Below are positions 1 to 64,000 of a DNA stretch of 64,000 bases, piece by piece; the first letter of the stretch is position 1, and each line of letters starts with the position of its first letter. The stretch spans positions 67,538-131,537 of the forward strand of contig NZ_FQVI01000001.1 in NCBI RefSeq assembly GCF_900129135.1, written 5' to 3'. The DNA is from Lactonifactor longoviformis DSM 17459. Its GTDB lineage: Bacteria; Bacillota; Clostridia; Lachnospirales; Lachnospiraceae. A program made the position numbers and the translations under genes. The notes below the pieces were generated by a model. It did not search any database. It saw nothing but the letters and a program-made list of their open reading frames with translations, and had not been told where the DNA came from.

Positions 1-3000
1 CTGTTTGTATTCAGATAGTACCACGTATTCCCTATTTTCTGCCAGCCTGTGAGCGCTCCTCCGTCTGTCCTGTGATAGGACCATCTTCCTCCGATATATG
101 CCCACCCGGTTTTCATGTAGCCGTCTGCATCAAAGGCATAATAATATGTGCCTATTTTAATGCGGCAGTCCGCGGGCCAGGTTCCGTCACTGTAACGGTA
201 CCACCAGCCTCTGCTGTTTTGTTTCCAGGCTCCTTGATAAGTAACTGTCACTTTGCACACAGCCGTTATATTACCGTTTTCTGCTGTTACCGTAATGTTA
301 GCCGTACCTTCTTCTCCTGCTGTGACCTTTCCATTTTTATCTACAGCTGCCACTTTGGGATTAGAGGAACTCCAAACCACATTTTTGTTGAATACAGTCT
401 CAGGAAAAATCTCAGCCTTTAATGTCACAGACCCCTTCTTATTCAGAACAACACTCGTCCGATCCAGAACAATCTTTTGTATAGTTTCTTCCTGACTCAT
501 TTGCTCATCCGTCTTAATGGCATCTATTACTTCTTTGGCAGCTTTTACAGCAGCATGCACACCGGTTATCTCCGATGCTTTATCAATAGCCTGGTTTCCC
601 GCCTCAATTGCTTTTGCCAATTCTTCTCTCTGGGCCTCCCTGTAGTCGGACGGATTTTTATAAGAAGATAATTCCTCCCTGGCTTTTTCTTTTGCAGCAA
701 TCAGTTCTTCCTGGGTTAACTGTTTATCTGTTTTGATTGCATCTATATTTTGTTTCGCAATCTCTAGAACGCTTGCAACCTCTGTCTTGCTCTCTGCCAA
801 ATCAATGGCATTTTCTCCATTAGAGATAGCCTTGCTCAGTTCCTTTTTCTGTTCTTCCCTGTAATCTTCAGACTTTTTATAGCTTCTCAGTTCATTCTTT
901 GCCTCATCCTTCGCGGCATCTAACTCTTCTTTTGACAGCTGGGCATTCGTTTTCACAGCATCCATTTTGTCCTTGACAGCATCAGTAATTGTTTTTACAT
1001 CAGATATCGTATCCGCATTTTCTATCATCTGCTTTCCATTTTCCAGAATCTCATTTAGTTCTTCTCTCTGAGCAGATCTGTAGTCATCCGGATTTTTATA
1101 ATTTTCCAGCTGAGTTTTGGCACTGGACTTAGCCTCAGCCAACTCCCTGTCATTCATCTGCTGAGCTGTCTCTATCTGGTCTATCGCCTTCATAGCATTT
1201 TTAAGAGCTGTATCAACCCCCAATGCGTCCTCAGCCGCATCTATAGCAGCTTCCCCTGCCTCTATGGCCTCTTTTAGCTCCTTCTGCTGGGCAGTACGAT
1301 AATCTTCTGGATCTTTGTAACTGCTTAATGATTGTTTTGCCTCTTTTTTGACTGTGTCTAATGTGAGTTCCTCTTCCAGCCTTTTTATCTTTTCTTCCGC
1401 GCTTACCAGCTTCTGAAGGATTGTATTATCTACACGATTCTGCTGTTCCTGAATCATGGAGTTATATAATGTTCTGGCAGCACTTACTGTCTCTTTATCT
1501 TCCAGGGTAAGTTCTTCTATTACCCACCCGCGAACTGTATCTGATAATCGGGCAACCGGAGTTTCATCCAGATTCCACTTGGCATAATATTTTTTATTCC
1601 CTGTACTTCCGGTGGTAATCTGCGTTACTTTCTGTCCCGCCAGATTCTCGTTGTCAAACCAGCCGTCAAATATATATCCTTTGCGGATGATCTGACTGCT
1701 GTCAGGAAGCAGGATATCGCTGTCACCAGAGGTATAAGATTCCGGTACATCATATCCCACCAGGCTTCCCCCGTTGGTTTGCAGATCAATGGTATAGCTT
1801 TCCGCATACTGCGCATAAAGCGTTATATTATGTTCAGGCATGGATAACACTTCTCCTGCCTTATAAGATGTACCGTCTCCATCCGGACTTGTATTCCAAC
1901 TTGCAAACGCTTTTCCAGATGCATCTTTGCCGGCGGGCAGTGTAAGAGCTGCATAGGGAGATGCCCAATCCTGTTCTGTATCACTTTCACCATTTCCGTC
2001 ATAGGTAATCTCATATTGCTGCGGCTCCATCCACTGATATTCACCACTGCACATATCCCGCATATCGTAAAGGGGCAGTTCTCCTTTTAGATAACGGTCA
2101 TACGCAATCAATCCATACAATGCCTGATCTGTTGCCATTCCGTTCACTGCCGTTCCGGAGCCGCCTCCGCCGTCATACCCCTCTGTTACATGTTTAAATC
2201 CCCCCACTTCCGGTGAAGTTCCACTGCCGTAAGCCCAAAATGTCAGAAGATAATCTATCATATTATCTGTGTACACTCCGTCATGTACTCCGCCCTCTTT
2301 CACAAAGCTTACCGTTCTGCCAATCCTCTCCAGATACAGATTGTCCTCCAGGGGGTTTATATCCAGAGCCGTAAGGGCCACAATGATCTGTACGGCAGAT
2401 TCTGAGTTTACAGTCCCCCAGGAGGCAAAACCGCCATGTGCAAGCTGCATATCTGCCATCGCAGCAATCCCTCGCTCTACTGCAGTGCAGAATTCCTCAT
2501 AATCAGTCCCTGCCCCTGTCTGTTCATATAACCCGCTGTCCAGATAATATGGAGCTAAAGCCTGTAACGACATACCTGTCATATCGGGATCCGGAGTCTT
2601 GCCACTCAGCGCCCAGCCCCCCTTTACTCCTGCATTGGTGGTGATTTCCTGTCTCAGTATTTCATCAATCATCTTCCCCTTGGTATTATAATCTTCAGGT
2701 GTACCCTCTGAAGGAGAATCATATAAAGAATAGTCCCCGGTATTCAGAGCAATGAGCTCCCACACGGGACCGTTTAGTCCCTGCCAAACCGCATACTTAT
2801 AAGACTGGGAAAGCTTATCGATAAAATCATACCCGGCCACATTGGACACGTTATAGCCAAGTGCAGTCAAGGAAAGAAATACACGACTGTATTCCGTACT
2901 TTTTTTATCATGCAGGATTCCTTCACAATCAACAGTATATGTCTCCACTTTCTCAATATACTGATCGAAATACCCCTCTGGTATGTAATTCATATAATCG

Positions 3001-3284
3001 CTTCCTGTGTACATCCCTCTCAGCAGATCCATAACAGACCATTCTCCTCCGGAAGTTCCAAACGTGGGTTCCGGCACTGTCTCAAGAATATACCGGGCTG
3101 CAGCATTCAAATAGAATCCTATGTCCGGGGATTCATCTTCCCAAAACCGAATATCCATCTCTTTGGGCGCATCTCCTTTGGAATCCCACGCCTCAGCAGA
3201 TATGTTGGCCGGAAAGCTGCCGAATAAAAGCATAACTACTAATATCCAGGCGCAAAAACGTCTTCCATGTCTTTGATTCTTCAT
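1..3284 (-). CDS. Secreted wall-binding protein with alpha/alpha-toroid (squalene-cyclase-like) domain; 3' end outside window
   Basis: Reads open from an ATG at 3284 to the left edge (about 1094 residues). Residues 1-31 form a signal peptide (MKNQRHGRR start, hydrophobic core, SAEA end). Residues ~40-400 are an alpha-helical domain of the prenyltransferase/squalene-cyclase toroid type, with GGWALSGKTPDPDMTGMSLQ as a typical repeat. Two InlB/Flg_new-type beta repeats follow (~422-495 and 495-570), then four ~73-residue helical repeats (~637-930) each carrying a SYKxPxDYRxxQxxEL motif, a Big_2 domain (~930-1020) and the start of choline-binding-type WYY repeats. It lies behind a cobalamin riboswitch. 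The toroid is the fold of the intrinsic factor alpha domain, so I infer cobamide binding at the wall. The domain calls are from pattern; ligand is inference. Confidence 0.85.
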   Translation of the reverse strand, partial: MKNQRHGRRFCAWILVVMLLFGSFPANISAEAWDSKGDAPKEMDIRFWEDESPDIGFYLNAAARYILETVPEPTFGTSGGEWSVMDLLRGMYTGSDYMNYIPEGYFDQYIEKVETYTVDCEGILHDKKSTEYSRVFLSLTALGYNVSNVAGYDFIDKLSQSYKYAVWQGLNGPVWELIALNTGDYSLYDSPSEGTPEDYNTKGKMIDEILRQEITTNAGVKGGWALSGKTPDPDMTGMSLQALAPYYLDSGLYEQTGAGTDYEEFCTAVERGIAAMADMQLAHGGFASWGTVNSESAVQIIVALTALDINPLEDNLYLERIGRTVSFVKEGGVHDGVYTDNMIDYLLTFWAYGSGTSPEVGGFKHVTEGYDGGGGSGTAVNGMATDQALYGLIAYDRYLKGELPLYDMRDMCSGEYQWMEPQQYEITYDGNGESDTEQDWASPYAALTLPAGKDASGKAFASWNTSPDGDGTSYKAGEVLSMPEHNITLYAQYAESYTIDLQTNGGSLVGYDVPESYTSGDSDILLPDSSQIIRKGYIFDGWFDNENLAGQKVTQITTGSTGNKKYYAKWNLDETPVARLSDTVRGWVIEELTLEDKETVSAARTLYNSMIQEQQNRVDNTILQKLVSAEEKIKRLEEELTLDTVKKEAKQSLSSYKDPEDYRTAQQKELKEAIEAGEAAIDAAEDALGVDTALKNAMKAIDQIETAQQMNDRELAEAKSSAKTQLENYKNPDDYRSAQREELNEILENGKQMIENADTISDVKTITDAVKDKMDAVKTNAQLSKEELDAAKDEAKNELRSYKKSEDYREEQKKELSKAISNGENAIDLAESKTEVASVLEIAKQNIDAIKTDKQLTQEELIAAKEKAREELSSYKNPSDYREAQREELAKAIEAGNQAIDKASEITGVHAAVKAAKEVIDAIKTDEQMSQEETIQKIVLDRTSVVLNKKGSVTLKAEIFPETVFNKNVVWSSSNPKVAAVDKNGKVTAGEEGTANITVTAENGNITAVCKVTVTYQGAWKQNSRGWWYRYSDGTWPADCRIKIGTYYYAFDADGYMKTGWAYIGGRWSYHRTDGGALTGWQKIGNTWYYLNTN

Positions 3285-3290
3285 TCTTTT

Positions 3291-3325
3291 TCTCGTCCTC
3301 CTTTTCTTTTATGCATAAAAAGAAA
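3291..3325 (-). promoter_or_regulatory. Hairpin covering the ribosome-binding site after cobalamin riboswitch 1
   Basis: On the minus strand CTTTTCTTTTTATGCATAAA is followed by AGAAAAGGAGG, so an AT-rich self-complementary hairpin runs into the AAGGAGG site of the downstream ATG. No U-tract terminator lies between aptamer and gene. This suggests translational control by sequestration of the site. Base pairing is visible; mechanism is inferred. Confidence 0.5.
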
Positions 3326-3359
3326 AGCTCTGTCTTTACTAACAGATGCTTTTTTCACG

Positions 3360-3530
3360 CAGTATGCCAGATATCCTGACTTGAGTTCTTCCTACCAGCA
3401 GCACCTTCCCGGATAGTTCCAGTGGTTTTACGCTGCTTTCGTCCCTCACACAGTAGAGAAAGGCTGTTCCGGATTCTCACCGGATTCCCTGTAAACTGAC
3501 TCATTGCTGAGCACAGACCATACCGTTTAT
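3360..3530 (-). promoter_or_regulatory. Cobalamin riboswitch 1
   Basis: The minus strand shows the cobalamin aptamer landmarks in order: a GGTATGGTC start, GGGAATCCGGTGAGAATCCG, GAACAGCC, then an ACTGTG segment, GGGAAGG, and the B12 box AGTCAGGATATCTGGCAT. It sits between a promoter at 3551 and the ATG at 3284. It should lower expression of the toroid-domain surface protein when cobalamin is plentiful. Confidence 0.93.
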
Positions 3531-3550
3531 TCTTTTTACTTTACTGCCTA

Positions 3551-3559
3551 ATTATACCA
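3551..3559 (-). promoter_or_regulatory. Extended -10 promoter for riboswitch 1 transcript
   Basis: TATAAT (3551-3556) is preceded by TGG on the minus strand, an extended -10 element. The -35 match is poor (TGGAAT). It lies about 20 bases upstream of the riboswitch start. Confidence 0.6.
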
Positions 3560-3616
3560 TATTGGTTAAAAACATTCCACATTTCATTGTACTTCTTTTT
3601 TAAATTTTATTCTCTT

Positions 3617-4507
3617 TTAATATTTCTGAAATGGATAAGCCTCATAAAAAGCCAGAGCTTGTTCCGGGGAACATCCCAGGCTTAAATCTAACTGTGCTTC
3701 CATGGTTCCATCCCATATATCAGTTACAAGCCCATACGTCCCGCCCTCCTTCTCCCCCGTAAACAGATAATATTTGCACGCATCCTTCTCTTCAGAGGAA
3801 GTACTGGGATATATCCCTATTTTCTCCAGATTGCCCGCTCCCATTGCTCCTGTATATATTACTTTATAATAGCCCTGATTCTGAAGATCCGACTTTGTTT
3901 CTTCTACTGTAGATACGTCTGTGAGTATCAAATAAATCCCTGCCGTAAGTATAATTCCCGCATAACACAAGCTTACCAGAAATGAGAGCTTAACAGCCAT
4001 GAAGAAACGCAGATACTTTTTCCCTGCTGCATATATACCAACAGAACATACAAACGGTATGGCAAAGTATCCTTTCATATCATGAGGATTTGTAATCATA
4101 TTCCTCGCCCAGCTCACCGTCCATAACATAATCACTATAGCGCTAATAATGGAAAATATTTTAAGTTCTGGTATCTCCGCTCCTTCTGCCGTAAGCTTTT
4201 CCTGCGCTCTTTTTTCTTTTGTATAGAAGAAGCCATATACAGGAGGTATGGCTGCAATCCACACCAGACCGGTTTCAACAGCTCCTCCGAGCCTAAAATT
4301 AGTGATATAAAACAAAAGTAGTACTGTTATCACATATATAATAAATGCTGTTATTGTGCCCTTTTTTTCTTTCACCTTCATGTCCTTAAATACTTGTTTC
4401 TGCCCAAAAGCAAAACATTTTCCTTTCCATCTATTTTCAGATAGTATCACCTTCTGCCAGCCACTTTTGGGGAATCCGGCAATACCATATGTCTTCATTG
4501 GGCTCAA
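3617..4507 (-). CDS. Uncharacterised polytopic membrane protein
   Basis: Family not recognised. About five membrane segments are visible (roughly residues 50-70, 75-95, 120-140, 150-165, 170-195), followed by a ~100-residue soluble C-terminal part ending PFQKY. The start is unclear: TTG at 4507, ATG at 4498, or ATG at 4381 (residue 43) directly before the first membrane segment with AAGGA close by. The first ~40 residues are soluble and basic, and the same DNA is open in another frame, so a frameshift or gene remnant upstream is possible. It stands between the two riboswitch-controlled surface genes; no riboswitch precedes it. A link to them is only positional. Confidence 0.65.
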   Translation of the reverse strand: MSPMKTYGIAGFPKSGWQKVILSENRWKGKCFAFGQKQVFKDMKVKEKKGTITAFIIYVITVLLLFYITNFRLGGAVETGLVWIAAIPPVYGFFYTKEKRAQEKLTAEGAEIPELKIFSIISAIVIMLWTVSWARNMITNPHDMKGYFAIPFVCSVGIYAAGKKYLRFFMAVKLSFLVSLCYAGIILTAGIYLILTDVSTVEETKSDLQNQGYYKVIYTGAMGAGNLEKIGIYPSTSSEEKDACKYYLFTGEKEGGTYGLVTDIWDGTMEAQLDLSLGCSPEQALAFYEAYPFQKY

Positions 4508-4659
4508 ATGGTACAGGATGTCCTTTCTCTTTATGGTAAAATCCTTTGCGAAACCCTTTTTCTATAATTCTACCATAAGGCCGGCTAAAATGTCTTAGAT
4601 TATTTACACATATATTTTTTGTATGACTTTTTTTGTTTTTATCCGTATATCTATTTAAG

Positions 4660-4686
4660 AAAAAGAGAGGTCGCCCTCTCTTTTTC
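4660..4686 (-). terminator. Rho-independent terminator after the DUF4430 surface gene
   Basis: AAAAAGAGAGGGCGACCTCTC followed by a T run forms an 11-bp stem with a 3-base loop, 15 bases past the stop at 4702. A-rich and T-rich flanks make it potentially bidirectional. Confidence 0.85.
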
Positions 4687-4701
4687 ATGTTAGCTGTCTG
4701 T

Positions 4702-7700
4702 CTATCTTGTCTTCGTCCATACTCCTGACTTGTTTACATAGTACCTGCCTACCCACGAATCAGAAGCCATTTTCCCGCTTTTCTGAAGATAATACCACTT
4801 ACCGGACAGTTGGAGCCAGCCGATGGCCATTGCCCCGCTCTCTCTCAGATAGTACCAGGTTCCCCCTATTTTCTGCCAGCCGGTTAGCATCGCTCCGCTT
4901 CCATTGCTGTAATACCAGGTACTTCCAACCTTATACCAGCCAGTCTGCATCGCTCCGCTTCCGTTCAGATAGTACCATTTACCCGACAGCTGGATCCAGC
5001 CAGTGGCCATTGCCCCGCTCTCTCTCAGATAGTACCAGGTTCCTCCTATTTTCTGCCAGCCGGTCAGCATGGCTCCGCTTCCATTGCTGTAATACCAAGT
5101 ACTTCCCACCTTATACCAGCCAGTCTGCATCTGGCCGCTTCCATTCAGGTAGTACCAGGTATTTCCCTGCTTCAGCCATCCGGCAGACATCAGGCTGTCA
5201 TTCTTCAGATAATACCACTTGCCGTCAATTTTCTGCCAGCCGATAAGCGCAGAACCCTCTGCCGTATGGTAAGACCATCTTCCACCCAGAGATACCCATC
5301 CGGTCTTCATATATCCCGCCGCATCAAAGGCATAATATCCTTTTCCTATCTTCATCCGGCAGTTGGAGAGCCATGAACCGTCATTATACCCATACCACCA
5401 GCCTTTTCCGTCCTTTTTCCAGGTTCCGCCAAAGTTAACTGTCACTTTACACTCTGCCGTTTTTCCACCGTCATTGGAAGTAACCGAAATCGCAGCAGTT
5501 CCCTCTTTGCCGGAAGTAACCATACCAGTTTGATCTACGGAAGCTACCGCAGGGTTAGAAGAACTCCAGCTTACCTTTTTATCCAAAGCTGTATCCGGAG
5601 TTATTACTGCTTTCAGCCGGACACTTCCTCCCTTTCCTAAGGAAAGGTTTGTATGATTCAAGGCTACTTCACTTACAAGCTCTTCTGGTTTCAGAGAATT
5701 AATATAATAGATAACCGGTTCTTTCTCCTCTTCCTGCACAATTACCCGAATAATTCCTTCCCGGGGCATGGTTTCAAAAGTTCTGCTTTTTCCCCTCTGA
5801 TTATTGATGTAGACATTGGCAGCGTCCGGAGCATCCACAGCGACGGTTACTTTCCCATCGTCTGCTTTTACCTTATAGGTGTCCACTCCCTCCTGCATTG
5901 CTAAGGTCTCTCCGTTTACCGTAATACTAGCAGGTGCATTCGTCTTTCCTACTTCTTTGTCTTCTTGTGCAGCGGTGACTATTGAATTAACCTCTGTAGA
6001 TTTTTCACCGATTGCACCTCCGTCCACATGAGATGCCGTCTGAATTTTGACGTACCGGATACGGTCCAGATGAACTGGATTTCCTTCTCCATCTACAGCC
6101 CAGTCCAAATCAAAGCCATCGCCGTAACCTTCCCGGTCTGTGCCGTAGGGATTTCCTGCCTCTCCCGTAACCGTAACGTTTTCACCTGTTCCTCCAACGG
6201 ATTTAGAGTTCGTATGTACATCCGCGTATCCGAAATCAGGAAATGCTGCAGCCGCTGTGCCATAATCGTCTTTGGCATCGCTTTTCAGAAGTGCGCCCGT
6301 AACTGTTACAGGCTTGTCAGCGTCAAATTCCGCGTTAGGATAATATTCATTTTTGGGAGGATGCATTCCCAAACCCATTGTCCCTGTATTTCCGTACATA
6401 TCCGTCCAATCGATTTTATTGTTTTTACCGTTAGATTCACCTTTGCTGTATGTGAGCTGATAATTCCATACTGTATTGTCGTCAAAATAATCCGATCCGG
6501 CCAGCATGTACCAGTTTTCTCCATCCTCCGAAACCATCACATTACCCGGCTCTGAAAAGCCTCCTCCCCCATTGGAGTTGCCGTAGACAATAAAATCTAT
6601 TCCGTAGGGATTGGCCGGATCGTTTTTCACAGGATTTGCGAATTTATATGTTATATATCCCCCGAATCCTCCCAGAGAGATAGGGGTATTCCAGCTGGCC
6701 CCTCCCATCAGCGAACGCTCCGGGAATAAACCATAATTGCCCATATTCGTATACTGAGAGCCTATGCAGAAATAGTCTACCACTTCCAGATCTGTGCGAA
6801 GATTTTTCCTAACAACATTCAGTCTGTAGCTGGCGGTCTGATCCCCTGCTTTCATCTGAAAGTTTACCGACTGTCCGCCTAAGCCCATAAGCCATTGAGG
6901 AAGGTAAATATCGCCGTCAGCTGCTGAGGTCACATCTATGCTCATCTTATAGATTCCTTCACTGTCCGGAACCATTTTATTTCCTTCGCTGTCATAGACC
7001 TCCACATCTTCCTCCGATACCCGGAAAGTAAATTCAAATGTATCCGTACCTAAAGGCAGATGAACATACGCAAATCTTGCCCCCTTATTGTCGTTCATAC
7101 GTCTCTCAAACAGAGGAGTCCAGAAGATTCCTGTACTCAGTTTGGGATCTTTGATTAATTTTGCGGTCAAATCAACATAATCAGGAATTCTTACTTTAAG
7201 TACTTCACTGATTCCAGCCTCATTTTTCACAGTCAGAAACAGCTCTGCCGCCCCTTCTGCGAGTTCTTTCACAGTAAAAGAATTTACCCCTTCCACCGCT
7301 GCCGTCCCATCGCCGCTGGTATCAATCTCCGGCGCCGGGCTGCCTTCCTCGGTTACCTGATAATAATAGGTTCCTTCCGTATCAGAGGTAAAGCTTATCT
7401 CGGCTTCTGTGCTGCTGATTCTCTTTGCACTGCCATCGCTTACAGAGGCTGGAGTCATTTTTGTCCCTTTTACGGTTACATCAACAGATACTGGCTGTCT
7501 GTATAACTTCTGCAGATCTTCAGATTCCGGATACTTCTCCGCATATTTTTCATATTTTATGCTGGATAAAACAGAGGAAATTGTTACGGAAGTGTTATTT
7601 TCCGGTCTTGTCACCAGTAGATTCTCATGGGTGATCACTGATGTATTGCTGGACTTAAAGGTCCGGTAGCCACTGGTTCCCATCTGATCATCCGGATTAA

Positions 7701-10035
7701 TGTCCACCGGCTGAATGCCCTTCCCCGTATCATCGTTAATATGATAGGACCACTGCAATGCTGTTTGATCCTCGTTCCAGCTAACCTCACGGAATCCATG
7801 AAGGCTCTCAGTTACCTTATCTTTGGAAAGATTCCTCCCGTCATTAATTCCTTCAAAGTAGGATGCTTTTGCCTTTTCCATAAGAGTGATTTCACTGTCT
7901 ATATCTTCCTGGGATAAGGGCTGTATTTTCAGTGGAATTTCCTTATAGACACTAATTCCATCTTTCGTATAAGTAATCACCAGATTTACCTCTGAGGCAG
8001 GACTGCCCGGCAGCGGCTGATAGACATATGTGCGGTATCCGTTGATGGTCATTACATCGGTATTGCTGCTGGTTACTTTTATTTCTTTATTACTGTCAAA
8101 ACCGATTTGGCTTGGAACCGGCAGCTTCATATCCCCGGTGACAGCGTCACAGTCCAAAGGTTCTTTCGTAATAAAATCTTTTAACTGTTCTGCTGTATAA
8201 GATGTATCCAGCTTTTGCTGCATCTGCGCCCGCTGTTCTTCCTCATCCCCTCCGGTTTTCTTTACAGCAACCTGAAATTTTTTCGTCAGGATGATATCCT
8301 CTTCATAGGTACTGTTGGTCTTCGTAAATGTAAACGCAGCGGTCAGCGTCACCTGGGTATCCGAAGACGGAATGATAACTTTCCCTGTATAATTATTATA
8401 ATCCCAGTCGTATCCATTCTTTACAATCTCAATAATTTCTGGATTAGAGGAAGTCCAGGTGATCTGTGTCAGACTGTTTCGGTAACTACCTCCCAGTATC
8501 TGGGGCAAATCAAGATCGGATGTCACTTCCTGCAGATTAACGTTTTCGCCCTTTATAGAATCCTCTGTTACTTTAGGCAGTTCTTCCTGTTCAAGCTTAT
8601 CTTTAACAGCCTGTCCATCCCAGCCGATCAAAGCTCTGTTAGTAATATCCTTTTCTGTGTCATTTAAGACCAGGTGATAGACAACATCCACATTTACCTG
8701 ATAAACAGAAGAAAATCCGGCGTTTGCATAGTCATCAAAATTATAATAGGTAATCGCACCATCTGCCGCAACATGAGAATCTGAAGAAGATAAAATGGAT
8801 ACCTGAACATTTTCTGTTCCTTCTATATTCATAGATTTTATCTTCTCTTCCATCATTGTAACCATATTACTGTCCGTTCCATACGTAGGACGTAGGTTAT
8901 ATAATTTGGATTCAATCTGCTCTAACAGATCCGCATCTGTGACTGACTTATCCTTTATATGAAGCGTCACCGTATAGGTCTGGGAAGAATCAACAGAACC
9001 GTCATTAGCTGTAAAAGTCAGAGTGGAAGTTCCTGCCTTGTCAGGCTGATAACTATAAGATGCCTCTGCTTCCACGGGGGCATTGCCGTTTATACTCACT
9101 TTATAGTTTAATTCATCCTGATCCTCGTCAGTAAAAATAGTAGAAAGCTCCGCAGTATAGGCCTGTCCCAGATCCAGATTAGCTTCTGCTTTGGGGGCTA
9201 CTCCCTCTTGAAGCTTAGGCGGATGATTCACTTCCCCGGTCTGTACTGTGATGCTATACACCTCTGCCGGGGTTTGAGCCCCGTCTCCTCCGGCCTGGTT
9301 ATTCATAGACGGCCAGGCAGGATCTCCGCATTTGACAGTTATCACTGTTCCATTTTCTACCGGTATATCCTGAGTTCTTTTGTACTCTGTCCCATCTACA
9401 CTGGATCTAACCTGAAAATTCTTATTGACAGCCGTAGGAGTCACTGTAACACTTTTCGTTCCCTCAGGGACCGTAAGAGTATACTCTTTCACGTCCCCCG
9501 AAAATGCCGGTTCCAGTTCTCCCTCACTGCATTCTAACGCGCTCAGTGTTTTATTGTTATTGCTCCAGGAACTTCCAACGTCCTCGCCGTAATTCAGTGT
9601 ATAAAGGATAGATACGGTATCCCCGTCCCCCAGTCCTCCGCTTTCCACTGTAAAGTCTCCAAACCCGGCATTAGTAAACCAGTCGTTGATGGTTCCCATC
9701 CAGCCGCTTCCGCTTCCCCGGTCAAAAGCGGCCAGACCCCCTATGGATGATATGTAATTGCTCTCTGCCCCCACTACTTCCATACCGTTGGCCTCGGCCA
9801 ATCTTACAATCACATCCATAGTGCTGTCTGTCTGATAGAGGTCTACCCATCCTTCTGCCATAACACCTCTGGGATCCGGATAGGTTTCTCCTGCCGGTGT
9901 AGGCACTGTGTCCTCAATACTTACATAAACTTCTCCAATTGGCACGCTGCTGTCTGCAGCTGCCGGTACAGGGATGGAGGTGATACATAGTATAACAGCA
10001 GTCAACATCCCCAAAACTCTTCTCATTTTTTTCAT
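4702..10035 (-). CDS. Giant secreted DUF4430 (transcobalamin-like C-terminal) surface protein with Ig-like domains and choline-binding-type repeats
   Basis: A 1777-residue protein with a signal peptide (1-28, ends PAAADSS). Residues ~34-155 match the DUF4430 pattern: GSGSGWMGTINDWFTNAGFG, then DGDTVSILYTL. Next come a cadherin-like beta sandwich (~165-240), a further Ig/cadherin-like domain (~270-365), several bacterial Ig-type domains with WTSSNPEI-like motifs, a beta-rich region (~1086-1316) resembling a discoidin-like binding module (GGYITYKF, MVSEDGENWYML), a Big_2 domain (~1449-1531) and eleven or so 20-residue WYY repeats to the C-terminus. ATG with AAGGAGGGAAG upstream. It lies behind a cobalamin riboswitch and terminator hairpin. 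DUF4430 is the family of the transcobalamin/intrinsic factor beta domain, so cobamide binding is inferred. It ends at a strong terminator. Confidence 0.9.
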   Translation of the reverse strand: MKKMRRVLGMLTAVILCITSIPVPAAADSSVPIGEVYVSIEDTVPTPAGETYPDPRGVMAEGWVDLYQTDSTMDVIVRLAEANGMEVVGAESNYISSIGGLAAFDRGSGSGWMGTINDWFTNAGFGDFTVESGGLGDGDTVSILYTLNYGEDVGSSWSNNNKTLSALECSEGELEPAFSGDVKEYTLTVPEGTKSVTVTPTAVNKNFQVRSSVDGTEYKRTQDIPVENGTVITVKCGDPAWPSMNNQAGGDGAQTPAEVYSITVQTGEVNHPPKLQEGVAPKAEANLDLGQAYTAELSTIFTDEDQDELNYKVSINGNAPVEAEASYSYQPDKAGTSTLTFTANDGSVDSSQTYTVTLHIKDKSVTDADLLEQIESKLYNLRPTYGTDSNMVTMMEEKIKSMNIEGTENVQVSILSSSDSHVAADGAITYYNFDDYANAGFSSVYQVNVDVVYHLVLNDTEKDITNRALIGWDGQAVKDKLEQEELPKVTEDSIKGENVNLQEVTSDLDLPQILGGSYRNSLTQITWTSSNPEIIEIVKNGYDWDYNNYTGKVIIPSSDTQVTLTAAFTFTKTNSTYEEDIILTKKFQVAVKKTGGDEEEQRAQMQQKLDTSYTAEQLKDFITKEPLDCDAVTGDMKLPVPSQIGFDSNKEIKVTSSNTDVMTINGYRTYVYQPLPGSPASEVNLVITYTKDGISVYKEIPLKIQPLSQEDIDSEITLMEKAKASYFEGINDGRNLSKDKVTESLHGFREVSWNEDQTALQWSYHINDDTGKGIQPVDINPDDQMGTSGYRTFKSSNTSVITHENLLVTRPENNTSVTISSVLSSIKYEKYAEKYPESEDLQKLYRQPVSVDVTVKGTKMTPASVSDGSAKRISSTEAEISFTSDTEGTYYYQVTEEGSPAPEIDTSGDGTAAVEGVNSFTVKELAEGAAELFLTVKNEAGISEVLKVRIPDYVDLTAKLIKDPKLSTGIFWTPLFERRMNDNKGARFAYVHLPLGTDTFEFTFRVSEEDVEVYDSEGNKMVPDSEGIYKMSIDVTSAADGDIYLPQWLMGLGGQSVNFQMKAGDQTASYRLNVVRKNLRTDLEVVDYFCIGSQYTNMGNYGLFPERSLMGGASWNTPISLGGFGGYITYKFANPVKNDPANPYGIDFIVYGNSNGGGGFSEPGNVMVSEDGENWYMLAGSDYFDDNTVWNYQLTYSKGESNGKNNKIDWTDMYGNTGTMGLGMHPPKNEYYPNAEFDADKPVTVTGALLKSDAKDDYGTAAAAFPDFGYADVHTNSKSVGGTGENVTVTGEAGNPYGTDREGYGDGFDLDWAVDGEGNPVHLDRIRYVKIQTASHVDGGAIGEKSTEVNSIVTAAQEDKEVGKTNAPASITVNGETLAMQEGVDTYKVKADDGKVTVAVDAPDAANVYINNQRGKSRTFETMPREGIIRVIVQEEEKEPVIYYINSLKPEELVSEVALNHTNLSLGKGGSVRLKAVITPDTALDKKVSWSSSNPAVASVDQTGMVTSGKEGTAAISVTSNDGGKTAECKVTVNFGGTWKKDGKGWWYGYNDGSWLSNCRMKIGKGYYAFDAAGYMKTGWVSLGGRWSYHTAEGSALIGWQKIDGKWYYLKNDSLMSAGWLKQGNTWYYLNGSGQMQTGWYKVGSTWYYSNGSGAMLTGWQKIGGTWYYLRESGAMATGWIQLSGKWYYLNGSGAMQTGWYKVGSTWYYSNGSGAMLTGWQKIGGTWYYLRESGAMAIGWLQLSGKWYYLQKSGKMASDSWVGRYYVNKSGVWTKTR
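4801..5160 (-). repeat. Two 180-bp tandem copies inside the wall-binding repeats
   Basis: 4801-4980 and 4981-5160 are near-identical, in frame, and encode three 20-residue choline-binding-type repeats each (YKVGSTWYY, QKIGGTWYYL, QLSGKWYYL). The third-position differences are few, indicating recent duplication. Copy number may vary between strains. Confidence 0.85.
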
Positions 10036-10145
10036 TTTGACTTCCCTCCTTGTTTTATTTAATCTGGCATTTCTTTCTTTTTGATTTCTTTCTTTTTGTC
10101 AACCACCTCCCACATATTTCCCGGTTCTTTTTTTCGCCAAACTAG

Positions 10146-10182
10146 AAAAGGGCCTTCCGCCTTGTAAGCAGAAGAACCCTTT
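10146..10182 (-). terminator. Expression-platform terminator of cobalamin riboswitch 2
   Basis: On the minus strand AAAGGGTTCTTCTGC pairs with GCGGAAGGCCCTTT, then TTTTCTAG. It lies between the aptamer and the DUF4430 gene's ATG at 10035. The stem suits transcription attenuation, although the T run is short. Confidence 0.6.
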
Positions 10183-10247
10183 ATTCTCTCTGATTTTGTG
10201 CACGAAAAAAAGCATACTTCCTTCACCCGGAACTATTGCTCTCTTCC

Positions 10248-10420
10248 TGAATATGGCAGGTATCCTGACTCCGCTTCCTCCTCAAAGACCCCTTCCCGGA
10301 ATTCTTCCAGTGGTATTGGCCCTCTTGTCCGCATTACAGTAGTGGTGACTGTTCCGGAATTTCACCGGATTCCCTTTTGCTGATTACAGCTAAACTAACT
10401 GCCATCAGACCATATCAGTA
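10248..10420 (-). promoter_or_regulatory. Cobalamin riboswitch 2
   Basis: Minus strand shows GGGAATCCGGTGAAATTCCG, GAACAGTC, CACTACTGTAATGCGGAC, CCACTGG, GGGAAGG and the B12 box AGTCAGGATACCTGCCAT, the full set of cobalamin aptamer landmarks. It precedes the giant DUF4430 surface protein gene. Confidence 0.95.
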
Positions 10421-10438
10421 TTATCCTTGTTCATATAA

Positions 10439-10467
10439 AATATATCATAAAAACATTATTTTCGCAA
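10439..10467 (-). promoter_or_regulatory. Sigma-A-type promoter for riboswitch 2
   Basis: TTGCGA (10462-10467) and TATATT (10439-10444) with a 17-base spacer, about 20 bases upstream of the aptamer. It separates transcription of the DUF4430 gene from the upstream gene ending at 10500. Confidence 0.65.
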
Positions 10468-10499
10468 TCATAACATTGTAAACCACTCACCTCTATATC

Positions 10500-11813
10500 C
10501 TACTCAGGAATATAGGTAACTCCCTTTGCCTCTGAAAAAGATTCCCCGTCACTGCTGTACCAATTAATTCTTATCACATTATCCCCTGGTTTCAGAAGTA
10601 CGTGATAACTTCCGTCCTCGCTGCATGATAGTAGTTCGTTGTTTAGATACACTACAGATGGAACAGGTTCAAATGTATCCACATTCCTCACGATATAAGT
10701 GAAAACATATTCGGGATCCGTTACCGTTCCTTCTCCCATAGGAGAATAGAATACAGCCTCGGCTTCCGGCATAATCCAACACAAAATCAAAACTTCCCTC
10801 TCCTCAATCACTTTGCCGTCCCAGAGCATACGAATTTTGATTACATTATCACCATCCGTCATCTTAGCTATGTAGGTCTTCCCATCTGCTTCAGTCGCCA
10901 AAAGTTTGTCCCTGAGATATACTTCTACTGTGTATTCTCTGTCATTTCTTACACCGTATGCATAGAATTCATACTTTTCTCTGGTATAAAGCCCGACCTC
11001 CGGTTCTGCCAGATTTGTCACCAGCTCCATAGGAGAGATAATTGTGGGAACATTGTAGGTTTTACTTACAGATAGTATCTCTCCGTCCGAGGATTTATAA
11101 CTCACCTTTATCAATATATCATTTGACTGGTTAGGCAGAAGATCAACTGTCCACATAGAATCTTCGCACACACCTGTCTCTCTTCCGTTTACGTAAACCT
11201 TACATTCTGTAACCACGATGCCTTTGGGATAAGAAATCTGAAATGAATATTTGGTATCATATACAGAAATACCATCTCGAATACTCGTATCGAAGATAAA
11301 GGAACTTGAAGGATCCGTCTTTGTATTGGACTCATTCGTATCAGCAGGCAGAATCTCTGAATTTTCAGTTTCAGCCTCCGAACCTGATAAATCTGGAAAT
11401 GCCGGTGTACCCGCAGATATTTCGGATATAGAGACAGAGATACTCTCTTCTGTAATTGTTTCTGATTTACTAATAAAGTTATTCTTATCTGTCTCCAAAT
11501 AAGAGGCTGGTTCAGTTACCCCTCCAGGTTTTTCAGTGGACAGTAGGCCGGGCATTCCAAGTCCTGCATATCCGCAGACGGACAATGCGGGGATTTCCGG
11601 ATCGTGAATTTCATCTCCTATAGTGTTGTCCTCTTGTGCAGTTTTGTTGTCCACATAGTCCAAAGTTGCAGTTTTGGATATAATCATTGACAGTAAAAGT
11701 ATGAAAATAAAAATTATTGCACTGAGGCCCACAGCTATCTTAGTATGCTCTATACTTCTGCAATAAATCCTGTATCTTATCAAGCTGGCATCTGCACTTA
11801 TATTATGTAACAT
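10500..11813 (-). CDS. Single-pass membrane-anchored protein with extracellular Ig-like domains
   Basis: Function not known. The preferred start is ATG at 11813 (MLHNISADAS), which has AAGGA 9 bases upstream; in-frame ATG codons at 11849 and 11867 lack a good site. One membrane segment near residues 28-44 (VGLSAIIFIFILLLSMII), then a Ser/Thr/Glu-rich stretch and three beta-rich, Ig-like units, each containing a VYVNGRE or VYLNNEL-like strand and a GDNVIKI/GDNVIRI motif. The last two repeats are clearly alike. It immediately precedes the riboswitch-controlled DUF4430 gene on the same strand but is transcribed separately, so a shared role is only suggested by position. Confidence 0.75.
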   Translation of the reverse strand: MLHNISADASLIRYRIYCRSIEHTKIAVGLSAIIFIFILLLSMIISKTATLDYVDNKTAQEDNTIGDEIHDPEIPALSVCGYAGLGMPGLLSTEKPGGVTEPASYLETDKNNFISKSETITEESISVSISEISAGTPAFPDLSGSEAETENSEILPADTNESNTKTDPSSSFIFDTSIRDGISVYDTKYSFQISYPKGIVVTECKVYVNGRETGVCEDSMWTVDLLPNQSNDILIKVSYKSSDGEILSVSKTYNVPTIISPMELVTNLAEPEVGLYTREKYEFYAYGVRNDREYTVEVYLRDKLLATEADGKTYIAKMTDGDNVIKIRMLWDGKVIEEREVLILCWIMPEAEAVFYSPMGEGTVTDPEYVFTYIVRNVDTFEPVPSVVYLNNELLSCSEDGSYHVLLKPGDNVIRINWYSSDGESFSEAKGVTYIPE

Positions 11814-11906
11814 CTCCTGCTTTCCTTCTCCATTTCTGTCTTTTTTCATTTTACAAGCGTAACACAACTGACGTCAAATGTCATCTGAAATATCACCCGA
11901 CAAAAA

Positions 11907-11941
11907 GAAAAAAAGCGCCACTCCCAAGAGCGACGCTTTTG
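11907..11941 (-). terminator. Terminator of the PFOR gene
   Basis: AAAAGCGTCGCTC TTGG GAGTGGCGCTTTTTTTC on the minus strand: a 13-bp stem, 4-base loop and T run, just after the stop at 11959. Confidence 0.92.
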
Positions 11942-11958
11942 TTATCTATTCCTGATAA

Positions 11959-14900
11959 TTAGTTCTCCCCACCGTACAATGTGATTAACTTATTCAGGTA
12001 TTCATATCTTTCTTTCGCGAACTTCTCAGACTGTTCAAACAGTACTGCAGCCTTTTCAGGATTAGAACGCTTCAGAGAATTGTAGCGAACCTCACCATCC
12101 AGGAATTCCTGATAGCTTTCTGTAGGTGCTTTACTGTCTAAGGAGAATGCAGGTTTTCCTTCTGCCTTTAATTCAGGATTGAAGCGGAAGCAATGCCAGT
12201 ATCCTGACTTAACAGCCAGTTCTTCTTCTGTCTGAGCTTTGCTCATGCCCTTCTTAATACCATGGTTGATACATGGAGCATAAGCAATGATCAAAGATGG
12301 TCCGGGATATGCCTCAGCCTCTGCAATCGCTTTTACCGTCTGATTATAATCAGCGCCCATAGCAATCTGAGCAACATATACATAGCCGTAACTCATGGCA
12401 ATACTAGCGAGATCTTTCTTCTTCACCTCTTTACCGCCTGCTGCAAACTGTGCCACAGCTCCTGTCGGTGTGGATTTTGAAGACTGTCCACCGGTATTGG
12501 AGTAAACTTCTGTGTCGAATACCATAATGTTGATATCCTGTCCGCTTGCCAGTACATGGTCAACACCGCCAAATCCAATGTCATAAGCCCATCCGTCTCC
12601 ACCGAAAATCCACTGGGATTTTTTAGCTAAGAAATCTTTCTGTTTTAAGATCTCCTGGCCTTTTTCGCATCCGCATGCTTCCAGTGCGGCAATCAGTTTG
12701 TCCGTAGCAGTTCCGTTGGTAGCACCGCAATTGTAGCTGTCTAACCAAGCCTGTCCTGCTGCTTTTACTTCTTCGTTTGTTCCGTTGGCAACCACATCTT
12801 CCACTTTTGCTTTCAGACCGTTTCTCACAGCCTTCTGAGCCAATAACATACCGTATCCAAACTCTGCGTTGTCTTCAAACAGAGAGTTGCACCATGCAGG
12901 ACCCTGGCCCTTAGCATTTACAGTATATGGTGTGGATGGTGAAGAGTTACCCCAGATGGAGGAGCATCCGGTTGCATTCGCAATATACATTCTGTCACCG
13001 AATAATTGTGTGATCAGTTTGGCATAAGGAGTCTCCCCACAGCCTGCACAAGCGCCTGAGAACTCAAGCAATGGCTGTTTGAACTGACTTCCCTTTACTG
13101 TATTTTCTTTAAATTTAGCGACAACATCTTCTTTTACAGGAAGTGTTCTGGTGTAATCGAAGTATACCTGCTCTCCTGCGTTGGCTTCCATGTTTTCCAT
13201 AGCAAGCGCTTTTGCACCCTTCTTGCCCGGGCAAACATTTGCACAGGATCCACATCCGGTACAGTCATAGGCTGAAATTGAGATGGCGAATTTGTAATCA
13301 GCCATACCTGTCATTGGCAATGTCTTCATTCCCTCCGGTGCGTTAGCAGCCTCTTCTTCTGTTAAAGCGATTGGACGGATAACAGCGTGAGGACATACAT
13401 AAGCACAGCGGTTACACTGAATACAGTTGTCTGGGTTCCATACAGGAATATCTACTGCGATACCACGTTTCTCGTAAGCAGATGAGCCGGATGGTGTACT
13501 GCCGTCTACATAATCGGTAAATGCAGATACAGGCAGGGAGTTACCTTCCTGAGCGTTAACCTTGCTCTGAATATTATTAACGAAATCTACAACGTCTTTT
13601 CTGCCGCCTTCTGCATGTGTCATTGCCAGACCTTCGTCAGCAGCGCTCTTCCAGGATTCCGGTACCTGAATCTCTACGACCTGTTTTGCACCGGCGTCAA
13701 TGGCGTCATAGTTCATCTGAACAATCTTATCGCCTTTTCTTCCGTAAGTAGCCTTAGCGGCTGCTTTCATCAGATCAATAGCCTGATCCTCAGGAATGAT
13801 ATTGGCCAGTTTGAAGAATGCAGACTGAAGAACCGTATTGATACGTCCGCCAAGTCCGATTTCTTTACCAATCTTAATACCATCGATGATATAGAACTTA
13901 ATTCCGTGATTTGCGATAAAGCTCTTTACCTGTCCTGGCAGATGTTTCTCAAGGCCTTCCATATCCCATGGGCAGTTTAATAAGAAGGTACCACCGTCTA
14001 CTAATTCCTGAACCATGTTGTATTTATTCACATAAGAAGGATTGTGGCAGGCAACAAAGTTTGCTTTGTGGATCAAATAAGTAGATTTGATTGCTTTTTT
14101 ACCAAAACGTAAGTGAGACATTGTCACACCGCCGGATTTTTTGGAATCGTAATCAAAGTATGCCTGTGCATACATATCTGTGTTATCACCGATAATCTTG
14201 ATGGAGTTCTTGTTGGCACCTACCGTACCATCTGCGCCCAGACCCCAGAACTTACAGTTAATGGTTCCTTCCGGAGTTGTAACAAGGGGAGCGCCTGTCT
14301 CAAGAGACAGATTCGTAACATCATCAACGATACCGATAGTAAATTTCTTCTTTTCTGTATTTTTATATACAGCTACGATCTGAGCAGGTGTTGTGTCTTT
14401 GGAGCCTAAGCCGTAACGTCCGGAGAAAATAGGCACTGCATCGAATTTGGTATTCTTTAAAGCTGCAACTACATCTAAGTACAATGGCTCGCCAAGAGAA
14501 CCTGGCTCTTTTGTTCTGTCTAATACGGAAATCTGTTTTACTGTGTCAGGAATTGCATTGATTAATGCCTCTGCACAGAATGGTCTGTAAAGACGAACTT
14601 TTACAACACCAACTTTTTCGCCTGCCGCTGTTAAGTAGTCAATAGTTTCTTCGATTGCATCACAGGCGGAACCCATAGCAATGATTACGTGCTCTGCGTC
14701 CTCTGCACCGTAATAGTTAAATAATTTATAGTCTGTACCGATTTTGGCATTCACTTTGTCCATGTATTCCTGTACAATTGCAGGTAATGCATTGTAATAT
14801 GGGTTACATGCTTCCCTTGCCTGGAAGAAGATATCTGGGTTCTGAGCGGAACCTCTCTGGCATGGGTGATTTGGATTCAGCGCATGAGTTCTGAACGCGT

Positions 14901-15501
14901 CTACTGCATCCATATCTACCAATTCTTTTAAATCTTCGTAATCCCATGTCTCGATCTTCTGGATCTCATGAGAAGTACGGAATCCGTCGAAGAAGTTGAT
15001 GAACGGAACTTTTCCTTTGATTGCAGCACAGTGCGCAACCGGCGTCAAGTCCATAACTTCCTGTACACTGGATTCACAAAGCATCGCGCAGCCCGTCTGA
15101 CGGCACGCATATACGTCGGAATGATCTCCGAAGATGGATAACGCATGGCTTGCTAAAGCACGGGCAGATACGTTGAATACACCCGGAAGCTGCTCGCCGG
15201 CGATTTTATATAAGTTAGGAATCATAAGTAGCAGACCCTGAGATGCTGTATAAGTAGTTGTGAGAGCACCTGCTGCCAGAGAGCCGTGTACAGTACCTGC
15301 CGCACCTGCTTCAGACTGCATCTCTGTTACCTGTACTTCCTGTCCGAAAATGTTCTTTCTTCCCTGTGTAGCCCATTCATCTGTAGCTTCTGCCATCACA
15401 GATGATGGTGTGATAGGATAGATAGCGGCCACGTCTGTAAATGCATAGGATGCATGTGCAGCAGCATGGTTACCATCCATAGTTTTCATCTTTCTTGCCA
15501 T
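11959..15501 (-). CDS. nifJ: Pyruvate:ferredoxin (flavodoxin) oxidoreductase
   Basis: Converts pyruvate plus CoA to acetyl-CoA and CO2 while reducing ferredoxin; the main pyruvate-oxidising enzyme of anaerobes. The 1180-residue single-chain form starts at ATG 15501 (MARKMKTMDG), which has AGGAGG 9 bases upstream; the frame stays open further upstream without a site. N-terminal PITPSS pyrimidine-binding region, two 4Fe-4S motifs (CIQCNRCAYVCP and CTGCGSCANVCP), the third-cluster cysteines (CAGCGETPY, ATGCSS) and the TPP motif GDGWAYDIGFGG with VYSNTGGQ. Monocistronic, with its own promoter and terminator. The Rrf2 gene directly upstream may control it. Confidence 0.98.
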   Translation of the reverse strand: MARKMKTMDGNHAAAHASYAFTDVAAIYPITPSSVMAEATDEWATQGRKNIFGQEVQVTEMQSEAGAAGTVHGSLAAGALTTTYTASQGLLLMIPNLYKIAGEQLPGVFNVSARALASHALSIFGDHSDVYACRQTGCAMLCESSVQEVMDLTPVAHCAAIKGKVPFINFFDGFRTSHEIQKIETWDYEDLKELVDMDAVDAFRTHALNPNHPCQRGSAQNPDIFFQAREACNPYYNALPAIVQEYMDKVNAKIGTDYKLFNYYGAEDAEHVIIAMGSACDAIEETIDYLTAAGEKVGVVKVRLYRPFCAEALINAIPDTVKQISVLDRTKEPGSLGEPLYLDVVAALKNTKFDAVPIFSGRYGLGSKDTTPAQIVAVYKNTEKKKFTIGIVDDVTNLSLETGAPLVTTPEGTINCKFWGLGADGTVGANKNSIKIIGDNTDMYAQAYFDYDSKKSGGVTMSHLRFGKKAIKSTYLIHKANFVACHNPSYVNKYNMVQELVDGGTFLLNCPWDMEGLEKHLPGQVKSFIANHGIKFYIIDGIKIGKEIGLGGRINTVLQSAFFKLANIIPEDQAIDLMKAAAKATYGRKGDKIVQMNYDAIDAGAKQVVEIQVPESWKSAADEGLAMTHAEGGRKDVVDFVNNIQSKVNAQEGNSLPVSAFTDYVDGSTPSGSSAYEKRGIAVDIPVWNPDNCIQCNRCAYVCPHAVIRPIALTEEEAANAPEGMKTLPMTGMADYKFAISISAYDCTGCGSCANVCPGKKGAKALAMENMEANAGEQVYFDYTRTLPVKEDVVAKFKENTVKGSQFKQPLLEFSGACAGCGETPYAKLITQLFGDRMYIANATGCSSIWGNSSPSTPYTVNAKGQGPAWCNSLFEDNAEFGYGMLLAQKAVRNGLKAKVEDVVANGTNEEVKAAGQAWLDSYNCGATNGTATDKLIAALEACGCEKGQEILKQKDFLAKKSQWIFGGDGWAYDIGFGGVDHVLASGQDINIMVFDTEVYSNTGGQSSKSTPTGAVAQFAAGGKEVKKKDLASIAMSYGYVYVAQIAMGADYNQTVKAIAEAEAYPGPSLIIAYAPCINHGIKKGMSKAQTEEELAVKSGYWHCFRFNPELKAEGKPAFSLDSKAPTESYQEFLDGEVRYNSLKRSNPEKAAVLFEQSEKFAKERYEYLNKLITLYGGEN

Positions 15502-15600
15502 TTGTTCTTTTCCTCCTTGAAAATTGTTCTGAACAATGTTCTTTTGGACCTGCAGATGCAGGTTTCCCGTTTGCATACTTCTACCCGAAGTCTAATCCAC

Positions 15601-15630
15601 ATTATAGCACGTTCCCATAGGAATGTCCAA
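15601..15630 (-). promoter_or_regulatory. nifJ promoter with TTCC-N4-GGAA inverted repeat in the spacer
   Basis: TTGGAC (15625-15630), 18-base spacer, TATAAT (15601-15606). The spacer contains TTCCTATGGGAA, a 4+4 inverted repeat placed between the two promoter boxes, where a repressor would block polymerase. The Rrf2 protein encoded next door is the obvious candidate, but its site is not known from sequence. Confidence 0.7.
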
Positions 15631-15673
15631 CCCCTCAATACTGGAAACATCAATGTTTTTTGAAAAAAACAAT

Positions 15674-16075
15674 CTAGCTTTCCAGGATTTCGGCCATAGA
15701 TTTGGAGCTAAGTTCGTCCATCATCAGCTGCTGAATCCTGCATAATTCTTTGTGGACCTGGCAATGCGCATGCACGGTGTCACGGGGACAGGGTTTATTG
15801 GGATCCAGGCATTCAATCATATAGAATGCGTCATCTACAGCCAAATAGAGATCCAGAAGTGTAATTTCTGCCGGAGATTTAGACAGGGCGTAGCCTCCGT
15901 TGCTGCCTCTGAAGCTTTGTACGATCCCCGCCTTTTCCAGTTTCTTAAGTATCTTATATACAAAGGCAGGGGTCAGCTCCTCCTTTCCGCAAATATCGTT
16001 CACGCAGGAACGCCCTCCAGAAGATAACGCCCGTACAATGCGAACTGCATAATCGCATTCTCTGGTTATTAACAT
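15674..16075 (-). CDS. Rrf2 family transcriptional regulator with four C-terminal cysteines
   Basis: A 133-residue protein with an N-terminal winged helix-turn-helix (ITRECDYAVRIV, LTPAFVYKILKKLEKAGIV, RGSNGGYAL), typical of the IscR/NsrR/RsrR group. Cysteines at 89, 96, 105 and 112 lie where Rrf2 sensors bind an Fe-S cluster, so redox or Fe-S sensing is likely. ATG with GGAATGGTGG upstream. The next gene downstream is nifJ, whose product carries three Fe-S clusters, so PFOR control is a reasonable inference. An exact cluster type cannot be read from sequence. Confidence 0.92.
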   Translation of the reverse strand: MLITRECDYAVRIVRALSSGGRSCVNDICGKEELTPAFVYKILKKLEKAGIVQSFRGSNGGYALSKSPAEITLLDLYLAVDDAFYMIECLDPNKPCPRDTVHAHCQVHKELCRIQQLMMDELSSKSMAEILES

Positions 16076-16243
16076 TATTTTCCCACCATTCCTTTCTTTT
16101 GCATATTATTTCTATTTTACTGATTTATCATCATTCGCTCTACAGATATCATAACAATTCTGGAGAAAATATACCACTAATTTTTTCAAAAAAGACAACT
16201 AAAATATAGGAAAATTCGTAGTATATGGTAAAAAATGGTATAT

Positions 16244-17680
16244 TTATTGTACTTTTATGCCTACTTTCCGATCATATGGCTTCCTCTGCCTGGAATTCCC
16301 CGCCATGCGACCGAATCCTGTTTTACGGAATTTATTCTTTCTCTTGTCAGGAACCGCCTCTTTCAGTTCTCTGCCCTTTTCTTCCCTGACCTCTCTGGAG
16401 AGAAAAGCTGCCGCAATATCAAGTGAAGTAATATCTTCTGTCTGCAGTTCAGAGAGATATTTTTCAATAGTATCTGTATATTTCAAATGTTGTTCACTTT
16501 TTAATATCTTATTGATCTCCCTAAATACCCGATCTGTCTTAACATCTTCAATCTCTGAAAGTTTTGGAATCTTCATGTATTTGATCTTAGCTTTTGTATA
16601 ACGCATAATTTCCCTTAGCTTATACATATCTCTCGGTCCCACAAACGTATAGGAAGTTCCCGTCTTGTTCGCCCGGCCGGTCCGACCGATTCTGTGGACA
16701 TAGTACTCCAGATCCTCTGGTATATCATAATTAAACACAGCTTCTACATTATCCACATCAATTCCTCTGGCAGCAACATCTGTGGCGATGAGTATCTCGG
16801 CTTCCTGGCTCTTAAACTTTTTCATAACTCTGTCACGCTGGGCCTGGCGCATATCCCCGTGAAGACCTTCTGCGCCGTAGCCTCTGGCCACTAATTCTTC
16901 GCTCAACTGATCTACCATCCGCTTTGTATTGCAGAAAATAATAGACAGTTTATAATTATTGAGATCAATCAAACGGGCCAGTACCTCAATCTTGTTTTCT
17001 TTGCTCACTTCCAGATAATATTGCTGTATGGAAGGAACGGTTATTTCCTTTTTGGTCACCTGTATTTTTTCCGGATGGTTTAAATATGTCTTCGCAATAC
17101 TCAATATTGCCGGGGACAGGGTTGCTGAAAAGAGTACGGTCTGACGTTCTTTGGGGACTTTCTTTAGGATCTCATCAATATCTTCCCTGAATCCCATGTT
17201 CAGCATCTCGTCGGCCTCATCCAGAACCAGGTTCGTCAGGTGCTCCAGTTTTATGGTATGCCGCCGCATATGATCCATCAGCCTTCCTGGCGTTGCAACT
17301 ATAATTTGGGGTTTCTTTTTCAGTGCGGTAATCTGCCGCTCTATATTCTGTCCTCCGTAAATAGGTACAATTCTGATGGAATTTTTATATTTCGTAAGCT
17401 TATACAGTTCTTCTGTTGTCTGAATCACCAACTCTCTGGTAGGGCAGAGGATAAGCCCCCGTACCTCTTTCGCCTCCATATCGATGGTCTCAATGAGAGG
17501 AATCCCGAAAGCACAGGTCTTTCCCGTACCTGTAGGTGCCTGGGCGATGACATCTTTTCCCTCCAGAATTGGCACAATACTCTGACTCTGAATGGGGGTT
17601 GCCTCCTCGAAGCCCATGTGTCCGATTGCCCGTTTCAATTCTTTTGATATCTCTAAATCATTAAATAAAATATTTTCCAT
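16244..17680 (-). CDS. DEAD-box ATP-dependent RNA helicase
   Basis: A 478-residue CshA/DeaD-type helicase. Q motif (EEATPIQSQSI), motif I APTGTGKT, Ia PTRELVIQ, II DEADEML, III SATLS, motif V ATDVAARGIDV and VI HRIGRTGRANKTG are all present. After the two RecA-like domains (~1-365) comes a short basic tail (KRKNKFRKTGFG..) suited to RNA binding. Likely works in mRNA decay or ribosome assembly. Thirteen bases separate it from the Nudix gene upstream, so the two are probably cotranscribed with the AEC transporter gene. Confidence 0.96.
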   Translation of the reverse strand: MENILFNDLEISKELKRAIGHMGFEEATPIQSQSIVPILEGKDVIAQAPTGTGKTCAFGIPLIETIDMEAKEVRGLILCPTRELVIQTTEELYKLTKYKNSIRIVPIYGGQNIERQITALKKKPQIIVATPGRLMDHMRRHTIKLEHLTNLVLDEADEMLNMGFREDIDEILKKVPKERQTVLFSATLSPAILSIAKTYLNHPEKIQVTKKEITVPSIQQYYLEVSKENKIEVLARLIDLNNYKLSIIFCNTKRMVDQLSEELVARGYGAEGLHGDMRQAQRDRVMKKFKSQEAEILIATDVAARGIDVDNVEAVFNYDIPEDLEYYVHRIGRTGRANKTGTSYTFVGPRDMYKLREIMRYTKAKIKYMKIPKLSEIEDVKTDRVFREINKILKSEQHLKYTDTIEKYLSELQTEDITSLDIAAAFLSREVREEKGRELKEAVPDKRKNKFRKTGFGRMAGNSRQRKPYDRKVGIKVQ

Positions 17681-17692
17681 ATAGGATTTTTC

Positions 17693-18271
17693 TCAACTTT
17701 CCTTTTTCTCTGCCTGTCTCAGCAGATTATTAATTTTGCTTAATACCCTGGCAAACTCCCTTGAGGTAAAACTGATATGGCTGTCTTTTCTTTTTGCCCA
17801 TATCTCAAGTTCCCCGGCGTCATACCAGGCTACCGATTCTACCTCTTCTTTCTGCAGCACTAATTTCTCTGTAATCACCGGTTTCTGATACCAGAAAATA
17901 GTATCTCTTTCATAGTCTGTAAAAGCTTTCTCTCCCGAGGTTTCCAGCCAGTCATTACTCTGGCAGAACAAATATGTCAGATCACCCGGCTGTGCTAAAA
18001 TTCCCAGCTCCTCTTTCATTTCTCTCACAGCTGTCTGCACGGCGCAGTCCCCCGCATCAATATGCCCTGCACAAGCAGTATCGTAATATCCCGGGTAAGA
18101 CGCTTTTGACCTGCTTCTCTTCTGAATCAGAAATTCCAGATGCCCCTCTCTGATACGTGTCACATAAACTCTTATCACTCCGTGAAGAGCCCCCGCCATA
18201 TGCGCCTCATACCGTTCCATTACAACTCCGGTTTTTGCACCGTCTTCCTGTAGTATTTCCAGTTTTTCCAA
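17693..18271 (-). CDS. Nudix hydrolase
   Basis: About 192 residues. The Nudix box is GHIDAGDCAVQTAVREMKEE followed by LGI, with Asp in place of the first Glu. The overall layout (GALHGVIRVYV, FLIQKRS, DTACAGHI) resembles IPP-isomerase-like Nudix proteins. I choose a TTG start at 18271 because AGGAGG (18279-18284) stands 7 bases before it. The in-frame ATG codons at 18319 and 18292 lie inside or beside the transporter gene and have no site. The substrate is unknown. AGGAGG lies across the stop of the AEC gene, suggesting translational coupling. Confidence 0.87.
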   Translation of the reverse strand: MEKLEILQEDGAKTGVVMERYEAHMAGALHGVIRVYVTRIREGHLEFLIQKRSRSKASYPGYYDTACAGHIDAGDCAVQTAVREMKEELGILAQPGDLTYLFCQSNDWLETSGEKAFTDYERDTIFWYQKPVITEKLVLQKEEVESVAWYDAGELEIWAKRKDSHISFTSREFARVLSKINNLLRQAEKKES

Positions 18272-18282
18272 TTTATTGCCTC

Positions 18283-19230
18283 CTATATCCATCCCAGGCT
18301 TTTGCTCAGGAAAATCCATCCTGTCAGCGTAACCGAACTTAGCAGCGTTGTAGCAGCCACTATGCTGGATGTCAGCACTCCGTCATTATCCATATTCTGA
18401 GCCATTATGTAACTGCTCACTGTGGTAGGGCCTGCCAACATAATCAATATAGCCATCATTTTCTCGTATCGGAATCCCATAGCAGCCGCCAGGGGTACAA
18501 ATACCATAGGCAGAGCAATGAGCTTTATAAAGGCTCCTGCTATGGTTGGCTTAATTTTTGCCATAGCCTTCTTTCCCTCAAACCCTGCCCCCATGGCCAG
18601 GAGCGCAAGGGGCGTGGCAATAGCTGCAACGCTGTCCACCGTTTTATCCACTATGGCCGGGAACTTCAGCTTAGTCAGTGAAACTATCAGCCCAATGACA
18701 ATTGCCAGTATAATGGGATTTTTCAGGATTTCTGTTAAGGAATCTTTTATTTTGCTGTTTTGACTGGAGGAGTCACCATTGCCCTCAAATGTGAGAATAA
18801 TAACCGAAAAAATATTATACAGAGGGACGCAGCCAATAATCATTATGGGAGCCATCCCTGCATCACCATAAATATTTTGAATAAAGGCCACTCCCAAGAC
18901 CGCAGCACTGCTCCTGAACGAAGCCTGTACCAGTGCACCTGTAATTGTTCTGTCCTTAACCAGTTTCTTTGCCAAAACCCATATCAGGACAATACTTACT
19001 ACAGTGACCCCAGCACAGAATAAGACCATTTTGGTATCCCATTCCTCCTGAATAGAAGCTCTGGAGATATCTTTAAAAAGCAATACCGGGAGAGTTACTT
19101 TAAAGTTCAGACTGTTACAGACTTTTACAAATTCTGCTGTCAGCATTTTCTTCCTATATAATAGGTACCCCAGAACCATCACCAAAAAGACCGGAACCGT
19201 GGCATTCAGACTGAATATAAAGTTTTCCAT
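18283..19230 (-). CDS. AEC (auxin efflux carrier) family transporter
   Basis: A 315-residue integral membrane protein with about ten hydrophobic segments and the AEC layout: five-helix N-terminal half (NATVPVFLVMVLGYLLYRKK), a charged central loop (EGNGDSSSQNSK) and a second half with LAGPTTVSSYIMAQ near the C-terminus. Bacterial AEC proteins export or exchange small organic acids such as malate; the substrate here cannot be named. Heads a likely operon with the Nudix and helicase genes. Confidence 0.92.
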   Translation of the reverse strand: MENFIFSLNATVPVFLVMVLGYLLYRKKMLTAEFVKVCNSLNFKVTLPVLLFKDISRASIQEEWDTKMVLFCAGVTVVSIVLIWVLAKKLVKDRTITGALVQASFRSSAAVLGVAFIQNIYGDAGMAPIMIIGCVPLYNIFSVIILTFEGNGDSSSQNSKIKDSLTEILKNPIILAIVIGLIVSLTKLKFPAIVDKTVDSVAAIATPLALLAMGAGFEGKKAMAKIKPTIAGAFIKLIALPMVFVPLAAAMGFRYEKMMAILIMLAGPTTVSSYIMAQNMDNDGVLTSSIVAATTLLSSVTLTGWIFLSKSLGWI

Positions 19231-19344
19231 GGTTTTTACACTTTCTTATTTTTTAAGCATTTGTAACGTATCTATTATAGACATGTTACTGGAATTAATC
19301 AATAACATTTTGAAAATTAGCTGGATTGAGGTAAAAATTATGGT

Positions 19345-19502
19345 TTTGTGTATGTGAAGTTCGGGTGAAATAGTCGGCGAGCGGAGTGTCGCAGACGGAC
19401 GGATATAGGAGGGAGCACCGGGGAGACAGGGCCAGGCCGACGACGCGGGATTTATCTCACCGTCCCTCCGCCACCTTATACCTTTCGACTGGAAAGACTC
19501 AA
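19345..19502. repeat. Intergenic palindromic element, copy A
   Basis: No coding content. 19364-19402 (39 bases, GTGAAATAGTCGGCGAGCGG core) is identical to 29151-29189. 19455-19476 (CTCACCGTCCCTCCGCCACC) nearly matches 29843-29864. The end TCGAC-TGG-AAGACTCA resembles the end of copy B. The ends form an imperfect inverted repeat, and GGATATAGGAGGGAG pairs partly with CCTCCGCCACCTTATACC. GC-rich against its AT-rich surroundings. Confidence 0.75.
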
Positions 19503-19646
19503 ACTTAGTACATTAAATCCCAAGTAAACAAATTTTCCAATAGGTCTTGCAAAATCATAATTTTACTGTACAATAGATAAAGACTATGTATAAAAATAGG
19601 AGCGTAACCAAATATATCCATATATTAATAAAAGCGAGGTTTTAAC

Positions 19647-21278
19647 ATGATTGCAGCAAACAATGTCACATTGCGTATCGGCAAAAAAGCCCTGTTTGAG
19701 GACGTAAATATTAAATTTACTGAGGGTAACTGTTATGGCTTAATCGGAGCCAACGGTGCCGGAAAGTCAACATTTTTAAAAATTTTGTCCGGACAGTTGG
19801 AAACAACAAAGGGTGAAATCAATATCACACCCGGTCAGCGTCTTTCCTTTTTGCAGCAGGATCACTTCAAATATGATGCGTATCCTGTTCTGGACACGGT
19901 TATTATGGGTAATGCCCGTCTGTACCAGATTATGAAGGAAAAAGAAGCCATTTACGCAAAAGAGGAGTTTACAGACGAAGACGGAATCCGCGCCAGTGAA
20001 CTTGAGGGTGAATTTGCAGAGATGAACGGATGGGAGGCTGAGTCAGATGCCGCTATGCTGCTGAATGGTCTTGGCATTGATACTTCACTCCACTATTCTA
20101 TAATGAAAGATCTGAACGGAAGTGAAAAGGTAAAAGTACTGTTAGCCCAGGCATTATTCGGGAATCCGGATATTCTTCTTCTGGACGAGCCTACCAACCA
20201 TCTGGATTTGGATGCTATCAGCTGGCTGGAAGAATTTTTGATTAACTTTGAGAATACTGTAATTGTGGTATCCCATGACCGTTATTTTCTGAACAAAGTT
20301 TGCACTCACACTGCGGATATCGACTATGGTAAGATTCAGCTCTACGCAGGCAACTATGACTTCTGGTATGAATCCAGCCAGCTGCTGGTGAAGCAGATGA
20401 AAGAGGCGAACAAAAAGAAAGAGGAAAAGATCAAGGAACTCCAGGAGTTTATCTCCCGGTTCAGCGCCAACGCTTCAAAATCCAAGCAGGCAACCTCCAG
20501 AAAAAGAGCACTGGAAAAGATCCAGTTGGACGATATACGGCCGTCCAGCAGGAAATATCCGTATATCGACTTCCGCCCCAACCGCGAAATTGGCAATGAA
20601 GTGCTTATGGTTGAAGGATTGAGCAAGACCATAGACGGAGTAAAGGTGCTGGATAATCTGACCTTCACCCTTGGACATAATGATAAGGTTGCCTTTGTAG
20701 GCAGTAATGAACTGGCGAAGACCACCCTGTTTCAGATTCTTATGGGTGAGACGGAGCCCGACGAGGGAACCTATAAATGGGGTGTTACCACATCCCAGGC
20801 ATATTTTCCAAAAGACAGTACTTTAGAATTTGATAACGATTTAACCATAACAGACTGGCTGACCCAGTATTCAGAAATCAAAGATGCGACCTATGTCCGC
20901 GGCTTCCTGGGGCGTATGCTATTTCCAGGGGAAGACGGCATAAAAAAGGTAAAAGTACTTTCCGGAGGGGAGAAAGTACGATGCCTCCTATCTAAAATGA
21001 TGATCTCAGGTGCTAACGTATTACTTCTGGATGAGCCCACCAATCATTTAGACATGGAATCTATCACGGCATTAAACAATGGCCTGATCAAATTCCCCGG
21101 AGTACTCCTCTTCGCGTCCCACGATCATCAGTTTGTAGAAACAACTGCAAACCGTATTATGGAAATCGTTCCCGGCGGTGCCTTAATTGATAAGATTACA
21201 ACCTACGATGAATATCTTGCCAGTGATGAAATGGCCAGAAAACGTCAGGTATATACCATGACGGAAGAAGATAATTAA
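19647..21278 (+). CDS. ABC-F family ATPase (YbiT/YkpA-like)
   Basis: A soluble 543-residue protein with two ABC domains and no membrane segments, so a translation factor type ABC-F rather than a transporter. First Walker A GANGAGKST, Walker B DILLLDEPTNHLDL. Linker ~245-300 is charged and helical (EANKKKEEKIKELQEF). Oddities: the first signature is LNGSEK rather than LSGGQ, and the second Walker A is degenerate (VGSNELAKTTLF), while the second signature (LSGGEK) and Walker B are intact. Degenerate second P-loops occur in the YkpA/YbiT branch. A promoter TTGCAA-N16-TACAAT lies about 70 bases upstream; ATG preceded by AGCGAGG. Confidence 0.94.
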   Translation: MIAANNVTLRIGKKALFEDVNIKFTEGNCYGLIGANGAGKSTFLKILSGQLETTKGEINITPGQRLSFLQQDHFKYDAYPVLDTVIMGNARLYQIMKEKEAIYAKEEFTDEDGIRASELEGEFAEMNGWEAESDAAMLLNGLGIDTSLHYSIMKDLNGSEKVKVLLAQALFGNPDILLLDEPTNHLDLDAISWLEEFLINFENTVIVVSHDRYFLNKVCTHTADIDYGKIQLYAGNYDFWYESSQLLVKQMKEANKKKEEKIKELQEFISRFSANASKSKQATSRKRALEKIQLDDIRPSSRKYPYIDFRPNREIGNEVLMVEGLSKTIDGVKVLDNLTFTLGHNDKVAFVGSNELAKTTLFQILMGETEPDEGTYKWGVTTSQAYFPKDSTLEFDNDLTITDWLTQYSEIKDATYVRGFLGRMLFPGEDGIKKVKVLSGGEKVRCLLSKMMISGANVLLLDEPTNHLDMESITALNNGLIKFPGVLLFASHDHQFVETTANRIMEIVPGGALIDKITTYDEYLASDEMARKRQVYTMTEEDN

Positions 21279-21328
21279 GTTTTATTCATTGGGGACAGGG
21301 CAGAACCATTTTGGGACACCCCGATCTC

Positions 21329-21370
21329 AAAAGGGGACGTGTTCTTTTTAGAAAGAACACGTCCCCTTTT
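21329..21370. terminator. Bidirectional terminator between ABC-F and metA
   Basis: AAAAGGGGACGTGTTCTTT and its reverse complement AAAGAACACGTCCCCTTTT around a short loop, a ~19-bp perfect stem with T runs at both ends. It serves the convergent stops at 21278 and 21376. Confidence 0.93.
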
Positions 21371-21375
21371 GCACC

Positions 21376-22296
21376 CTAAAACGGCGTCCCATCCAAGTCA
21401 TACGGCGTCGTCTGATACACGTAATAATTCAACCAATTCGTATAAAGATTATTGGCATGCGCCCTCCACATAAGAAGGGGCCGATCCTCCGAATTGTCAT
21501 TGCTGTAGTAATTCTTAGGAATCTGAATATCCAGTCCTTTATTCAGATCTCTTTTATACTCACCATCCAGGGTCACCCTGTCATATTCCGGGTGTCCCAT
21601 TACGTATATCTGTCTTCCTTCTTTAGCCATTCCCAGGAAAAAGCCGGCCTCCTCGGATTCTGCCAGTATAGTAATATCCTTACAAGCCTTGATATCCTCT
21701 AACGGTACCTCTGTATGACGGGAATGGGGAGCTAAAAAAGCATCGTCAAAGCCTCTCACCAGAGGGATTTTCCGGTTCATCACCTTATGCCAGAAGAGTC
21801 CGAACATCTTCTCAGAGAGTACCTTTTTCTTCAGCCCATAGTGATAGTACAAACCAGCCTGCGCCGCCCAGCAGAGATAAATGGTAGACGTTACATGCTT
21901 TTCTGTCCAGTCCATAATTTCTGTCAGCTCTTCCCAGTAATCCACTTCTTCAAACTCTATTAATTCCACAGGTGCACCTGTTATGATCATACCGTCAAAC
22001 TTATTATTTTTCAGGTCCTCAAAGTGAAGATAGAATTTGTTCAGATGGCTGGTAGATGTGTTTTTAGACTCGTGACTGCTCATGGTCATAAATGAGACAT
22101 CTACCTGAAGGGGCGTATTAGAAAGGGAACGCAGCAGCTGCAGTTCCGTCTCCTCTTTTAAAGGCATAAGGTTCAGAATTAATATCTGAATGGGACGTAT
22201 GTCCTGATGGATGGCACGGTTTTCGTCCATCACAAATATATTCTCTTTCTCCAGTATCTCCTTTGCAGGCAAATCTCCCTGTACTTTAATCGGCAT
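21376..22296 (-). CDS. metA: Homoserine O-acetyltransferase (MetA family)
   Basis: Acylates homoserine in methionine synthesis. ATG at 22296 (MPIKVQGDLP, 306 residues) has AGGTGG 8 bases upstream; an in-frame GTG lies 12 bases earlier. Catalytic Cys142 (YLCWAAQAG), Glu (GHPEYD region) and the His of the triad are visible. Residue 111 is Glu (ITGAPVE), the residue associated with acetyl-CoA use; Gly111 marks succinyl-CoA enzymes. So acetylation is predicted in spite of the family's usual name. No SAM riboswitch is seen upstream. Confidence 0.97.
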   Translation of the reverse strand: MPIKVQGDLPAKEILEKENIFVMDENRAIHQDIRPIQILILNLMPLKEETELQLLRSLSNTPLQVDVSFMTMSSHESKNTSTSHLNKFYLHFEDLKNNKFDGMIITGAPVELIEFEEVDYWEELTEIMDWTEKHVTSTIYLCWAAQAGLYYHYGLKKKVLSEKMFGLFWHKVMNRKIPLVRGFDDAFLAPHSRHTEVPLEDIKACKDITILAESEEAGFFLGMAKEGRQIYVMGHPEYDRVTLDGEYKRDLNKGLDIQIPKNYYSNDNSEDRPLLMWRAHANNLYTNWLNYYVYQTTPYDLDGTPF

Positions 22297-22476
22297 ACCG
22301 TATTCCACCTACCTTTTTTATTTAATAACTCATTATAGCATAGAACAGGAAATGTGGAAAAGAATTATTTTCTGTACATTTGTTGTTTCTACACGGACAC
22401 TATCACTGTCTGCTCCGCACACAGTAACACAATTTGCTAGACTGTGGCATATGACAGGAACCACACATGGCCTGTT

Positions 22477-24018
22477 TTACATTAACGGAGCAAAAAGCCG
22501 CAGAATTTTGCCTTCCAGCCGCACGAAAACGCCCAGCTTTTTATAGTCTTCAAGCGCTATCTGTCTGCATTTCTTTAGAGTATCCTGAAAGTCCTGCTCT
22601 ACCTGGCAGATCTCTTTATGGCGGTACAGGAAGGCTGCACATTCAAAATGAAGATACAGACTTCTGTAATCCATATTTATAGTTCCCACCACAGCTTTTT
22701 CATTGTCTGATGTAAAGACTTTAGCGTGTACAAAACCCGGTGTATACTCATAAATCTCTACCCCCGCCTCAATCAATTCATTGTAGTAGGTCTTAGCCAG
22801 GGCAAACGCTGTCTTTTTATCCGGAATGTGGGGCATTATAATTTTCACCTCAATTCCCCTTTTGGCGGCGTATGTAAGGGCCATAATCATTTCCTGATCC
22901 AGGATGAGATAAGGTGTCATGATATGCACATACGTTTTGGCTGTATTCAAAATATCCAGATATACTCTTTTGCCTACCCTCTCACTGCCAAATGGCACCA
23001 CCCCGTAGGGAATTACAAAGCCGTCATTAGCAGGCCCCTTATGAGCAGGCACTATGTATGCCTTATAATTTTCTTCACGAAGCGTATCCACATTCCACAT
23101 TTCCAGGAACATGAAGGTAAAACTCTTTGCTGCATCCCCCCGAAGCATAACCGCAGTGTCCTTCCAGTGTCCGAACCGCACTTTCTGATTAATATATTCA
23201 TCCGCCAGATTTACACCGCCGGTAAAGGCTGTTTTTCCGTCAATTACAAGAATCTTTCTGTGGTCCCTATTGTTATAGTGGGAGGAGAAAAAGGCTTTAA
23301 TAGGCGCGAACATTTTACATTGGATACCCATTGCCTTCAAATGGTCCGGGTAATGATAAGGCATCAGTGCCAGGCTGCACATTCCGTCATACAGAAAGCG
23401 AACCTCCACCCCCTCCCGAACCTTCTCTTTCAGGATCTCCAGAATCGAATTCCACATTATGCCCTCTTCTACAATAAAATATTCCATAAATATAAATTTC
23501 TCTGCCCTTTTAAGTTCCCGGAGCATAGCCTCGTATTTATCTTCACCCAGAGGAAAATAAGTAACATCTGTATTTTTATAAACCGGACAATTATCATACT
23601 GATACAGATAGGAGGCAAGGTGGCCCATCTCCGGGCTAATCCCCTCCAGTTCCTCCTGTACGTCCCTGTCCTGGACAACGTATTCTCTGGTACTTGCGGA
23701 AAGTAATCGAAGTCTCCTGTACATCAGCTTTGTGCCTGGCTGCAGCTCCATATAAATATAAAACAGTGCCCCGAAGACGGGAACTATAAGAACAGGTATC
23801 ATCCATACCAGCTTAAAATCGGGATTTCCCCGTTTATTTACAATGTGCAGCAGCACGGCAAAGCCTATGACAGTAAATCCCCCATAGACATAGAACACGT
23901 CATCTCTCAGCCACAAAAAGGCGGCAAACAGCGCAAAAAGCTGCAGGAGAATGGCAAGTATGACTACGATCGTTCTCCCAAATATAATTCCTTTAATTCC
24001 TTTTTTGCTCTCTTCCAT
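22477..24018 (-). CDS. cls: Cardiolipin synthase
   Basis: A 513-residue phospholipase D superfamily enzyme joining two phosphatidylglycerols to cardiolipin at the membrane. N-terminal membrane segments (~10-30, 37-57, 70-90), then two HKD motifs: HRKILVIDG..TGGVNL and HAKVFTSDN..VGTINMD. ATG sits 14 bases after the ligA stop, so it is the last gene of the TetR-rluF-ligA-cls run. Confidence 0.97.
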   Translation of the reverse strand: MEESKKGIKGIIFGRTIVVILAILLQLFALFAAFLWLRDDVFYVYGGFTVIGFAVLLHIVNKRGNPDFKLVWMIPVLIVPVFGALFYIYMELQPGTKLMYRRLRLLSASTREYVVQDRDVQEELEGISPEMGHLASYLYQYDNCPVYKNTDVTYFPLGEDKYEAMLRELKRAEKFIFMEYFIVEEGIMWNSILEILKEKVREGVEVRFLYDGMCSLALMPYHYPDHLKAMGIQCKMFAPIKAFFSSHYNNRDHRKILVIDGKTAFTGGVNLADEYINQKVRFGHWKDTAVMLRGDAAKSFTFMFLEMWNVDTLREENYKAYIVPAHKGPANDGFVIPYGVVPFGSERVGKRVYLDILNTAKTYVHIMTPYLILDQEMIMALTYAAKRGIEVKIIMPHIPDKKTAFALAKTYYNELIEAGVEIYEYTPGFVHAKVFTSDNEKAVVGTINMDYRSLYLHFECAAFLYRHKEICQVEQDFQDTLKKCRQIALEDYKKLGVFVRLEGKILRLFAPLM

Positions 24019-24032
24019 TGCTTAACAGGCCT

Positions 24033-25997
24033 CTATCCTAACATATTTAAAAACTCTTCTTCTGTAATGATGGGAACGCCCAGCTCTTTTGCCTTTTTAT
24101 TCTTTGAGGAAGCAGAAGCTGAATCGTTGTTGATCAGGTAATTCGTCTTTGAGGTAACGCTTCCGGTCACTTTACCGCCTTTGGACTCGATCAGCTCCTT
24201 TATCTCTCCCCGGTTGGCAAAGCGCTCCACACTTCCCGTTATTACAAAATTCAACCCCTTGAATGTCTGCTCTTCATCCCTTGCAACCTCCTCCAGCTGC
24301 AGATGAGACATCAGGTGGTCCAGAGCTCTTCGGTTCTCCTCTTTGTCAAAATACTCCCGGAACGTCCTTGCGATTACCGGACCAATCCCTTCAATGCTGC
24401 TGATAGCTTCCTCGTCAGCCTCTGTCATTTTCTCCAGATCGTAGCCGAATTCTCTGCAAATCACTTTGGCATTAGCCAGTCCTATGTTTGCAATTCCCAG
24501 ACTATAGATCACCCTTGGCAAAGTGGTGTTTTTGGACTTTTCAATGCTGGTTATCAGATTATCATAAGACTTCCTTCCAAACCCCTCCATCTCAACAATC
24601 TCGTCCTCATACTGCGCCAGCTCATAGATATCCCCAAAATCCCGGATAAAGCCTCTTGCCACGAATTTCTCCAGGGTGGCTTCTGACAGCCCGTCAATAT
24701 TCATGGCATCTCTGCTCACAAACAGCGTAAAGGATTTGATCCGTTTTGCCTGACACTCCCGGTTCATACAATACAGAGATTCTACTTCATTGGTCTTGAT
24801 CACCTTTGCTTCCTGTCCGCATACCGGGCAGGTATCCGGGATCGTAAGATGGTTGCTTCTTGTTAAGTTTTCTGCAATCTGAGGAATGATCATATTGGCC
24901 TTATATACCTGGATACGATCACCGATTCCCAGTTCCAGTTCTTTTAGTATACTGATGTTGTGTACACTGGCACGGCTCACTGTGGTCCCCTCCAGCTCTA
25001 CCGGCTCAAAGATGGCCACTGGATTGATCAAACCGGTTCTGGAAGGACTCCATTCTATCTCTTTTAATGTCGTCTCCCGGATCTCATCTGCCCATTTAAA
25101 TGCATAGGCATTTCTTGGAAATTTGGAAGTACTTCCCAGCGACTCTCCGTAGGCGATGTCATCGTACAGGGCCACCAGACCATCTGAAGGAAAATCATTT
25201 TTCACTACCTGTTCAGAAAAATATTCCATGGCTTCATCCAAAGTTTCCGCCGTAACCATACGATATTCCACCACATCAACCCCCTGCCCCCGCAGCCATT
25301 CCATCTGTTCCTTTCTGGAATTGTGAAACTCCACATCCTGTGCAGTCACCAGAGAAAAGGCATAAAATCTGACATTTCTCTTCGCCGTAATCTCGTTATT
25401 CAGCTGCCGCACAGAACCGCTGCACAGATTTCTCGGATTCTTATATCTGGCATCCACATCCTCTATTTCTTCGTTGATTTTTTTAAAATCAGAATAGGTT
25501 ATCACAGCTTCCCCCCTAAGAATAAGCTGCCCCTTGTGAGCAATCTGAAGGGGAATATTTTTAAATACCTTTGCATTATTGGTAATTACTTCCCCCACCA
25601 CCCCATTTCCCCGGGTAACCGCCTTTATGAGTGTCCCTCCCTCATAAGTCAGTACAATGGTAAGACCGTCCAGCTTCCAGGAGAGAAGGGTTCTGTGCTC
25701 TCCCACAAAGTCTCTGAGCGCTTCTACATCCTTTGTCTTATCCAGAGAAAGCATAGGGCTCCCATGCGCCTCTTTGGGCAGCTCATCCAGGGACTCATAT
25801 CCCACAGATACCGTTGGACTTCCGGCCAGAGTAACTCCAGTCTCCTTCTCCAGCTTCTGAAGCTCGTCGTACAATTTATCATACTCCAAGTTACTCATTA
25901 TTTCCCTGTCTTCCTGGTAATAAGCCTTGCCGGCCCTGGTTAAGAGACCCACCAGTTCTTTCATTCTTGCCATCGCATCCATTGCGTCACATATCAT
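24033..25997 (-). CDS. ligA: NAD-dependent DNA ligase
   Basis: A 654-residue LigA. N-terminal NAD-binding domain, adenylation domain with catalytic Lys108 in SWKLDGL, OB fold, four-Cys zinc site (CPVCGQEAK..YCMNREC), helix-hairpin-helix repeats (SIEGIGPVIA) and a C-terminal BRCT domain (~585-654, LNFVITGSVERFANR). Slightly shorter than the usual ~670 but complete. Start ATG at 25997 overlaps the rluF stop by 11 bases with AAAGGA upstream. Confidence 0.98.
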   Translation of the reverse strand: MICDAMDAMARMKELVGLLTRAGKAYYQEDREIMSNLEYDKLYDELQKLEKETGVTLAGSPTVSVGYESLDELPKEAHGSPMLSLDKTKDVEALRDFVGEHRTLLSWKLDGLTIVLTYEGGTLIKAVTRGNGVVGEVITNNAKVFKNIPLQIAHKGQLILRGEAVITYSDFKKINEEIEDVDARYKNPRNLCSGSVRQLNNEITAKRNVRFYAFSLVTAQDVEFHNSRKEQMEWLRGQGVDVVEYRMVTAETLDEAMEYFSEQVVKNDFPSDGLVALYDDIAYGESLGSTSKFPRNAYAFKWADEIRETTLKEIEWSPSRTGLINPVAIFEPVELEGTTVSRASVHNISILKELELGIGDRIQVYKANMIIPQIAENLTRSNHLTIPDTCPVCGQEAKVIKTNEVESLYCMNRECQAKRIKSFTLFVSRDAMNIDGLSEATLEKFVARGFIRDFGDIYELAQYEDEIVEMEGFGRKSYDNLITSIEKSKNTTLPRVIYSLGIANIGLANAKVICREFGYDLEKMTEADEEAISSIEGIGPVIARTFREYFDKEENRRALDHLMSHLQLEEVARDEEQTFKGLNFVITGSVERFANRGEIKELIESKGGKVTGSVTSKTNYLINNDSASASSKNKKAKELGVPIITEEEFLNMLG

Positions 25998-26727
25998 CCT
26001 TTCTGACTACTGTTGTATTGGAGGAGTCTTTAATCTGCTTCATAAGCTCCCGCCATTCTTTTTGGGTCACCGGACGGTATTGGCCTGCCGGCAGATCTCC
26101 CAATTCAATATTCATAATCCTGACTCTCTTTAGTCTTATCACCCTATAGCCTAAATATTCGCACATCCTTCGAATCTGACGGTTCAGTCCCTGTGTCAGG
26201 ACAATACGAAAGCGCCTGGCGTCGATTCTCTCTACCCGGCACTTTCTTGTAACAGTGTCCAGGATTGGAATACCACCGGCCATCTGTCTCACAAATTCTT
26301 TTGTTACAGGCTTATCTACAGTCACAATATATTCTTTTTCATGGTAATTGCCGGCCCGCATCATCTTGTTCACAAGCTCCCCCTGATTCGTCATAAGAAT
26401 CAGGCCTTCCGAATCCTTATCCAGCCTTCCTACAGGATAGATACGGGTATGATAATTGACAAAGCGGACAATATTATTCTTTACCTTTTCCTGGGAGGTA
26501 CACTCAATTCCTCTGGGCTTATGTACAGCCAAAAGCACCTTTTCTTCCTCCCGTTTTACGGGCTTTCCTTCCACGAGTATCTTCTGAGAGGGCAGGATCT
26601 TCATCCCCACAGCGGCCCGCCTGCCGTCCACAGTAATCTTTCCTTCCTCCGCCAGACGATCTGCCTCTCTTCTGGAGCATACACCCGCCTCGCTCAAATA
26701 CTTATTCAGACGTATGGGTTCCTGCAT
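25987..26727 (-). CDS. rluF: 23S rRNA pseudouridine synthase, RluF/RluB type
   Basis: A 246-residue RsuA-family enzyme. S4 RNA-binding domain at the N-terminus (IRLNKYLSEAGVCSRREADR), then the pseudouridine synthase domain with catalytic Asp in GRLDKDSEGLIL and GLNRQIRRMCEYLGY. Sequence pattern favours RluF (U2604) but RluB cannot be excluded. Overlaps the TetR gene by 26 bases and ligA by 11. Confidence 0.92.
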   Translation of the reverse strand: MQEPIRLNKYLSEAGVCSRREADRLAEEGKITVDGRRAAVGMKILPSQKILVEGKPVKREEEKVLLAVHKPRGIECTSQEKVKNNIVRFVNYHTRIYPVGRLDKDSEGLILMTNQGELVNKMMRAGNYHEKEYIVTVDKPVTKEFVRQMAGGIPILDTVTRKCRVERIDARRFRIVLTQGLNRQIRRMCEYLGYRVIRLKRVRIMNIELGDLPAGQYRPVTQKEWRELMKQIKDSSNTTVVRKDDM

Positions 26728-27328
26728 TATTCACATCCTCTTCTGACACCCGGAACTTATCCAGGAACATTGGCATAAGGGTTTTACTATAATCCGAAAG
26801 AGAGAGTCTTCCCTGGGATATGCACCAGTCATAGATAAATGCTCTCTCGCACAGGGCATAAACATTCGTTATTTCATAGGCTGACATCATGGTACTGATC
26901 TGGCCTCTTTTTTGACCCTCGTCCACGATCCGGTTCAACATGCGGAAATATATTCTGTTCTGATCCATAAGGTGCCTGTCACCCTTGGTAACCAGCTGGG
27001 AAGAATACATGGACGCAAGGATCTCCCGGTTTACATGTTCGTCAATCATTTTAAATAACTCCCGGTTTAAATATAACAATTTATCGAAGCTGTTCATCTC
27101 AGGATCCATCTCCTGCTCCAGATGCTCATACTTATTATCAAACAAATCCGATAATGTGGTCAGCAGAGCGTCCTTTCCACTAAAATAATGGTAAAACGTC
27201 CCTTTGGAGGTTCCCGAGCTGGCAATGATGTCATCTACCGTAGTATTATCATACCCACTCTGATAAAACAATTCCCAGGCAGCTTCCACAATCTTATCCT
27301 TTGTAGATATCTTTTTCTCCTGTTTCAT
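26702..27328 (-). CDS. TetR family transcriptional regulator
   Basis: 208 residues. N-terminal helix-turn-helix (KDKIVEAAWELFYQSGYDNT, GTSKGTFYHYFSGKDALL) followed by a helical ligand domain with no clear relatives by eye. First gene of the overlapping run to cls. Its targets are unknown; its position at the head of the run suggests autoregulation. Confidence 0.93.
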   Translation of the reverse strand: MKQEKKISTKDKIVEAAWELFYQSGYDNTTVDDIIASSGTSKGTFYHYFSGKDALLTTLSDLFDNKYEHLEQEMDPEMNSFDKLLYLNRELFKMIDEHVNREILASMYSSQLVTKGDRHLMDQNRIYFRMLNRIVDEGQKRGQISTMMSAYEITNVYALCERAFIYDWCISQGRLSLSDYSKTLMPMFLDKFRVSEEDVNNAGTHTSE

Positions 27329-27470
27329 CTGTCATTCCGCTCCTATCCGCTATAGCATATCCTTTATTATAACTGTTTCAGGTTGACAATTCAAGGAATA
27401 ACCTGAGGAGATTACGGGCCCTCTTCATAAATTCTTAATTCTTCTTTTGCCCCAAAAAGCCCCTTCTTTC

Positions 27471-27498
27471 TTGTTTTTTCCCGTCCAGAGTGTATAAT
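27471..27498 (+). promoter_or_regulatory. Promoter of the polysaccharide deacetylase gene
   Basis: TTGTTT (27471-27476), 16-base spacer, TATAAT (27493-27498), 32 bases before the chosen ATG. Confidence 0.6.
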
Positions 27499-27529
27499 AA
27501 GGATGAACGTAAAGAAGGGGATTATAAAT

Positions 27530-29122
27530 ATGAGTGTAAAACGCAAATCTAAAAGACGGCGGCAGGTGGAAGTCGTCTTCTCGGTATTTCTCATCATAGC
27601 AATTGTTCTCGCGATTTTGATCGTACCGAGATACGTAACAGCCGCTGTAAAATCATATCAGAAAACCATGAAACTTCAGGAAGCTGCGTTAAAAGAAGAC
27701 CATTGGGTATACAGTGAAAAGGGAAGGCGTTACGTGTACGCCGACGGAACTTCCCCCAGAAATAAATGGCTTGCAGTGGATCAAGTGAATTATCACTTTA
27801 ATTCGGATGGTTATATGGATACCGGATGGCTTCAGGATAAGGGAACCCGGTATTATTTGAAGCCCGACGGCACCATACAGACAGGCTGGCTGAATGACCA
27901 GAACTCCTGGTACTATTTTAACGGGGATGGAACAATGGCCTCTGGATGGATTCTGGATCAGGATACCTATTACTTCCTAAAAGATGATGGCACTATGGCT
28001 ACCGGGTGGATCGAAGACAACGGAAAACACTATTACCTCTCAGAAAACGGAGCCATGGCCACCGGATGGCTGGAGCTGAATGGGAACAACTATTACTTTG
28101 ATGACAGCGGTGCTATGGCTACCGGATGGATTACCGTTGATGATAAAACCTACTTTCTAAGAGACGACGGTGTCATGACCATCGGCTGGATCACAGAAGG
28201 AGATCAGAAGTATTTTATGAATGCCGATGGATCCAAGGCAGTCAGCACCTGGATTGAAAGTGAAGGCAAGCGGTATTACTTTGACGAAAATGGTTCTCTG
28301 AAACCCTCCGGTTGGCTGGAAACTAATAACACATGGTATTACATACAGGAGGACGGTTCTGCGGCCACAGGATGGCTTCAGCTTGGAAAGCAATGGTACT
28401 ATCTGAAAAATGACGGTTCTATGGCTACCGGATGGATCACAGATGAGAACGGCAAAGCTTACTTTATGAAAGATAACGGTGTCTGGGACCCTAATGCTAA
28501 AAAAGAGACACCATCTGCTGGAGGCGGCCCTATGGTCGCCCTTACTTTTGACGATGGTCCAGGCAAATATACAGACGGTATTCTTACTGTTCTGCAGCAA
28601 AACAACGCCAAAGCCACCTTTTTTATGCTTGGCAAACTGATCCCAAAATACCCTGAGACAGTAAAGCGGATGAAAGCTCTGGGCTGTGAACTGGGCAATC
28701 ATTCCTACGATCACTCCGATCTGAGTAAAATGGATGCCGCCGGGGTATCCTCCCAGATCAATACTACAAACCAGGCACTTGTAGATCTGGTGGGAGAAGG
28801 CGCTTCCTGCGTACGCCCGCCCTACGGCGCCTTCAATCCCACTGTCCGCAGCGCGGCAGGAGCACCTTTAATCCTCTGGTCCATCGACACCCTGGACTGG
28901 AAAACCAGGGATACCCAGACCACCATAGACACGGTGCTCAACAATGTCAAAGACGGCGACATTGTTCTCATGCACGATATCCATGAACCTTCCGCAAAAG
29001 CTGCAGAAACTTTGATACCTGCCCTCAGGGAAATGGGATATCAGCTTGTAACAGTAAGCGAATTAGCGGCAGCAAAGGGGATTCCTTTAGAGAATGGGAA
29101 GGCGTATGGGGAGTTTCATTAA
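27530..29122 (+). CDS. Wall-bound polysaccharide deacetylase with N-terminal choline-binding-type repeats
   Basis: 530 residues from ATG 27530 (MSVKRKSKRR), with GAAGGGG 9 bases upstream. A basic N-terminus and one membrane segment (~17-40) anchor or export it. About fourteen 20-residue WYY/GW repeats (~60-320) bind the wall, then a NodB domain (~340-525): TFDDGPG with the metal Asp, HSYDHSD, RPPYGAF and the C-terminal LMHDIH. NodB enzymes remove acetyl groups from peptidoglycan N-acetylglucosamine or other polysaccharides. The repeats here match those of the giant riboswitch-linked proteins, so all three should dock on the same wall polymer. Repeats before the enzyme domain is the less common order. 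Confidence 0.94.
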   Translation: MSVKRKSKRRRQVEVVFSVFLIIAIVLAILIVPRYVTAAVKSYQKTMKLQEAALKEDHWVYSEKGRRYVYADGTSPRNKWLAVDQVNYHFNSDGYMDTGWLQDKGTRYYLKPDGTIQTGWLNDQNSWYYFNGDGTMASGWILDQDTYYFLKDDGTMATGWIEDNGKHYYLSENGAMATGWLELNGNNYYFDDSGAMATGWITVDDKTYFLRDDGVMTIGWITEGDQKYFMNADGSKAVSTWIESEGKRYYFDENGSLKPSGWLETNNTWYYIQEDGSAATGWLQLGKQWYYLKNDGSMATGWITDENGKAYFMKDNGVWDPNAKKETPSAGGGPMVALTFDDGPGKYTDGILTVLQQNNAKATFFMLGKLIPKYPETVKRMKALGCELGNHSYDHSDLSKMDAAGVSSQINTTNQALVDLVGEGASCVRPPYGAFNPTVRSAAGAPLILWSIDTLDWKTRDTQTTIDTVLNNVKDGDIVLMHDIHEPSAKAAETLIPALREMGYQLVTVSELAAAKGIPLENGKAYGEFH

Positions 29123-29139
29123 ATTATAGTTTTGTGTAT

Positions 29140-29415
29140 ATGAAGCTCGAGGTGAAATAGTCGGCGAGCGGAGTGTCGCAGACGGACGGTCAAGGGAGGA
29201 GGTCTTGGGGCCAGGGGTACTGGGTGGATCTGCTTGCTGCTGCGTTTCTCCTCAGCTAACTGCCTGGCCGTTCACTAAGAAGCTCAGGAAAGCCTTCGCT
29301 CCTAAGTGACCGCCGGCAGTGGATCTTCGGACGCACTCCGTAGTCTGCGCAGTTCCACACAGTACCCCTGGCCCCAAGACCTCCTCCCTCGACCTGGCAG
29401 AGACTCACTTCACAT
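29140..29415. repeat. Intergenic palindromic element, copy B
   Basis: 29194-29222 and 29360-29388 are perfect 29-base inverted repeats (GGGAGGAGGTCTTGGGGCCA core), extended inward by 9 of 11 matches (GGTGGATCTGC). An inner stem pairs ACTGCCTGGCCGTTCACTAAG with CTAAGTGACCGCCGGCAGT. The left flank 29151-29189 is identical to copy A. No plausible ORF or RNA family recognised. The transcript of either strand could form a ~200-nt hairpin. Confidence 0.8.
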
Positions 29416-29526
29416 TCACGGAAAACGGGGGGGAAAGGTCGAGAGTTGTACACTTTTCCTCTTATTTCGCACTATTGTCCGCTTGATGTTTTGGATAAAT
29501 AGCGACCCCCCTGGAACTTCCCTATA

Positions 29527-29866
29527 CCCAGGTGAGAGGAATCCTGCGGCAGCGGGCTGGCTGGTTCGTACGGGAGGAAGGCTTAAGTTCCGCGGACGAT
29601 TCCGCAGGAGTGACTAGAGAGTCTTAGGCAAAACCGGGATTTCCGCAGGAGATTTTTTCGGCAGTCAGAGCCGAAAAAAAGTGAGCATGTGCAGAGAATG
29701 CACATCAAGCATTCTTTGCACATACGAACGGTGCTCCGGCGGGGATTCCGGTTTTGTCTTAGACTCTCTTCGCGACGGAGGTGTCCCCGGAACTTAAGCC
29801 TCCCTCCCGCCCGGACCAGCCAGCCCGCTGCCGCGGGAGTCCTCTCACCGTCCCCCTGCCACCTAC
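29527..29866. repeat. Intergenic palindromic element, copy C (about 110-bp imperfect arms)
   Basis: The left arm (~29530-29645) and right arm (~29738-29848) are reverse complements along their length with mismatches; shared blocks include GCGGCAGCGGGCTGGCTGG, GGCTTAAGTTCC and CAAAACCGG. The centre holds two hairpins: TTTTTTCGGC..GCCGAAAAAA and ATGTGCAGAGAATGC..GCATTCTTTGCACAT. The right end matches the right part of copy A. Noncoding. Confidence 0.8.
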
Positions 29867-29933
29867 ACCTGCCGTCCTGAATCACCTTGAGCCGAAGTCC
29901 AAGCGCTACACCCCTAAATCCCAATTTTCAACA

Positions 29934-29962
29934 AAAAAGGAGCTGCATCACCTGCAGCCCCA
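29934..29962 (-). terminator. Terminator of the SH3-domain protein gene
   Basis: GGGGCTGCAGGTGATGCAGC then TCCTTTTTTG on the minus strand: a 9-bp stem with a T run, just past the stop at 29968. Confidence 0.88.
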
Positions 29963-29967
29963 TACTA

Positions 29968-30888
29968 TCACTGTAACAAATCCCCGCGGACATACCCTGT
30001 CTTGCCGTCAAACTCGATCTTAATCCAGCCATTATCCGCATTCTCTATTTTCTTTACCTGTTCACCAGCCTCTAATTCACCGATTTTTTCTGAATCAGTA
30101 TCTGCTTCTGCTCTGACGTTGCATCCATTGATTGCCGAAACTGTAGAACCGTCGGCAGCCATGCTGGCAGTGGTAGTTTCACTTCCAAGCTGGTCTTCAA
30201 ACTCCCGAAGCTTGTCATCCGATTCCTGGGCTTCCTGGAATTCTTTCTGCACCTTGCTAATCAGTTCTTTTACATCTTCTTCCTGAACCACTTTGGCAAT
30301 ATAGTCCTGGACTTCTTTGTCATCATCATCTTTATGGATGTATACCTTTCCCTCATCATCTGTCTCAACATATACCTGAGTCAAACCGGGGGCAGGTGTG
30401 TCAATATCTACAAATTTCAGGTCATAGGAGACAAATACTACATAACTTCCCTCTGTCAGACCTTTTTTGGTGTAAGTGTCAATATTGCTGTAGCTTTCAA
30501 TGTATGTAGAATTCAGCACTTTGGCCTCATCTGCAGAATCAAAGCTGTCTGTTACTCTTTTCATACTGTCAATATCTTTGTTGCCCCAGGCAGTATAAAA
30601 AGTATTGATGATTGCATTTACTTCAGGGTAGGCATTTTTCTGTAAGGCATCCTTGTCTTCTGTATTCGTATCTTGTGCATCTTTGGAAGAGTCATCTGAT
30701 TTTTCGGATCCGCCAGATGTTTTTTCCTGTTCCGTTTTCTGTTTGGGCTCACTGCCTTTATCCTTATCTCCAGAACCGAATAAGGCTTTTGCTCCAAAAA
30801 ACAGAACCACAAGAACGACTAAAATCGCCAGACCAAGTAAGATATATCTTAGGTTGTCTGACAGCCATTCTCTAAAATTGTCTAACAT
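29968..30888 (-). CDS. Membrane-anchored SH3b-domain protein
   Basis: 306 residues. Short cytoplasmic N-terminus, one membrane segment (~14-36, YILLGLAILVVLVVLFFGAK), a charged Lys/Asp/Ser/Glu-rich linker (~40-95), a middle NTF2-like alpha/beta region (~95-230; NTFYTAWGNKDIDSMKRVTD) and a C-terminal bacterial SH3 domain (~250-306; NVRAEADTDSEKIGEL, GWIKIEFDGKTGYV). Such proteins usually bind peptidoglycan from the outer membrane face. Single gene with its own terminator; AAAGGAGGAC stands before the ATG. Confidence 0.9.
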   Translation of the reverse strand: MLDNFREWLSDNLRYILLGLAILVVLVVLFFGAKALFGSGDKDKGSEPKQKTEQEKTSGGSEKSDDSSKDAQDTNTEDKDALQKNAYPEVNAIINTFYTAWGNKDIDSMKRVTDSFDSADEAKVLNSTYIESYSNIDTYTKKGLTEGSYVVFVSYDLKFVDIDTPAPGLTQVYVETDDEGKVYIHKDDDDKEVQDYIAKVVQEEDVKELISKVQKEFQEAQESDDKLREFEDQLGSETTTASMAADGSTVSAINGCNVRAEADTDSEKIGELEAGEQVKKIENADNGWIKIEFDGKTGYVRGDLLQ

Positions 30889-30961
30889 GATTGTCCTCCT
30901 TTAAACCATAGCATTCAATCTCCCTTATTCTTGCTATGCTCTCCCCCTATAGTGAAACAAA

Positions 30962-31034
30962 CGCATCCGGAGGGATTCGAACCCCCGACACGTGGTACCG
31001 GAAACCACTGCTCTATCCCCTGAGCTACGGATGC
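30962..31034 (-). tRNA. tRNA-Arg (anticodon CCG)
   Basis: Minus strand folds as a full cloverleaf: acceptor GCATCCG/CGGATGC, D arm GCTC..GAGC, anticodon stem GTGGT/ACCAC around loop TTCCGGT (anticodon CCG, reads CGG), T arm with GGTTCGAAT. Discriminator G; CCA not encoded. Independent of neighbouring genes. Confidence 0.97.
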
Positions 31035-31136
31035 ATATCAGTCACTATTAATCAATCACCCAGCTATCATACCATAAAATTTTGAACTTGTAAAGGCAGA
31101 GGGGAAATTTATTGGCGCTTCCCCCCTGCATACGGT

Positions 31137-32042
31137 CTAAATTAAGGCCGCTATTTTACGTTCTCTCCGGTCAAAATAGTATACATGATCTGAGAGTATC
31201 TCTGTAGGTTCCACATGGGAGGCATTCACCTCCCGCACCATTGCAGACAGTTCTGAAGGGGAATATTCCCCGGAATCGGGGATTAGAATACATTCGTGAA
31301 TACTGCTGGGCAGTATATAAAAGCTGGCCTTTAGAATACGGCCGATATGATTCAAAAGCTCTGGGTACAGGAGACAGGAAGCTCCGTAATACTTATCCTC
31401 ATTTGTAAGTATAAACATGCCGTCGTCCGCCATGTCAGAATCATCTGCGGGTGCTTCCCAATCAGAATCCTCCTCCAGGAGAGCTTGTATCATCTCCCCC
31501 ATCCCCCGAAAGGTATACGGGAGTTTTTCAGGGGTATTGCGGTTTGCTGACTGAAAAAGCTCTTCTTTTGTGATCTTCCAGTGTTCCAGATTGTTGTTGT
31601 GAATCAGTACTGTAGCGCCGGAGAGAGAGGTTTCCTCCAGACGGTAGTAAAAGGCTACTGCCAAGTCCATATAAGGGTAATGAGGAATTCTCTCCAGCAG
31701 TTCTTTGTTTTTTTCATAATTTATTAGTTTATAATAAATCTGATCTTTCACTTTTTGATAATCACCGAAAGCCTCCATGGAGATATCAGATACATTCCCC
31801 AAAAGATACTGCCTTCTTATCTCCCGTACAACCTTGTAGAATTCCAGCCCGCCCTCGAAGGCTTCGTAGTAGGGATCCAGGTAAATCACGGGCGCTATCC
31901 TTTCCTCCTTCTTTCTGATAGAAATCCCCTGGCAACATACGCCATTATTCTTCTGGACCTGCTGAAGCGTAATACTCACCTCCTCTCCCATCTCTTGGCA
32001 GAGGGCATCTCTGAGCCGGAGTCTGAATGTTTTGTAATCCAA
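31137..32042 (-). CDS. DUF5688 family protein
   Basis: About 301 residues from a TTG at 32042 (DYKTFRLRLRDAL), chosen because AGAAAGGA stands 7 bases before it; the longer reading to 32159 starts with an implausible hydrophobic/Cys stretch and no site. Matches the DUF5688 pattern seen in Lachnospiraceae: an N-terminal GVCCQGISI..APVIYLDPYYEAFEGG block, a middle KLINYEKNKELL block, and a C-terminal SIHECILIPD block. Cytoplasmic. Function is unknown for the family. Confidence 0.82.
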   Translation of the reverse strand: MDYKTFRLRLRDALCQEMGEEVSITLQQVQKNNGVCCQGISIRKKEERIAPVIYLDPYYEAFEGGLEFYKVVREIRRQYLLGNVSDISMEAFGDYQKVKDQIYYKLINYEKNKELLERIPHYPYMDLAVAFYYRLEETSLSGATVLIHNNNLEHWKITKEELFQSANRNTPEKLPYTFRGMGEMIQALLEEDSDWEAPADDSDMADDGMFILTNEDKYYGASCLLYPELLNHIGRILKASFYILPSSIHECILIPDSGEYSPSELSAMVREVNASHVEPTEILSDHVYYFDRRERKIAALI

Positions 32043-32218
32043 ATAATCATCCTTTCTGTAGATTTTTTTATTTTTATACGGCTTTTTTCTGCAGTGTACC
32101 CTGATTGCGCACACGTCCGAAGCAATGAATGCATGAAAAGAAAGCCATAGAAAAACCATAGCCGATAGATCTGTATTTACTTCTTTTTATTATGGGAACT
32201 GGTGCACGAATGTGCCTG

Positions 32219-32250
32219 AAAAAAGGACCCGCCGCTTATGACACGGCGGG
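32219..32250 (-). terminator. Terminator of the gltA-like to efp operon
   Basis: CCCGCCG TGTCATAAG CGGCGGG followed by TCCTTTTTTT on the minus strand, 12 bases past the efp stop. Confidence 0.92.
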
Positions 32251-32261
32251 TAATCATGCTG

Positions 32262-32819
32262 TTATACGCGTGAAAGATATTCGCCAGATCTGGTATCAAT
32301 CTTAATCTTGTCTCCCTGATCCACAAACAGAGGCACATATACCACAGCTCCAGTCTCAACTGTAGCAGGCTTTGTAGCTCCCTGTGCAGTATCTCCCTTA
32401 AAGCCCGGTTCTGTTTCTGTAATCTCCAGTTCAACAAACAGCGGAGGCTCAACAGCGAATACGTTGCCATTATAAGAACATACCTTCACCATCTCATTTT
32501 CTTTTACAAATTTTAATGCATCTCCGATATCGTCAGCGTTTAATGCAATCTGATCATATGTCTCCACATTCATAAAGTGGAATAAGTCACCATCAGAATA
32601 CAGATATTGCATATCAACACGATCAATGTGCGCCTGCGGGAACTTCTCAGTAGGTCTGAAAGTTTTTTCCACAACTCCGCCATTGATAATATTTTTTAAC
32701 TTTGTTCTAACAAACGCAGCACCTTTTCCTGGTTTTACATGCTGAAATTCGATAATTTGAACGACATTACCATCAATCTCTAATGTAATACCATTTCTAA
32801 AATCTCCTGCTGAAATCAT
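32262..32819 (-). CDS. efp: Elongation factor P
   Basis: 185 residues from ATG 32819 ([10 protein letters not shown]), with AGGAGG 9 bases upstream. KOW-like N-terminal domain with the tip loop [12 protein letters not shown] (Lys at the usual modification site), followed by two OB domains ending [12 protein letters not shown]. Relieves ribosome stalling at polyproline. Last gene of the operon. Confidence 0.98.
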
Positions 32820-32890
32820 ATAGATATTCCTCCTTAATCGTACCTCAGGAAAATCCAAATATTTTCCCGCTATCTTACATTCTATAATAC

Positions 32891-33397
32891 CTAATCTAAA
32901 TTTTCAACTATTTTCTCAATAATCTTTCCAAAGGACTGTCTGCTGGTGTCGACTTCCAGGTCCGCCGCTTCCCGGTAAGCCTCCTCTCTTTCCTCCATTA
33001 ATGAGATGATCTTCTTCCGGAGATCACCGCCCTGAAGCATAGGTCTTGAAGTGTCTGTCTCCAGCCTTTCCGCCAGAACATCCACAGTAGCAGTCAAAAA
33101 AATCACTTTCCCCATGTTTCTAAGGTACGGCTTATTCTGGGACTGCACAGGGAGTCCGCCGCCCACGGATATGACACAGGGGCTGCTCGTCTCTGAAAGC
33201 TCTTTTATGGCCTCTGTCTCCAGCTGCCTGAAATACGTCTCTCCAAATCCTGCGAAAATATCACTCACAGACATTCCCATTTTCTGTTCAATCATTTCAT
33301 CTGTATCTACAAAAGTGAGGTCCAGACGTTTTGCAAGCCTTTTTCCTACGGAGGTCTTCCCGCACCCCATAAAACCAATCAGCACTATGTGATTCAC
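32891..33397 (-). CDS. aroK: Shikimate kinase
   Basis: 168 residues, GTG start with GAGGAA upstream. P-loop [11 protein letters not shown], shikimate-binding DTDEMIE, Arg of [14 protein letters not shown] and the adenine-lid Arg (SRPML). Phosphorylates shikimate in aromatic amino acid synthesis. Starts 2 bases after the yqeG stop region; alone without other aro genes here. Confidence 0.97.
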
Positions 33398-33398
33398 T

Positions 33399-33899
33399 TT
33401 ATATTCCTCTTTTCTTTTTGTAAAAATATAGCACTATTTTCTCCAGATACCGTTTCAGCACAATCTGTATCTCCTCCCTGGGATGTATGGGCTGCACTAA
33501 AACGGTGGGGATTCCGGCTCTTTTTGCGCCATAGATATCTGTAAAGAGCTGATCACCGATAAATAACGTATTTGTCTGATTGGTCCCCAGCAGTTTCATG
33601 GCTCTGAGATAATTCTTTGGGGAGGGTTTGTGGGCATTCTCTATAAATTTGACCTGTACCTGTTCATTAAAAGATGCTACTCTCTCCCGCCGATTGTTTG
33701 AGATCAGACAGCAGCCGAATCCCAATTCCTTTAGATGGGAAAAAAGCTCCATGGCTCTTTTGTCCGCCGGCGCTCCATGAGGCACCAGTGTATTGTCAAT
33801 ATCAAAAAGCAGCCCCCGGTATCCTTCCCGGTACAAGCGGTCAAAATCTATCTTATAGGCAGATTCCAGATATTCATCCGGATAAAATTTTTCAAACAT
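33399..33899 (-). CDS. YqeG family HAD IIIA-type phosphatase
   Basis: 166 residues. HAD motif I FDIDNTLVPH, motif II LISNN, motif III Lys in AHKPSP and motif IV FIGDQLFTDIYGAKRAG. YqeG-type proteins resemble phosphatidylglycerophosphate phosphatases and cluster with aro and ribosome-related genes in Firmicutes. Function here is inferred only from family. GAGGAA lies in the end of the upstream transporter gene, so translation is likely coupled. Confidence 0.93.
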   Translation of the reverse strand: MFEKFYPDEYLESAYKIDFDRLYREGYRGLLFDIDNTLVPHGAPADKRAMELFSHLKELGFGCCLISNNRRERVASFNEQVQVKFIENAHKPSPKNYLRAMKLLGTNQTNTLFIGDQLFTDIYGAKRAGIPTVLVQPIHPREEIQIVLKRYLEKIVLYFYKKKRGI

Positions 33900-33901
33900 A
33901 T

Positions 33902-34816
33902 CTATTCCTCCGTCTTTCTCTCCCTCACGACCGGCATTCTCAAAAATTCCAACTTCGTCTCAGCCGTAATAACTGCGGCAAAAAGCAGCAGACATCCCAC
34001 GATCATTCTGCCTGTCATTATCTCTCCCAAAAGCAGAACCGAAAACAGGACTCCGAATACGGATTCCATAGATAAAAGAAGGGATGCTGTGTTGGGTGTC
34101 GTATATTTCTGGCAGACATTCTGAAGGAGAAATGCCAGCATGGTGCTCAGTACGCCGAGATACAGCATCCCGATGATAATGTCTTTTTGGAATGCCCCTG
34201 CAGGGAATCCCCCGTCCATAACCGGAGATACTATCCACGAAAAAATCGCTGCAAACCCCAGCTGCAGAATGGTAAGAACTACAGGATCCTGCTTTTCCGT
34301 GTACCGATCAATATAAATCATATGAAGCGCATACCCGAATCCACAGATTAAGGTAAGCACATCACCTATATTCATGGTCAAATCGCCTTTCAGCGACAGC
34401 ATTCCAATCCCCACAATGGCAAGGAATGCCGCAGCAATACAGAATGCATCCGGCTTTTTATGATTCATCATCCAATGTAAAAAAGGGACAATTACCACAT
34501 AAACTGTAGTTAAAAAAGCATTCTTACCCGCTGTTGTATAGTCACATCCTATTGTCTGCAGAAGATAACTCATAAATAGAAGGAACCCTAACACAGCTCC
34601 TTCTTTTATTATTTTCCTATTTAGAAACTTTAGACGCTTCCAAAAAATAGCTGCCAGGAGTACGGCAGCGATGGTAAAACGAAATGCCAGCATATAAGAG
34701 GCTGGTATCAGATCCAGGGAGTTTTTCACTACCACAAATGCAAATCCCCAGATAATTGCTGTTCCCAAAAGCCCAAAGCTGGCTAAAACTTGTATTTTCT
34801 TATCTGTTGTACTCAC
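33902..34816 (-). CDS. EamA/DMT family transporter
   Basis: 304 residues, ten predicted helices in two EamA repeats; GTG start with AGGACAGG upstream. Repeats begin LLGTAIIWGFAFVVVKNSLD and end PNTASLLLSMESVFGVLFSV. DMT exporters move amino acids, nucleotides or other metabolites; the substrate cannot be read. Second half of a tight operon, 27 bases after patatin. Confidence 0.94.
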   Translation of the reverse strand: MSTTDKKIQVLASFGLLGTAIIWGFAFVVVKNSLDLIPASYMLAFRFTIAAVLLAAIFWKRLKFLNRKIIKEGAVLGFLLFMSYLLQTIGCDYTTAGKNAFLTTVYVVIVPFLHWMMNHKKPDAFCIAAAFLAIVGIGMLSLKGDLTMNIGDVLTLICGFGYALHMIYIDRYTEKQDPVVLTILQLGFAAIFSWIVSPVMDGGFPAGAFQKDIIIGMLYLGVLSTMLAFLLQNVCQKYTTPNTASLLLSMESVFGVLFSVLLLGEIMTGRMIVGCLLLFAAVITAETKLEFLRMPVVRERKTEE

Positions 34817-34842
34817 AATACTTTTCCTGTCCTTATTTCCTT

Positions 34843-35703
34843 CTATTTCTCCAAAAAATCCTTCATGGCTTCAAACTGTTCTTTCATTGTATCATAACCA
34901 TGCTGATAAAACTCTATAAGATGTTCATACTTTTGTTCCGTTCTGGATACTGGTTTTACAGAGGGGCGTACCACGAAAACTTTTCCCTCTCTCTCCCATT
35001 TTTCAATATACTCCAATGTCCTGTTATACCGATCCGCACGGGAGAATATCGTTCGAATCAGATTTGGATACCCGGAGTAGGCTGCCACATACAGGCTTTT
35101 GCTTTTTTTTAGATTTCTTTTTCTGTAGCCGTAATTCCTTGTGAGAATAATGACATTCTTTTTATGTCCTGTTTTCAGGGAATGTATAATGGGAATAGAA
35201 TCCGCCAATCCGCCGTCCAGATAAGGAATGCCGTCTACGGTGACCATAGGGCTTGCCAGAGGAATGCTGCTGGAAGCTCTGCATATTTTCATAAGTCTTT
35301 CCTTTTTTACCGTCTCATTCAGATACTCAGCTTTACCTGTGATACAATTGGTAACCACCAGTTCGCACTGAAGAGAAGACTGAAAGTACGTATCGTAATC
35401 AAAAGGATAGATTTCATTGGGATATTTATCGAAAATCATGTCCATATCAAAGAGACTTCTGTTTTTAATTGTCTTTTTCAAGTCAAAATAACGATTTTCT
35501 TTCTCTTTGTGTATCATACAGTCTTTCGTCCTGCCCGCCTGCCTTGACACATAGTCTACGGCATTGCAGGCGCCGGCAGAGACTCCTGCAATATAAGGAA
35601 TATAGTAATCCTGTTCCATAAGATAATCCAGGGCCCCGGAAGTAAAGACGCCTCTTGTGGCGCCTCCTTCCAATACAAGACCTGAACCTTTTTTTGCTGT
35701 CAT
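34843..35703 (-). CDS. Patatin-like phospholipase
   Basis: 286 residues from ATG 35703 (MTAKKGSGLV), preceded by AGGAGA; this start clears the citrate synthase stop at 35720. Oxyanion hole GGATRG, nucleophile elbow GVSAG with catalytic Ser, and catalytic Asp in DGG (PYLDGGLADSIP). Predicted cytoplasmic acyl hydrolase of the RssA/YjjU kind. Physiological lipid unknown. Confidence 0.94.
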   Translation of the reverse strand: MTAKKGSGLVLEGGATRGVFTSGALDYLMEQDYYIPYIAGVSAGACNAVDYVSRQAGRTKDCMIHKEKENRYFDLKKTIKNRSLFDMDMIFDKYPNEIYPFDYDTYFQSSLQCELVVTNCITGKAEYLNETVKKERLMKICRASSSIPLASPMVTVDGIPYLDGGLADSIPIIHSLKTGHKKNVIILTRNYGYRKRNLKKSKSLYVAAYSGYPNLIRTIFSRADRYNRTLEYIEKWEREGKVFVVRPSVKPVSRTEQKYEHLIEFYQHGYDTMKEQFEAMKDFLEK

Positions 35704-35719
35704 ATTTATACGTCTCCTA

Positions 35720-37084
35720 TTATTTTCTGTCATGCAGCGGGGTATACGCCTGTTCCGGCATAACGCTCTTATAAGCCGGCCGTATAATTTTGTCTGTGTT
35801 GATCAGCTCCTCCATCCTGTGAGCACTCCATCCTACAATACGTGCGATGGCAAACATAGGGGTATAGAGCTCCAACGGAAGATTCAGCATACTGTAGACA
35901 AATCCGCTGTAAAAGTCTACATTGGCGCTTACACCTTTATATATATGGCGTTCCTCAGCAATTACCTGTGGGGCAAGGCGCTCTACCATAGAATACAGGC
36001 CGTAATCCTTATTCCTGCCTTTTTCTTTTGCCAGCTTCTCTACGAAGCCCTTAAATATCTGAGCTCTCGGATCAGAAATAGAATATACCGCATGACCCAT
36101 ACCATAGATAAGCCCTCGTTTGTCAAAGGCCTCCCTGTGGAGAAGTTTTACCAGATAATTTCTGACTTCGTCCTCGTCCTTCCAGTCATGCACATGTTTT
36201 TTCATATCATCAAACATGCTGACTACCTTAATATTTGCTCCGCCGTGTTTCGGACCTTTTAAGGAACCTAATGCTGCGGCTATGGTAGAATACGTATCCG
36301 TGCCGGAGGAAGAAACCACATGGGTTGTAAAGGTAGAGTTATTACCGCCGCCATGTTCCATATGGAGAACCAGGGCAAGATCCAGAATAGTTGCTTCCAG
36401 AGGTGTATACTCTTTATCCGGCCTCAGCATTAACAGGATGTTCTCTGCAGTTGACAGTTCCTTTGCGGGATGGTGAATGAAAAGGCTTTTATCCTTATTA
36501 TAATGCTGGTGGGCCTGGTATCCATATACGGAAAGCATGGGAAATACACTGATGAGATTGATACATTGACGAAGTACGTTTGGAAGAGAGATATCTTCCG
36601 GATTCTTATCGTAGGAATATAAAGTGAGAACGCTTCTGGACAGAGTATTCATCATATCCCTGCTTGGTGCTTTCATAATTACATCTCTGACAAAATTTCT
36701 GGGCAGAGAGCGCTGGGCTGCCAGCATCTTTTTAAATTCTTCCAGTTGAGTTTCTGTGGGCAGAACACCGAACAGAAGCAGATACGTTACTTCCTCAAAA
36801 CCAAACCGCTTCTCCTGAAGAAATCCCCGGGTTAAGTCGTAGATGTTAATGCCTCTGTAATATAACTCTCCCTCACAGGGAACAGACTCACCATCTACTT
36901 CTTTATATGCCTGTATATTGGAAATCTGTGTCAAACCTGCCAGTACACCTTTTCCGTTCAAGTCGCGGAGTCCGCGCTTCACATCGTACTTTCCATATAG
37001 AGAAACGTCCATTTTACTGTTATCCAGGCAAATCTGTGTCAATTCTTCTAGCTGTGGTGTCACCTTCATATTAAATGCTGCCAT
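35720..37084 (-). CDS. Citrate synthase
   Basis: 454 residues, longer than the ~370-residue citZ type. Condenses oxaloacetate with acetyl-CoA. Catalytic His and flanking pattern HMEHGGGNNSTFTTHVVSS, GPKHGGANIK with the second His, and the Asp region in SANVDFYSGFVY. In anaerobes it feeds 2-oxoglutarate and glutamate synthesis. First gene of the run to efp; no aconitase or isocitrate dehydrogenase in the window. Confidence 0.96.
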   Translation of the reverse strand: MAAFNMKVTPQLEELTQICLDNSKMDVSLYGKYDVKRGLRDLNGKGVLAGLTQISNIQAYKEVDGESVPCEGELYYRGINIYDLTRGFLQEKRFGFEEVTYLLLFGVLPTETQLEEFKKMLAAQRSLPRNFVRDVIMKAPSRDMMNTLSRSVLTLYSYDKNPEDISLPNVLRQCINLISVFPMLSVYGYQAHQHYNKDKSLFIHHPAKELSTAENILLMLRPDKEYTPLEATILDLALVLHMEHGGGNNSTFTTHVVSSSGTDTYSTIAAALGSLKGPKHGGANIKVVSMFDDMKKHVHDWKDEDEVRNYLVKLLHREAFDKRGLIYGMGHAVYSISDPRAQIFKGFVEKLAKEKGRNKDYGLYSMVERLAPQVIAEERHIYKGVSANVDFYSGFVYSMLNLPLELYTPMFAIARIVGWSAHRMEELINTDKIIRPAYKSVMPEQAYTPLHDRK

Positions 37085-37207
37085 AGTACTTTCTCCCCTT
37101 TCTACTTTTTAAAGTATTTTGTATACTTAACGCATTACTATATTATAGCATTAAAATATAAGGGAGCACAATACAAGGAATTCTAAAATAAATATGAACA
37201 GCATTCA

Positions 37208-38002
37208 TTATCCCAGTGCCACATCCAGTATCATCATTAAAAGAAATCCGGTCATAACCCCCAAAGTTCCCAGATGAGAGTGTTCATCCAGATTTGCCTC
37301 CGGGATCAATTCCTCTGTCACTACATAGATCATGGCCCCTGCCGCAAATGCCAGAAGCCATGGCATTACTGCCTGGGCTCTCATTGCCAGCATAGCCGCC
37401 AGCACACCTGCTATTGGTTCCACAATTCCCGACATGCTGCCATACAAAAATGCTTTCCACCTGGGCAGCCCCTCCTGTCTGAGAGGCAGTGAGATAGCCG
37501 CTCCTTCCGGGAAGTTCTGGATGCCGATTCCGACTGCAAGGGCCACAGCAGCTGCAAGGGCTGCCGGATCCGCCCCTTCTGTCACTGCAAGGGCAAAGGC
37601 AACACCCACTGCCATGCCTTCCGGAGCATTGTGAAGTGTAACCGCGAAAACCAGCATAGTCGTACGTTTTAATTTTGCCGGGAGTCCTTCTCTTGTATTG
37701 GAATTCGCATGAATATGTGGGAGAAGCTTATCCATCAGGCAGAGAAATATCCCTCCCAGGGCAAATCCCCCCGCTGCCGGTATCCATCCAATCAACCCCA
37801 TCTCTTCCGCCTGGTCAATGGCCGGAATCAGCAGGGACCACACGGACGCCGCGATCATTACCCCTGCTGCAAATCCAAGAAAGACTCTCTGGTACTCCTC
37901 TTTCATCTCCTTCCGGAAAAAGAATACTACCGCAGCTCCGAGACTGGTCATTAAAAATGTAAACCCTGTTCCTCCAAGGGCATAAAGCATTGATTGTGCC
38001 AA
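37208..38002 (-). CDS. ZIP family metal transporter
   Basis: 264 residues, about eight helices, TTG start with AGGAGG upstream. Helix IV carries HNAPEGMAVG and helix V NFPEGAAIS, the metal-path residues of ZupT-type ZIP proteins. A His-containing loop (LLPHIHANSNT) lies between helices III and IV. Likely imports Zn or other divalent metal ions. Single gene. Confidence 0.93.
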   Translation of the reverse strand: MAQSMLYALGGTGFTFLMTSLGAAVVFFFRKEMKEEYQRVFLGFAAGVMIAASVWSLLIPAIDQAEEMGLIGWIPAAGGFALGGIFLCLMDKLLPHIHANSNTREGLPAKLKRTTMLVFAVTLHNAPEGMAVGVAFALAVTEGADPAALAAAVALAVGIGIQNFPEGAAISLPLRQEGLPRWKAFLYGSMSGIVEPIAGVLAAMLAMRAQAVMPWLLAFAAGAMIYVVTEELIPEANLDEHSHLGTLGVMTGFLLMMILDVALG

Positions 38003-38086
38003 ATCTTCTACCTCCTTTACGTTAAAGTCTTCTTCATTTTACCATATCCTATTTTAAAAATATAGGGTATCCCTTTCCTCTGCAAA

Positions 38087-38139
38087 TTGTTAACCAAAAT
38101 AATATATTAGTTGACAATCTATATTATTTTTTATATAAT
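38087..38139 (+). promoter_or_regulatory. bioY promoter with BirA operator
   Basis: TTGTTAAC (38087-38094) and GTTGACAA (38110-38117) are the two halves of a BirA-type biotin operator. The right half overlaps the -35 TTGACA (38111-38116). TATAAT follows 17 bases later (38134-38139). Biotin-loaded BirA should repress bioY. Confidence 0.92.
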
Positions 38140-38169
38140 GCTCATAGAAAATGAAAAAGGAGATCACAT

Positions 38170-38724
38170 ATGCCCCAGGAAAAAATAAAATCACTCTCTG
38201 TGAAAAGCTTAACACTCATAGGCCTTATGACAGCAGTTACCTGTATACTGGGTCCTCTGTCTATTCCCTTACCCTTCAGCCCAGTCCCTATATCCTTCAC
38301 AAATCTGGCTATTTATCTGTCTGTCTTTGTTCTGGGGATGAAAAAGGGTACGGTAAGCTATATCGTATATCTATTATTAGGAATGGTTGGGCTTCCGGTA
38401 TTCTCAGGATTTACCGGAGGACTTGGGAAACTGGCAGGACCCACCGGAGGATACCTGACAGGCTTTATTTTTCTGGCCATCATTGCAGGCTTTTGTGTGG
38501 ATAAAGGCTCTGGAAAACTGGCCTGGGCGGTGCCCGGTATGGCCGCCGGAACCATTGTCTGCTATCTGTTTGGTACACTTTGGCTTTGCATGCAGGCCAA
38601 TCTGACTTTTTCAGCAGGCCTTGCCGCGGGAGTAATCCCCTACCTGCCAGGTGACATTGCCAAAATCATCCTGGCCTCACTAGTTGGACCGGCTTTGCGA
38701 AAGGGCGTCCAGCGGCTGCAATAA
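38170..38724 (+). CDS. bioY: Biotin ECF transporter substrate-binding component
   Basis: 184 residues, six membrane segments. The BioY signature PLPFSPVPISFTNLAIYL, LLGMVGLPVF and GPTGGYLTGF are visible. Imports biotin with an ECF energising module, which is not in this window. ATG with AAGGAGA upstream. Regulation by BirA is clear from the operator. Confidence 0.97.
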   Translation: MPQEKIKSLSVKSLTLIGLMTAVTCILGPLSIPLPFSPVPISFTNLAIYLSVFVLGMKKGTVSYIVYLLLGMVGLPVFSGFTGGLGKLAGPTGGYLTGFIFLAIIAGFCVDKGSGKLAWAVPGMAAGTIVCYLFGTLWLCMQANLTFSAGLAAGVIPYLPGDIAKIILASLVGPALRKGVQRLQ

Positions 38725-38770
38725 ATACCTGCCCCCTGCATATACTGATAAAAAACGAAAAGAGTTATGT

Positions 38771-39247
38771 ATGGCTATTTCTTATATTCCAGTTTATGGA
38801 ATCATTCAGAATATGGAAAATGTATCCGGGCAGTGCTGCCAGCAGCTGGTTACCCTGCGAACAGAAGAGGGGGTTGTCCGTCTTATGCTGGCCCCCGATA
38901 CCTATGTAATAGGCAGCGTCCGCCTGCGTCCGGGTATGTCTGTAGCAGCTTTTTACGACGGCAATGCACCGGTTCCTCTGATTTATCCGCCCCAGTACCG
39001 GGCCTTGATTATCGGGCAGCGCAATCCGCTGGAGAATATTGCGGTCAATTTCTTTGACAGCACACTAACTGCCAGCGACGGTTCTCTGAAATTAAACCCA
39101 GGTCCATCCACAGATGTGATCACTTCAAACGGGCAGCGCTTTTCCTGTAGTCTGGCAAACCAGACTTTAATCGTGTACTACCGGGCCACTACCAGAAGCA
39201 TACCGCCTCAGACCACACCGAGAAAAATAATCGTTTTATGTAAGTAA
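38771..39247 (+). CDS. Hypothetical 158-residue cytoplasmic protein downstream of bioY
   Basis: I do not recognise it. Starts MAISYIPVYG, with a weak AAAGAG upstream. Predicted mostly beta (VRLMLAPDTYVIGSVRLRPG, FYDGNAPVPLIYPPQYRA), no signal or membrane segment. Lies 46 bases after bioY on the same strand and before a strong terminator, so it is probably in the biotin-controlled transcript. Role unknown. Confidence 0.7.
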   Translation: MAISYIPVYGIIQNMENVSGQCCQQLVTLRTEEGVVRLMLAPDTYVIGSVRLRPGMSVAAFYDGNAPVPLIYPPQYRALIIGQRNPLENIAVNFFDSTLTASDGSLKLNPGPSTDVITSNGQRFSCSLANQTLIVYYRATTRSIPPQTTPRKIIVLCK

Positions 39248-39297
39248 AAAAAGGCGCTGCAAAACCGGCCTTCCAGTCGGTTTTGCAGCGCCTTTTT
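39246..39297. terminator. Bidirectional terminator
   Basis: AAAAGGCGCTGCAAAACCGG, loop, CGGTTTTGCAGCGCCTTTTT: an 18-bp stem with T run on + and A run on the other side, serving the bioY transcript and the convergent DUF2325 gene. Confidence 0.93.
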
Positions 39298-39313
39298 ATC
39301 CCCTCCCTTGTTC

Positions 39314-39595
39314 TTAACCACAGTACCCTTCCAGGATCTGTTCTAAAGCACTTCCGCTGCTGCTGTGGCATCTTATAATTTCAGTGTCATTTCTTTTCGC
39401 CTCATCTACCGCACATTTCACCATTTTGTGAGAAACTGTATTTGTAAACAATACAAATAGATCCGGGGTTCCCACCTGTTTTTTCAGATCCCCTGCCATC
39501 TGGGTAAATACCTTTGCCTTACAATTATATTTTTTGCAAATATTTTTATATCTGGTTGCCATCCTGTCATGGCCTCCTATAATTACAACACTCAT
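39314..39595 (-). CDS. DUF2325 domain protein
   Basis: 93 residues. Begins SVVIIGGHDRMATRYKNICK and has the DUF2325 pattern LFVLFTNTVSHKMVKCAVDE. Cys residues at positions ~19 and ~25 and near the C-terminus. Family function unknown. Twelve bases after the flavodoxin stop, part of the DUF3793-flavodoxin cluster often seen with iron genes in Clostridia. Confidence 0.88.
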   Translation of the reverse strand: MSVVIIGGHDRMATRYKNICKKYNCKAKVFTQMAGDLKKQVGTPDLFVLFTNTVSHKMVKCAVDEAKRNDTEIIRCHSSSGSALEQILEGYCG

Positions 39596-39606
39596 ACACT
39601 CCCCCT

Positions 39607-40035
39607 TTATATCCTGGCCAAGGCCTCGCCCATAGCCTTTAAAGCAGCCTCTGCCTCATCATCGGGCTCGTTGTTTGCAATCACGCAGTCGCAGACAAAG
39701 ACTGCTCCGACTTTTTCACACTGACTTTTCCAGTTGTCCATCCACTCGCCAGTTCCCCAGTCATAGGAACCAAACAGTGCGATCTTTTTTCCCCTGAGCT
39801 TTTCCTCCACCGCCTCAAACATGGGCAGAAATTCTGTTTCCTCCAGTTCTTCATCTCCCATAGCCGGGCACCCGAAAGCAATAGCCTCGTACTGGTCTGC
39901 AAGCCCGGATCCGAAGGTTTCCGGTGTAAACACATCCGGCTCAGAGCCTGCCCGGACTGCCCCGGCTTTTACAAAATCAGCCATAGCCTCCGTATTACCT
40001 GTTCCGCTCCAATATACAATTGCAATTTTACTCAT
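39607..40035 (-). CDS. Flavodoxin
   Basis: 142 residues from ATG 40035 (MSKIAIVYWSG), with GGAGAGGTG upstream. FMN phosphate loop SGTGNTEAM, later GSYDWGTGEWMDNW. Can replace ferredoxin as electron carrier when Fe is low, e.g. for PFOR at 12-15.5 kb. In a cluster with DUF3793 and DUF2325, downstream of two palindromes that look like DtxR-type operators. Confidence 0.94.
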   Translation of the reverse strand: MSKIAIVYWSGTGNTEAMADFVKAGAVRAGSEPDVFTPETFGSGLADQYEAIAFGCPAMGDEELEETEFLPMFEAVEEKLRGKKIALFGSYDWGTGEWMDNWKSQCEKVGAVFVCDCVIANNEPDDEAEAALKAMGEALARI

Positions 40036-40117
40036 AATCACCTCTCCTTTTTTCTATGAAACAATTTATTTTCTAAGAATAACGTTTCTTTTTTTCAGCA
40101 GTAAAGGATCTTCTTAA

Positions 40118-40684
40118 CTATAAGGATACCGTTAACTGCCTGATTGATTTTCCCTGGAGAAAAAGCCGGCTGTAGATCCGCCTGCATTTTTCATATAAAG
40201 CAAACGTTCTTTTGGCTGACTCCTCTTCGCAATACACTTTCCAGCAGCCGCACATACGGCAATTTTTTCCTCCATATTCAATGAAGCCTTCTACGTCATG
40301 AATGGGGTATCCCAAAAAAAGACCTATTTCATGGGGAAAACAGGAAAAATTCTCACAGCGGAGGCTTAAGTGCTGCATACATTCTTCTGTGTTCATCCCA
40401 GCATAACCATATTTCTTAAGAATTTGCTCTGCCTTTTCTTCCTGTAAAACATTCTGCAGTCTGCTAACTCTGTAGACATAAATCAAGGCTTTTCTCTCTG
40501 ATTTTCTGAGAATCCTAAGCTGAATTCCCTTCTCCTCCAGTTCTTTATTCCACAGTCTGATGAATGTTTCCGGATCTTTGGACTCATCCACAGGATAAGC
40601 AAATAAGTTACCTGTTTTTAACCCTGCAAGTGTGGGGGAACAATGACGAATCAAAAACTGTGCAAATTCATCCATGGTACCCAA
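40118..40684 (-). CDS. DUF3793 family protein
   Basis: 188 residues. Contains FAQFLIRHCSPTLAGLKTGN and a C-terminal Cys cluster (HEIGLFLGYPIHDVEGFI, CRMCGCWKVYC), the DUF3793 hallmarks. TTG at 40684 (11 bases after GGAG) or ATG at 40675 could start it. Function unknown; the family commonly sits beside flavodoxin and feo genes, suggesting Fe response. First gene of the three-gene cluster. Confidence 0.85.
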   Translation of the reverse strand: MGTMDEFAQFLIRHCSPTLAGLKTGNLFAYPVDESKDPETFIRLWNKELEEKGIQLRILRKSERKALIYVYRVSRLQNVLQEEKAEQILKKYGYAGMNTEECMQHLSLRCENFSCFPHEIGLFLGYPIHDVEGFIEYGGKNCRMCGCWKVYCEEESAKRTFALYEKCRRIYSRLFLQGKSIRQLTVSL

Positions 40685-40708
40685 TCAATACTACACTCCT
40701 TTCTTTTG

Positions 40709-40724
40709 GTTAGTTAAAACTAAC
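40709..40724. promoter_or_regulatory. Palindrome 1, GTTAGTT-N2-AACTAAC
   Basis: GTTAGTTAAAACTAAC is a 7-2-7 inverted repeat shortly upstream of the DUF3793 ribosome-binding site. Same design as palindrome 2. Resembles DtxR/IdeR-type Fe operators in outline. Regulator not proven. Confidence 0.65.
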
Positions 40725-40786
40725 TTATAATTAAAAAAATATACGCTGCTATTGCCTCGTCACTGATGCTGCTATGTCAACCATTT

Positions 40787-40802
40787 GTTAGTTATGACTA
40801 AC
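40787..40802. promoter_or_regulatory. Palindrome 2, GTTAGTT-N2-GACTAAC
   Basis: GTTAGTTATGACTAAC repeats palindrome 1 with one arm mismatch, 78 bases away centre to centre. On the minus strand it is immediately followed by a TTGACA box. Two copies in one promoter region suggest cooperative repression of the DUF3793-flavodoxin operon. Confidence 0.65.
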
Positions 40803-40884
40803 TTTAGTCCTATCATAAGACATTAAGAACCATTTGTCAATCAAAACGTGATTCTTAAATTGAGATAATTTATCTTCAAAACTC

Positions 40885-40942
40885 TTGACAAAACACATAA
40901 AAAGTGTTTATATTAACATATGAACACTTATTCATATGTTAA
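40885..40942 (+). promoter_or_regulatory. Promoter and ArsR/SmtB-type operator of the P-type ATPase
   Basis: TTGACA (40885-40890), 18-base spacer, TATATT (40909-40914). 40913-40942 is a palindrome with 12-base perfect arms (TTAACATATGAA / TTCATATGTTAA) around 6 bases, matching the ATATGAACA..TATTCATAT style of CzrA/SmtB sites and covering the -10 and start region. Confidence 0.88.
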
Positions 40943-40990
40943 TAATATATAAGATTCTATTTTACGATATCTATAATGGAGGGTAATACT

Positions 40991-43723
40991 ATGAGTCATG
41001 AACATGAACGAAACGGATTTTCCAAAAACTACGGCTCAGAACATGAACACCAGGAGCATAATCACACGGAATGCAGCTGTGGACATGAGCATCATGCGCA
41101 TAATCAGGAGGTATGTGACTGCGATCATTCACACCAGGAGCATAATCATGAGGAATGCAGCTGCGATCATGCGCACCAGGAGCATAATCATGAGGAATGC
41201 GGCTGCGATCATGCGCACCAGGAGCATAATCATGAGGAATGCGGCTGCGATCATGCGCACCAGGAGCATAATCATGAGGAATGCGGCTGCGATCATTCAC
41301 ACCATGAACATTTTGCCCCGGAGCCATATGCGCTTTGTACCGTATGCGGACTGCCCATGGATGAATGTACCTGCTATCTGTCTCAAAGCGCGCCTGACAA
41401 ACAGATTTATATTTTAGAAAATCTAGGCTGTGCAAACTGTGCCTCTAAGATGGAGGCCAGAATCCGGGAGCTTCCTGAGGTTGAAGACGCCACAATTATC
41501 TATGCTACCAAACAGCTCAGGATAACTGCTCACCAGTCAGAAGACCTTCTCCCCAGGCTGCAGGAAATTTGTTCATCTATTGAGTCTGAAGTAACGGTTG
41601 TACCAAGAGCCAAAGGTACGAAAGAAGAAAGTACTGTTATCTTTTTGGTAGAAAATGTTGACTGCGCAAACTGTGCTGCCAAGATGGAACAGCGTATCCG
41701 TGCGCTGCCAGGAGTATCTTCCGCGACCCTGACCTTTGCGACAAAACAGCTAAAGGTCACAGGACAGACGCCACTCCGTCTTCTGTCCCAGATTCAGGAT
41801 ATCTGCAGTTCCATTGAATCCGGCGTTATCGTAACGTCCCGGGATTCTGCCAACCCCCGCCGGGAGATGACTGCAAAAAAAGCAAACGGGAATCTGAAAG
41901 ACGGGATTGAAATAGGCATTGGGGCTGTTCTTTTTGTGGCAGGACTACTTCTTCAGAATTCCTATGCCTCTGCCTCTGTGGCTGCTCTCTTATTATCCTA
42001 TGTGGCATTGGGCGGCAGAATCGTACTGACTGCACTGAAAAACCTGAGCAAAGGCCAGATTTTTGATGAAAATTTTCTAATGAGTCTTGCCACTCTGGCT
42101 GCTATTGCCATCGCTGATTATAAAGAAGCTGTGGGTGTTATGCTCTTTTACCGCATAGGGGAGTTATTTGAGCACATAGCGGTAGAGAGAAGCAGAAATC
42201 AAATTATGGACGCTGTGGATATGCGGCCGGAAGTAGTAAATCTTGAGATGGGAGACGGCAGCATCCAGGTGATTCCCGCCCGGGAAGCACAGCCGGGGGA
42301 TATTCTCCTGGTCCGTCCTGGAGACAGAATTCCTCTGGATGGCACTGTAGCGGAGGGTGAAAGCAGGATCGACACTTCACCGGTTACCGGTGAACCTGTG
42401 CCGGTAAAAGCCGGACCCGGATCTGAAGTCATATCCGGATGTGTGAATACCTCAGGCCAGTTGAAGATACGGGTGGAAAAACCGCTGGAGGAGTCCATGG
42501 TAACCCGTATTCTGGATTCTGTGGAAAATGCGGCCGCAAGCAAACCCAGGATTGACAGATTTATCACAAAATTCGCCAGGGTCTATACCCCGTTGGTAGT
42601 AGGCCTGGCCCTGGGAACGGCTGTGATTCCTTCCCTGTTTACCGGTAACTGGAACCACTGGATTTATACAGCAATTACCTTCCTGGTTATCAGCTGTCCC
42701 TGTGCTCTGGTACTCAGTGTTCCCCTCGCTTTTTTCTCTGGAATCGGGGCCGGTTCTAAAAGAGGAATCCTCTTCAAGGGAGGTGTCTCCCTGGAGGCTA
42801 TGAAAAATGTCAAAGCCATAGTTATGGATAAAACAGGTACCATTACTAAGGGGAACTTTGTGCTCCAAAAGGCTGTTCCTCTTGGTGACTTAACAGAAGA
42901 CGAACTGCTTGCCCTTTCTGCAAGCTGTGAACTTTCTTCCACTCACCCCATAGGCACAAGCATCACCAATGCGGCATCTGAAAGAAACCTTTCCGTGGTC
43001 CGCCCGGATGCGGTAAAAGAATTATCCGGCAAGGGGATTTGTGCCGCACTGCCTCAGGGGGAAGTCCTCTGCGGCAATCGAAAACTTATGGAAGAATACC
43101 ATGTAGATCTGTCCGGTTACGTTAAGGAAGACTACGGTACTGAAGTGCTAACTGCATTAAACGGCAAACTGGCAGGATATCTGATAATTGCAGATACCAT
43201 AAAAGAAGAGGCGAAGGATGCGATTCAGTCTCTGAAAAAATACCATATTACAACAGCAATGCTTACAGGAGATTCCACAGGAAGCGCGGAGGCTGTAGGA
43301 AAAGCTACCGGCATCGACGAGGTGCATGCCAGACTCCTGCCCCAGGATAAACTGACAAAACTACAGGAAATCCGTAAAAAGCACGGAGGCGTCATGTTTG
43401 TCGGAGATGGTATCAATGACGCTCCGGTTCTGGCAGGCGCTGATGTGGGCGCTGCCATGGGAAGTGGTGCCGACGCGGCTATCGAGGCTGCCGACGTTGT
43501 GTTTATGACCTCTTCCATGGAAGCAATTCCCCAGTCCATCGCCATTGCCAAGGCTACGGGAACCATAGCCATGCAGAATGTTGTATTTGCCCTTGCAGTT
43601 AAAATACTTGTCATGATTCTGGGGCTGGCAGGCTTCGCCAACATGTGGATGGCAGTATTTGCGGATACCGGTGTTGCTATGCTCTGTGTGTTGAATGCTA
43701 TTCGTATCCTGTATAAAAAATAA
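40991..43723 (+). CDS. Zn/Cd/Pb-type P-type ATPase with His-rich repeat tail and two HMA domains
   Basis: 910 residues from ATG 40991 (MSHEHERNGF), with GGAGGG 7 bases upstream. An N-terminal His/Cys/Glu-rich segment (~1-110) has 14-residue tandem repeats of the form DHAHQEHNHEECGC. Then two HMA domains (GCANCASKM and DCANCAAKM), P1B ATPase core with TGEP, CPC motif in SCPCALVLSVP, phosphorylation site DKTGT, HP motif (STHPIG) and GDGINDAP. The CPC motif and ArsR partner support export of Zn, Cd or Pb rather than Cu. The operator over its promoter and the ArsR gene downstream complete a metal-response unit. Confidence 0.95.
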   Translation: MSHEHERNGFSKNYGSEHEHQEHNHTECSCGHEHHAHNQEVCDCDHSHQEHNHEECSCDHAHQEHNHEECGCDHAHQEHNHEECGCDHAHQEHNHEECGCDHSHHEHFAPEPYALCTVCGLPMDECTCYLSQSAPDKQIYILENLGCANCASKMEARIRELPEVEDATIIYATKQLRITAHQSEDLLPRLQEICSSIESEVTVVPRAKGTKEESTVIFLVENVDCANCAAKMEQRIRALPGVSSATLTFATKQLKVTGQTPLRLLSQIQDICSSIESGVIVTSRDSANPRREMTAKKANGNLKDGIEIGIGAVLFVAGLLLQNSYASASVAALLLSYVALGGRIVLTALKNLSKGQIFDENFLMSLATLAAIAIADYKEAVGVMLFYRIGELFEHIAVERSRNQIMDAVDMRPEVVNLEMGDGSIQVIPAREAQPGDILLVRPGDRIPLDGTVAEGESRIDTSPVTGEPVPVKAGPGSEVISGCVNTSGQLKIRVEKPLEESMVTRILDSVENAAASKPRIDRFITKFARVYTPLVVGLALGTAVIPSLFTGNWNHWIYTAITFLVISCPCALVLSVPLAFFSGIGAGSKRGILFKGGVSLEAMKNVKAIVMDKTGTITKGNFVLQKAVPLGDLTEDELLALSASCELSSTHPIGTSITNAASERNLSVVRPDAVKELSGKGICAALPQGEVLCGNRKLMEEYHVDLSGYVKEDYGTEVLTALNGKLAGYLIIADTIKEEAKDAIQSLKKYHITTAMLTGDSTGSAEAVGKATGIDEVHARLLPQDKLTKLQEIRKKHGGVMFVGDGINDAPVLAGADVGAAMGSGADAAIEAADVVFMTSSMEAIPQSIAIAKATGTIAMQNVVFALAVKILVMILGLAGFANMWMAVFADTGVAMLCVLNAIRILYKK
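41123..41290 (+). repeat. Four 42-bp tandem repeats in the metal-binding tail
   Basis: Units at 41123, 41165, 41207 and 41249 are almost identical (start GATCATGCGCACCAGGAGCA), followed by a partial fifth and preceded by diverged copies. Each encodes 14 residues with four His, two Cys. In frame; likely to vary in number. Confidence 0.93.
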
Positions 43724-43739
43724 TATCACAATTGCAAAA

Positions 43740-43782
43740 AACAGGATTTTCCTTTACACTAAGTAGTAAGGAAAATCCTGTT
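43740..43782. terminator. Intercistronic hairpin between ATPase and ArsR genes
   Basis: AACAGGATTTTCCTT (43740-43754) and AAGGAAAATCCTGTT (43768-43782): perfect 15-bp arms, 13-base loop. On + strand the tail is TCTAATTATT, so a weak terminator or a stabiliser that lowers ArsR expression is possible. Confidence 0.55.
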
Positions 43783-43814
43783 CTAATTATTGAAACGTAT
43801 CAAAGGAGATACTT

Positions 43815-44186
43815 ATGAGAGTAAATGAAACTAACAAGCTTGACGACAACATTGAATTATGCGAAGGCCACCATATACATCCCCATATTTCTCCGGATGA
43901 GATTCCAGGTGACGAGATTCTTTACAGCCTGGCTGATCTGTATAAGGTCTTTGGGGACCCTACCCGAATCCGCATTCTGTACGCCCTGTCTACCCAGGAG
44001 ATGTGTGTCTGTGATATTGCCGATCTGCTTGGCATGACACAAAGTGCCATTTCCCACCAGCTTCGGGTACTGAAGCAGAGCCATCTGGTGAAGTTCCGTC
44101 GGGAGGGAAAGACTGTATTCTATTCCCTGGCCGACGCACACGTTTACACCATCCTGGCCCAGGGGCTGGAACACGTTAAAGAATGA
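43815..44186 (+). CDS. ArsR/SmtB family metal-sensing repressor
   Basis: 123 residues, ATG with AAAGGAGAT upstream. Winged helix with GDPTRIRILYAL and QSAISHQLRVLKQSHLV. The N-terminus has His/Cys (ELCEGHHIHPH) and helix alpha-3 has EMCVCD, the CadC/SmtB metal site. C-terminal DAHVYTILAQGLEH supplies the alpha-5 site residues. Predicted to release the 40913-40942 operator when Zn or Cd binds, derepressing the ATPase. Confidence 0.95.
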   Translation: MRVNETNKLDDNIELCEGHHIHPHISPDEIPGDEILYSLADLYKVFGDPTRIRILYALSTQEMCVCDIADLLGMTQSAISHQLRVLKQSHLVKFRREGKTVFYSLADAHVYTILAQGLEHVKE

Positions 44187-44233
44187 GTGAAACGCATTCC
44201 GGCCCATTGGGGTGGATTTATGTGAGAGTGGAT

Positions 44234-45409
44234 TTAATGATGGAATAAACGTACTCCAGTCATTGCCATTGCAATGCCATATTTATCGCAGGTCTCGATA
44301 ACATTGTCATCTCTTACTGACCCGCCTGCCTGGGCGATGTAAGCTACACCGCTTCTGTGGGCTCTTTCTATATTATCACCAAATGGGAAGAAAGCGTCTG
44401 AGCCAAGAGCGACCCCTTCCATCTTCTTCAGCCATTCTTTTTTCTCTTCTCTGGTAAGGGGTTCGGGTTTCTCTGTGAAAAGATTTTTCCAGACACCGTC
44501 TCCCAGAACATCCTCATAGTCATCGGATATATATACATCTATTGCGTTGTCTCTGTCAGCTCTTCTGATTCCTTCTTTAAAGGGAAGATTTAACACTTTC
44601 GGATTCTGCCGTAAGAACCAGATATCCGCCTTATTGCCTGCAAGTCTCGTACAGTGGATTCTGGACTGCTGTCCGGCACCGATTCCAATGGCCTGTCCGT
44701 CCTTTACATAGCATACAGAATTGGACTGGGTATATTTTAAAGTGATAAGTGCAATCAAAAGATCTCTTTTTGCTTCCTTCGGCATTTCTTTTACCTTTGT
44801 AGGAAGATTCTGAAGCATCTTTTCTGTTACCAGAATATTATTTCTCCCCTGTTCAAAGGTAATTCCGTATACATCTTTGGTCTCCTGAGGCGCAGGAACA
44901 TAATCCTGGTCCATCTGAATTACCACATAAGTTCCTTTTCTCTTGCTCTTTAGCAATTCCAGCGCCTTCGCAGAGTAAGAGGGGGCAATCACGCCGTCTG
45001 AAACCTCACGCATTAGGAAAGAAGCGGTCTGCTCATCGCACTCGTCAGAGAGAGCTACAAAATCCCCGTAAGAAGACATTCTGTCGGAACCTCTGGCACG
45101 AATATAGGCAGTGGCCATCTCCGTAAGCTCTATTCCCTCTACGAAATAGATTTTTTTCAGGGTATCATCCAGCGGCACGGCAATGGCTGCGCCTGCAGGA
45201 CTGACATGTTTAAAAGAAGCTGCTGCTACCATCCCTGTAGCCTCTTTTAATTCTTTCACCAGCTGCCAGCTGTTGAAAGCATCTAAAAGGTTAATAAACC
45301 CCGGCTTGCCGTTCAGGATTTTAATAGGCAGGTCACCGCCGTCTTTCATAAAAATCTTGGCTGGCTTCTGGTTGGGGTTACATCCATACTTTAATTCTAA
45401 TTCATTCAT
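44234..45409 (-). CDS. AICAR transformylase (stand-alone PurH C-terminal domain)
   Basis: 391 residues, ATG 45409. Formylates AICAR in purine synthesis using 10-formyl-THF. The AICARFT pattern is clear: LKYGCNPNQKPA, SFKHVSPAGAA, ARGSDRMSSYGDFVALS, KYTQSNSVCYVKDGQAIGIG, GSDAFFPFGDNIERAH. The N-terminal IMP cyclohydrolase domain of bifunctional PurH is missing and no IMPCH gene is near. Preceded by a ZTP riboswitch and terminator, so expression should rise when ZTP signals folate shortage. Confidence 0.95.
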   Translation of the reverse strand: MNELELKYGCNPNQKPAKIFMKDGGDLPIKILNGKPGFINLLDAFNSWQLVKELKEATGMVAAASFKHVSPAGAAIAVPLDDTLKKIYFVEGIELTEMATAYIRARGSDRMSSYGDFVALSDECDEQTASFLMREVSDGVIAPSYSAKALELLKSKRKGTYVVIQMDQDYVPAPQETKDVYGITFEQGRNNILVTEKMLQNLPTKVKEMPKEAKRDLLIALITLKYTQSNSVCYVKDGQAIGIGAGQQSRIHCTRLAGNKADIWFLRQNPKVLNLPFKEGIRRADRDNAIDVYISDDYEDVLGDGVWKNLFTEKPEPLTREEKKEWLKKMEGVALGSDAFFPFGDNIERAHRSGVAYIAQAGGSVRDDNVIETCDKYGIAMAMTGVRLFHH

Positions 45410-45452
45410 CTTATCTGCACTCCTTTTTCTCTAACTATGTTTCATAGATATA

Positions 45453-45550
45453 GAAAAGAGCCTACTATCCGGGCTCTTTGCCCAGACGGTCGGCTCATTA
45501 TCATTATACTTCATGTGGTTACTTCCACTTCCGTCAGTCGTATAACTAAC
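45453..45550 (-). promoter_or_regulatory. ZTP (pfl) riboswitch with terminator
   Basis: On the minus strand the leader has ATACGACTGACGGAAGTGG, AACCACATGAAG, and then GCCGACCGTCTGGGCA, where GACGG and CCGTC can pair; these are the pfl-motif landmarks. A terminator hairpin GAGCCCGGATAGTAGGCTC with TTTTC follows (45453-45479). It lies directly upstream of the AICAR transformylase gene, a classic ZTP target. Confidence 0.85.
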
Positions 45551-45553
45551 CTT

Positions 45554-45582
45554 AAAATAGCATTTTTTCCCTCATCCGTCAA
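45554..45582 (-). promoter_or_regulatory. Promoter of the ZTP riboswitch transcript
   Basis: TTGACG (45577-45582), 17-base spacer, TATTTT (45554-45559), ending just before the aptamer. Confidence 0.75.
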
Positions 45583-45628
45583 GAACTTTTTTATAGTTTA
45601 TTATTTAACAATCTTGAACTGCCTTCGC

Positions 45629-47200
45629 TCAAAGGACCTCCATTCTCTGGAAGGCAATAGAGCCTCCTGTTGCAATGGCACCTGTTGCAATGAGCACATA
45701 GATCAAAAGGCCGAGGAGTCCGCCCTGGACCCCTGTGAGGGCTGTAACTACTACGCAGACTGCAATACCGATACACATAATGATCCCCTGGAACAGCATC
45801 TGAAATATCTGTTTGCCAAAAGCTCCCAGAACATCTCCCAGAAGAACCTCCCCCAGAATATTAATATACAGCTTGTTGGCCTGCAGACAGGCATAGATGA
45901 GAATATAAAGTACTGCTGTGAGAGGGGAAAATCCCATAATAATAACACCGGGAACTGCCAGCAGACACCCGTCTATAAGGGACCGCACATGCTCAATCGC
46001 TGTGGCGTACCACAGTTTTCTCACAGGCTGATCCGGAATAAGGTACGTATATGGATTCTTCATTTCCTTTGACCACTTTGTGGCATACCCGCTGAAAATA
46101 AGCGTCAGGTATGCCCCCACCCCGGGAATCACATAATAGCCTTTGATACTGCCCGGGGTCCCTGTCTTGTAGCAATAATAGCCAATCCCCAGGCCCCCCA
46201 GAAACGCAAATAAGGTATAAAGGTTAAAAATGAAATACTTGTTCTTTTTATATTCCAGAAGCTGCCGGTAAAAAATGGCCCTGGCATATCCGCCTTTATA
46301 GGTTACGCTGGCCTTCCTGTATCTTGCCTTTGGACCCGGCCCTACCACATCCCCTGACTTCTTTCGTTTTACGGTTTCCATATAATCATCGGAGAACTTT
46401 ACCGCATCCTCATAATACTCTCCGGTACACTTCATCCTCCTGGCGCAAACCAGCAAGAGGAGTGCTGCAGCTATATAGGCAGCAGAACAAATAACGTTCA
46501 CCACCGTAGGGCCCAGCAGCAAAAGCCGTATAGCTGCCAGATTCCACCCGATCACAGGAATGCATAAGAGAAACGGGTGGCCTAAAAAGTCGGTAATCAA
46601 CTGAAAAGAAAGCTCCTTAGTAAAAATCAGAAAAGCACCGAACAAAACCAAGAGTCCCAGGATGCACCAGAGGGAGCGGGCCAGCCACCGAAGTGTATTC
46701 TCTGATAACTTTTCATTTCCATACAGGAGAATCACCAGACTTCCTTCCAGTATATTTTCAACTATAAAAGAAAAAACAAAATACAAAAACATCTTCCAGG
46801 GAACAATATGAAAAAACAGGATACCCACAATCGAAACCGTCAGGTAGAGTATGAATCCCAGGAGATATTGTTTTATCTGCGTAAACCATAAGACCAGTTT
46901 AGGGCTGGCCGGAGAGGTGAATACAAAATGTATGTCCCCTGGTTTAAATACGATCCCCTTTCGCTTTGCATAAGTGGCAAAACTTGAGGGCATTAAGAAT
47001 AGTACCAGAAGGGAAAGCCCGGTTACAAGGCCTTCCGGAGTGTCTGCCCCTATACGGCCGGCCCATTGAACCAAAAAACTGGCGATCATAGTAACGTAAG
47101 CGATGCCGCCTACCAGGTACACATAGGTCACCGGCCTGCGGAGGGCTTTTAAGATACGGTTCTTCGCTGCTGTTTTATAGAGATAGATCAATCCTTGCAT
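45629..47200 (-). CDS. ABC exporter permease
   Basis: 523 residues with about twelve hydrophobic segments in two groups and a basic loop (~245-285). Resembles putative ABC exporter permeases of the clostridial Ecs/BldB-like group (start LYKTAAKNRILKALRRPVTY). Partner ATPase gene overlaps it by 13 bases. Substrate unknown; no peptide or drug gene next to it. Confidence 0.87.
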   Translation of the reverse strand: MQGLIYLYKTAAKNRILKALRRPVTYVYLVGGIAYVTMIASFLVQWAGRIGADTPEGLVTGLSLLVLFLMPSSFATYAKRKGIVFKPGDIHFVFTSPASPKLVLWFTQIKQYLLGFILYLTVSIVGILFFHIVPWKMFLYFVFSFIVENILEGSLVILLYGNEKLSENTLRWLARSLWCILGLLVLFGAFLIFTKELSFQLITDFLGHPFLLCIPVIGWNLAAIRLLLLGPTVVNVICSAAYIAAALLLLVCARRMKCTGEYYEDAVKFSDDYMETVKRKKSGDVVGPGPKARYRKASVTYKGGYARAIFYRQLLEYKKNKYFIFNLYTLFAFLGGLGIGYYCYKTGTPGSIKGYYVIPGVGAYLTLIFSGYATKWSKEMKNPYTYLIPDQPVRKLWYATAIEHVRSLIDGCLLAVPGVIIMGFSPLTAVLYILIYACLQANKLYINILGEVLLGDVLGAFGKQIFQMLFQGIIMCIGIAVCVVVTALTGVQGGLLGLLIYVLIATGAIATGGSIAFQRMEVL

Positions 47201-47898
47201 ATGCCCTTCTCCCCTTCAGTAATCGTAAAGAACAGTTCATCAATGTCACGGTGTGCCGCCTCTTCCCGGGTATAGGAGGCCAGGATTTTCCCTTTATCCA
47301 TAACAAACATAACCTCCCATATATCCTTTACCATCTCCAGCATATGGGTGCTGATCAAGATAGTTACGCCATCCCTGCTCAGTTCCTGAATCACGTCCTT
47401 TAGCTCTTTGATTGCCTTGGGATCCAGACCTACCATAGGCTCATCAAAAAGCATTACCTTGGGCTTTACCGCAAGGGCACAGCAGATACTCACCTTCTGC
47501 ATCATTCCCTTGGACAGCTCATTTCCCAATTTATCCTTCTTATCCTCCAGCTCAAACCGGGCTAATAAAGCCCCTGTCTCCTCGTCCGTGATGTCCGACT
47601 GGTAAGCCCTGCGGATATATTCCAGATGTTCTGCAACGGTAAGGGCATCAAACATAGCAGGAATCTCCGGAACATATCCGAATACTTTCTTTGCCTCAGG
47701 GGATCTTCCCGGAAAATTCTGAATCCGGATCTCTCCGTCATATCTCAAAAGCCCTGCAATGCTTTTAATAATCGTAGATTTCCCGGCTCCGTTCGGCCCC
47801 AGCAGGATACCGATACTGCCGTCCGGAACTGAGAAGCTGACATCATCTACCGCCAGCGTCTTTCTGTATTTCTTCGTCAAATGCATTACTTCCAGCAT
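47188..47898 (-). CDS. ABC transporter ATP-binding protein
   Basis: 236 residues from ATG 47898 (MLEVMHLTKK), with GAGAGGGGAC upstream. Walker A GPNGAGKST, signature LSKGMMQ, Walker B VMLFDEPMVGLD, H-loop STHM. DrrA/CcmA-like class of exporter ATPases. Coupled with the downstream permease by overlap. Confidence 0.95.
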   Translation of the reverse strand: MLEVMHLTKKYRKTLAVDDVSFSVPDGSIGILLGPNGAGKSTIIKSIAGLLRYDGEIRIQNFPGRSPEAKKVFGYVPEIPAMFDALTVAEHLEYIRRAYQSDITDEETGALLARFELEDKKDKLGNELSKGMMQKVSICCALAVKPKVMLFDEPMVGLDPKAIKELKDVIQELSRDGVTILISTHMLEMVKDIWEVMFVMDKGKILASYTREEAAHRDIDELFFTITEGEKGICKD

Positions 47899-47987
47899 AT
47901 ATTGTCCCCTCTCTTTTGACTGTCTTATTGTATTATAAATATAATACAATAAGCCTCTGGGAATGTCAAATATATATACGCTCTGTT

Positions 47988-48950
47988 TTACATATTTCTA
48001 GTCAAAGGCACTCCTGAATTATAAGGTCTGTGTACAGTGACGGAACCTATCTTCATCCCCTCCTCCAACAGCCCATATTTGCAGAGTACCGTATACATTT
48101 TTTCAGCCATAGTAATATCCATATCACACAGCGGGAGCCTGCAGGGACCTGTTTCAAATCCCATGGCTCTCATTGCCTGTTTGACCGGAATGGGATTGAC
48201 ATCCAAAAATAATGCCTCAATCAGCTCCAGGTATCTTAGCTGCAGGTTATCACTCTCGCCGCTGTTTCCCCGGAAGTATTCATAACAGATCTTGTGGGTA
48301 TCCTCAGGGATGATATTAGACAGCACAGAAATCACTCCCTTCGCTCCCAGAGCAAGCGCAGATGTGATCTGGTCATCATTACCTGAATAGATATCCAGGT
48401 CACCCTGACAGAGCGCAGCTATCTTGGCCATCTGGGAGAAGTTGCCGCTTGCTTCCTTCACTGCCACAATATTGTCCACCTGGCTGAGACGTTTGTATGT
48501 TGCTGGGAATATATTAACGCCTGTCCTTGAGGGCACATTATATAAAATAATCGGAAGCTTTGTACACCTGGCACACTCTGTAAAATGCAGGTACAAGCCT
48601 TCCTGGGACGCTTTGTTGTAATACGGTGTTACATGAAGCAGAGCGTCGGCTCCGGCCCTTTCACACTGTTTTGAAAGTTCTGCCGCATGCCTGGTATTGT
48701 TGCTGCCAGCCCCTGCGATTACAGGCAGCCTCCCTTTCACCTTTTTCACCGCATATTTTACTAATTCTATATGCTCCTCATCTGTTAACGTTGATCCCTC
48801 TCCTGTAGTGCCCGCAATAATAACGGCATCCGCGTTCTCTTTTATCTGCCTTTCCAATAACTCCCCAAAGACCTGGAAGTTGACGGAACCGTCCTTTTTC
48901 ATGGGTGTAACCAGTGCGGTGCCCACACCTTTAAATATTGTGTTTTTCAA
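47988..48950 (-). CDS. dapA: 4-Hydroxy-tetrahydrodipicolinate synthase
   Basis: 320 residues. Condenses pyruvate with aspartate semialdehyde in lysine/diaminopimelate synthesis. Thr pair in GTTGEGSTL, Tyr of LYNVPSRTG, Schiff-base Lys in VAVKEASG and GISV-like region (KGVISVLSN). About 25 residues longer than most DapA, with a C-terminal tail (HRPYNSGVPLTRNM). No lysine riboswitch upstream. Confidence 0.95.
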   Translation of the reverse strand: MKNTIFKGVGTALVTPMKKDGSVNFQVFGELLERQIKENADAVIIAGTTGEGSTLTDEEHIELVKYAVKKVKGRLPVIAGAGSNNTRHAAELSKQCERAGADALLHVTPYYNKASQEGLYLHFTECARCTKLPIILYNVPSRTGVNIFPATYKRLSQVDNIVAVKEASGNFSQMAKIAALCQGDLDIYSGNDDQITSALALGAKGVISVLSNIIPEDTHKICYEYFRGNSGESDNLQLRYLELIEALFLDVNPIPVKQAMRAMGFETGPCRLPLCDMDITMAEKMYTVLCKYGLLEEGMKIGSVTVHRPYNSGVPLTRNM

Positions 48951-49049
48951 GATATGTATCCTCCCTTTTTTATTTAGTAGAAATTATACACATCCGGATA
49001 CTAAAATTGTGTAAAGAGTAGGCTAACTTATGTTAATATTATTTAAAAT

Positions 49050-49084
49050 AAAAAGGGTCCTGCAGTCCGCAGAACCCTTTTTTC
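49050..49084 (-). terminator. Terminator of gdhA
   Basis: AAAAGGGTTCTGCGGACTGC then AGGACCCTTTTT on the minus strand, 8 bases after the gdhA stop. Confidence 0.92.
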
Positions 49085-49091
49085 CAATTAT

Positions 49092-50537
<1,446 letters not shown>

Positions 50538-50754
50538 AGCAGAAAAAAAGTTGATTTTCTTCGGGTTTTGACTCATCAATCCTAATTTTATGCATGTTAG
50601 CACTATTTGCCTTTCCGCACACAGCCCTTTTAGAGATTTTTCCTCACACGGACTTTTGTCCATTTTACATTTTTCATTATCAATTTATGCATTTCGGCAA
50701 ACATTTTGTGCGTCATATCTTTCCTAAACCGTAAGGTTTCTTATTAAAAATCCA
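50538..50754. other. Intergenic region with nothing recognised
   Basis: AT-rich spacing between the gdhA promoter and the ABC-F stop. AAACCGTAAGGTTT near 50730 is a short hairpin past the ABC-F stop but lacks a good stem or T run for a sure terminator. No ORF or RNA recognised. Confidence 0.5.
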
Positions 50755-52311
50755 CTATAATATTTTGGTTGTCCATTTGGCGCAGTCCCACACATCTGTC
50801 ACCAGCCCCTCATAAAATTCAGGTTCATGGCAGACCATTAGTATACTTCCCTTATATTCCTTCAGTGCACGCTTTAATTCTTCTTTTGCGTCTTTATCCA
50901 GATGATTGGTTGGCTCATCCAAAAGCAGAATATTGGTTTCCCTGTTTAAAAGCTTGCAGAGACGGACTTTCGCCTGCTCCCCTCCACTGAGCACTCTCAC
51001 CAGACTTTCGATATGTTTTGTAGTCAGACCGCACTTTGCAAGTGCTGCCCGTACCTCATACTGTGTATAGGAAGGAAATTCATTCCAGATCTCCTGGATG
51101 CAGGTATTGGGGTTATCCCTGGGCATCTCTTGTTCAAAATATCCAATTTCCAGATAATCCCCCAGATGAACCTTTCCGGTAAGAGGGGGAATCAAACCCA
51201 GGATACTTTTCAGCAGGGTTGTTTTCCCAATTCCGTTTGCCCCCGTCATGGCTATCTTCTGCCCTCTCTCCACAGCCAAATCCAGAGGTTTGGACAGTGG
51301 TTCCTCATACCCAATCACCAGTTCCTTTGTCTCGATGACAAAACGGCTGGGAGTTCTGGCCGTCCGGAAGTAAAACTCCGGCTTGGGCTTCTCCCTGGCA
51401 AGCTCAATCAGATCCATCTTGTCCAGTTTTTTCTGCCTGGACATTGCCATATTTCTGGTGGCAACTCTCGCCTTATTCCTGGCCACAAAGTCTTTCAGTT
51501 CATGGATCTCCTGCTGCTGTCTGTGGTATGCAGCCTCCCTCTGTGCTTTTTTCACTTCATAAACTTCCAGGAACTTATCATAATCTCCCACATAGCGGTT
51601 CAGCTCCTGATTATCCATATGATAAATAAGGTTCACCACACTGTTTAGGAAAGGAATATCATGGGAAATAAGGATAAATGCATTCTCATAGTCCTGCAGA
51701 TACCTCTTCAGCCAGTTGATATGAACCTCATCCAGATAGTTCGTAGGCTCGTCCAAAAGCAGGATATCCGGTTTTTCCAGAAGCAGCTTCCCAAGCAGCA
51801 CCTTCGTCCGCTGTCCGCCGCTCAGCTCCATCACATCCCGGTCCAGGCCAATATCCTCCAATCCAAGTGCTCTGGCAATCTCTTCTACTTTGGAATCAAT
51901 TACATAAAAGTCGTGCATTGTAAGAGTGTCCTGAATGGTTCCCAGCTCCTCCATCATAACTTCCAGTTCTTCTGGGGAGGCATCTCCCATGCGGTCACAG
52001 ATTTGATTCATCTGTTCTTCCATTTCAAACAAATAAGAAAACGCCGACTTTAGAACATCTCTGACAGTCATCCCTTTTTCAAGTGCTGTGTGCTGATCCA
52101 GATACCCTACCCGTACGTTCTTGGCCCATTCAATCTTCCCTTCATCCGGCATAAGTTTATCTGTGATAATATTCATAAAGGTAGATTTTCCCTCTCCATT
52201 GGCACCTACCAGCCCTATATGCTCGCCTTTCAGCAGACGGAACGAAACGTCCTGAAAGATGGCTCTGTCACCAAACCCATGGGACAGATGCTGTACATTT
52301 AAAATACTCAT
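50755..52311 (-). CDS. ABC-F family ATPase
   Basis: 518 residues, soluble, two ABC domains with intact Walker A motifs (GANGEGKST, GANGIGKTT), signatures LSGGQ and LSGGEQ, and Walker B LLLDEPTNYLD and LLLDEPTNHLD. Linker (~245-300) is charged with many Lys/Arg (NKARVATRNMAMSRQKKLDK). A translation factor of the Uup/YfmM kind; ribosome protection against a drug is possible but cannot be told from sequence. Downstream of ispF by 28 bases. Confidence 0.95.
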   Translation of the reverse strand: MSILNVQHLSHGFGDRAIFQDVSFRLLKGEHIGLVGANGEGKSTFMNIITDKLMPDEGKIEWAKNVRVGYLDQHTALEKGMTVRDVLKSAFSYLFEMEEQMNQICDRMGDASPEELEVMMEELGTIQDTLTMHDFYVIDSKVEEIARALGLEDIGLDRDVMELSGGQRTKVLLGKLLLEKPDILLLDEPTNYLDEVHINWLKRYLQDYENAFILISHDIPFLNSVVNLIYHMDNQELNRYVGDYDKFLEVYEVKKAQREAAYHRQQQEIHELKDFVARNKARVATRNMAMSRQKKLDKMDLIELAREKPKPEFYFRTARTPSRFVIETKELVIGYEEPLSKPLDLAVERGQKIAMTGANGIGKTTLLKSILGLIPPLTGKVHLGDYLEIGYFEQEMPRDNPNTCIQEIWNEFPSYTQYEVRAALAKCGLTTKHIESLVRVLSGGEQAKVRLCKLLNRETNILLLDEPTNHLDKDAKEELKRALKEYKGSILMVCHEPEFYEGLVTDVWDCAKWTTKIL

Positions 52312-52339
52312 CTCTTCTCCTTAGTTCTTCCGGGGGCTG

Positions 52340-52888
52340 CTATACCCCCTCTTTTTTACAACCCGGACACCCCTGGCATCCTTTATCGCCCATCCTGTCA
52401 TCCCTCATATAGTCCAGGGCAGAAGTCAGGGCACAGACAGCATGCGCAGAGATTCCTTCCTGGCTTCCGGTAAAGCCCAGTCCCTCCTCCGTGGTGGCCT
52501 TAATATTGACCTGATTTTCCTCCAGATGAAGGGCGGCAGCCACATTTGCTGCCATCTGATCTATGAAGGGCATCAGCTTGGGCTTCTGTGCGATAATTGT
52601 GGCATCTATATTATTAATCACATACATCTCTTTTTCCAGAAGAGCGCCTACTTCCTTCAGCAGCTTTATGCTGGAAATTCCCTTGTATTGGGGATCCGTA
52701 TCCGGGAAATGTCTTCCGATATCTCTGAGTGCCGCAGCTCCCAAAAGAGCATCCATAATAGCATGCACCACCACATCTGCATCCGAATGCCCCAACAGGC
52801 CTTTTTCCCAGGGTATCTCCACTCCGCCCAGGATCAGCCTGCGGCCTTCTACTAATTTATGAACATCATAGCCCATTCCTACTCGCAT
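52340..52888 (-). CDS. ispF: 2-C-methyl-D-erythritol 2,4-cyclodiphosphate synthase with Cys-rich tail
   Basis: 182 residues. Forms the cyclic diphosphate in the MEP isoprenoid pathway. Metal site GYDVHKL and [23 protein letters not shown], and [12 protein letters not shown] are all present. The usual enzyme stops near residue 158; here a C-terminal tail adds [18 protein letters not shown] with a CxxCxxC motif. Confidence 0.97.
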
Positions 52889-53019
52889 GATTTTCCTCCT
52901 GTTCTATCTTCCATTTAATACTGCAATCAGCTCTATCTTTCCTATTATTACCCCCGAAGATTATATCATACTTTATTAAAGGGTGGAAGGCGGGACAAAT
53001 CCAATGGATATATATTTCA

Positions 53020-53251
53020 TTATGCACGAACCATGTCATTCAAACTTTGCTGAAGATGTTCCAGGCTGGCTTTCGAGATATCATAGACCGCCTTTTGAGA
53101 TGCCAGCAAATCTAACTGTCGTTTGAAGGAAAGTATGTCAGATGTAAAACGGACATTTGGCTTTTTGACATAAAAGGATCCAGCCTCATCGCGGCCTAAA
53201 GTGGTCTCCGCATTGCAAATCCTTAGACAATAGTTCTTTTCGCTTGGTCAA
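53020..53251 (-). pseudogene. Frameshifted gene remnant downstream of recQ
   Basis: A stretch ending with stop at 53020 encodes ~70 protein-like residues (RICNAETTLGRDEAGSFYV, SFKRQLDLLASQKAVYDISK, LNDMVRA) but has no start codon before the upstream stop. A TTG at 53251 with GGGGG upstream starts MTKRKELLSKDLQ in a neighbouring frame, and a one-base shift would join both. I do not recognise the family. Could be a decayed gene or a sequence error. Confidence 0.45.
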
Positions 53252-53316
53252 GATTGTTTCCCCCTTCTATCGTTGAAATTAGGATAGCATCTTCAGCACC
53301 GATTGCCATGCCGGAA

Positions 53317-55236
53317 CTATTCTATCCGGGCATGGCAATCAGCCCCCATGGAATCCTCACTGTCCACAGCCGCCGGCGTATTTTCTCTGATGCAGTCGAT
53401 GAAACGTTTCCCATATTTGTCATATTTAAACGTTCCAACTCCTGTAACTGACAACATTGCACTCTTTGTCTCTGGCTTTAAAACACACATAAGTGTCAAT
53501 GTCCTATCAGAAAAAACAATATATGGCGGTACCTTCTCCTCTCTGGCAATCTTTAGTCTTAGCTCCCGCAATTTCTGGAAAAGCTGCTCGTCTGCCTCAG
53601 TAAATTCAGCCCCTGGCAATCCGGCAGAAGCTCCCTTTGCCGTTCTCTTCCCCTTCTTTTCCTTCGTCTGGCGTTCCTGTACTTTAGCCATCTTCATGGT
53701 AATCTGCACGTTGCAGGCCAGCACATCCTCCGATTTTTCGGTCAGCTTGACAACTGCATATTCGTCATTGGTAACTGCAAGATACTCATTTAGCAGCAGG
53801 TGATTGATAACCTGTCTCAATTTATAGACAGGTTCCTTTGCCAATCTCCCGTAATTAGGATTTCCATCCATCCGGTAATTCCGGATTTTTGCTGTATTTG
53901 CCCCATGTACCGTGTCGATAATCACGTTCACCCCATACCTTTGACCACAGCTTTTAACACATTCCACCAAGCAAAGAGCTATCTCTGCGACATCCACGGT
54001 TTCAAACTGACTGAGGCAGTTAGAACAGTTTCCACAGTAATTTTCTCCATATTCTCCAAAATACCTTAGTATATAGTCCCGCAGGCAGTCATTGGTAAAA
54101 CAATAGAACGTCATTTTCCGCAGCCGTTCTCTGTCCCTCTCTTGAACAATAGCCAGAGTAACCGGATCCAGCTCCTGGTTATCCGTATTGTTGTCAATAA
54201 AGAACTGGTTCGTCACTACGTCTTTGCCGCTGTAAAGAAGCAGACATTCTGCCGGCTCCCCATCCCTTCCGGCTCTTCCGGCCTCCTGGTAATAATTTTC
54301 AATGTTTTTCGGCATATTGTAATGTATAACATAACGCACATTAGACTTATCAATCCCCATTCCAAAGGCATTGGTGGCCACCATAACGGGAGACCGGTCA
54401 TATATAAAATCATCCTGGTTTTCCCGCCGCTCCTTGTCTCCAAGGCCCGCATGATACCGGGTCACCGGAATTCCGTCTGATTTCAGCCGCTGACATACCT
54501 CCTCCACCACTTTCCTGGTGGCGCAATAGATAATGCCGCTGTCACTTCTGCGACTATTTACATAGTCACGCACCACCTGAAACTTGTCCTTAGGCTGCAG
54601 CACTCCGAAATAAAGATTTTTTCTATCAAACCCTGTGGTGAGCACAGTAGGCGTTATCAGCATAAGTATATCTATAATGTCGTCCCTCACCTCTTTCGTT
54701 GCAGTGGCGGTAAAGGCAGATATCACCGGCCGTTTCGGAAGTTTTTCTACAAATTCTACGATTTTCAAATAACTTGGACGGAAATCTTGTCCCCATTGAG
54801 ATACACAGTGTGCCTCATCCACCGCCACCATAGAAATCTCTGCCTCCATGGCAAAAGTAAGAAATTCTTCCGTAAGCAGTCGCTCAGGCGCGACATAGAT
54901 GATCTTATATCTGTTATTCCTGGCGTAATTCAGCGCCTTATAATATTGATTAGCAGTCAGAGAACTATTCAGATAAGCTGCGTGGACACCCAATTGGTTT
55001 AAGGCTCCCACCTGATCTTTCATCAGGGAGATAAGAGGTGATATTACAAGAGTAATTCCTGGAAATAAAAGAGCCGGAATCTGATAACAGACAGACTTTC
55101 CCGCTCCCGTAGGCATGATACCCAGCGTGTCCTGGCCTCCCAGCACGCTGTCAATCAGCAGTTCCTGACCTTCCCGGAATTCATCATAGCCAAAATACTG
55201 CTTCAATATATGATATTTTTCTTCCTGCAGCTGCAA
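53317..55236 (-). CDS. recQ: ATP-dependent DNA helicase RecQ
   Basis: 639 residues, TTG start with AAAGGA upstream. Motif I PTGAGKSVCYQ, DEAHCVSQWGQDFRPSY, motif VI QEAGRAGRDGEPAECLLLY, zinc Cys cluster (CLRDYILRYFG..YCGNCSNC), winged helix, and a C-terminal HRDC domain (KLRELRLKIAREEKVPPYIV). Unwinds DNA in repair. Separated from fprA by a hairpin, so partly independent. Confidence 0.96.
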   Translation of the reverse strand: MQLQEEKYHILKQYFGYDEFREGQELLIDSVLGGQDTLGIMPTGAGKSVCYQIPALLFPGITLVISPLISLMKDQVGALNQLGVHAAYLNSSLTANQYYKALNYARNNRYKIIYVAPERLLTEEFLTFAMEAEISMVAVDEAHCVSQWGQDFRPSYLKIVEFVEKLPKRPVISAFTATATKEVRDDIIDILMLITPTVLTTGFDRKNLYFGVLQPKDKFQVVRDYVNSRRSDSGIIYCATRKVVEEVCQRLKSDGIPVTRYHAGLGDKERRENQDDFIYDRSPVMVATNAFGMGIDKSNVRYVIHYNMPKNIENYYQEAGRAGRDGEPAECLLLYSGKDVVTNQFFIDNNTDNQELDPVTLAIVQERDRERLRKMTFYCFTNDCLRDYILRYFGEYGENYCGNCSNCLSQFETVDVAEIALCLVECVKSCGQRYGVNVIIDTVHGANTAKIRNYRMDGNPNYGRLAKEPVYKLRQVINHLLLNEYLAVTNDEYAVVKLTEKSEDVLACNVQITMKMAKVQERQTKEKKGKRTAKGASAGLPGAEFTEADEQLFQKLRELRLKIAREEKVPPYIVFSDRTLTLMCVLKPETKSAMLSVTGVGTFKYDKYGKRFIDCIRENTPAAVDSEDSMGADCHARIE

Positions 55237-55254
55237 ATTCTATCCTTTCCAAAC

Positions 55255-55292
55255 TCTTCTCCGGGAACTTAGCATCGCTCCCGGAGAGAAGC
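55255..55292 (-). terminator. Hairpin between fprA and recQ
   Basis: CTTCTCTCCGGGA, loop, TCCCGGAGAAG on the minus strand, followed only by AGTTTGG. It may end fprA transcription in part. Confidence 0.5.
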
Positions 55293-55315
55293 TTTATCCT
55301 TTGCTGTTGATTCTG

Positions 55316-56485
55316 TTACTCTATAATAGAAGTAATGGTCTCTTCCACCTGTTTCAGATCTTCATCTGTAGGAATATACATCTGCCGGATAGGGTCCAGG
55401 AGCATCTGGCAGCCCATTCCCTCCAGCGCTTCGTATACCTGCTTAATGCTCTGTCCGCCCCAGCCGTAAGATCCAAAAGCAATTGCTTTCCTTTTTTTCG
55501 GGGCCAGGCCTTTCATATAGCACAGGAAACCTGCTACTGTGGGCATCATCTGACTATTCAGCGTAGGGGAACCAACGGCTATGTATTCTGCGTCCAGAAG
55601 ATCCGTCATAATATCGGAGATATGATTATCTTTGAGATCATACAGATGAGCCCCCACTCCAGCCTTTGAGAATCCTTCCACGACAGCAAAGGCCATCTTT
55701 TCTGTGGAGTGCCACATAGAATCATAGACAATACAGGCCTTCTTCTTTGTTCCGCCTCCGGCAAATTCTTCATATTTTTCCAGAATGTCTCCGATATGCT
55801 CTGTCCAGATAACGCCATGGCTGGGTGCAATTACTTCCATATCCAGTCCTTTTACAATCTCCAGCGCTTTCCTTGCCTGGGCACCGTAGGGCATAAGGAT
55901 ATTCGCGTAATATTTTTTAGCCTCTCTGTATACATCATCCAGGTTCACCTGTGTGTCGAACCGCATATTGGATGCATAGTGCTGTCCGAAGGCATCATTC
56001 GAAAACAAAATCTTATCTTCCGGGCAATAGGTTACCATATTATCCGGCCAGTGAAGCATGGGTGTGGCAACAAAAGTCAGAGTTCTTTTGCCAATCTCCA
56101 GGGTATCCCCCGCTTTTACTGTCTGATATTTGATTTCTTTCCCGTAGTGGGCTGATAATCCCTTCATTCCGTTAGGGTCTGAGGTAATCACAGTAGCATT
56201 GGGCGCTGCCTTTACTACCTGGGGAAGCGCACCCGAGTGATCCATCTCAACATGATTAGATATTATGTAATCAATTTTCTCTGGTTCCACAATCTCACGG
56301 ATCCTGTCCAGCAGCTCTTTTGCAAACGGCGCTTTTACGGTATCAATCAGCGTAATCTTTTCATCCATTATTAAATAGGCATTATATGTGGCTCCGCTGT
56401 TGGTGGAGTATCCGTGGAAGCTTCTCACATTCCAGTCCACCGCTCCCACTGAATATATATCCTTTTTTACTTCTACTACATTCAT
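55316..56485 (-). CDS. FprA-type flavodiiron protein
   Basis: 389 residues from ATG 56485 (MNVVEVKKDI), with AGAGGAGG upstream. N-terminal metallo-beta-lactamase-like diiron domain (HVEMDHSGALP, TPMLHWPDNMV, SHGVIW) and C-terminal flavodoxin domain (YDSMWHSTEKMA, GSPTLNSQMMPTV, SYGWGGQS). Reduces O2 to water or NO to N2O, with electrons from rubredoxin, whose gene is directly upstream. Confidence 0.96.
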   Translation of the reverse strand: MNVVEVKKDIYSVGAVDWNVRSFHGYSTNSGATYNAYLIMDEKITLIDTVKAPFAKELLDRIREIVEPEKIDYIISNHVEMDHSGALPQVVKAAPNATVITSDPNGMKGLSAHYGKEIKYQTVKAGDTLEIGKRTLTFVATPMLHWPDNMVTYCPEDKILFSNDAFGQHYASNMRFDTQVNLDDVYREAKKYYANILMPYGAQARKALEIVKGLDMEVIAPSHGVIWTEHIGDILEKYEEFAGGGTKKKACIVYDSMWHSTEKMAFAVVEGFSKAGVGAHLYDLKDNHISDIMTDLLDAEYIAVGSPTLNSQMMPTVAGFLCYMKGLAPKKRKAIAFGSYGWGGQSIKQVYEALEGMGCQMLLDPIRQMYIPTDEDLKQVEETITSIIE

Positions 56486-56570
56486 AATGTATGGCCTCCT
56501 CTGATTCGTACTTTTAAACAATTCTACCCCATATTATACACTATTTCTGCCGTTTCATAAAGTCCGGAAT

Positions 56571-56604
56571 AAAAAATGTGCCCGGAGACATACGCCCCGG
56601 ACAC
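56571..56604 (-). terminator. Terminator of the rubredoxin gene
   Basis: TGTCCGGGG CGTATGT CTCCGGGCA then CATTTTTTATT on the minus strand, 12 bases after the stop; stem contains one or two G-T pairs. Confidence 0.8.
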
Positions 56605-56615
56605 ACGGTTGTCTG

Positions 56616-56774
56616 CTATGCTTCTATAAATACATCTTTTCCCAATCCGCACACCGGACAAATCCAATCCTCCGGCAGATCTTCAAAAGGGGTTCCCGGC
56701 TCAATTCCGCCGTCCGGATCTCCTACCTCCGGATCATATTCATAGCCGCAGGGTTCACAAATATATTTTTTCAT
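56616..56774 (-). CDS. Rubredoxin
   Basis: 52 residues, starts [20 protein letters not shown] and ends [16 protein letters not shown]. The four Fe-binding Cys are in CEPCGY and CPVCGL. ATG at 56774 with AGGAGG 8 bases upstream. Electron donor for the adjacent FprA. Monocistronic with its own terminator. Confidence 0.97.
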
Positions 56775-56857
56775 ATGTCTTAACCTCCTAAGAATCTTGT
56801 AATATTTTTCGTATTTTTTACTGCTTTTATACTATAGCAAATATTTTCTTGAATTTC

Positions 56858-56888
56858 TGTTGCATTTGCAACATACATCCTCTATAAT
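56858..56888 (+). promoter_or_regulatory. Promoter of the Crp/Fnr gene with TGTTGCA palindrome
   Basis: TTGCAT (56860-56865), 17-base spacer, TATAAT (56883-56888). TGTTGCATTTGCAACA (56858-56873) is a perfect 7-2-7 palindrome on the -35 box, of the kind bound by Crp/Fnr dimers, suggesting autoregulation. Confidence 0.75.
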
Positions 56889-56920
56889 AATAAAAACTTT
56901 ATAAACTAGGAGGTTCCTTC

Positions 56921-57583
56921 ATGAATACCACAGCAACAGCACTTTTTCAAAACATATCCGATCCGGACTGCAAAAAAATGTTCGCCTGTATGAAGTCCTA
57001 TACGGCCGCCTTTCACTCAGGGGACATAATTTACACCTATGGAGGGAGCCAGCAGTCTGTGGGAATCATTCTTCAGGGAAAAGTCTCTGTGGTCCGCTAT
57101 GAATACAGCGGAAGCCGGACAATTCTGGAAGAATTGGCTCCCGGAGATATCTTCGGGGAAGCTCTTGCTTTTTATCTCCCGGAATATGCCTGCATTACTG
57201 CTCTCTGTCAGAAAGACTGCCGGATTCTCTTTCTTGATTATGACCACCTGATTCAAAACTGTGCAAAAGTATGCCCCTGCCATACACAACTGATACGGAA
57301 TATGCTCCGCCTGTTATCGGAAAAATCACGTCTCCTCAGTGAACGGATCGAAGTTCTGAGCCAGCGTTCTATCCGAGGAAAGCTTCTGTGCTTTTTCCGC
57401 CAGCAGTCCGCCAAATACCAGAGCACTGCTTTTACCCTCCCCTTTTCCATGATAGACTTTGCAGATTTTTTGTCTGTAAACCGAAGTGCCATGGTAAGAG
57501 AAATCAAAAAAATGAAAGAGGAAGGCATACTAGAGATAGAAAAGCGTCGGATTACACTCCTGTCAGACCCGCAAACTGCGTAA
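56921..57583 (+). CDS. Crp/Fnr family transcriptional regulator
   Basis: 220 residues, ATG with AGGAGG upstream. N-terminal cupin effector domain (SGDIIYTYGGSQQSVGIILQ, LAPGDIFGEALAF), dimer helix, and C-terminal HTH (FADFLSVNRSAMVREIKKMK). Cys-rich (Cys at CMKSY, ACITALC, KDCR, CAKVCPC), so redox or Fe-S sensing is possible. Diverges from rubredoxin-fprA, which makes oxygen/NO defence its likely target. Its 3' end overlaps feoB by 32 bases on the other strand. Confidence 0.93.
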   Translation: MNTTATALFQNISDPDCKKMFACMKSYTAAFHSGDIIYTYGGSQQSVGIILQGKVSVVRYEYSGSRTILEELAPGDIFGEALAFYLPEYACITALCQKDCRILFLDYDHLIQNCAKVCPCHTQLIRNMLRLLSEKSRLLSERIEVLSQRSIRGKLLCFFRQQSAKYQSTAFTLPFSMIDFADFLSVNRSAMVREIKKMKEEGILEIEKRRITLLSDPQTA

Positions 57584-59672
57584 ACAAAAAGCACACTAGG
57601 ATCCCTGCCGCCGCAGGTATCAGGATAGCAGCCCCGGTCCACCGCAGACTTTTTGTTTCTTTATATATTGTCATGCAGGTAGTAGAACAGGGCCAGTGGA
57701 GCAGAGAAAAAAGCATGGTACTGACAGCGGTTATCCAGGTCCATCCATGCTCTGTCAGCAGACTTTTCAGAACGGTCAGATCTTCCATATCAACGAGGGT
57801 CCCCTGTGCCAGATAGGTCATTATAATAATAGGCATTACAATTTCATTAGCCGGAAGCCCCAGAATAAATGCCATCAGGATTACCCCGTCCATCCCCAGC
57901 ATCTTCCCAAAGGGATCCAGAAAATCCGTACAGTAGTACAACAGAGACTGTCCGGACACCTCTGCATTCGCCAATACCCAAATCAGAACTCCTGCGGGTG
58001 CAGCAAAAAGGACTGCCCTCCCCAGCACAAACAGCGTTTTATCAAATATAGAACGGACGATAACCTTTCCAATCTGTGGTCTCCGGTAAGGAGGCAGCTC
58101 CAGCGCAAAAGAAGACGGAATTCCTTTTAATATGGTTTTTGATAAGAGTCTGGAAACCAGCAGCGTCATAAAGATTCCCAGCAGAATCATCCCGGCAAGC
58201 AGACATGCGGACAGAAAAGAGCTTCCAATCCCGTAGCTTCCCCCCACAAAAAACATGGAGATAATAGCAATCATCACAGGCAGTCTTCCGTTACACGGTA
58301 CGAAATTATTTGTCAAAATCGCGATCAGGCGTTCCCTGGGCGAATCGATAATTCTGCACCCCACGACTCCTGCGGCATTGCACCCAAAACCCATACACAT
58401 TGTCAGGGCCTGCTTTCCGCACGCACAGCATTTCTTAAAGCACCGATCCAGATTAAAGGCGACCCGGGGAAGATATCCAAAATCCTCCATCAGTGTAAAA
58501 AGCGGAAAGAAAATTGCCATGGGGGGCAGCATCACTGATATGACCCAGGTAACTACCTGGTACACTCCCTGCACAAGTATACCCGACAGAAGCGAAGGCG
58601 CACCGGCATGCTCAAGCAGATGCAAAAGCTTCTCTCCTGCTTCCGTAAACCCTGTGCTGAGAAGACGGGAGGGATAATTAGCGCCGGAAATGGTAAGCCA
58701 GAAAATCCCCAAAAGTACCAAAAACATAATTGGAAATCCGGTTGCCTTGCTGGTAAATAGCCAATCCAGCTTCCGGTCTCTCCCTGCATACGAGGAACCG
58801 CTGTACCGGACCGTTTTTCCTGCAATCTCTTCTGCCTTCCGTACAAACACTGCCGCCATATCATCCTGCAGCTGTTTTACAGTAATCCCCTGTTCTTCCA
58901 GTTCTCCCAGGCATTCTTCCCGGGCTCGGGAGAATACTTCTTCCTCCTCCCCGGAGAGGCAGAAATACTTCTTCACAGAATCCATTAAACTTTCGTCCCC
59001 ATCCAGCAGTCTGGCACAAAGCCACCGTCTCTTTCGCTTCAGGGAGCAGATATCCACACCGTTTTCTTTGTCCGAACCTGTTATCAACCCACATGCCGCC
59101 GTTTCCAGCTTTTCCACGCACTTTTCCACATACTCCGGGTATCTCAGGACTGTCCGCTCCTGTTCCTCTTCTGTCAGCATTTTGCCAAGCAGTTCAACCA
59201 TATGCGAAAGGCCTTTGTTGGATCTGGCTGTTACCGGTACGACCGGAACCTCCAAAAGCTCCTCCAAAAGGGAAAAGTTAATGGTGATCCCCTTTTTCCC
59301 GGCCTCATCCATTAGATTGACACAGACCATCACTCTGGGACATATCTCGGTAATCTGCAGAACCAGGTTCAGGTTTCGCTCCAGGCAGGTAGCATCGCAC
59401 ACTACCACAACTCCATCCGGCTCCTCAAAACAGATGAAGTCCCTGGCAACCTCCTCTTCCTGGGAATGGGCCATAAGAGAATAACAACCTGGAATATCCA
59501 CAAGCAGCCCTTCTCCCCCGTTCAACGAAAATGTTCCTCTTGCATTCACCACTGTTTTTCCAGGCCAGTTTCCTGTGTGCTGTTTTAATCCGGTAAGCTG
59601 GTTAAACACGGTACTTTTCCCTACATTCGGATTTCCCGCAAGCCCAATCTTCCATCTGTTCTCAGCACTCAT
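57552..59672 (-). CDS. feoB: Ferrous iron transporter FeoB
   Basis: 706 residues. N-terminal G domain (GNPNVGKSTVFNQ, WPGKTV, DIPGCYSL, NLMDEA), helical spacer, then membrane domain with PCNGRLPVMIAI and gate motifs (LPANEIVMP, CSTTCMTIYKE). Imports Fe2+. Overlaps feoA by 11 bases. Usual length for FeoB. Confidence 0.98.
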   Translation of the reverse strand: MSAENRWKIGLAGNPNVGKSTVFNQLTGLKQHTGNWPGKTVVNARGTFSLNGGEGLLVDIPGCYSLMAHSQEEEVARDFICFEEPDGVVVVCDATCLERNLNLVLQITEICPRVMVCVNLMDEAGKKGITINFSLLEELLEVPVVPVTARSNKGLSHMVELLGKMLTEEEQERTVLRYPEYVEKCVEKLETAACGLITGSDKENGVDICSLKRKRRWLCARLLDGDESLMDSVKKYFCLSGEEEEVFSRAREECLGELEEQGITVKQLQDDMAAVFVRKAEEIAGKTVRYSGSSYAGRDRKLDWLFTSKATGFPIMFLVLLGIFWLTISGANYPSRLLSTGFTEAGEKLLHLLEHAGAPSLLSGILVQGVYQVVTWVISVMLPPMAIFFPLFTLMEDFGYLPRVAFNLDRCFKKCCACGKQALTMCMGFGCNAAGVVGCRIIDSPRERLIAILTNNFVPCNGRLPVMIAIISMFFVGGSYGIGSSFLSACLLAGMILLGIFMTLLVSRLLSKTILKGIPSSFALELPPYRRPQIGKVIVRSIFDKTLFVLGRAVLFAAPAGVLIWVLANAEVSGQSLLYYCTDFLDPFGKMLGMDGVILMAFILGLPANEIVMPIIIMTYLAQGTLVDMEDLTVLKSLLTEHGWTWITAVSTMLFSLLHWPCSTTCMTIYKETKSLRWTGAAILIPAAAGILVCFLFTQFAGLTGV

Positions 59673-59904
59673 AGCTTCTTACCAGTACACAGTTGGAATC
59701 TTCTTTTCTAAGGGCAATCACTGCACCTCTCACCAGATAAGCGGCCGGATCCCCCAGAGGACTGATTCCCACACACTCCACACAGGTTCCCTGAATCAGC
59801 CCCATATCCTGAAGCCTCCTGCGTAATCTGTCCTCTGAGTGCATCTCACAGACAATACCAGTCTCTCCACGTTCCATCCTATCTAATGGCTTTAACCCTG
59901 TCAT
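59662..59904 (-). CDS. feoA: Ferrous iron transport protein FeoA
   Basis: 80 residues from ATG 59904 (MTGLKPLDRM), preceded by AAAGGGGACG. SH3-like FeoA fold (GETGIVCEMHS, RRLQDMGLIQGT, AAYLVRGAVIALRKED). Supports FeoB. Divergent from the DtxR-type regulator gene. Confidence 0.95.
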   Translation of the reverse strand: MTGLKPLDRMERGETGIVCEMHSEDRLRRRLQDMGLIQGTCVECVGISPLGDPAAYLVRGAVIALRKEDSNCVLVRSYEC

Positions 59905-60002
59905 ACATTCGTCCCCTTTCACATACATTTAGTATTATGCAACAATGTTTCCATATCCTAATATATGTTTCTACCTACATTTTTGTTACAGGGAGGCACA
60001 TC

Positions 60003-60431
60003 ATGGACAAGTCAAATGATTTCTTTACGCTGAAAGGGTATGCACGCATGGAAAAAAGCCAGATTACTTCGGCAATGGAGGATTATCTGGAAATGATTTA
60101 CCGTATGCATCAGGAAAAAAGGGACTTAAGGATCACAGCCCTGGCTGAGGCCCTGAATGTCAAGCCTTCCTCTGCCTCCAGAATGGTAACGAATCTGGCA
60201 CGCCAGGAGCTTGTGAGCTTTGAGAAGTACGGCATCATATCCCTGACAGAAAAAGGCGCCAGTCTTGGCGGGTATCTTCTCTTCCGCCATGAGATTCTAC
60301 ACCGCTTCTTCTGCTATCTTAACCATTCCTCCTGCGAATTGGAGCAGGTTGAAAAGGTAGAACACTTTATTGACAGTCAAACCATATGGAATATGAAGCT
60401 TTTTTTGGAAAAACACCAAAATGAGCATTAA
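60003..60431 (+). CDS. DtxR/MntR family metal-dependent regulator
   Basis: 142 residues from ATG 60003 (MDKSNDFFTL), with GGGAGG 6 bases upstream. HTH (SAMEDYLEMIYRM, LAEALNVKPSSASRMV, LTEKGASLGGYLLFRHEIL) and dimerisation/metal-binding domain; no SH3 tail. Divergent from feoAB, so it is likely the local Fe(II) or Mn(II) repressor. Its site was not found beside feoA, but the paired palindromes at 40.7 kb are a candidate. Confidence 0.94.
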   Translation: MDKSNDFFTLKGYARMEKSQITSAMEDYLEMIYRMHQEKRDLRITALAEALNVKPSSASRMVTNLARQELVSFEKYGIISLTEKGASLGGYLLFRHEILHRFFCYLNHSSCELEQVEKVEHFIDSQTIWNMKLFLEKHQNEH

Positions 60432-60462
60432 AAAGAGGCCATCTTCTCCCGGGAAAATGGCC
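60430..60462 (-). terminator. Terminator of the HPr-like gene
   Basis: GGCCATTTTCCCGGGAGAAG then ATGGCCTCTTTTT on the minus strand; also lies just past the convergent DtxR-type stop. Confidence 0.82.
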
Positions 60463-60483
60463 CGCATGCTTTGCAGCGCTGAA

Positions 60484-60741
60484 TTAGAAGGTCTGCTCTA
60501 CAAATTTCTTCACCTTCTCCAGTTCAGCCTCATCACAGTCGTCTTCCAGTGTTATGGTTATCACATCACCCTTTTTCACATTTAATGTCATCAGAGCCAC
60601 CAATTGGTCGGCGCTTACTGTATTCCCATCCTTTGTAATGGTGACAGCCGTATCCATTCCTTTTACTAATTCAACCAAAAGACCTACCGGCCTTGCATGG
60701 AATCCCAATTCATCACTGATTTTATATTGAAATTCTGTCAT
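60484..60741 (-). CDS. HPr family phosphocarrier protein lacking Ser46
   Basis: 85 residues from ATG 60741 (MTEFQYKISD). The active His15 is present in GFHARPVG. At position 46 the regulatory Ser is Gln (VSADQLVALMTL), and the KSIMGVMS region is replaced. So transfer of phosphate via His15 is possible but HPr-kinase control through Ser46 is not. May be a second HPr-like protein. Confidence 0.93.
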   Translation of the reverse strand: MTEFQYKISDELGFHARPVGLLVELVKGMDTAVTITKDGNTVSADQLVALMTLNVKKGDVITITLEDDCDEAELEKVKKFVEQTF

Positions 60742-60964
60742 GTTCCTTCTCCTCTCCAATCGTTCCTATGGATAGTAATTGCTTCCTTTGTTCCCCAAAC
60801 TGACTTCTCCCAAGTAACCTATATTATACCATTACATAGGATTCATTGACAATCATCTTTTTCAATACAATTTTTGTTGCACCTTTTTAACTTCTCTTTT
60901 ATACTGGAGACAGAATATTATATCTGCTGTACTATTATAAATTAAAAGTTATATGAGGGTTGCT

Positions 60965-61900
60965 ATGTTCAAAGGAATGGAATACGTATACGAAGTTTAT
61001 AAGGAAAAAAGCTTTTCCAAGGCAGCTGCCAATCTGTACATCTCCCAGCCATCTCTGAGTGCAACAATTAAAAAAATAGAGGAGCGCGTGGGCACCCCCC
61101 TATTTGACCGAAGCACCAATCCTATTCAGCTTACAGACTGCGGGAAAGAATATGTAAAATGCATGGAGAAGATCTTGGATATAGAAAACGGTTTTGAAAA
61201 CTACCTGAATCATATGAATGAATTGAAAACCGGCAGACTTTCCATCGGAGGCAGTAATTTTTTCACCTCTTTTGTGCTCCCTCCCATAGTCTCCAGATAC
61301 ATGCAGAAGTATCCTTTCATTCAAATCAGTCTCATTGAGGCCAACACCTCCCAGTTAGAACAGCAGCTGATATCTGGGGCACTGGATCTTGTCATTGACA
61401 ATTATGCTTTTCATGAATCCATCTACACCCGTCACTTCCTGTGCAGAGAACAGCTTCTTCTGGCGGTCCCCAGACATTTTGCATCCAACAAATCTTTCAT
61501 AAACTGCAGGCTCTCCAAAGAAGACATTGTGTCCGAAAAACACCATCTGGAGTCAACCCCCTGCGTCCCCCTGGAAGCATTCCGGGAGGACCCCTTCATC
61601 CTTCTGCGCTCAGGCAACGATACCCGGGAACGGGCCGATAAAATCTGCAGCAGCCACGGCTTCCGTCCAAGAGTAATACTAAAGCTGGACCAGCAGCTGT
61701 CGGCATACAATGTTGCCTGTTATGGAATGGGGATAGCCTTCGTAAGCGATACCCTGATCCGGCACAGCAGGCCCGACGAGAATATTATATTCTATAAGCT
61801 ACAGGATCCTGAGACTGTGAGGAATGTTTACTTTTATCATAAGCAGAGCCGGTATGTAACCAGGGCAATGGAGGAGTTTTTAAAGGTCGCATGTCTTTAG
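60965..61900 (+). CDS. LysR family transcriptional regulator
   Basis: 311 residues from ATG 60965 (MFKGMEYVYE), with GAGGG 6 bases upstream; an earlier ATG at 60953 is possible. Winged HTH (SFSKAAANLYISQPSLSATI) then a periplasmic-binding-like effector domain. Stops at 61900, the base before the convergent symporter's stop. Target and ligand unknown; the symporter and MFS genes are candidates. Confidence 0.93.
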   Translation: MFKGMEYVYEVYKEKSFSKAAANLYISQPSLSATIKKIEERVGTPLFDRSTNPIQLTDCGKEYVKCMEKILDIENGFENYLNHMNELKTGRLSIGGSNFFTSFVLPPIVSRYMQKYPFIQISLIEANTSQLEQQLISGALDLVIDNYAFHESIYTRHFLCREQLLLAVPRHFASNKSFINCRLSKEDIVSEKHHLESTPCVPLEAFREDPFILLRSGNDTRERADKICSSHGFRPRVILKLDQQLSAYNVACYGMGIAFVSDTLIRHSRPDENIIFYKLQDPETVRNVYFYHKQSRYVTRAMEEFLKVACL

Positions 61901-63319
61901 CTATTCCAGGAATATTGTCTCCCGCCGATCCACTGCGGATCCAACAATCAGCAATGCCAGCGACATAAGGCTCCCCACAATTACTTCCGGAACTCCAAAG
62001 GGATTACCCAGTACAGATTTCCACAGTACCGACGATAAAAATCCGCCGATCATCCCCATGGTAATTCCAAGCTTCTTTGCCCGTTTGGACAAGAGTGCTG
62101 CCATGGCAGGGATTGCTATGGCTGAGGCGAAGTAAGACATTGATAAAACCAGTGACTCCAGAATATTCTCCATTCTCAAAGCAAATACCAGGGCAAGAAG
62201 TCCTATTACAACCACCGAATATCTGGACAGCTTCAGCTGGGTCTCCTGTTTTACTCCCGGATGGATTGCCAGAAGCAAGTCGGTGCACAGCGTCTGGGAA
62301 GCCAGAAGCAGATAACTGTCAATGGTAGACATTACAATGGCAATCAGGGATGTAATCACCAAAGCGTACAGAATAGGCGGAAAAGATTCTTTTACCATCA
62401 GGGGAATCAGCATTTCATGGGAGATTCCTTTTGGAAAGGACGGATAGAGAATCAATGCACACACACCTATAATGGTCACAGCAAAGCTGTAGAACAGGAT
62501 GATTACATTACCTCCAATCGCTCCCTTGCTGGCCACCTTAGAAGATGAGGAAGCAAAGGAACGCTGCCAATAGGGAGGTCCAGCCAAAAAATATAGCAAA
62601 TATACAACCGTATAGGATGCAATGGATTTGTCAAATTTCAATTCGAAATAATGTTCCGGAAGGCTGGCCGCCAGATTGGTCAGCCCTCCTACTTTACTCA
62701 ATGCTGCTGCCGGCAGAATTACCCCGATGACTACGATGAGCAGTATTCCCTGAAGGGTATCTGTATAGGCAACCCCGTAAAATCCGGACAGGGTAGTGTA
62801 GGCGATAACAATTACAGTGGTGACGATAAGAGCTGTCTGATAGGATATCTCCCAGTCATCTGCCATAACCATCTGAAGGATTTTTGAAGAGGCAACCATC
62901 TGGGTTCCTGCGGTCCCGATAACCGTCCAGCCAATAATGGCTGAGGCTATCAGGGCTGGCAGGCGGCCAAATCTTTTGGTAATCAGATCCGGTATGGACA
63001 GAATATGATACTTCTGCCCTATTTTCTGAATGCGCCCGGCAAACAGACAGAATACCGCAAAAGCAATTACCGTCGCAAATGTAGGCAGAATCGCAGAGAT
63101 TCCAATCTCATATGCCAGACCTGATTTTCCCAGGGTAGAAGACGCACCAATCCAGGTAGCCGCAAAGGTCAGCATAATCACAGGCCATGGAAGATTCCTC
63201 TGTCCAAGATAGTAACCCTCCAGATTTTTTGATTTTTTCTGCAGTACAATACTGATGGCAGCAGTGGCTGCAAAATAGATTATTAATACCGTAAGTACAA
63301 GAACCATAAATTGTATCAC
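61901..63319 (-). CDS. Sodium:solute symporter family protein
   Basis: 472 residues, about thirteen helices. SSS pattern GYYLGQRNLPWPVIMLT, SGFYGVAYTDTLQG and STIDSYLLLASQTL. Na+-coupled import of an unknown solute. Follows the MFS gene by 46 bases on the same strand, and converges exactly on the LysR stop. Confidence 0.93.
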   Translation of the reverse strand: MIQFMVLVLTVLIIYFAATAAISIVLQKKSKNLEGYYLGQRNLPWPVIMLTFAATWIGASSTLGKSGLAYEIGISAILPTFATVIAFAVFCLFAGRIQKIGQKYHILSIPDLITKRFGRLPALIASAIIGWTVIGTAGTQMVASSKILQMVMADDWEISYQTALIVTTVIVIAYTTLSGFYGVAYTDTLQGILLIVVIGVILPAAALSKVGGLTNLAASLPEHYFELKFDKSIASYTVVYLLYFLAGPPYWQRSFASSSSKVASKGAIGGNVIILFYSFAVTIIGVCALILYPSFPKGISHEMLIPLMVKESFPPILYALVITSLIAIVMSTIDSYLLLASQTLCTDLLLAIHPGVKQETQLKLSRYSVVVIGLLALVFALRMENILESLVLSMSYFASAIAIPAMAALLSKRAKKLGITMGMIGGFLSSVLWKSVLGNPFGVPEVIVGSLMSLALLIVGSAVDRRETIFLE

Positions 63320-63364
63320 CTGACCTTTTGTAAGAATATTTCGTTTGCGTATTTCAGTACGGAT

Positions 63365-64000
63365 TTATGCTTTTATGTTCTTCTTTCCCATCCGGTTTAT
63401 AATAAGTGCAAATACAATACCCAACACAGCGAAGAGGATAATCGCTCCGAATACGAACTTAAATCCTGCAGCTCCCGGATTGCTGTCAATCAGTTTGCCG
63501 AGTATCAGATTCATATATGCGTCCGGCAGGAAACCGATGGCACAGATAATACCCGTTGCAGTTCCGGTAAATTCTTTTGGAACCCCGGCCTCCCCCATAG
63601 TTGCAAAGTAAATTCCACGGATTGCATACATAACCGTCGCAAATGCGATCACTGTCACAATGGCAGGTATCAGCATACTTGATTTTCCCGGAATAACCAG
63701 GAGGAGTGCTGCAAAAACAATCTCTACTACAAATAATCCCATAACCATTTTAGAATAAGAGCTGGTTTTGTCTGCGATTTTACCCATAATAGGCGCGCTG
63801 AATATACCAATTCCGTAGCTTCGGATGGTAGCCACGATCCCGGCTGTAACGGTGGTCATTCCGAATATAGTTGTCAGGTATGTAGTTGTATATTCTGATG
63901 CAACCTGGGCGCTGTAAGCACACATTACAAGGAGAGCCACAATCCAGATCCCCGGGATCTTTAACACTTTGACATAGTCGGCAAAGGTTGCAGATGTGCG
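63365..64000 (-). CDS. MFS transporter, 5' part outside window
   Basis: Open from the right edge to the stop at 63365 (about 211 residues of the C-terminal half). Helices begin KIPGIWIVALLVMCAYSAQV and include RGIYFATMGEAGVPKEFTGT. Pattern fits the organophosphate/sugar-acid or nitrate-like MFS types, but the substrate cannot be named. Probably precedes the SSS symporter in one transcript. Confidence 0.85.
   Translation of the reverse strand, partial: RTSATFADYVKVLKIPGIWIVALLVMCAYSAQVASEYTTTYLTTIFGMTTVTAGIVATIRSYGIGIFSAPIMGKIADKTSSYSKMVMGLFVVEIVFAALLLVIPGKSSMLIPAIVTVIAFATVMYAIRGIYFATMGEAGVPKEFTGTATGIICAIGFLPDAYMNLILGKLIDSNPGAAGFKFVFGAIILFAVLGIVFALIINRMGKKNIKA

Follow-up and report, generated by a model that had tools for sequence, protein, structure and literature searches.

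A predicted wall-tethered cobamide capture system in Lactonifactor longoviformis with intrinsic factor-like domains on separate proteins

Gram-positive bacteria lack an outer membrane receptor, and little is understood of how they capture scarce B12 at their surface. Extracellular binding proteins are generally considered dispensable for ECF importers, in which binding falls to the S component. A 64-kb stretch of Lactonifactor longoviformis DSM 17459 DNA (the window) begins with two genes for giant secreted proteins that raise the question of whether relatives of the animal B12 carriers could serve this purpose in a bacterial wall. We consider it probable that these genes encode wall-tethered cobamide capture proteins related to intrinsic factor and transcobalamin, with the alpha and beta domains on separate polypeptides. 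If true, a riboswitch-controlled wall relative of intrinsic factor would help to explain the competition for B12 among Firmicutes of the gut and the environment.

Two giant wall-protein genes, each with a cobalamin riboswitch

The 64-kb window contains just two matches to the cobalamin riboswitch family (RF00174), both on the minus strand and each ahead of one giant gene: positions 10238-10428 (97.6 bits, E = 4e-23) precede the gene whose product carries a DUF4430 domain, and positions 3349-3537 (77.4 bits, E = 2.5e-17) precede the gene whose product carries an alpha/alpha toroid. In both leaders, a hairpin with a U-run lies between the aptamer and the start codon. Folding and U-runs mark two terminator-like hairpins as the expression platform of the DUF4430 gene (10143-10242, minus strand), one with its U-run at 10193-10242 (-11.3 kcal/mol) and a stronger second one at 10143-10182 (-19.4 kcal/mol, z = -4.1), and a terminator-like hairpin lies 3' of the toroid-gene aptamer (3310-3356, minus strand, -11.9 kcal/mol) and is followed by CUUUUU.

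The right-hand gene (4702-10035, minus strand) encodes a secreted wall protein of 1777 aa composed of a signal peptide, the DUF4430 domain, Ig-like domains, a BtuH-type domain, Big_2 and choline-binding repeats. The left-hand gene (3-3284, minus strand) encodes a second such protein, of which 1094 aa fall within the window, with a signal peptide (evident in both proteins), the toroid, List_Bact repeats, helical repeats, Big_2 and choline-binding repeats. This gene extends ~10 residues beyond the window edge into an assembly gap, so the wall repeats seen in the toroid protein may not be the full number. The Big_2 and choline-binding tails (4717-5676 for the DUF4430 protein, matching PF02368, PF19127 and PF01473; 3-476 for the toroid protein; both minus strand) are 57% identical over 166 aa, and the genome holds one gene for LicD (choline decoration). 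Between the two giant genes sits an ORF for a 296-aa membrane protein (3617-4507), for which family searches against Pfam and NCBIfam returned no match.

The DUF4430, or transcobalamin C-terminal-like beta, domain spans residues ~30-160 of the 1777-aa protein (9556-9948, minus strand), as delimited by PF14478 and alignment, with a Pfam core at residues 70-133 that scores 32.2 bits (cut-off 23.8; E = 1.5e-7). It is divergent: a profile search gave it 38.9 bits, with profile positions 2-63 aligned. DUF4430 is also recorded at the C terminus of vertebrate transcobalamins (PMC4350170), and we assign the window domain, from its sequence, to the transcobalamin/intrinsic factor beta-domain family.

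The toroid occupies residues 33-425 of its protein (2010-3188, minus strand) and is of the squalene-cyclase/transcobalamin alpha-domain type. AlphaFold2 gave a confident all-alpha toroid for these residues (pLDDT 90.3, pTM 0.90), and a 45-sequence profile of the family matched squalene-hopene cyclase (E = 4e-12), although neither Pfam nor NCBIfam detects the window toroid; PF00432 gave a weak, below-cut-off match in a membrane-anchored paralogue only. Foldseek placed transcobalamin among the top matches of the model, at a TM-score of just 0.36-0.39, with other toroids matching equally well and glycoside hydrolases also similar. The family conserves a D-x-D-[IM]-T motif, which we take to resemble the DxDD motif of cyclases. 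The preliminary description of this DNA had proposed a cobalamin riboswitch ahead of each giant gene, a DUF4430 domain in one protein, a squalene-cyclase-type toroid in the other and matching wall repeats at both protein ends, and the covariance, Pfam, structure and alignment results given above bear out each of these.

Residues 1117-1352 of the DUF4430 protein (5980-6687, minus strand) form a BtuH-type domain, with matches to PDB entries 8blw_B (BtuG1/BtuGH, E = 9.6e-23) and 7biz_A (BtuH2, E = 5e-14); it is absent from the preliminary reading of this protein. In the alignment with BtuH2, the contact Asn399 is clearly kept and His476 is possibly kept with a one-residue shift, L578 is replaced by Ile, Q333 falls outside the alignment, and the aromatic contacts Tyr510, Trp511 and Trp577 are absent from the window domain. 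As read from the sequence, the presence of this module of the Bacteroides B12-binding type on a DUF4430 protein is new relative to earlier predictions.

Toroid and DUF4430 genes in the genome and its relatives

The genome has three toroids and five DUF4430 genes. Every toroid, and all but one of the DUF4430 genes, lies either in the window or on a second contig (C72); the exception, a DUF4430 gene, belongs to a cbiMNQO cluster downstream of a cobalamin riboswitch. The C72 locus, which is outside the window and does not figure in the preliminary description, consists in order of a cobalamin riboswitch, an LRR gene, a toroid, a DUF4430, a toroid, a DUF4430 and ECF importer genes (ECF T (CbiQ), ECF ATPases and an ECF S component). 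The second toroid and the second DUF4430 protein of this order form a membrane-tethered pair, the toroid through a C-terminal helix and the DUF4430 protein through an N-terminal helix. The beta-propeller of the 2205-aa DUF4430 protein of C72 was considered as a BtuG relative and set aside, having yielded just a weak match to BamB. No importer gene is encoded beside the window pair. The genome also encodes cobalamin pathway proteins (CbiH, CbiJ, CbiE/T, CobB, CobT, CobS, CbiB, CobQ, CbiC and CbiK), and the host seems to make B12 itself.

The association of these genes with each other and with riboswitches extends to relatives. In 41 related genomes, sampled without selecting for either family, 11 contain both toroid and DUF4430 genes, one only a toroid, three only DUF4430 and 26 neither (p about 1e-6). 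In these unselected relatives, 17 of 18 toroids have a same-strand DUF4430 within 10 kb, and 14 of 29 DUF4430 domains lie no more than 5 kb downstream of a same-strand cobalamin riboswitch (0.04 expected). In genomes selected for toroids, 44 of 112 DUF4430 domains (0.6 expected) and 30 of 68 toroids (0.4 expected) are within 5 kb of a riboswitch. Other Clostridia possess toroid-DUF4430-ECF operons, many genes encode DUF4430 alone under a riboswitch of their own, and more than 30 ORFs in relatives fuse toroid and DUF4430 in a single reading frame. The toroid family is itself common: a single scan covering 84,980 species genomes yielded 274 toroid relatives.

When one such natural fusion was modelled, all 15 of its 15 best PDB matches were transcobalamin, intrinsic factor or haptocorrin (E = 4e-10 to 6e-8). 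The domains match these carriers one by one; their packing is unlike that of ligand-bound carriers (rmsd about 20 A over both domains) and was therefore kept out of the evidence. PDB sequence searches with bacterial DUF4430 (20-row) and toroid profiles did not reach the human carriers, and those with single domains or 3- and 4-row alignments returned nothing useful; kinship with the human carriers thus rests on Pfam and on folds. The preliminary description had staked its reading on folds like those of intrinsic factor, and the models proved not unlike them for the toroid and for the natural toroid-DUF4430 fusion. Its broader proposal, a surface cobamide trap akin to intrinsic factor, is strongly supported as to capture and fold kinship, given the riboswitches, ECF operons and fusions, and stands as a prediction for the rest.

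Capture, ligand and choice of partner

Together, these data argue strongly for extracellular capture of cobamides or other corrinoids, which we regard as very likely, and make it probable that a toroid and a DUF4430 domain jointly form the binding site. That the two window proteins are each other's partners is quite possible, if somewhat short of an even chance. Low intracellular cobamide would switch both genes on through their riboswitches, and the choline-binding repeats would tether the secreted products in the wall, concentrating cobamides at the surface. The toroid would provide a cavity and a DUF4430 domain its lid, donated either by the window DUF4430 protein or by one of three other secreted or surface DUF4430 proteins of the C72 locus; an additional trap or a hand-over site may be provided by the BtuH-type domain. 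The cargo would then be handed either to the ECF importer of C72 and its membrane-tethered toroid/DUF4430 pair, or to a BtuFCD-like importer encoded on contig C23.

A different arrangement, in which the window proteins form no clamp and act as independent cobamide traps, the one through its DUF4430 and/or BtuH-type domain and the other by pairing with DUF4430 proteins of other loci, is a serious but lesser possibility. Since it carries a BtuH-type domain, the DUF4430 protein could trap cobamides without a toroid partner: in Bacteroides, a BtuH domain needs no partner to bind B12 (PMC8941943, PMC12751083), and DUF4430 occurs without a toroid both in the three relatives counted above and in the many genes with their own riboswitch. 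Of the contacts that such binding might use, however, Asn399 and possibly His476 persist while the three aromatic residues do not, and fusion or adjacency of toroid and DUF4430 is far too frequent for unrelated action. The ligand, too, may be other than B12. We think it rather unlikely, though not negligibly so, that the proteins bind not complete cobalamin but a cobamide precursor or analogue, such as cobinamide, pseudocobalamin or some other corrinoid, which a cell that makes B12 would salvage or remodel, as the encoded cobalamin pathway and the transport of cobinamide besides cobalamin by ECF-CbrT (PMC5997447) would allow; riboswitch control alone cannot discriminate among cobamides.

Readings without a corrinoid ligand fare worse. 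The abundance of adhesin-type modules (Big_2, cadherin-like, List_Bact and choline-binding repeats) and the resemblance of toroids to glycoside hydrolases are what would be expected of ordinary adhesins or matrix proteins that bind sugar or protein and are merely induced by B12 shortage, but the coupling to ECF importers and cobalamin riboswitches is conserved and the best fold matches of the fusion are all B12 carriers, making this explanation improbable. Still harder to credit is the idea that the toroid is secreted as an enzyme, either terpene-cyclase-like or acting on glycans: the squalene-hopene cyclase match and the D-x-D-[IM]-T motif point that way, yet the motif reads DxDI or DxDM rather than DxDD, the toroid is secreted, and its family adjoins importer genes under B12 riboswitches.

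Wall-tethered capture by intrinsic factor relatives, our preferred explanation, can tentatively, at less than even odds, be extended to a Gram-positive extracellular B12 relay in which a wall toroid, a wall DUF4430 protein with a BtuH-type trap and a membrane toroid/DUF4430 pair at an ECF importer join a vertebrate-type clamp to a Bacteroides-type trap; such a relay might be the bacterial counterpart, perhaps the source, of animal intrinsic factor.

Relation to known B12-binding systems

The general idea dates from 2007, and the window system is a variant of the type predicted then: Burroughs et al. proposed that transcobalamin-like SLBB proteins secreted by Gram-positive bacteria and encoded near ECF genes of the CbiO/CbiQ type scavenge B12, some of them being fused to a toroid and some accompanied by a paralogue or a beta-propeller, and that animal B12 carriers were acquired from bacteria (PMC1796856). 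With its signal peptide, wall repeats and PF14478 match, the DUF4430 protein resembles the surface proteins of that clade, and linkage to ECF genes is found at C72 and in other Clostridia rather than beside the window genes. Here, in contrast to the 2007 proteins, toroid and DUF4430 are encoded by different genes, both of which have a riboswitch (riboswitches are not mentioned in that paper), and a BtuH-type domain is added. The bacteria described in 2007 usually lacked B12 synthesis (PMC1796856), a tendency from which the present host, an apparent B12 maker with a synthesis cluster, departs. We found no experiments on bacterial transcobalamin-like proteins in a literature search that largely left subscription journals and preprints uncovered; purified proteins of such a system would make the proposed bacterial origin of animal carriers testable.

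BtuH and BtuGH of Bacteroides thetaiotaomicron are riboswitch-controlled surface proteins that capture B12, and their domain is homologous to that of the DUF4430 protein (the 8blw_B match), whereas here it is anchored in a Gram-positive wall, joined to DUF4430 and has most aromatic B12 contacts replaced. Three Firmicutes homologues of BtuH, one near a predicted ECF transporter, have been reported (PMC8941943, PMC12751083). DUF4465/BtuJ domains (PMC12751083, PMC13398666), also found in riboswitch-controlled bacterial surface B12 scavengers, have another fold and were not found in the window. ECF-CbrT takes up vitamin B12 as an ECF importer whose S component is a separate protein (PMC5997447). 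The C72 locus likewise encodes a distinct ECF S component, but there the ECF genes lie together with genes for extracellular proteins of the toroid and DUF4430 kinds.

Intrinsic factor, transcobalamin and haptocorrin are likewise secreted and combine an alpha/alpha toroid with a DUF4430-type beta domain. The vertebrate carriers hold both domains on one polypeptide, as do many bacterial relatives, whereas the window distributes them over two wall-anchored proteins that add Ig-like, helical and BtuH-type parts and for which cobalamin binding is predicted. Separate DUF4430 and toroid genes, each with a riboswitch, are also present in Anaerosalibacter and in a Bacillales MAG.

Two riboswitch-controlled wall proteins

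In transcription order, the minus strand of the window carries a cobalamin riboswitch (10238-10428), the gene for a 1777-aa secreted DUF4430 protein (4702-10035), a 296-aa multi-helix membrane ORF without a family match (3617-4507), a second cobalamin riboswitch (3349-3537) and the gene (3-3284) for a secreted toroid protein, 1094 aa or longer, bearing out the preliminary description of two giant secreted proteins that each follow their own riboswitch. At both riboswitches a hairpin and U-run lie between aptamer and gene, a predicted layout that is as expected for transcriptional OFF switches. The C-terminal tails of both proteins consist of Big_2 and choline-binding repeats and are 57% identical across 166 aa, in agreement with the matching wall repeats proposed earlier; the choline-binding array of the toroid protein is interrupted by an assembly gap just beyond the window. 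A LicD gene is present in the genome and would be in keeping with a choline-decorated envelope. The window also contains a ZMP/ZTP riboswitch (45473-45551, minus strand, 53.8 bits).

Kinship of the toroid and DUF4430 domains

The window toroid matched no Pfam or NCBIfam model. With an alignment of 44 relatives from named genomes, AlphaFold2 predicted that residues 33-425 form an all-alpha toroid (pLDDT 90.3, pTM 0.90), and the corresponding 45-row profile matched squalene-hopene cyclase (E 4e-12), both as anticipated for an alpha/alpha toroid of squalene-cyclase type; on this model, the fold class is secure. Foldseek matches were toroid proteins generally, among which transcobalamin chains ranked 3, 4, 6, 8 and 9 and had the best rmsd of the top matches (5.4-6.5 Å, ~275 columns), with TM of only 0.36-0.39. 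Specific kinship with transcobalamin rests on DUF4430, operon, conservation and fusion context.

An HMM search recovered the DUF4430 domain that had been assigned to the 1777-aa protein (PF14478, residues 70-133, exceeding the Pfam cut-off), and alignment indicated that it is divergent and retains the family-wide SGWM...N core. The C-terminal end of vertebrate transcobalamins has been recorded as carrying DUF4430 (PMC4350170), and one beta-grasp clade comprises the transcobalamin C-terminal domain and bacterial relatives (Burroughs et al. 2007, PMC1796856).

Among 41 relative genomes selected irrespective of these genes, 11 had both domains, 1 the toroid only, 3 DUF4430 only and 26 neither (Fisher p ~1e-6). 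A same-strand DUF4430 domain lay within 10 kb of 17 of their 18 toroids, and 14 of 29 DUF4430 domains followed a cobalamin riboswitch on their own strand at a distance of at most 5 kb (0.04 expected); domains sharing an operon are non-independent, so these counts exceed the true number of events, the excess still being several hundredfold. In 30 toroid-selected genomes, 44 of 112 DUF4430 domains (0.6 expected) and 30 of 68 toroids (0.4 expected) were within 5 kb of a riboswitch. Across 79 loci, more than 30 ORFs contained both domains, in either order, and the order toroid-DUF4430-ECF T-ECF ATPase/S was found elsewhere. In some relatives, ECF ATPases and an S component are fused into one protein beside toroid/DUF4430 genes (L054:11955-14600(+) and L043:11021-14200(+)). 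Because split toroid and DUF4430 genes with a riboswitch each recur in Anaerosalibacter and a Bacillales MAG, the layout of the window is not unique.

A natural toroid-DUF4430 fusion from a relative (L031) was also modelled (pLDDT 84.7, pTM 0.69). Its best 15 PDB matches were all transcobalamin, intrinsic factor or haptocorrin, with both domains aligned (E 4e-10 to 6e-8), followed by toroid-class enzymes (E 5e-5). Domain placement differs from that in the carriers (rmsd ~20 Å), and the model therefore supports domain identity, not a closed clamp.

A BtuH-type domain in the DUF4430 protein

The DUF4430 protein contains a further domain, absent from the preliminary description, at residues 1117-1352 (window 5980-6687, minus strand). 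It matches chains of Bacteroides B12 surface proteins, namely 8blw_B (YncE family protein, E 1e-22), the matched stretch of which is, in our reading, the BtuH portion of BtuG1/BtuGH, and 7biz_A (BtuH2, E 5e-14). BtuH binds B12 through the corresponding C-terminal domain (PMC8941943), and the BtuH part of the BtuGH fusion binds independently (PMC12751083). In the alignment the contact Asn399 is retained, and possibly His476; the aromatic contacts Tyr510, Trp511 and Trp577 are lost, making B12 binding by the window domain uncertain. In other Firmicutes, BtuH-type modules share a single ORF with DUF4430 (L084, L042) or lie near it separately (L038, L064, L065, L093).

Other loci, a proposed capture route and precedents

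The only toroids elsewhere in the genome are two on contig C72, whose start carries, in order, a cobalamin riboswitch, a BspA-type leucine-rich repeat gene (L013:907-1785(+), no evident signal peptide), a wall-anchored toroid 60% identical to that of the window, a secreted DUF4430 protein, then another toroid and another DUF4430 protein, which bear a membrane helix at the C-terminus and the N-terminus, respectively, and finally the ECF genes for the T component (CbiQ), a double ATPase and the S component. Farther along, a 2205-aa DUF4430 wall protein (L014:310-6927(+)) has six Big_2 domains, choline-binding repeats and a PQQ-like beta-propeller, for which no clear B12-binding relative was found in the PDB. 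A fifth DUF4430 gene, downstream of cbiMNQO under another cobalamin riboswitch, encodes a small protein with one N-terminal membrane helix. It shares the interval L015:12304-13246(-) with the gene for a 175-aa membrane protein without a family match, which may be an additional S component partnered by this DUF4430 protein. A cobalamin synthesis cluster also lies at L015 (G000:C22:22000-41000). On contig C23, a further cobalamin riboswitch precedes a BtuFCD-like importer. The genome therefore has two plausible importers, C72 ECF and C23 BtuFCD-like, neither adjoining the window pair.

Most likely, low cobamide would derepress both window genes, the proteins would be secreted and then retained in the wall, a toroid and a DUF4430 domain, either both of the window pair or one of them from C72, would close around a cobamide, and the cargo would pass to the membrane toroid/DUF4430 pair and ECF importer, or to BtuFCD. 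Regulation, location and domain kinship are supported by the sequences; ligand, clamping and hand-over we infer.

The concept of bacterial toroid/SLBB B12 scavenging is not new, since Burroughs et al. (2007, PMC1796856) predicted a B12-scavenging role for SLBB proteins secreted by Gram-positive bacteria, some of them toroid-fused and encoded with CbiO/CbiQ-type genes, and an origin of animal B12 carriers in such bacteria by acquisition. We found no experimental test of these predicted scavengers in the accessible literature. New here are the riboswitch evidence, two wall-held proteins under separate switches, the joined BtuH-type domain, and the wall and membrane set with an ECF importer, together with occurrence in an apparent B12 maker: whereas B12 synthesis is usually absent from the bacteria described by Burroughs et al., Lactonifactor longoviformis apparently makes B12 itself, yet encodes an elaborate capture system. 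The genome also has a strong cobalamin riboswitch (98.4 bits) at L017:15355-15550(-) (G000:C35:379354-379549), with no evident ORF up to the T-box leader of valS ~360 bases downstream; it may stand alone as an orphan switch, or else regulate a small RNA or a short ORF.
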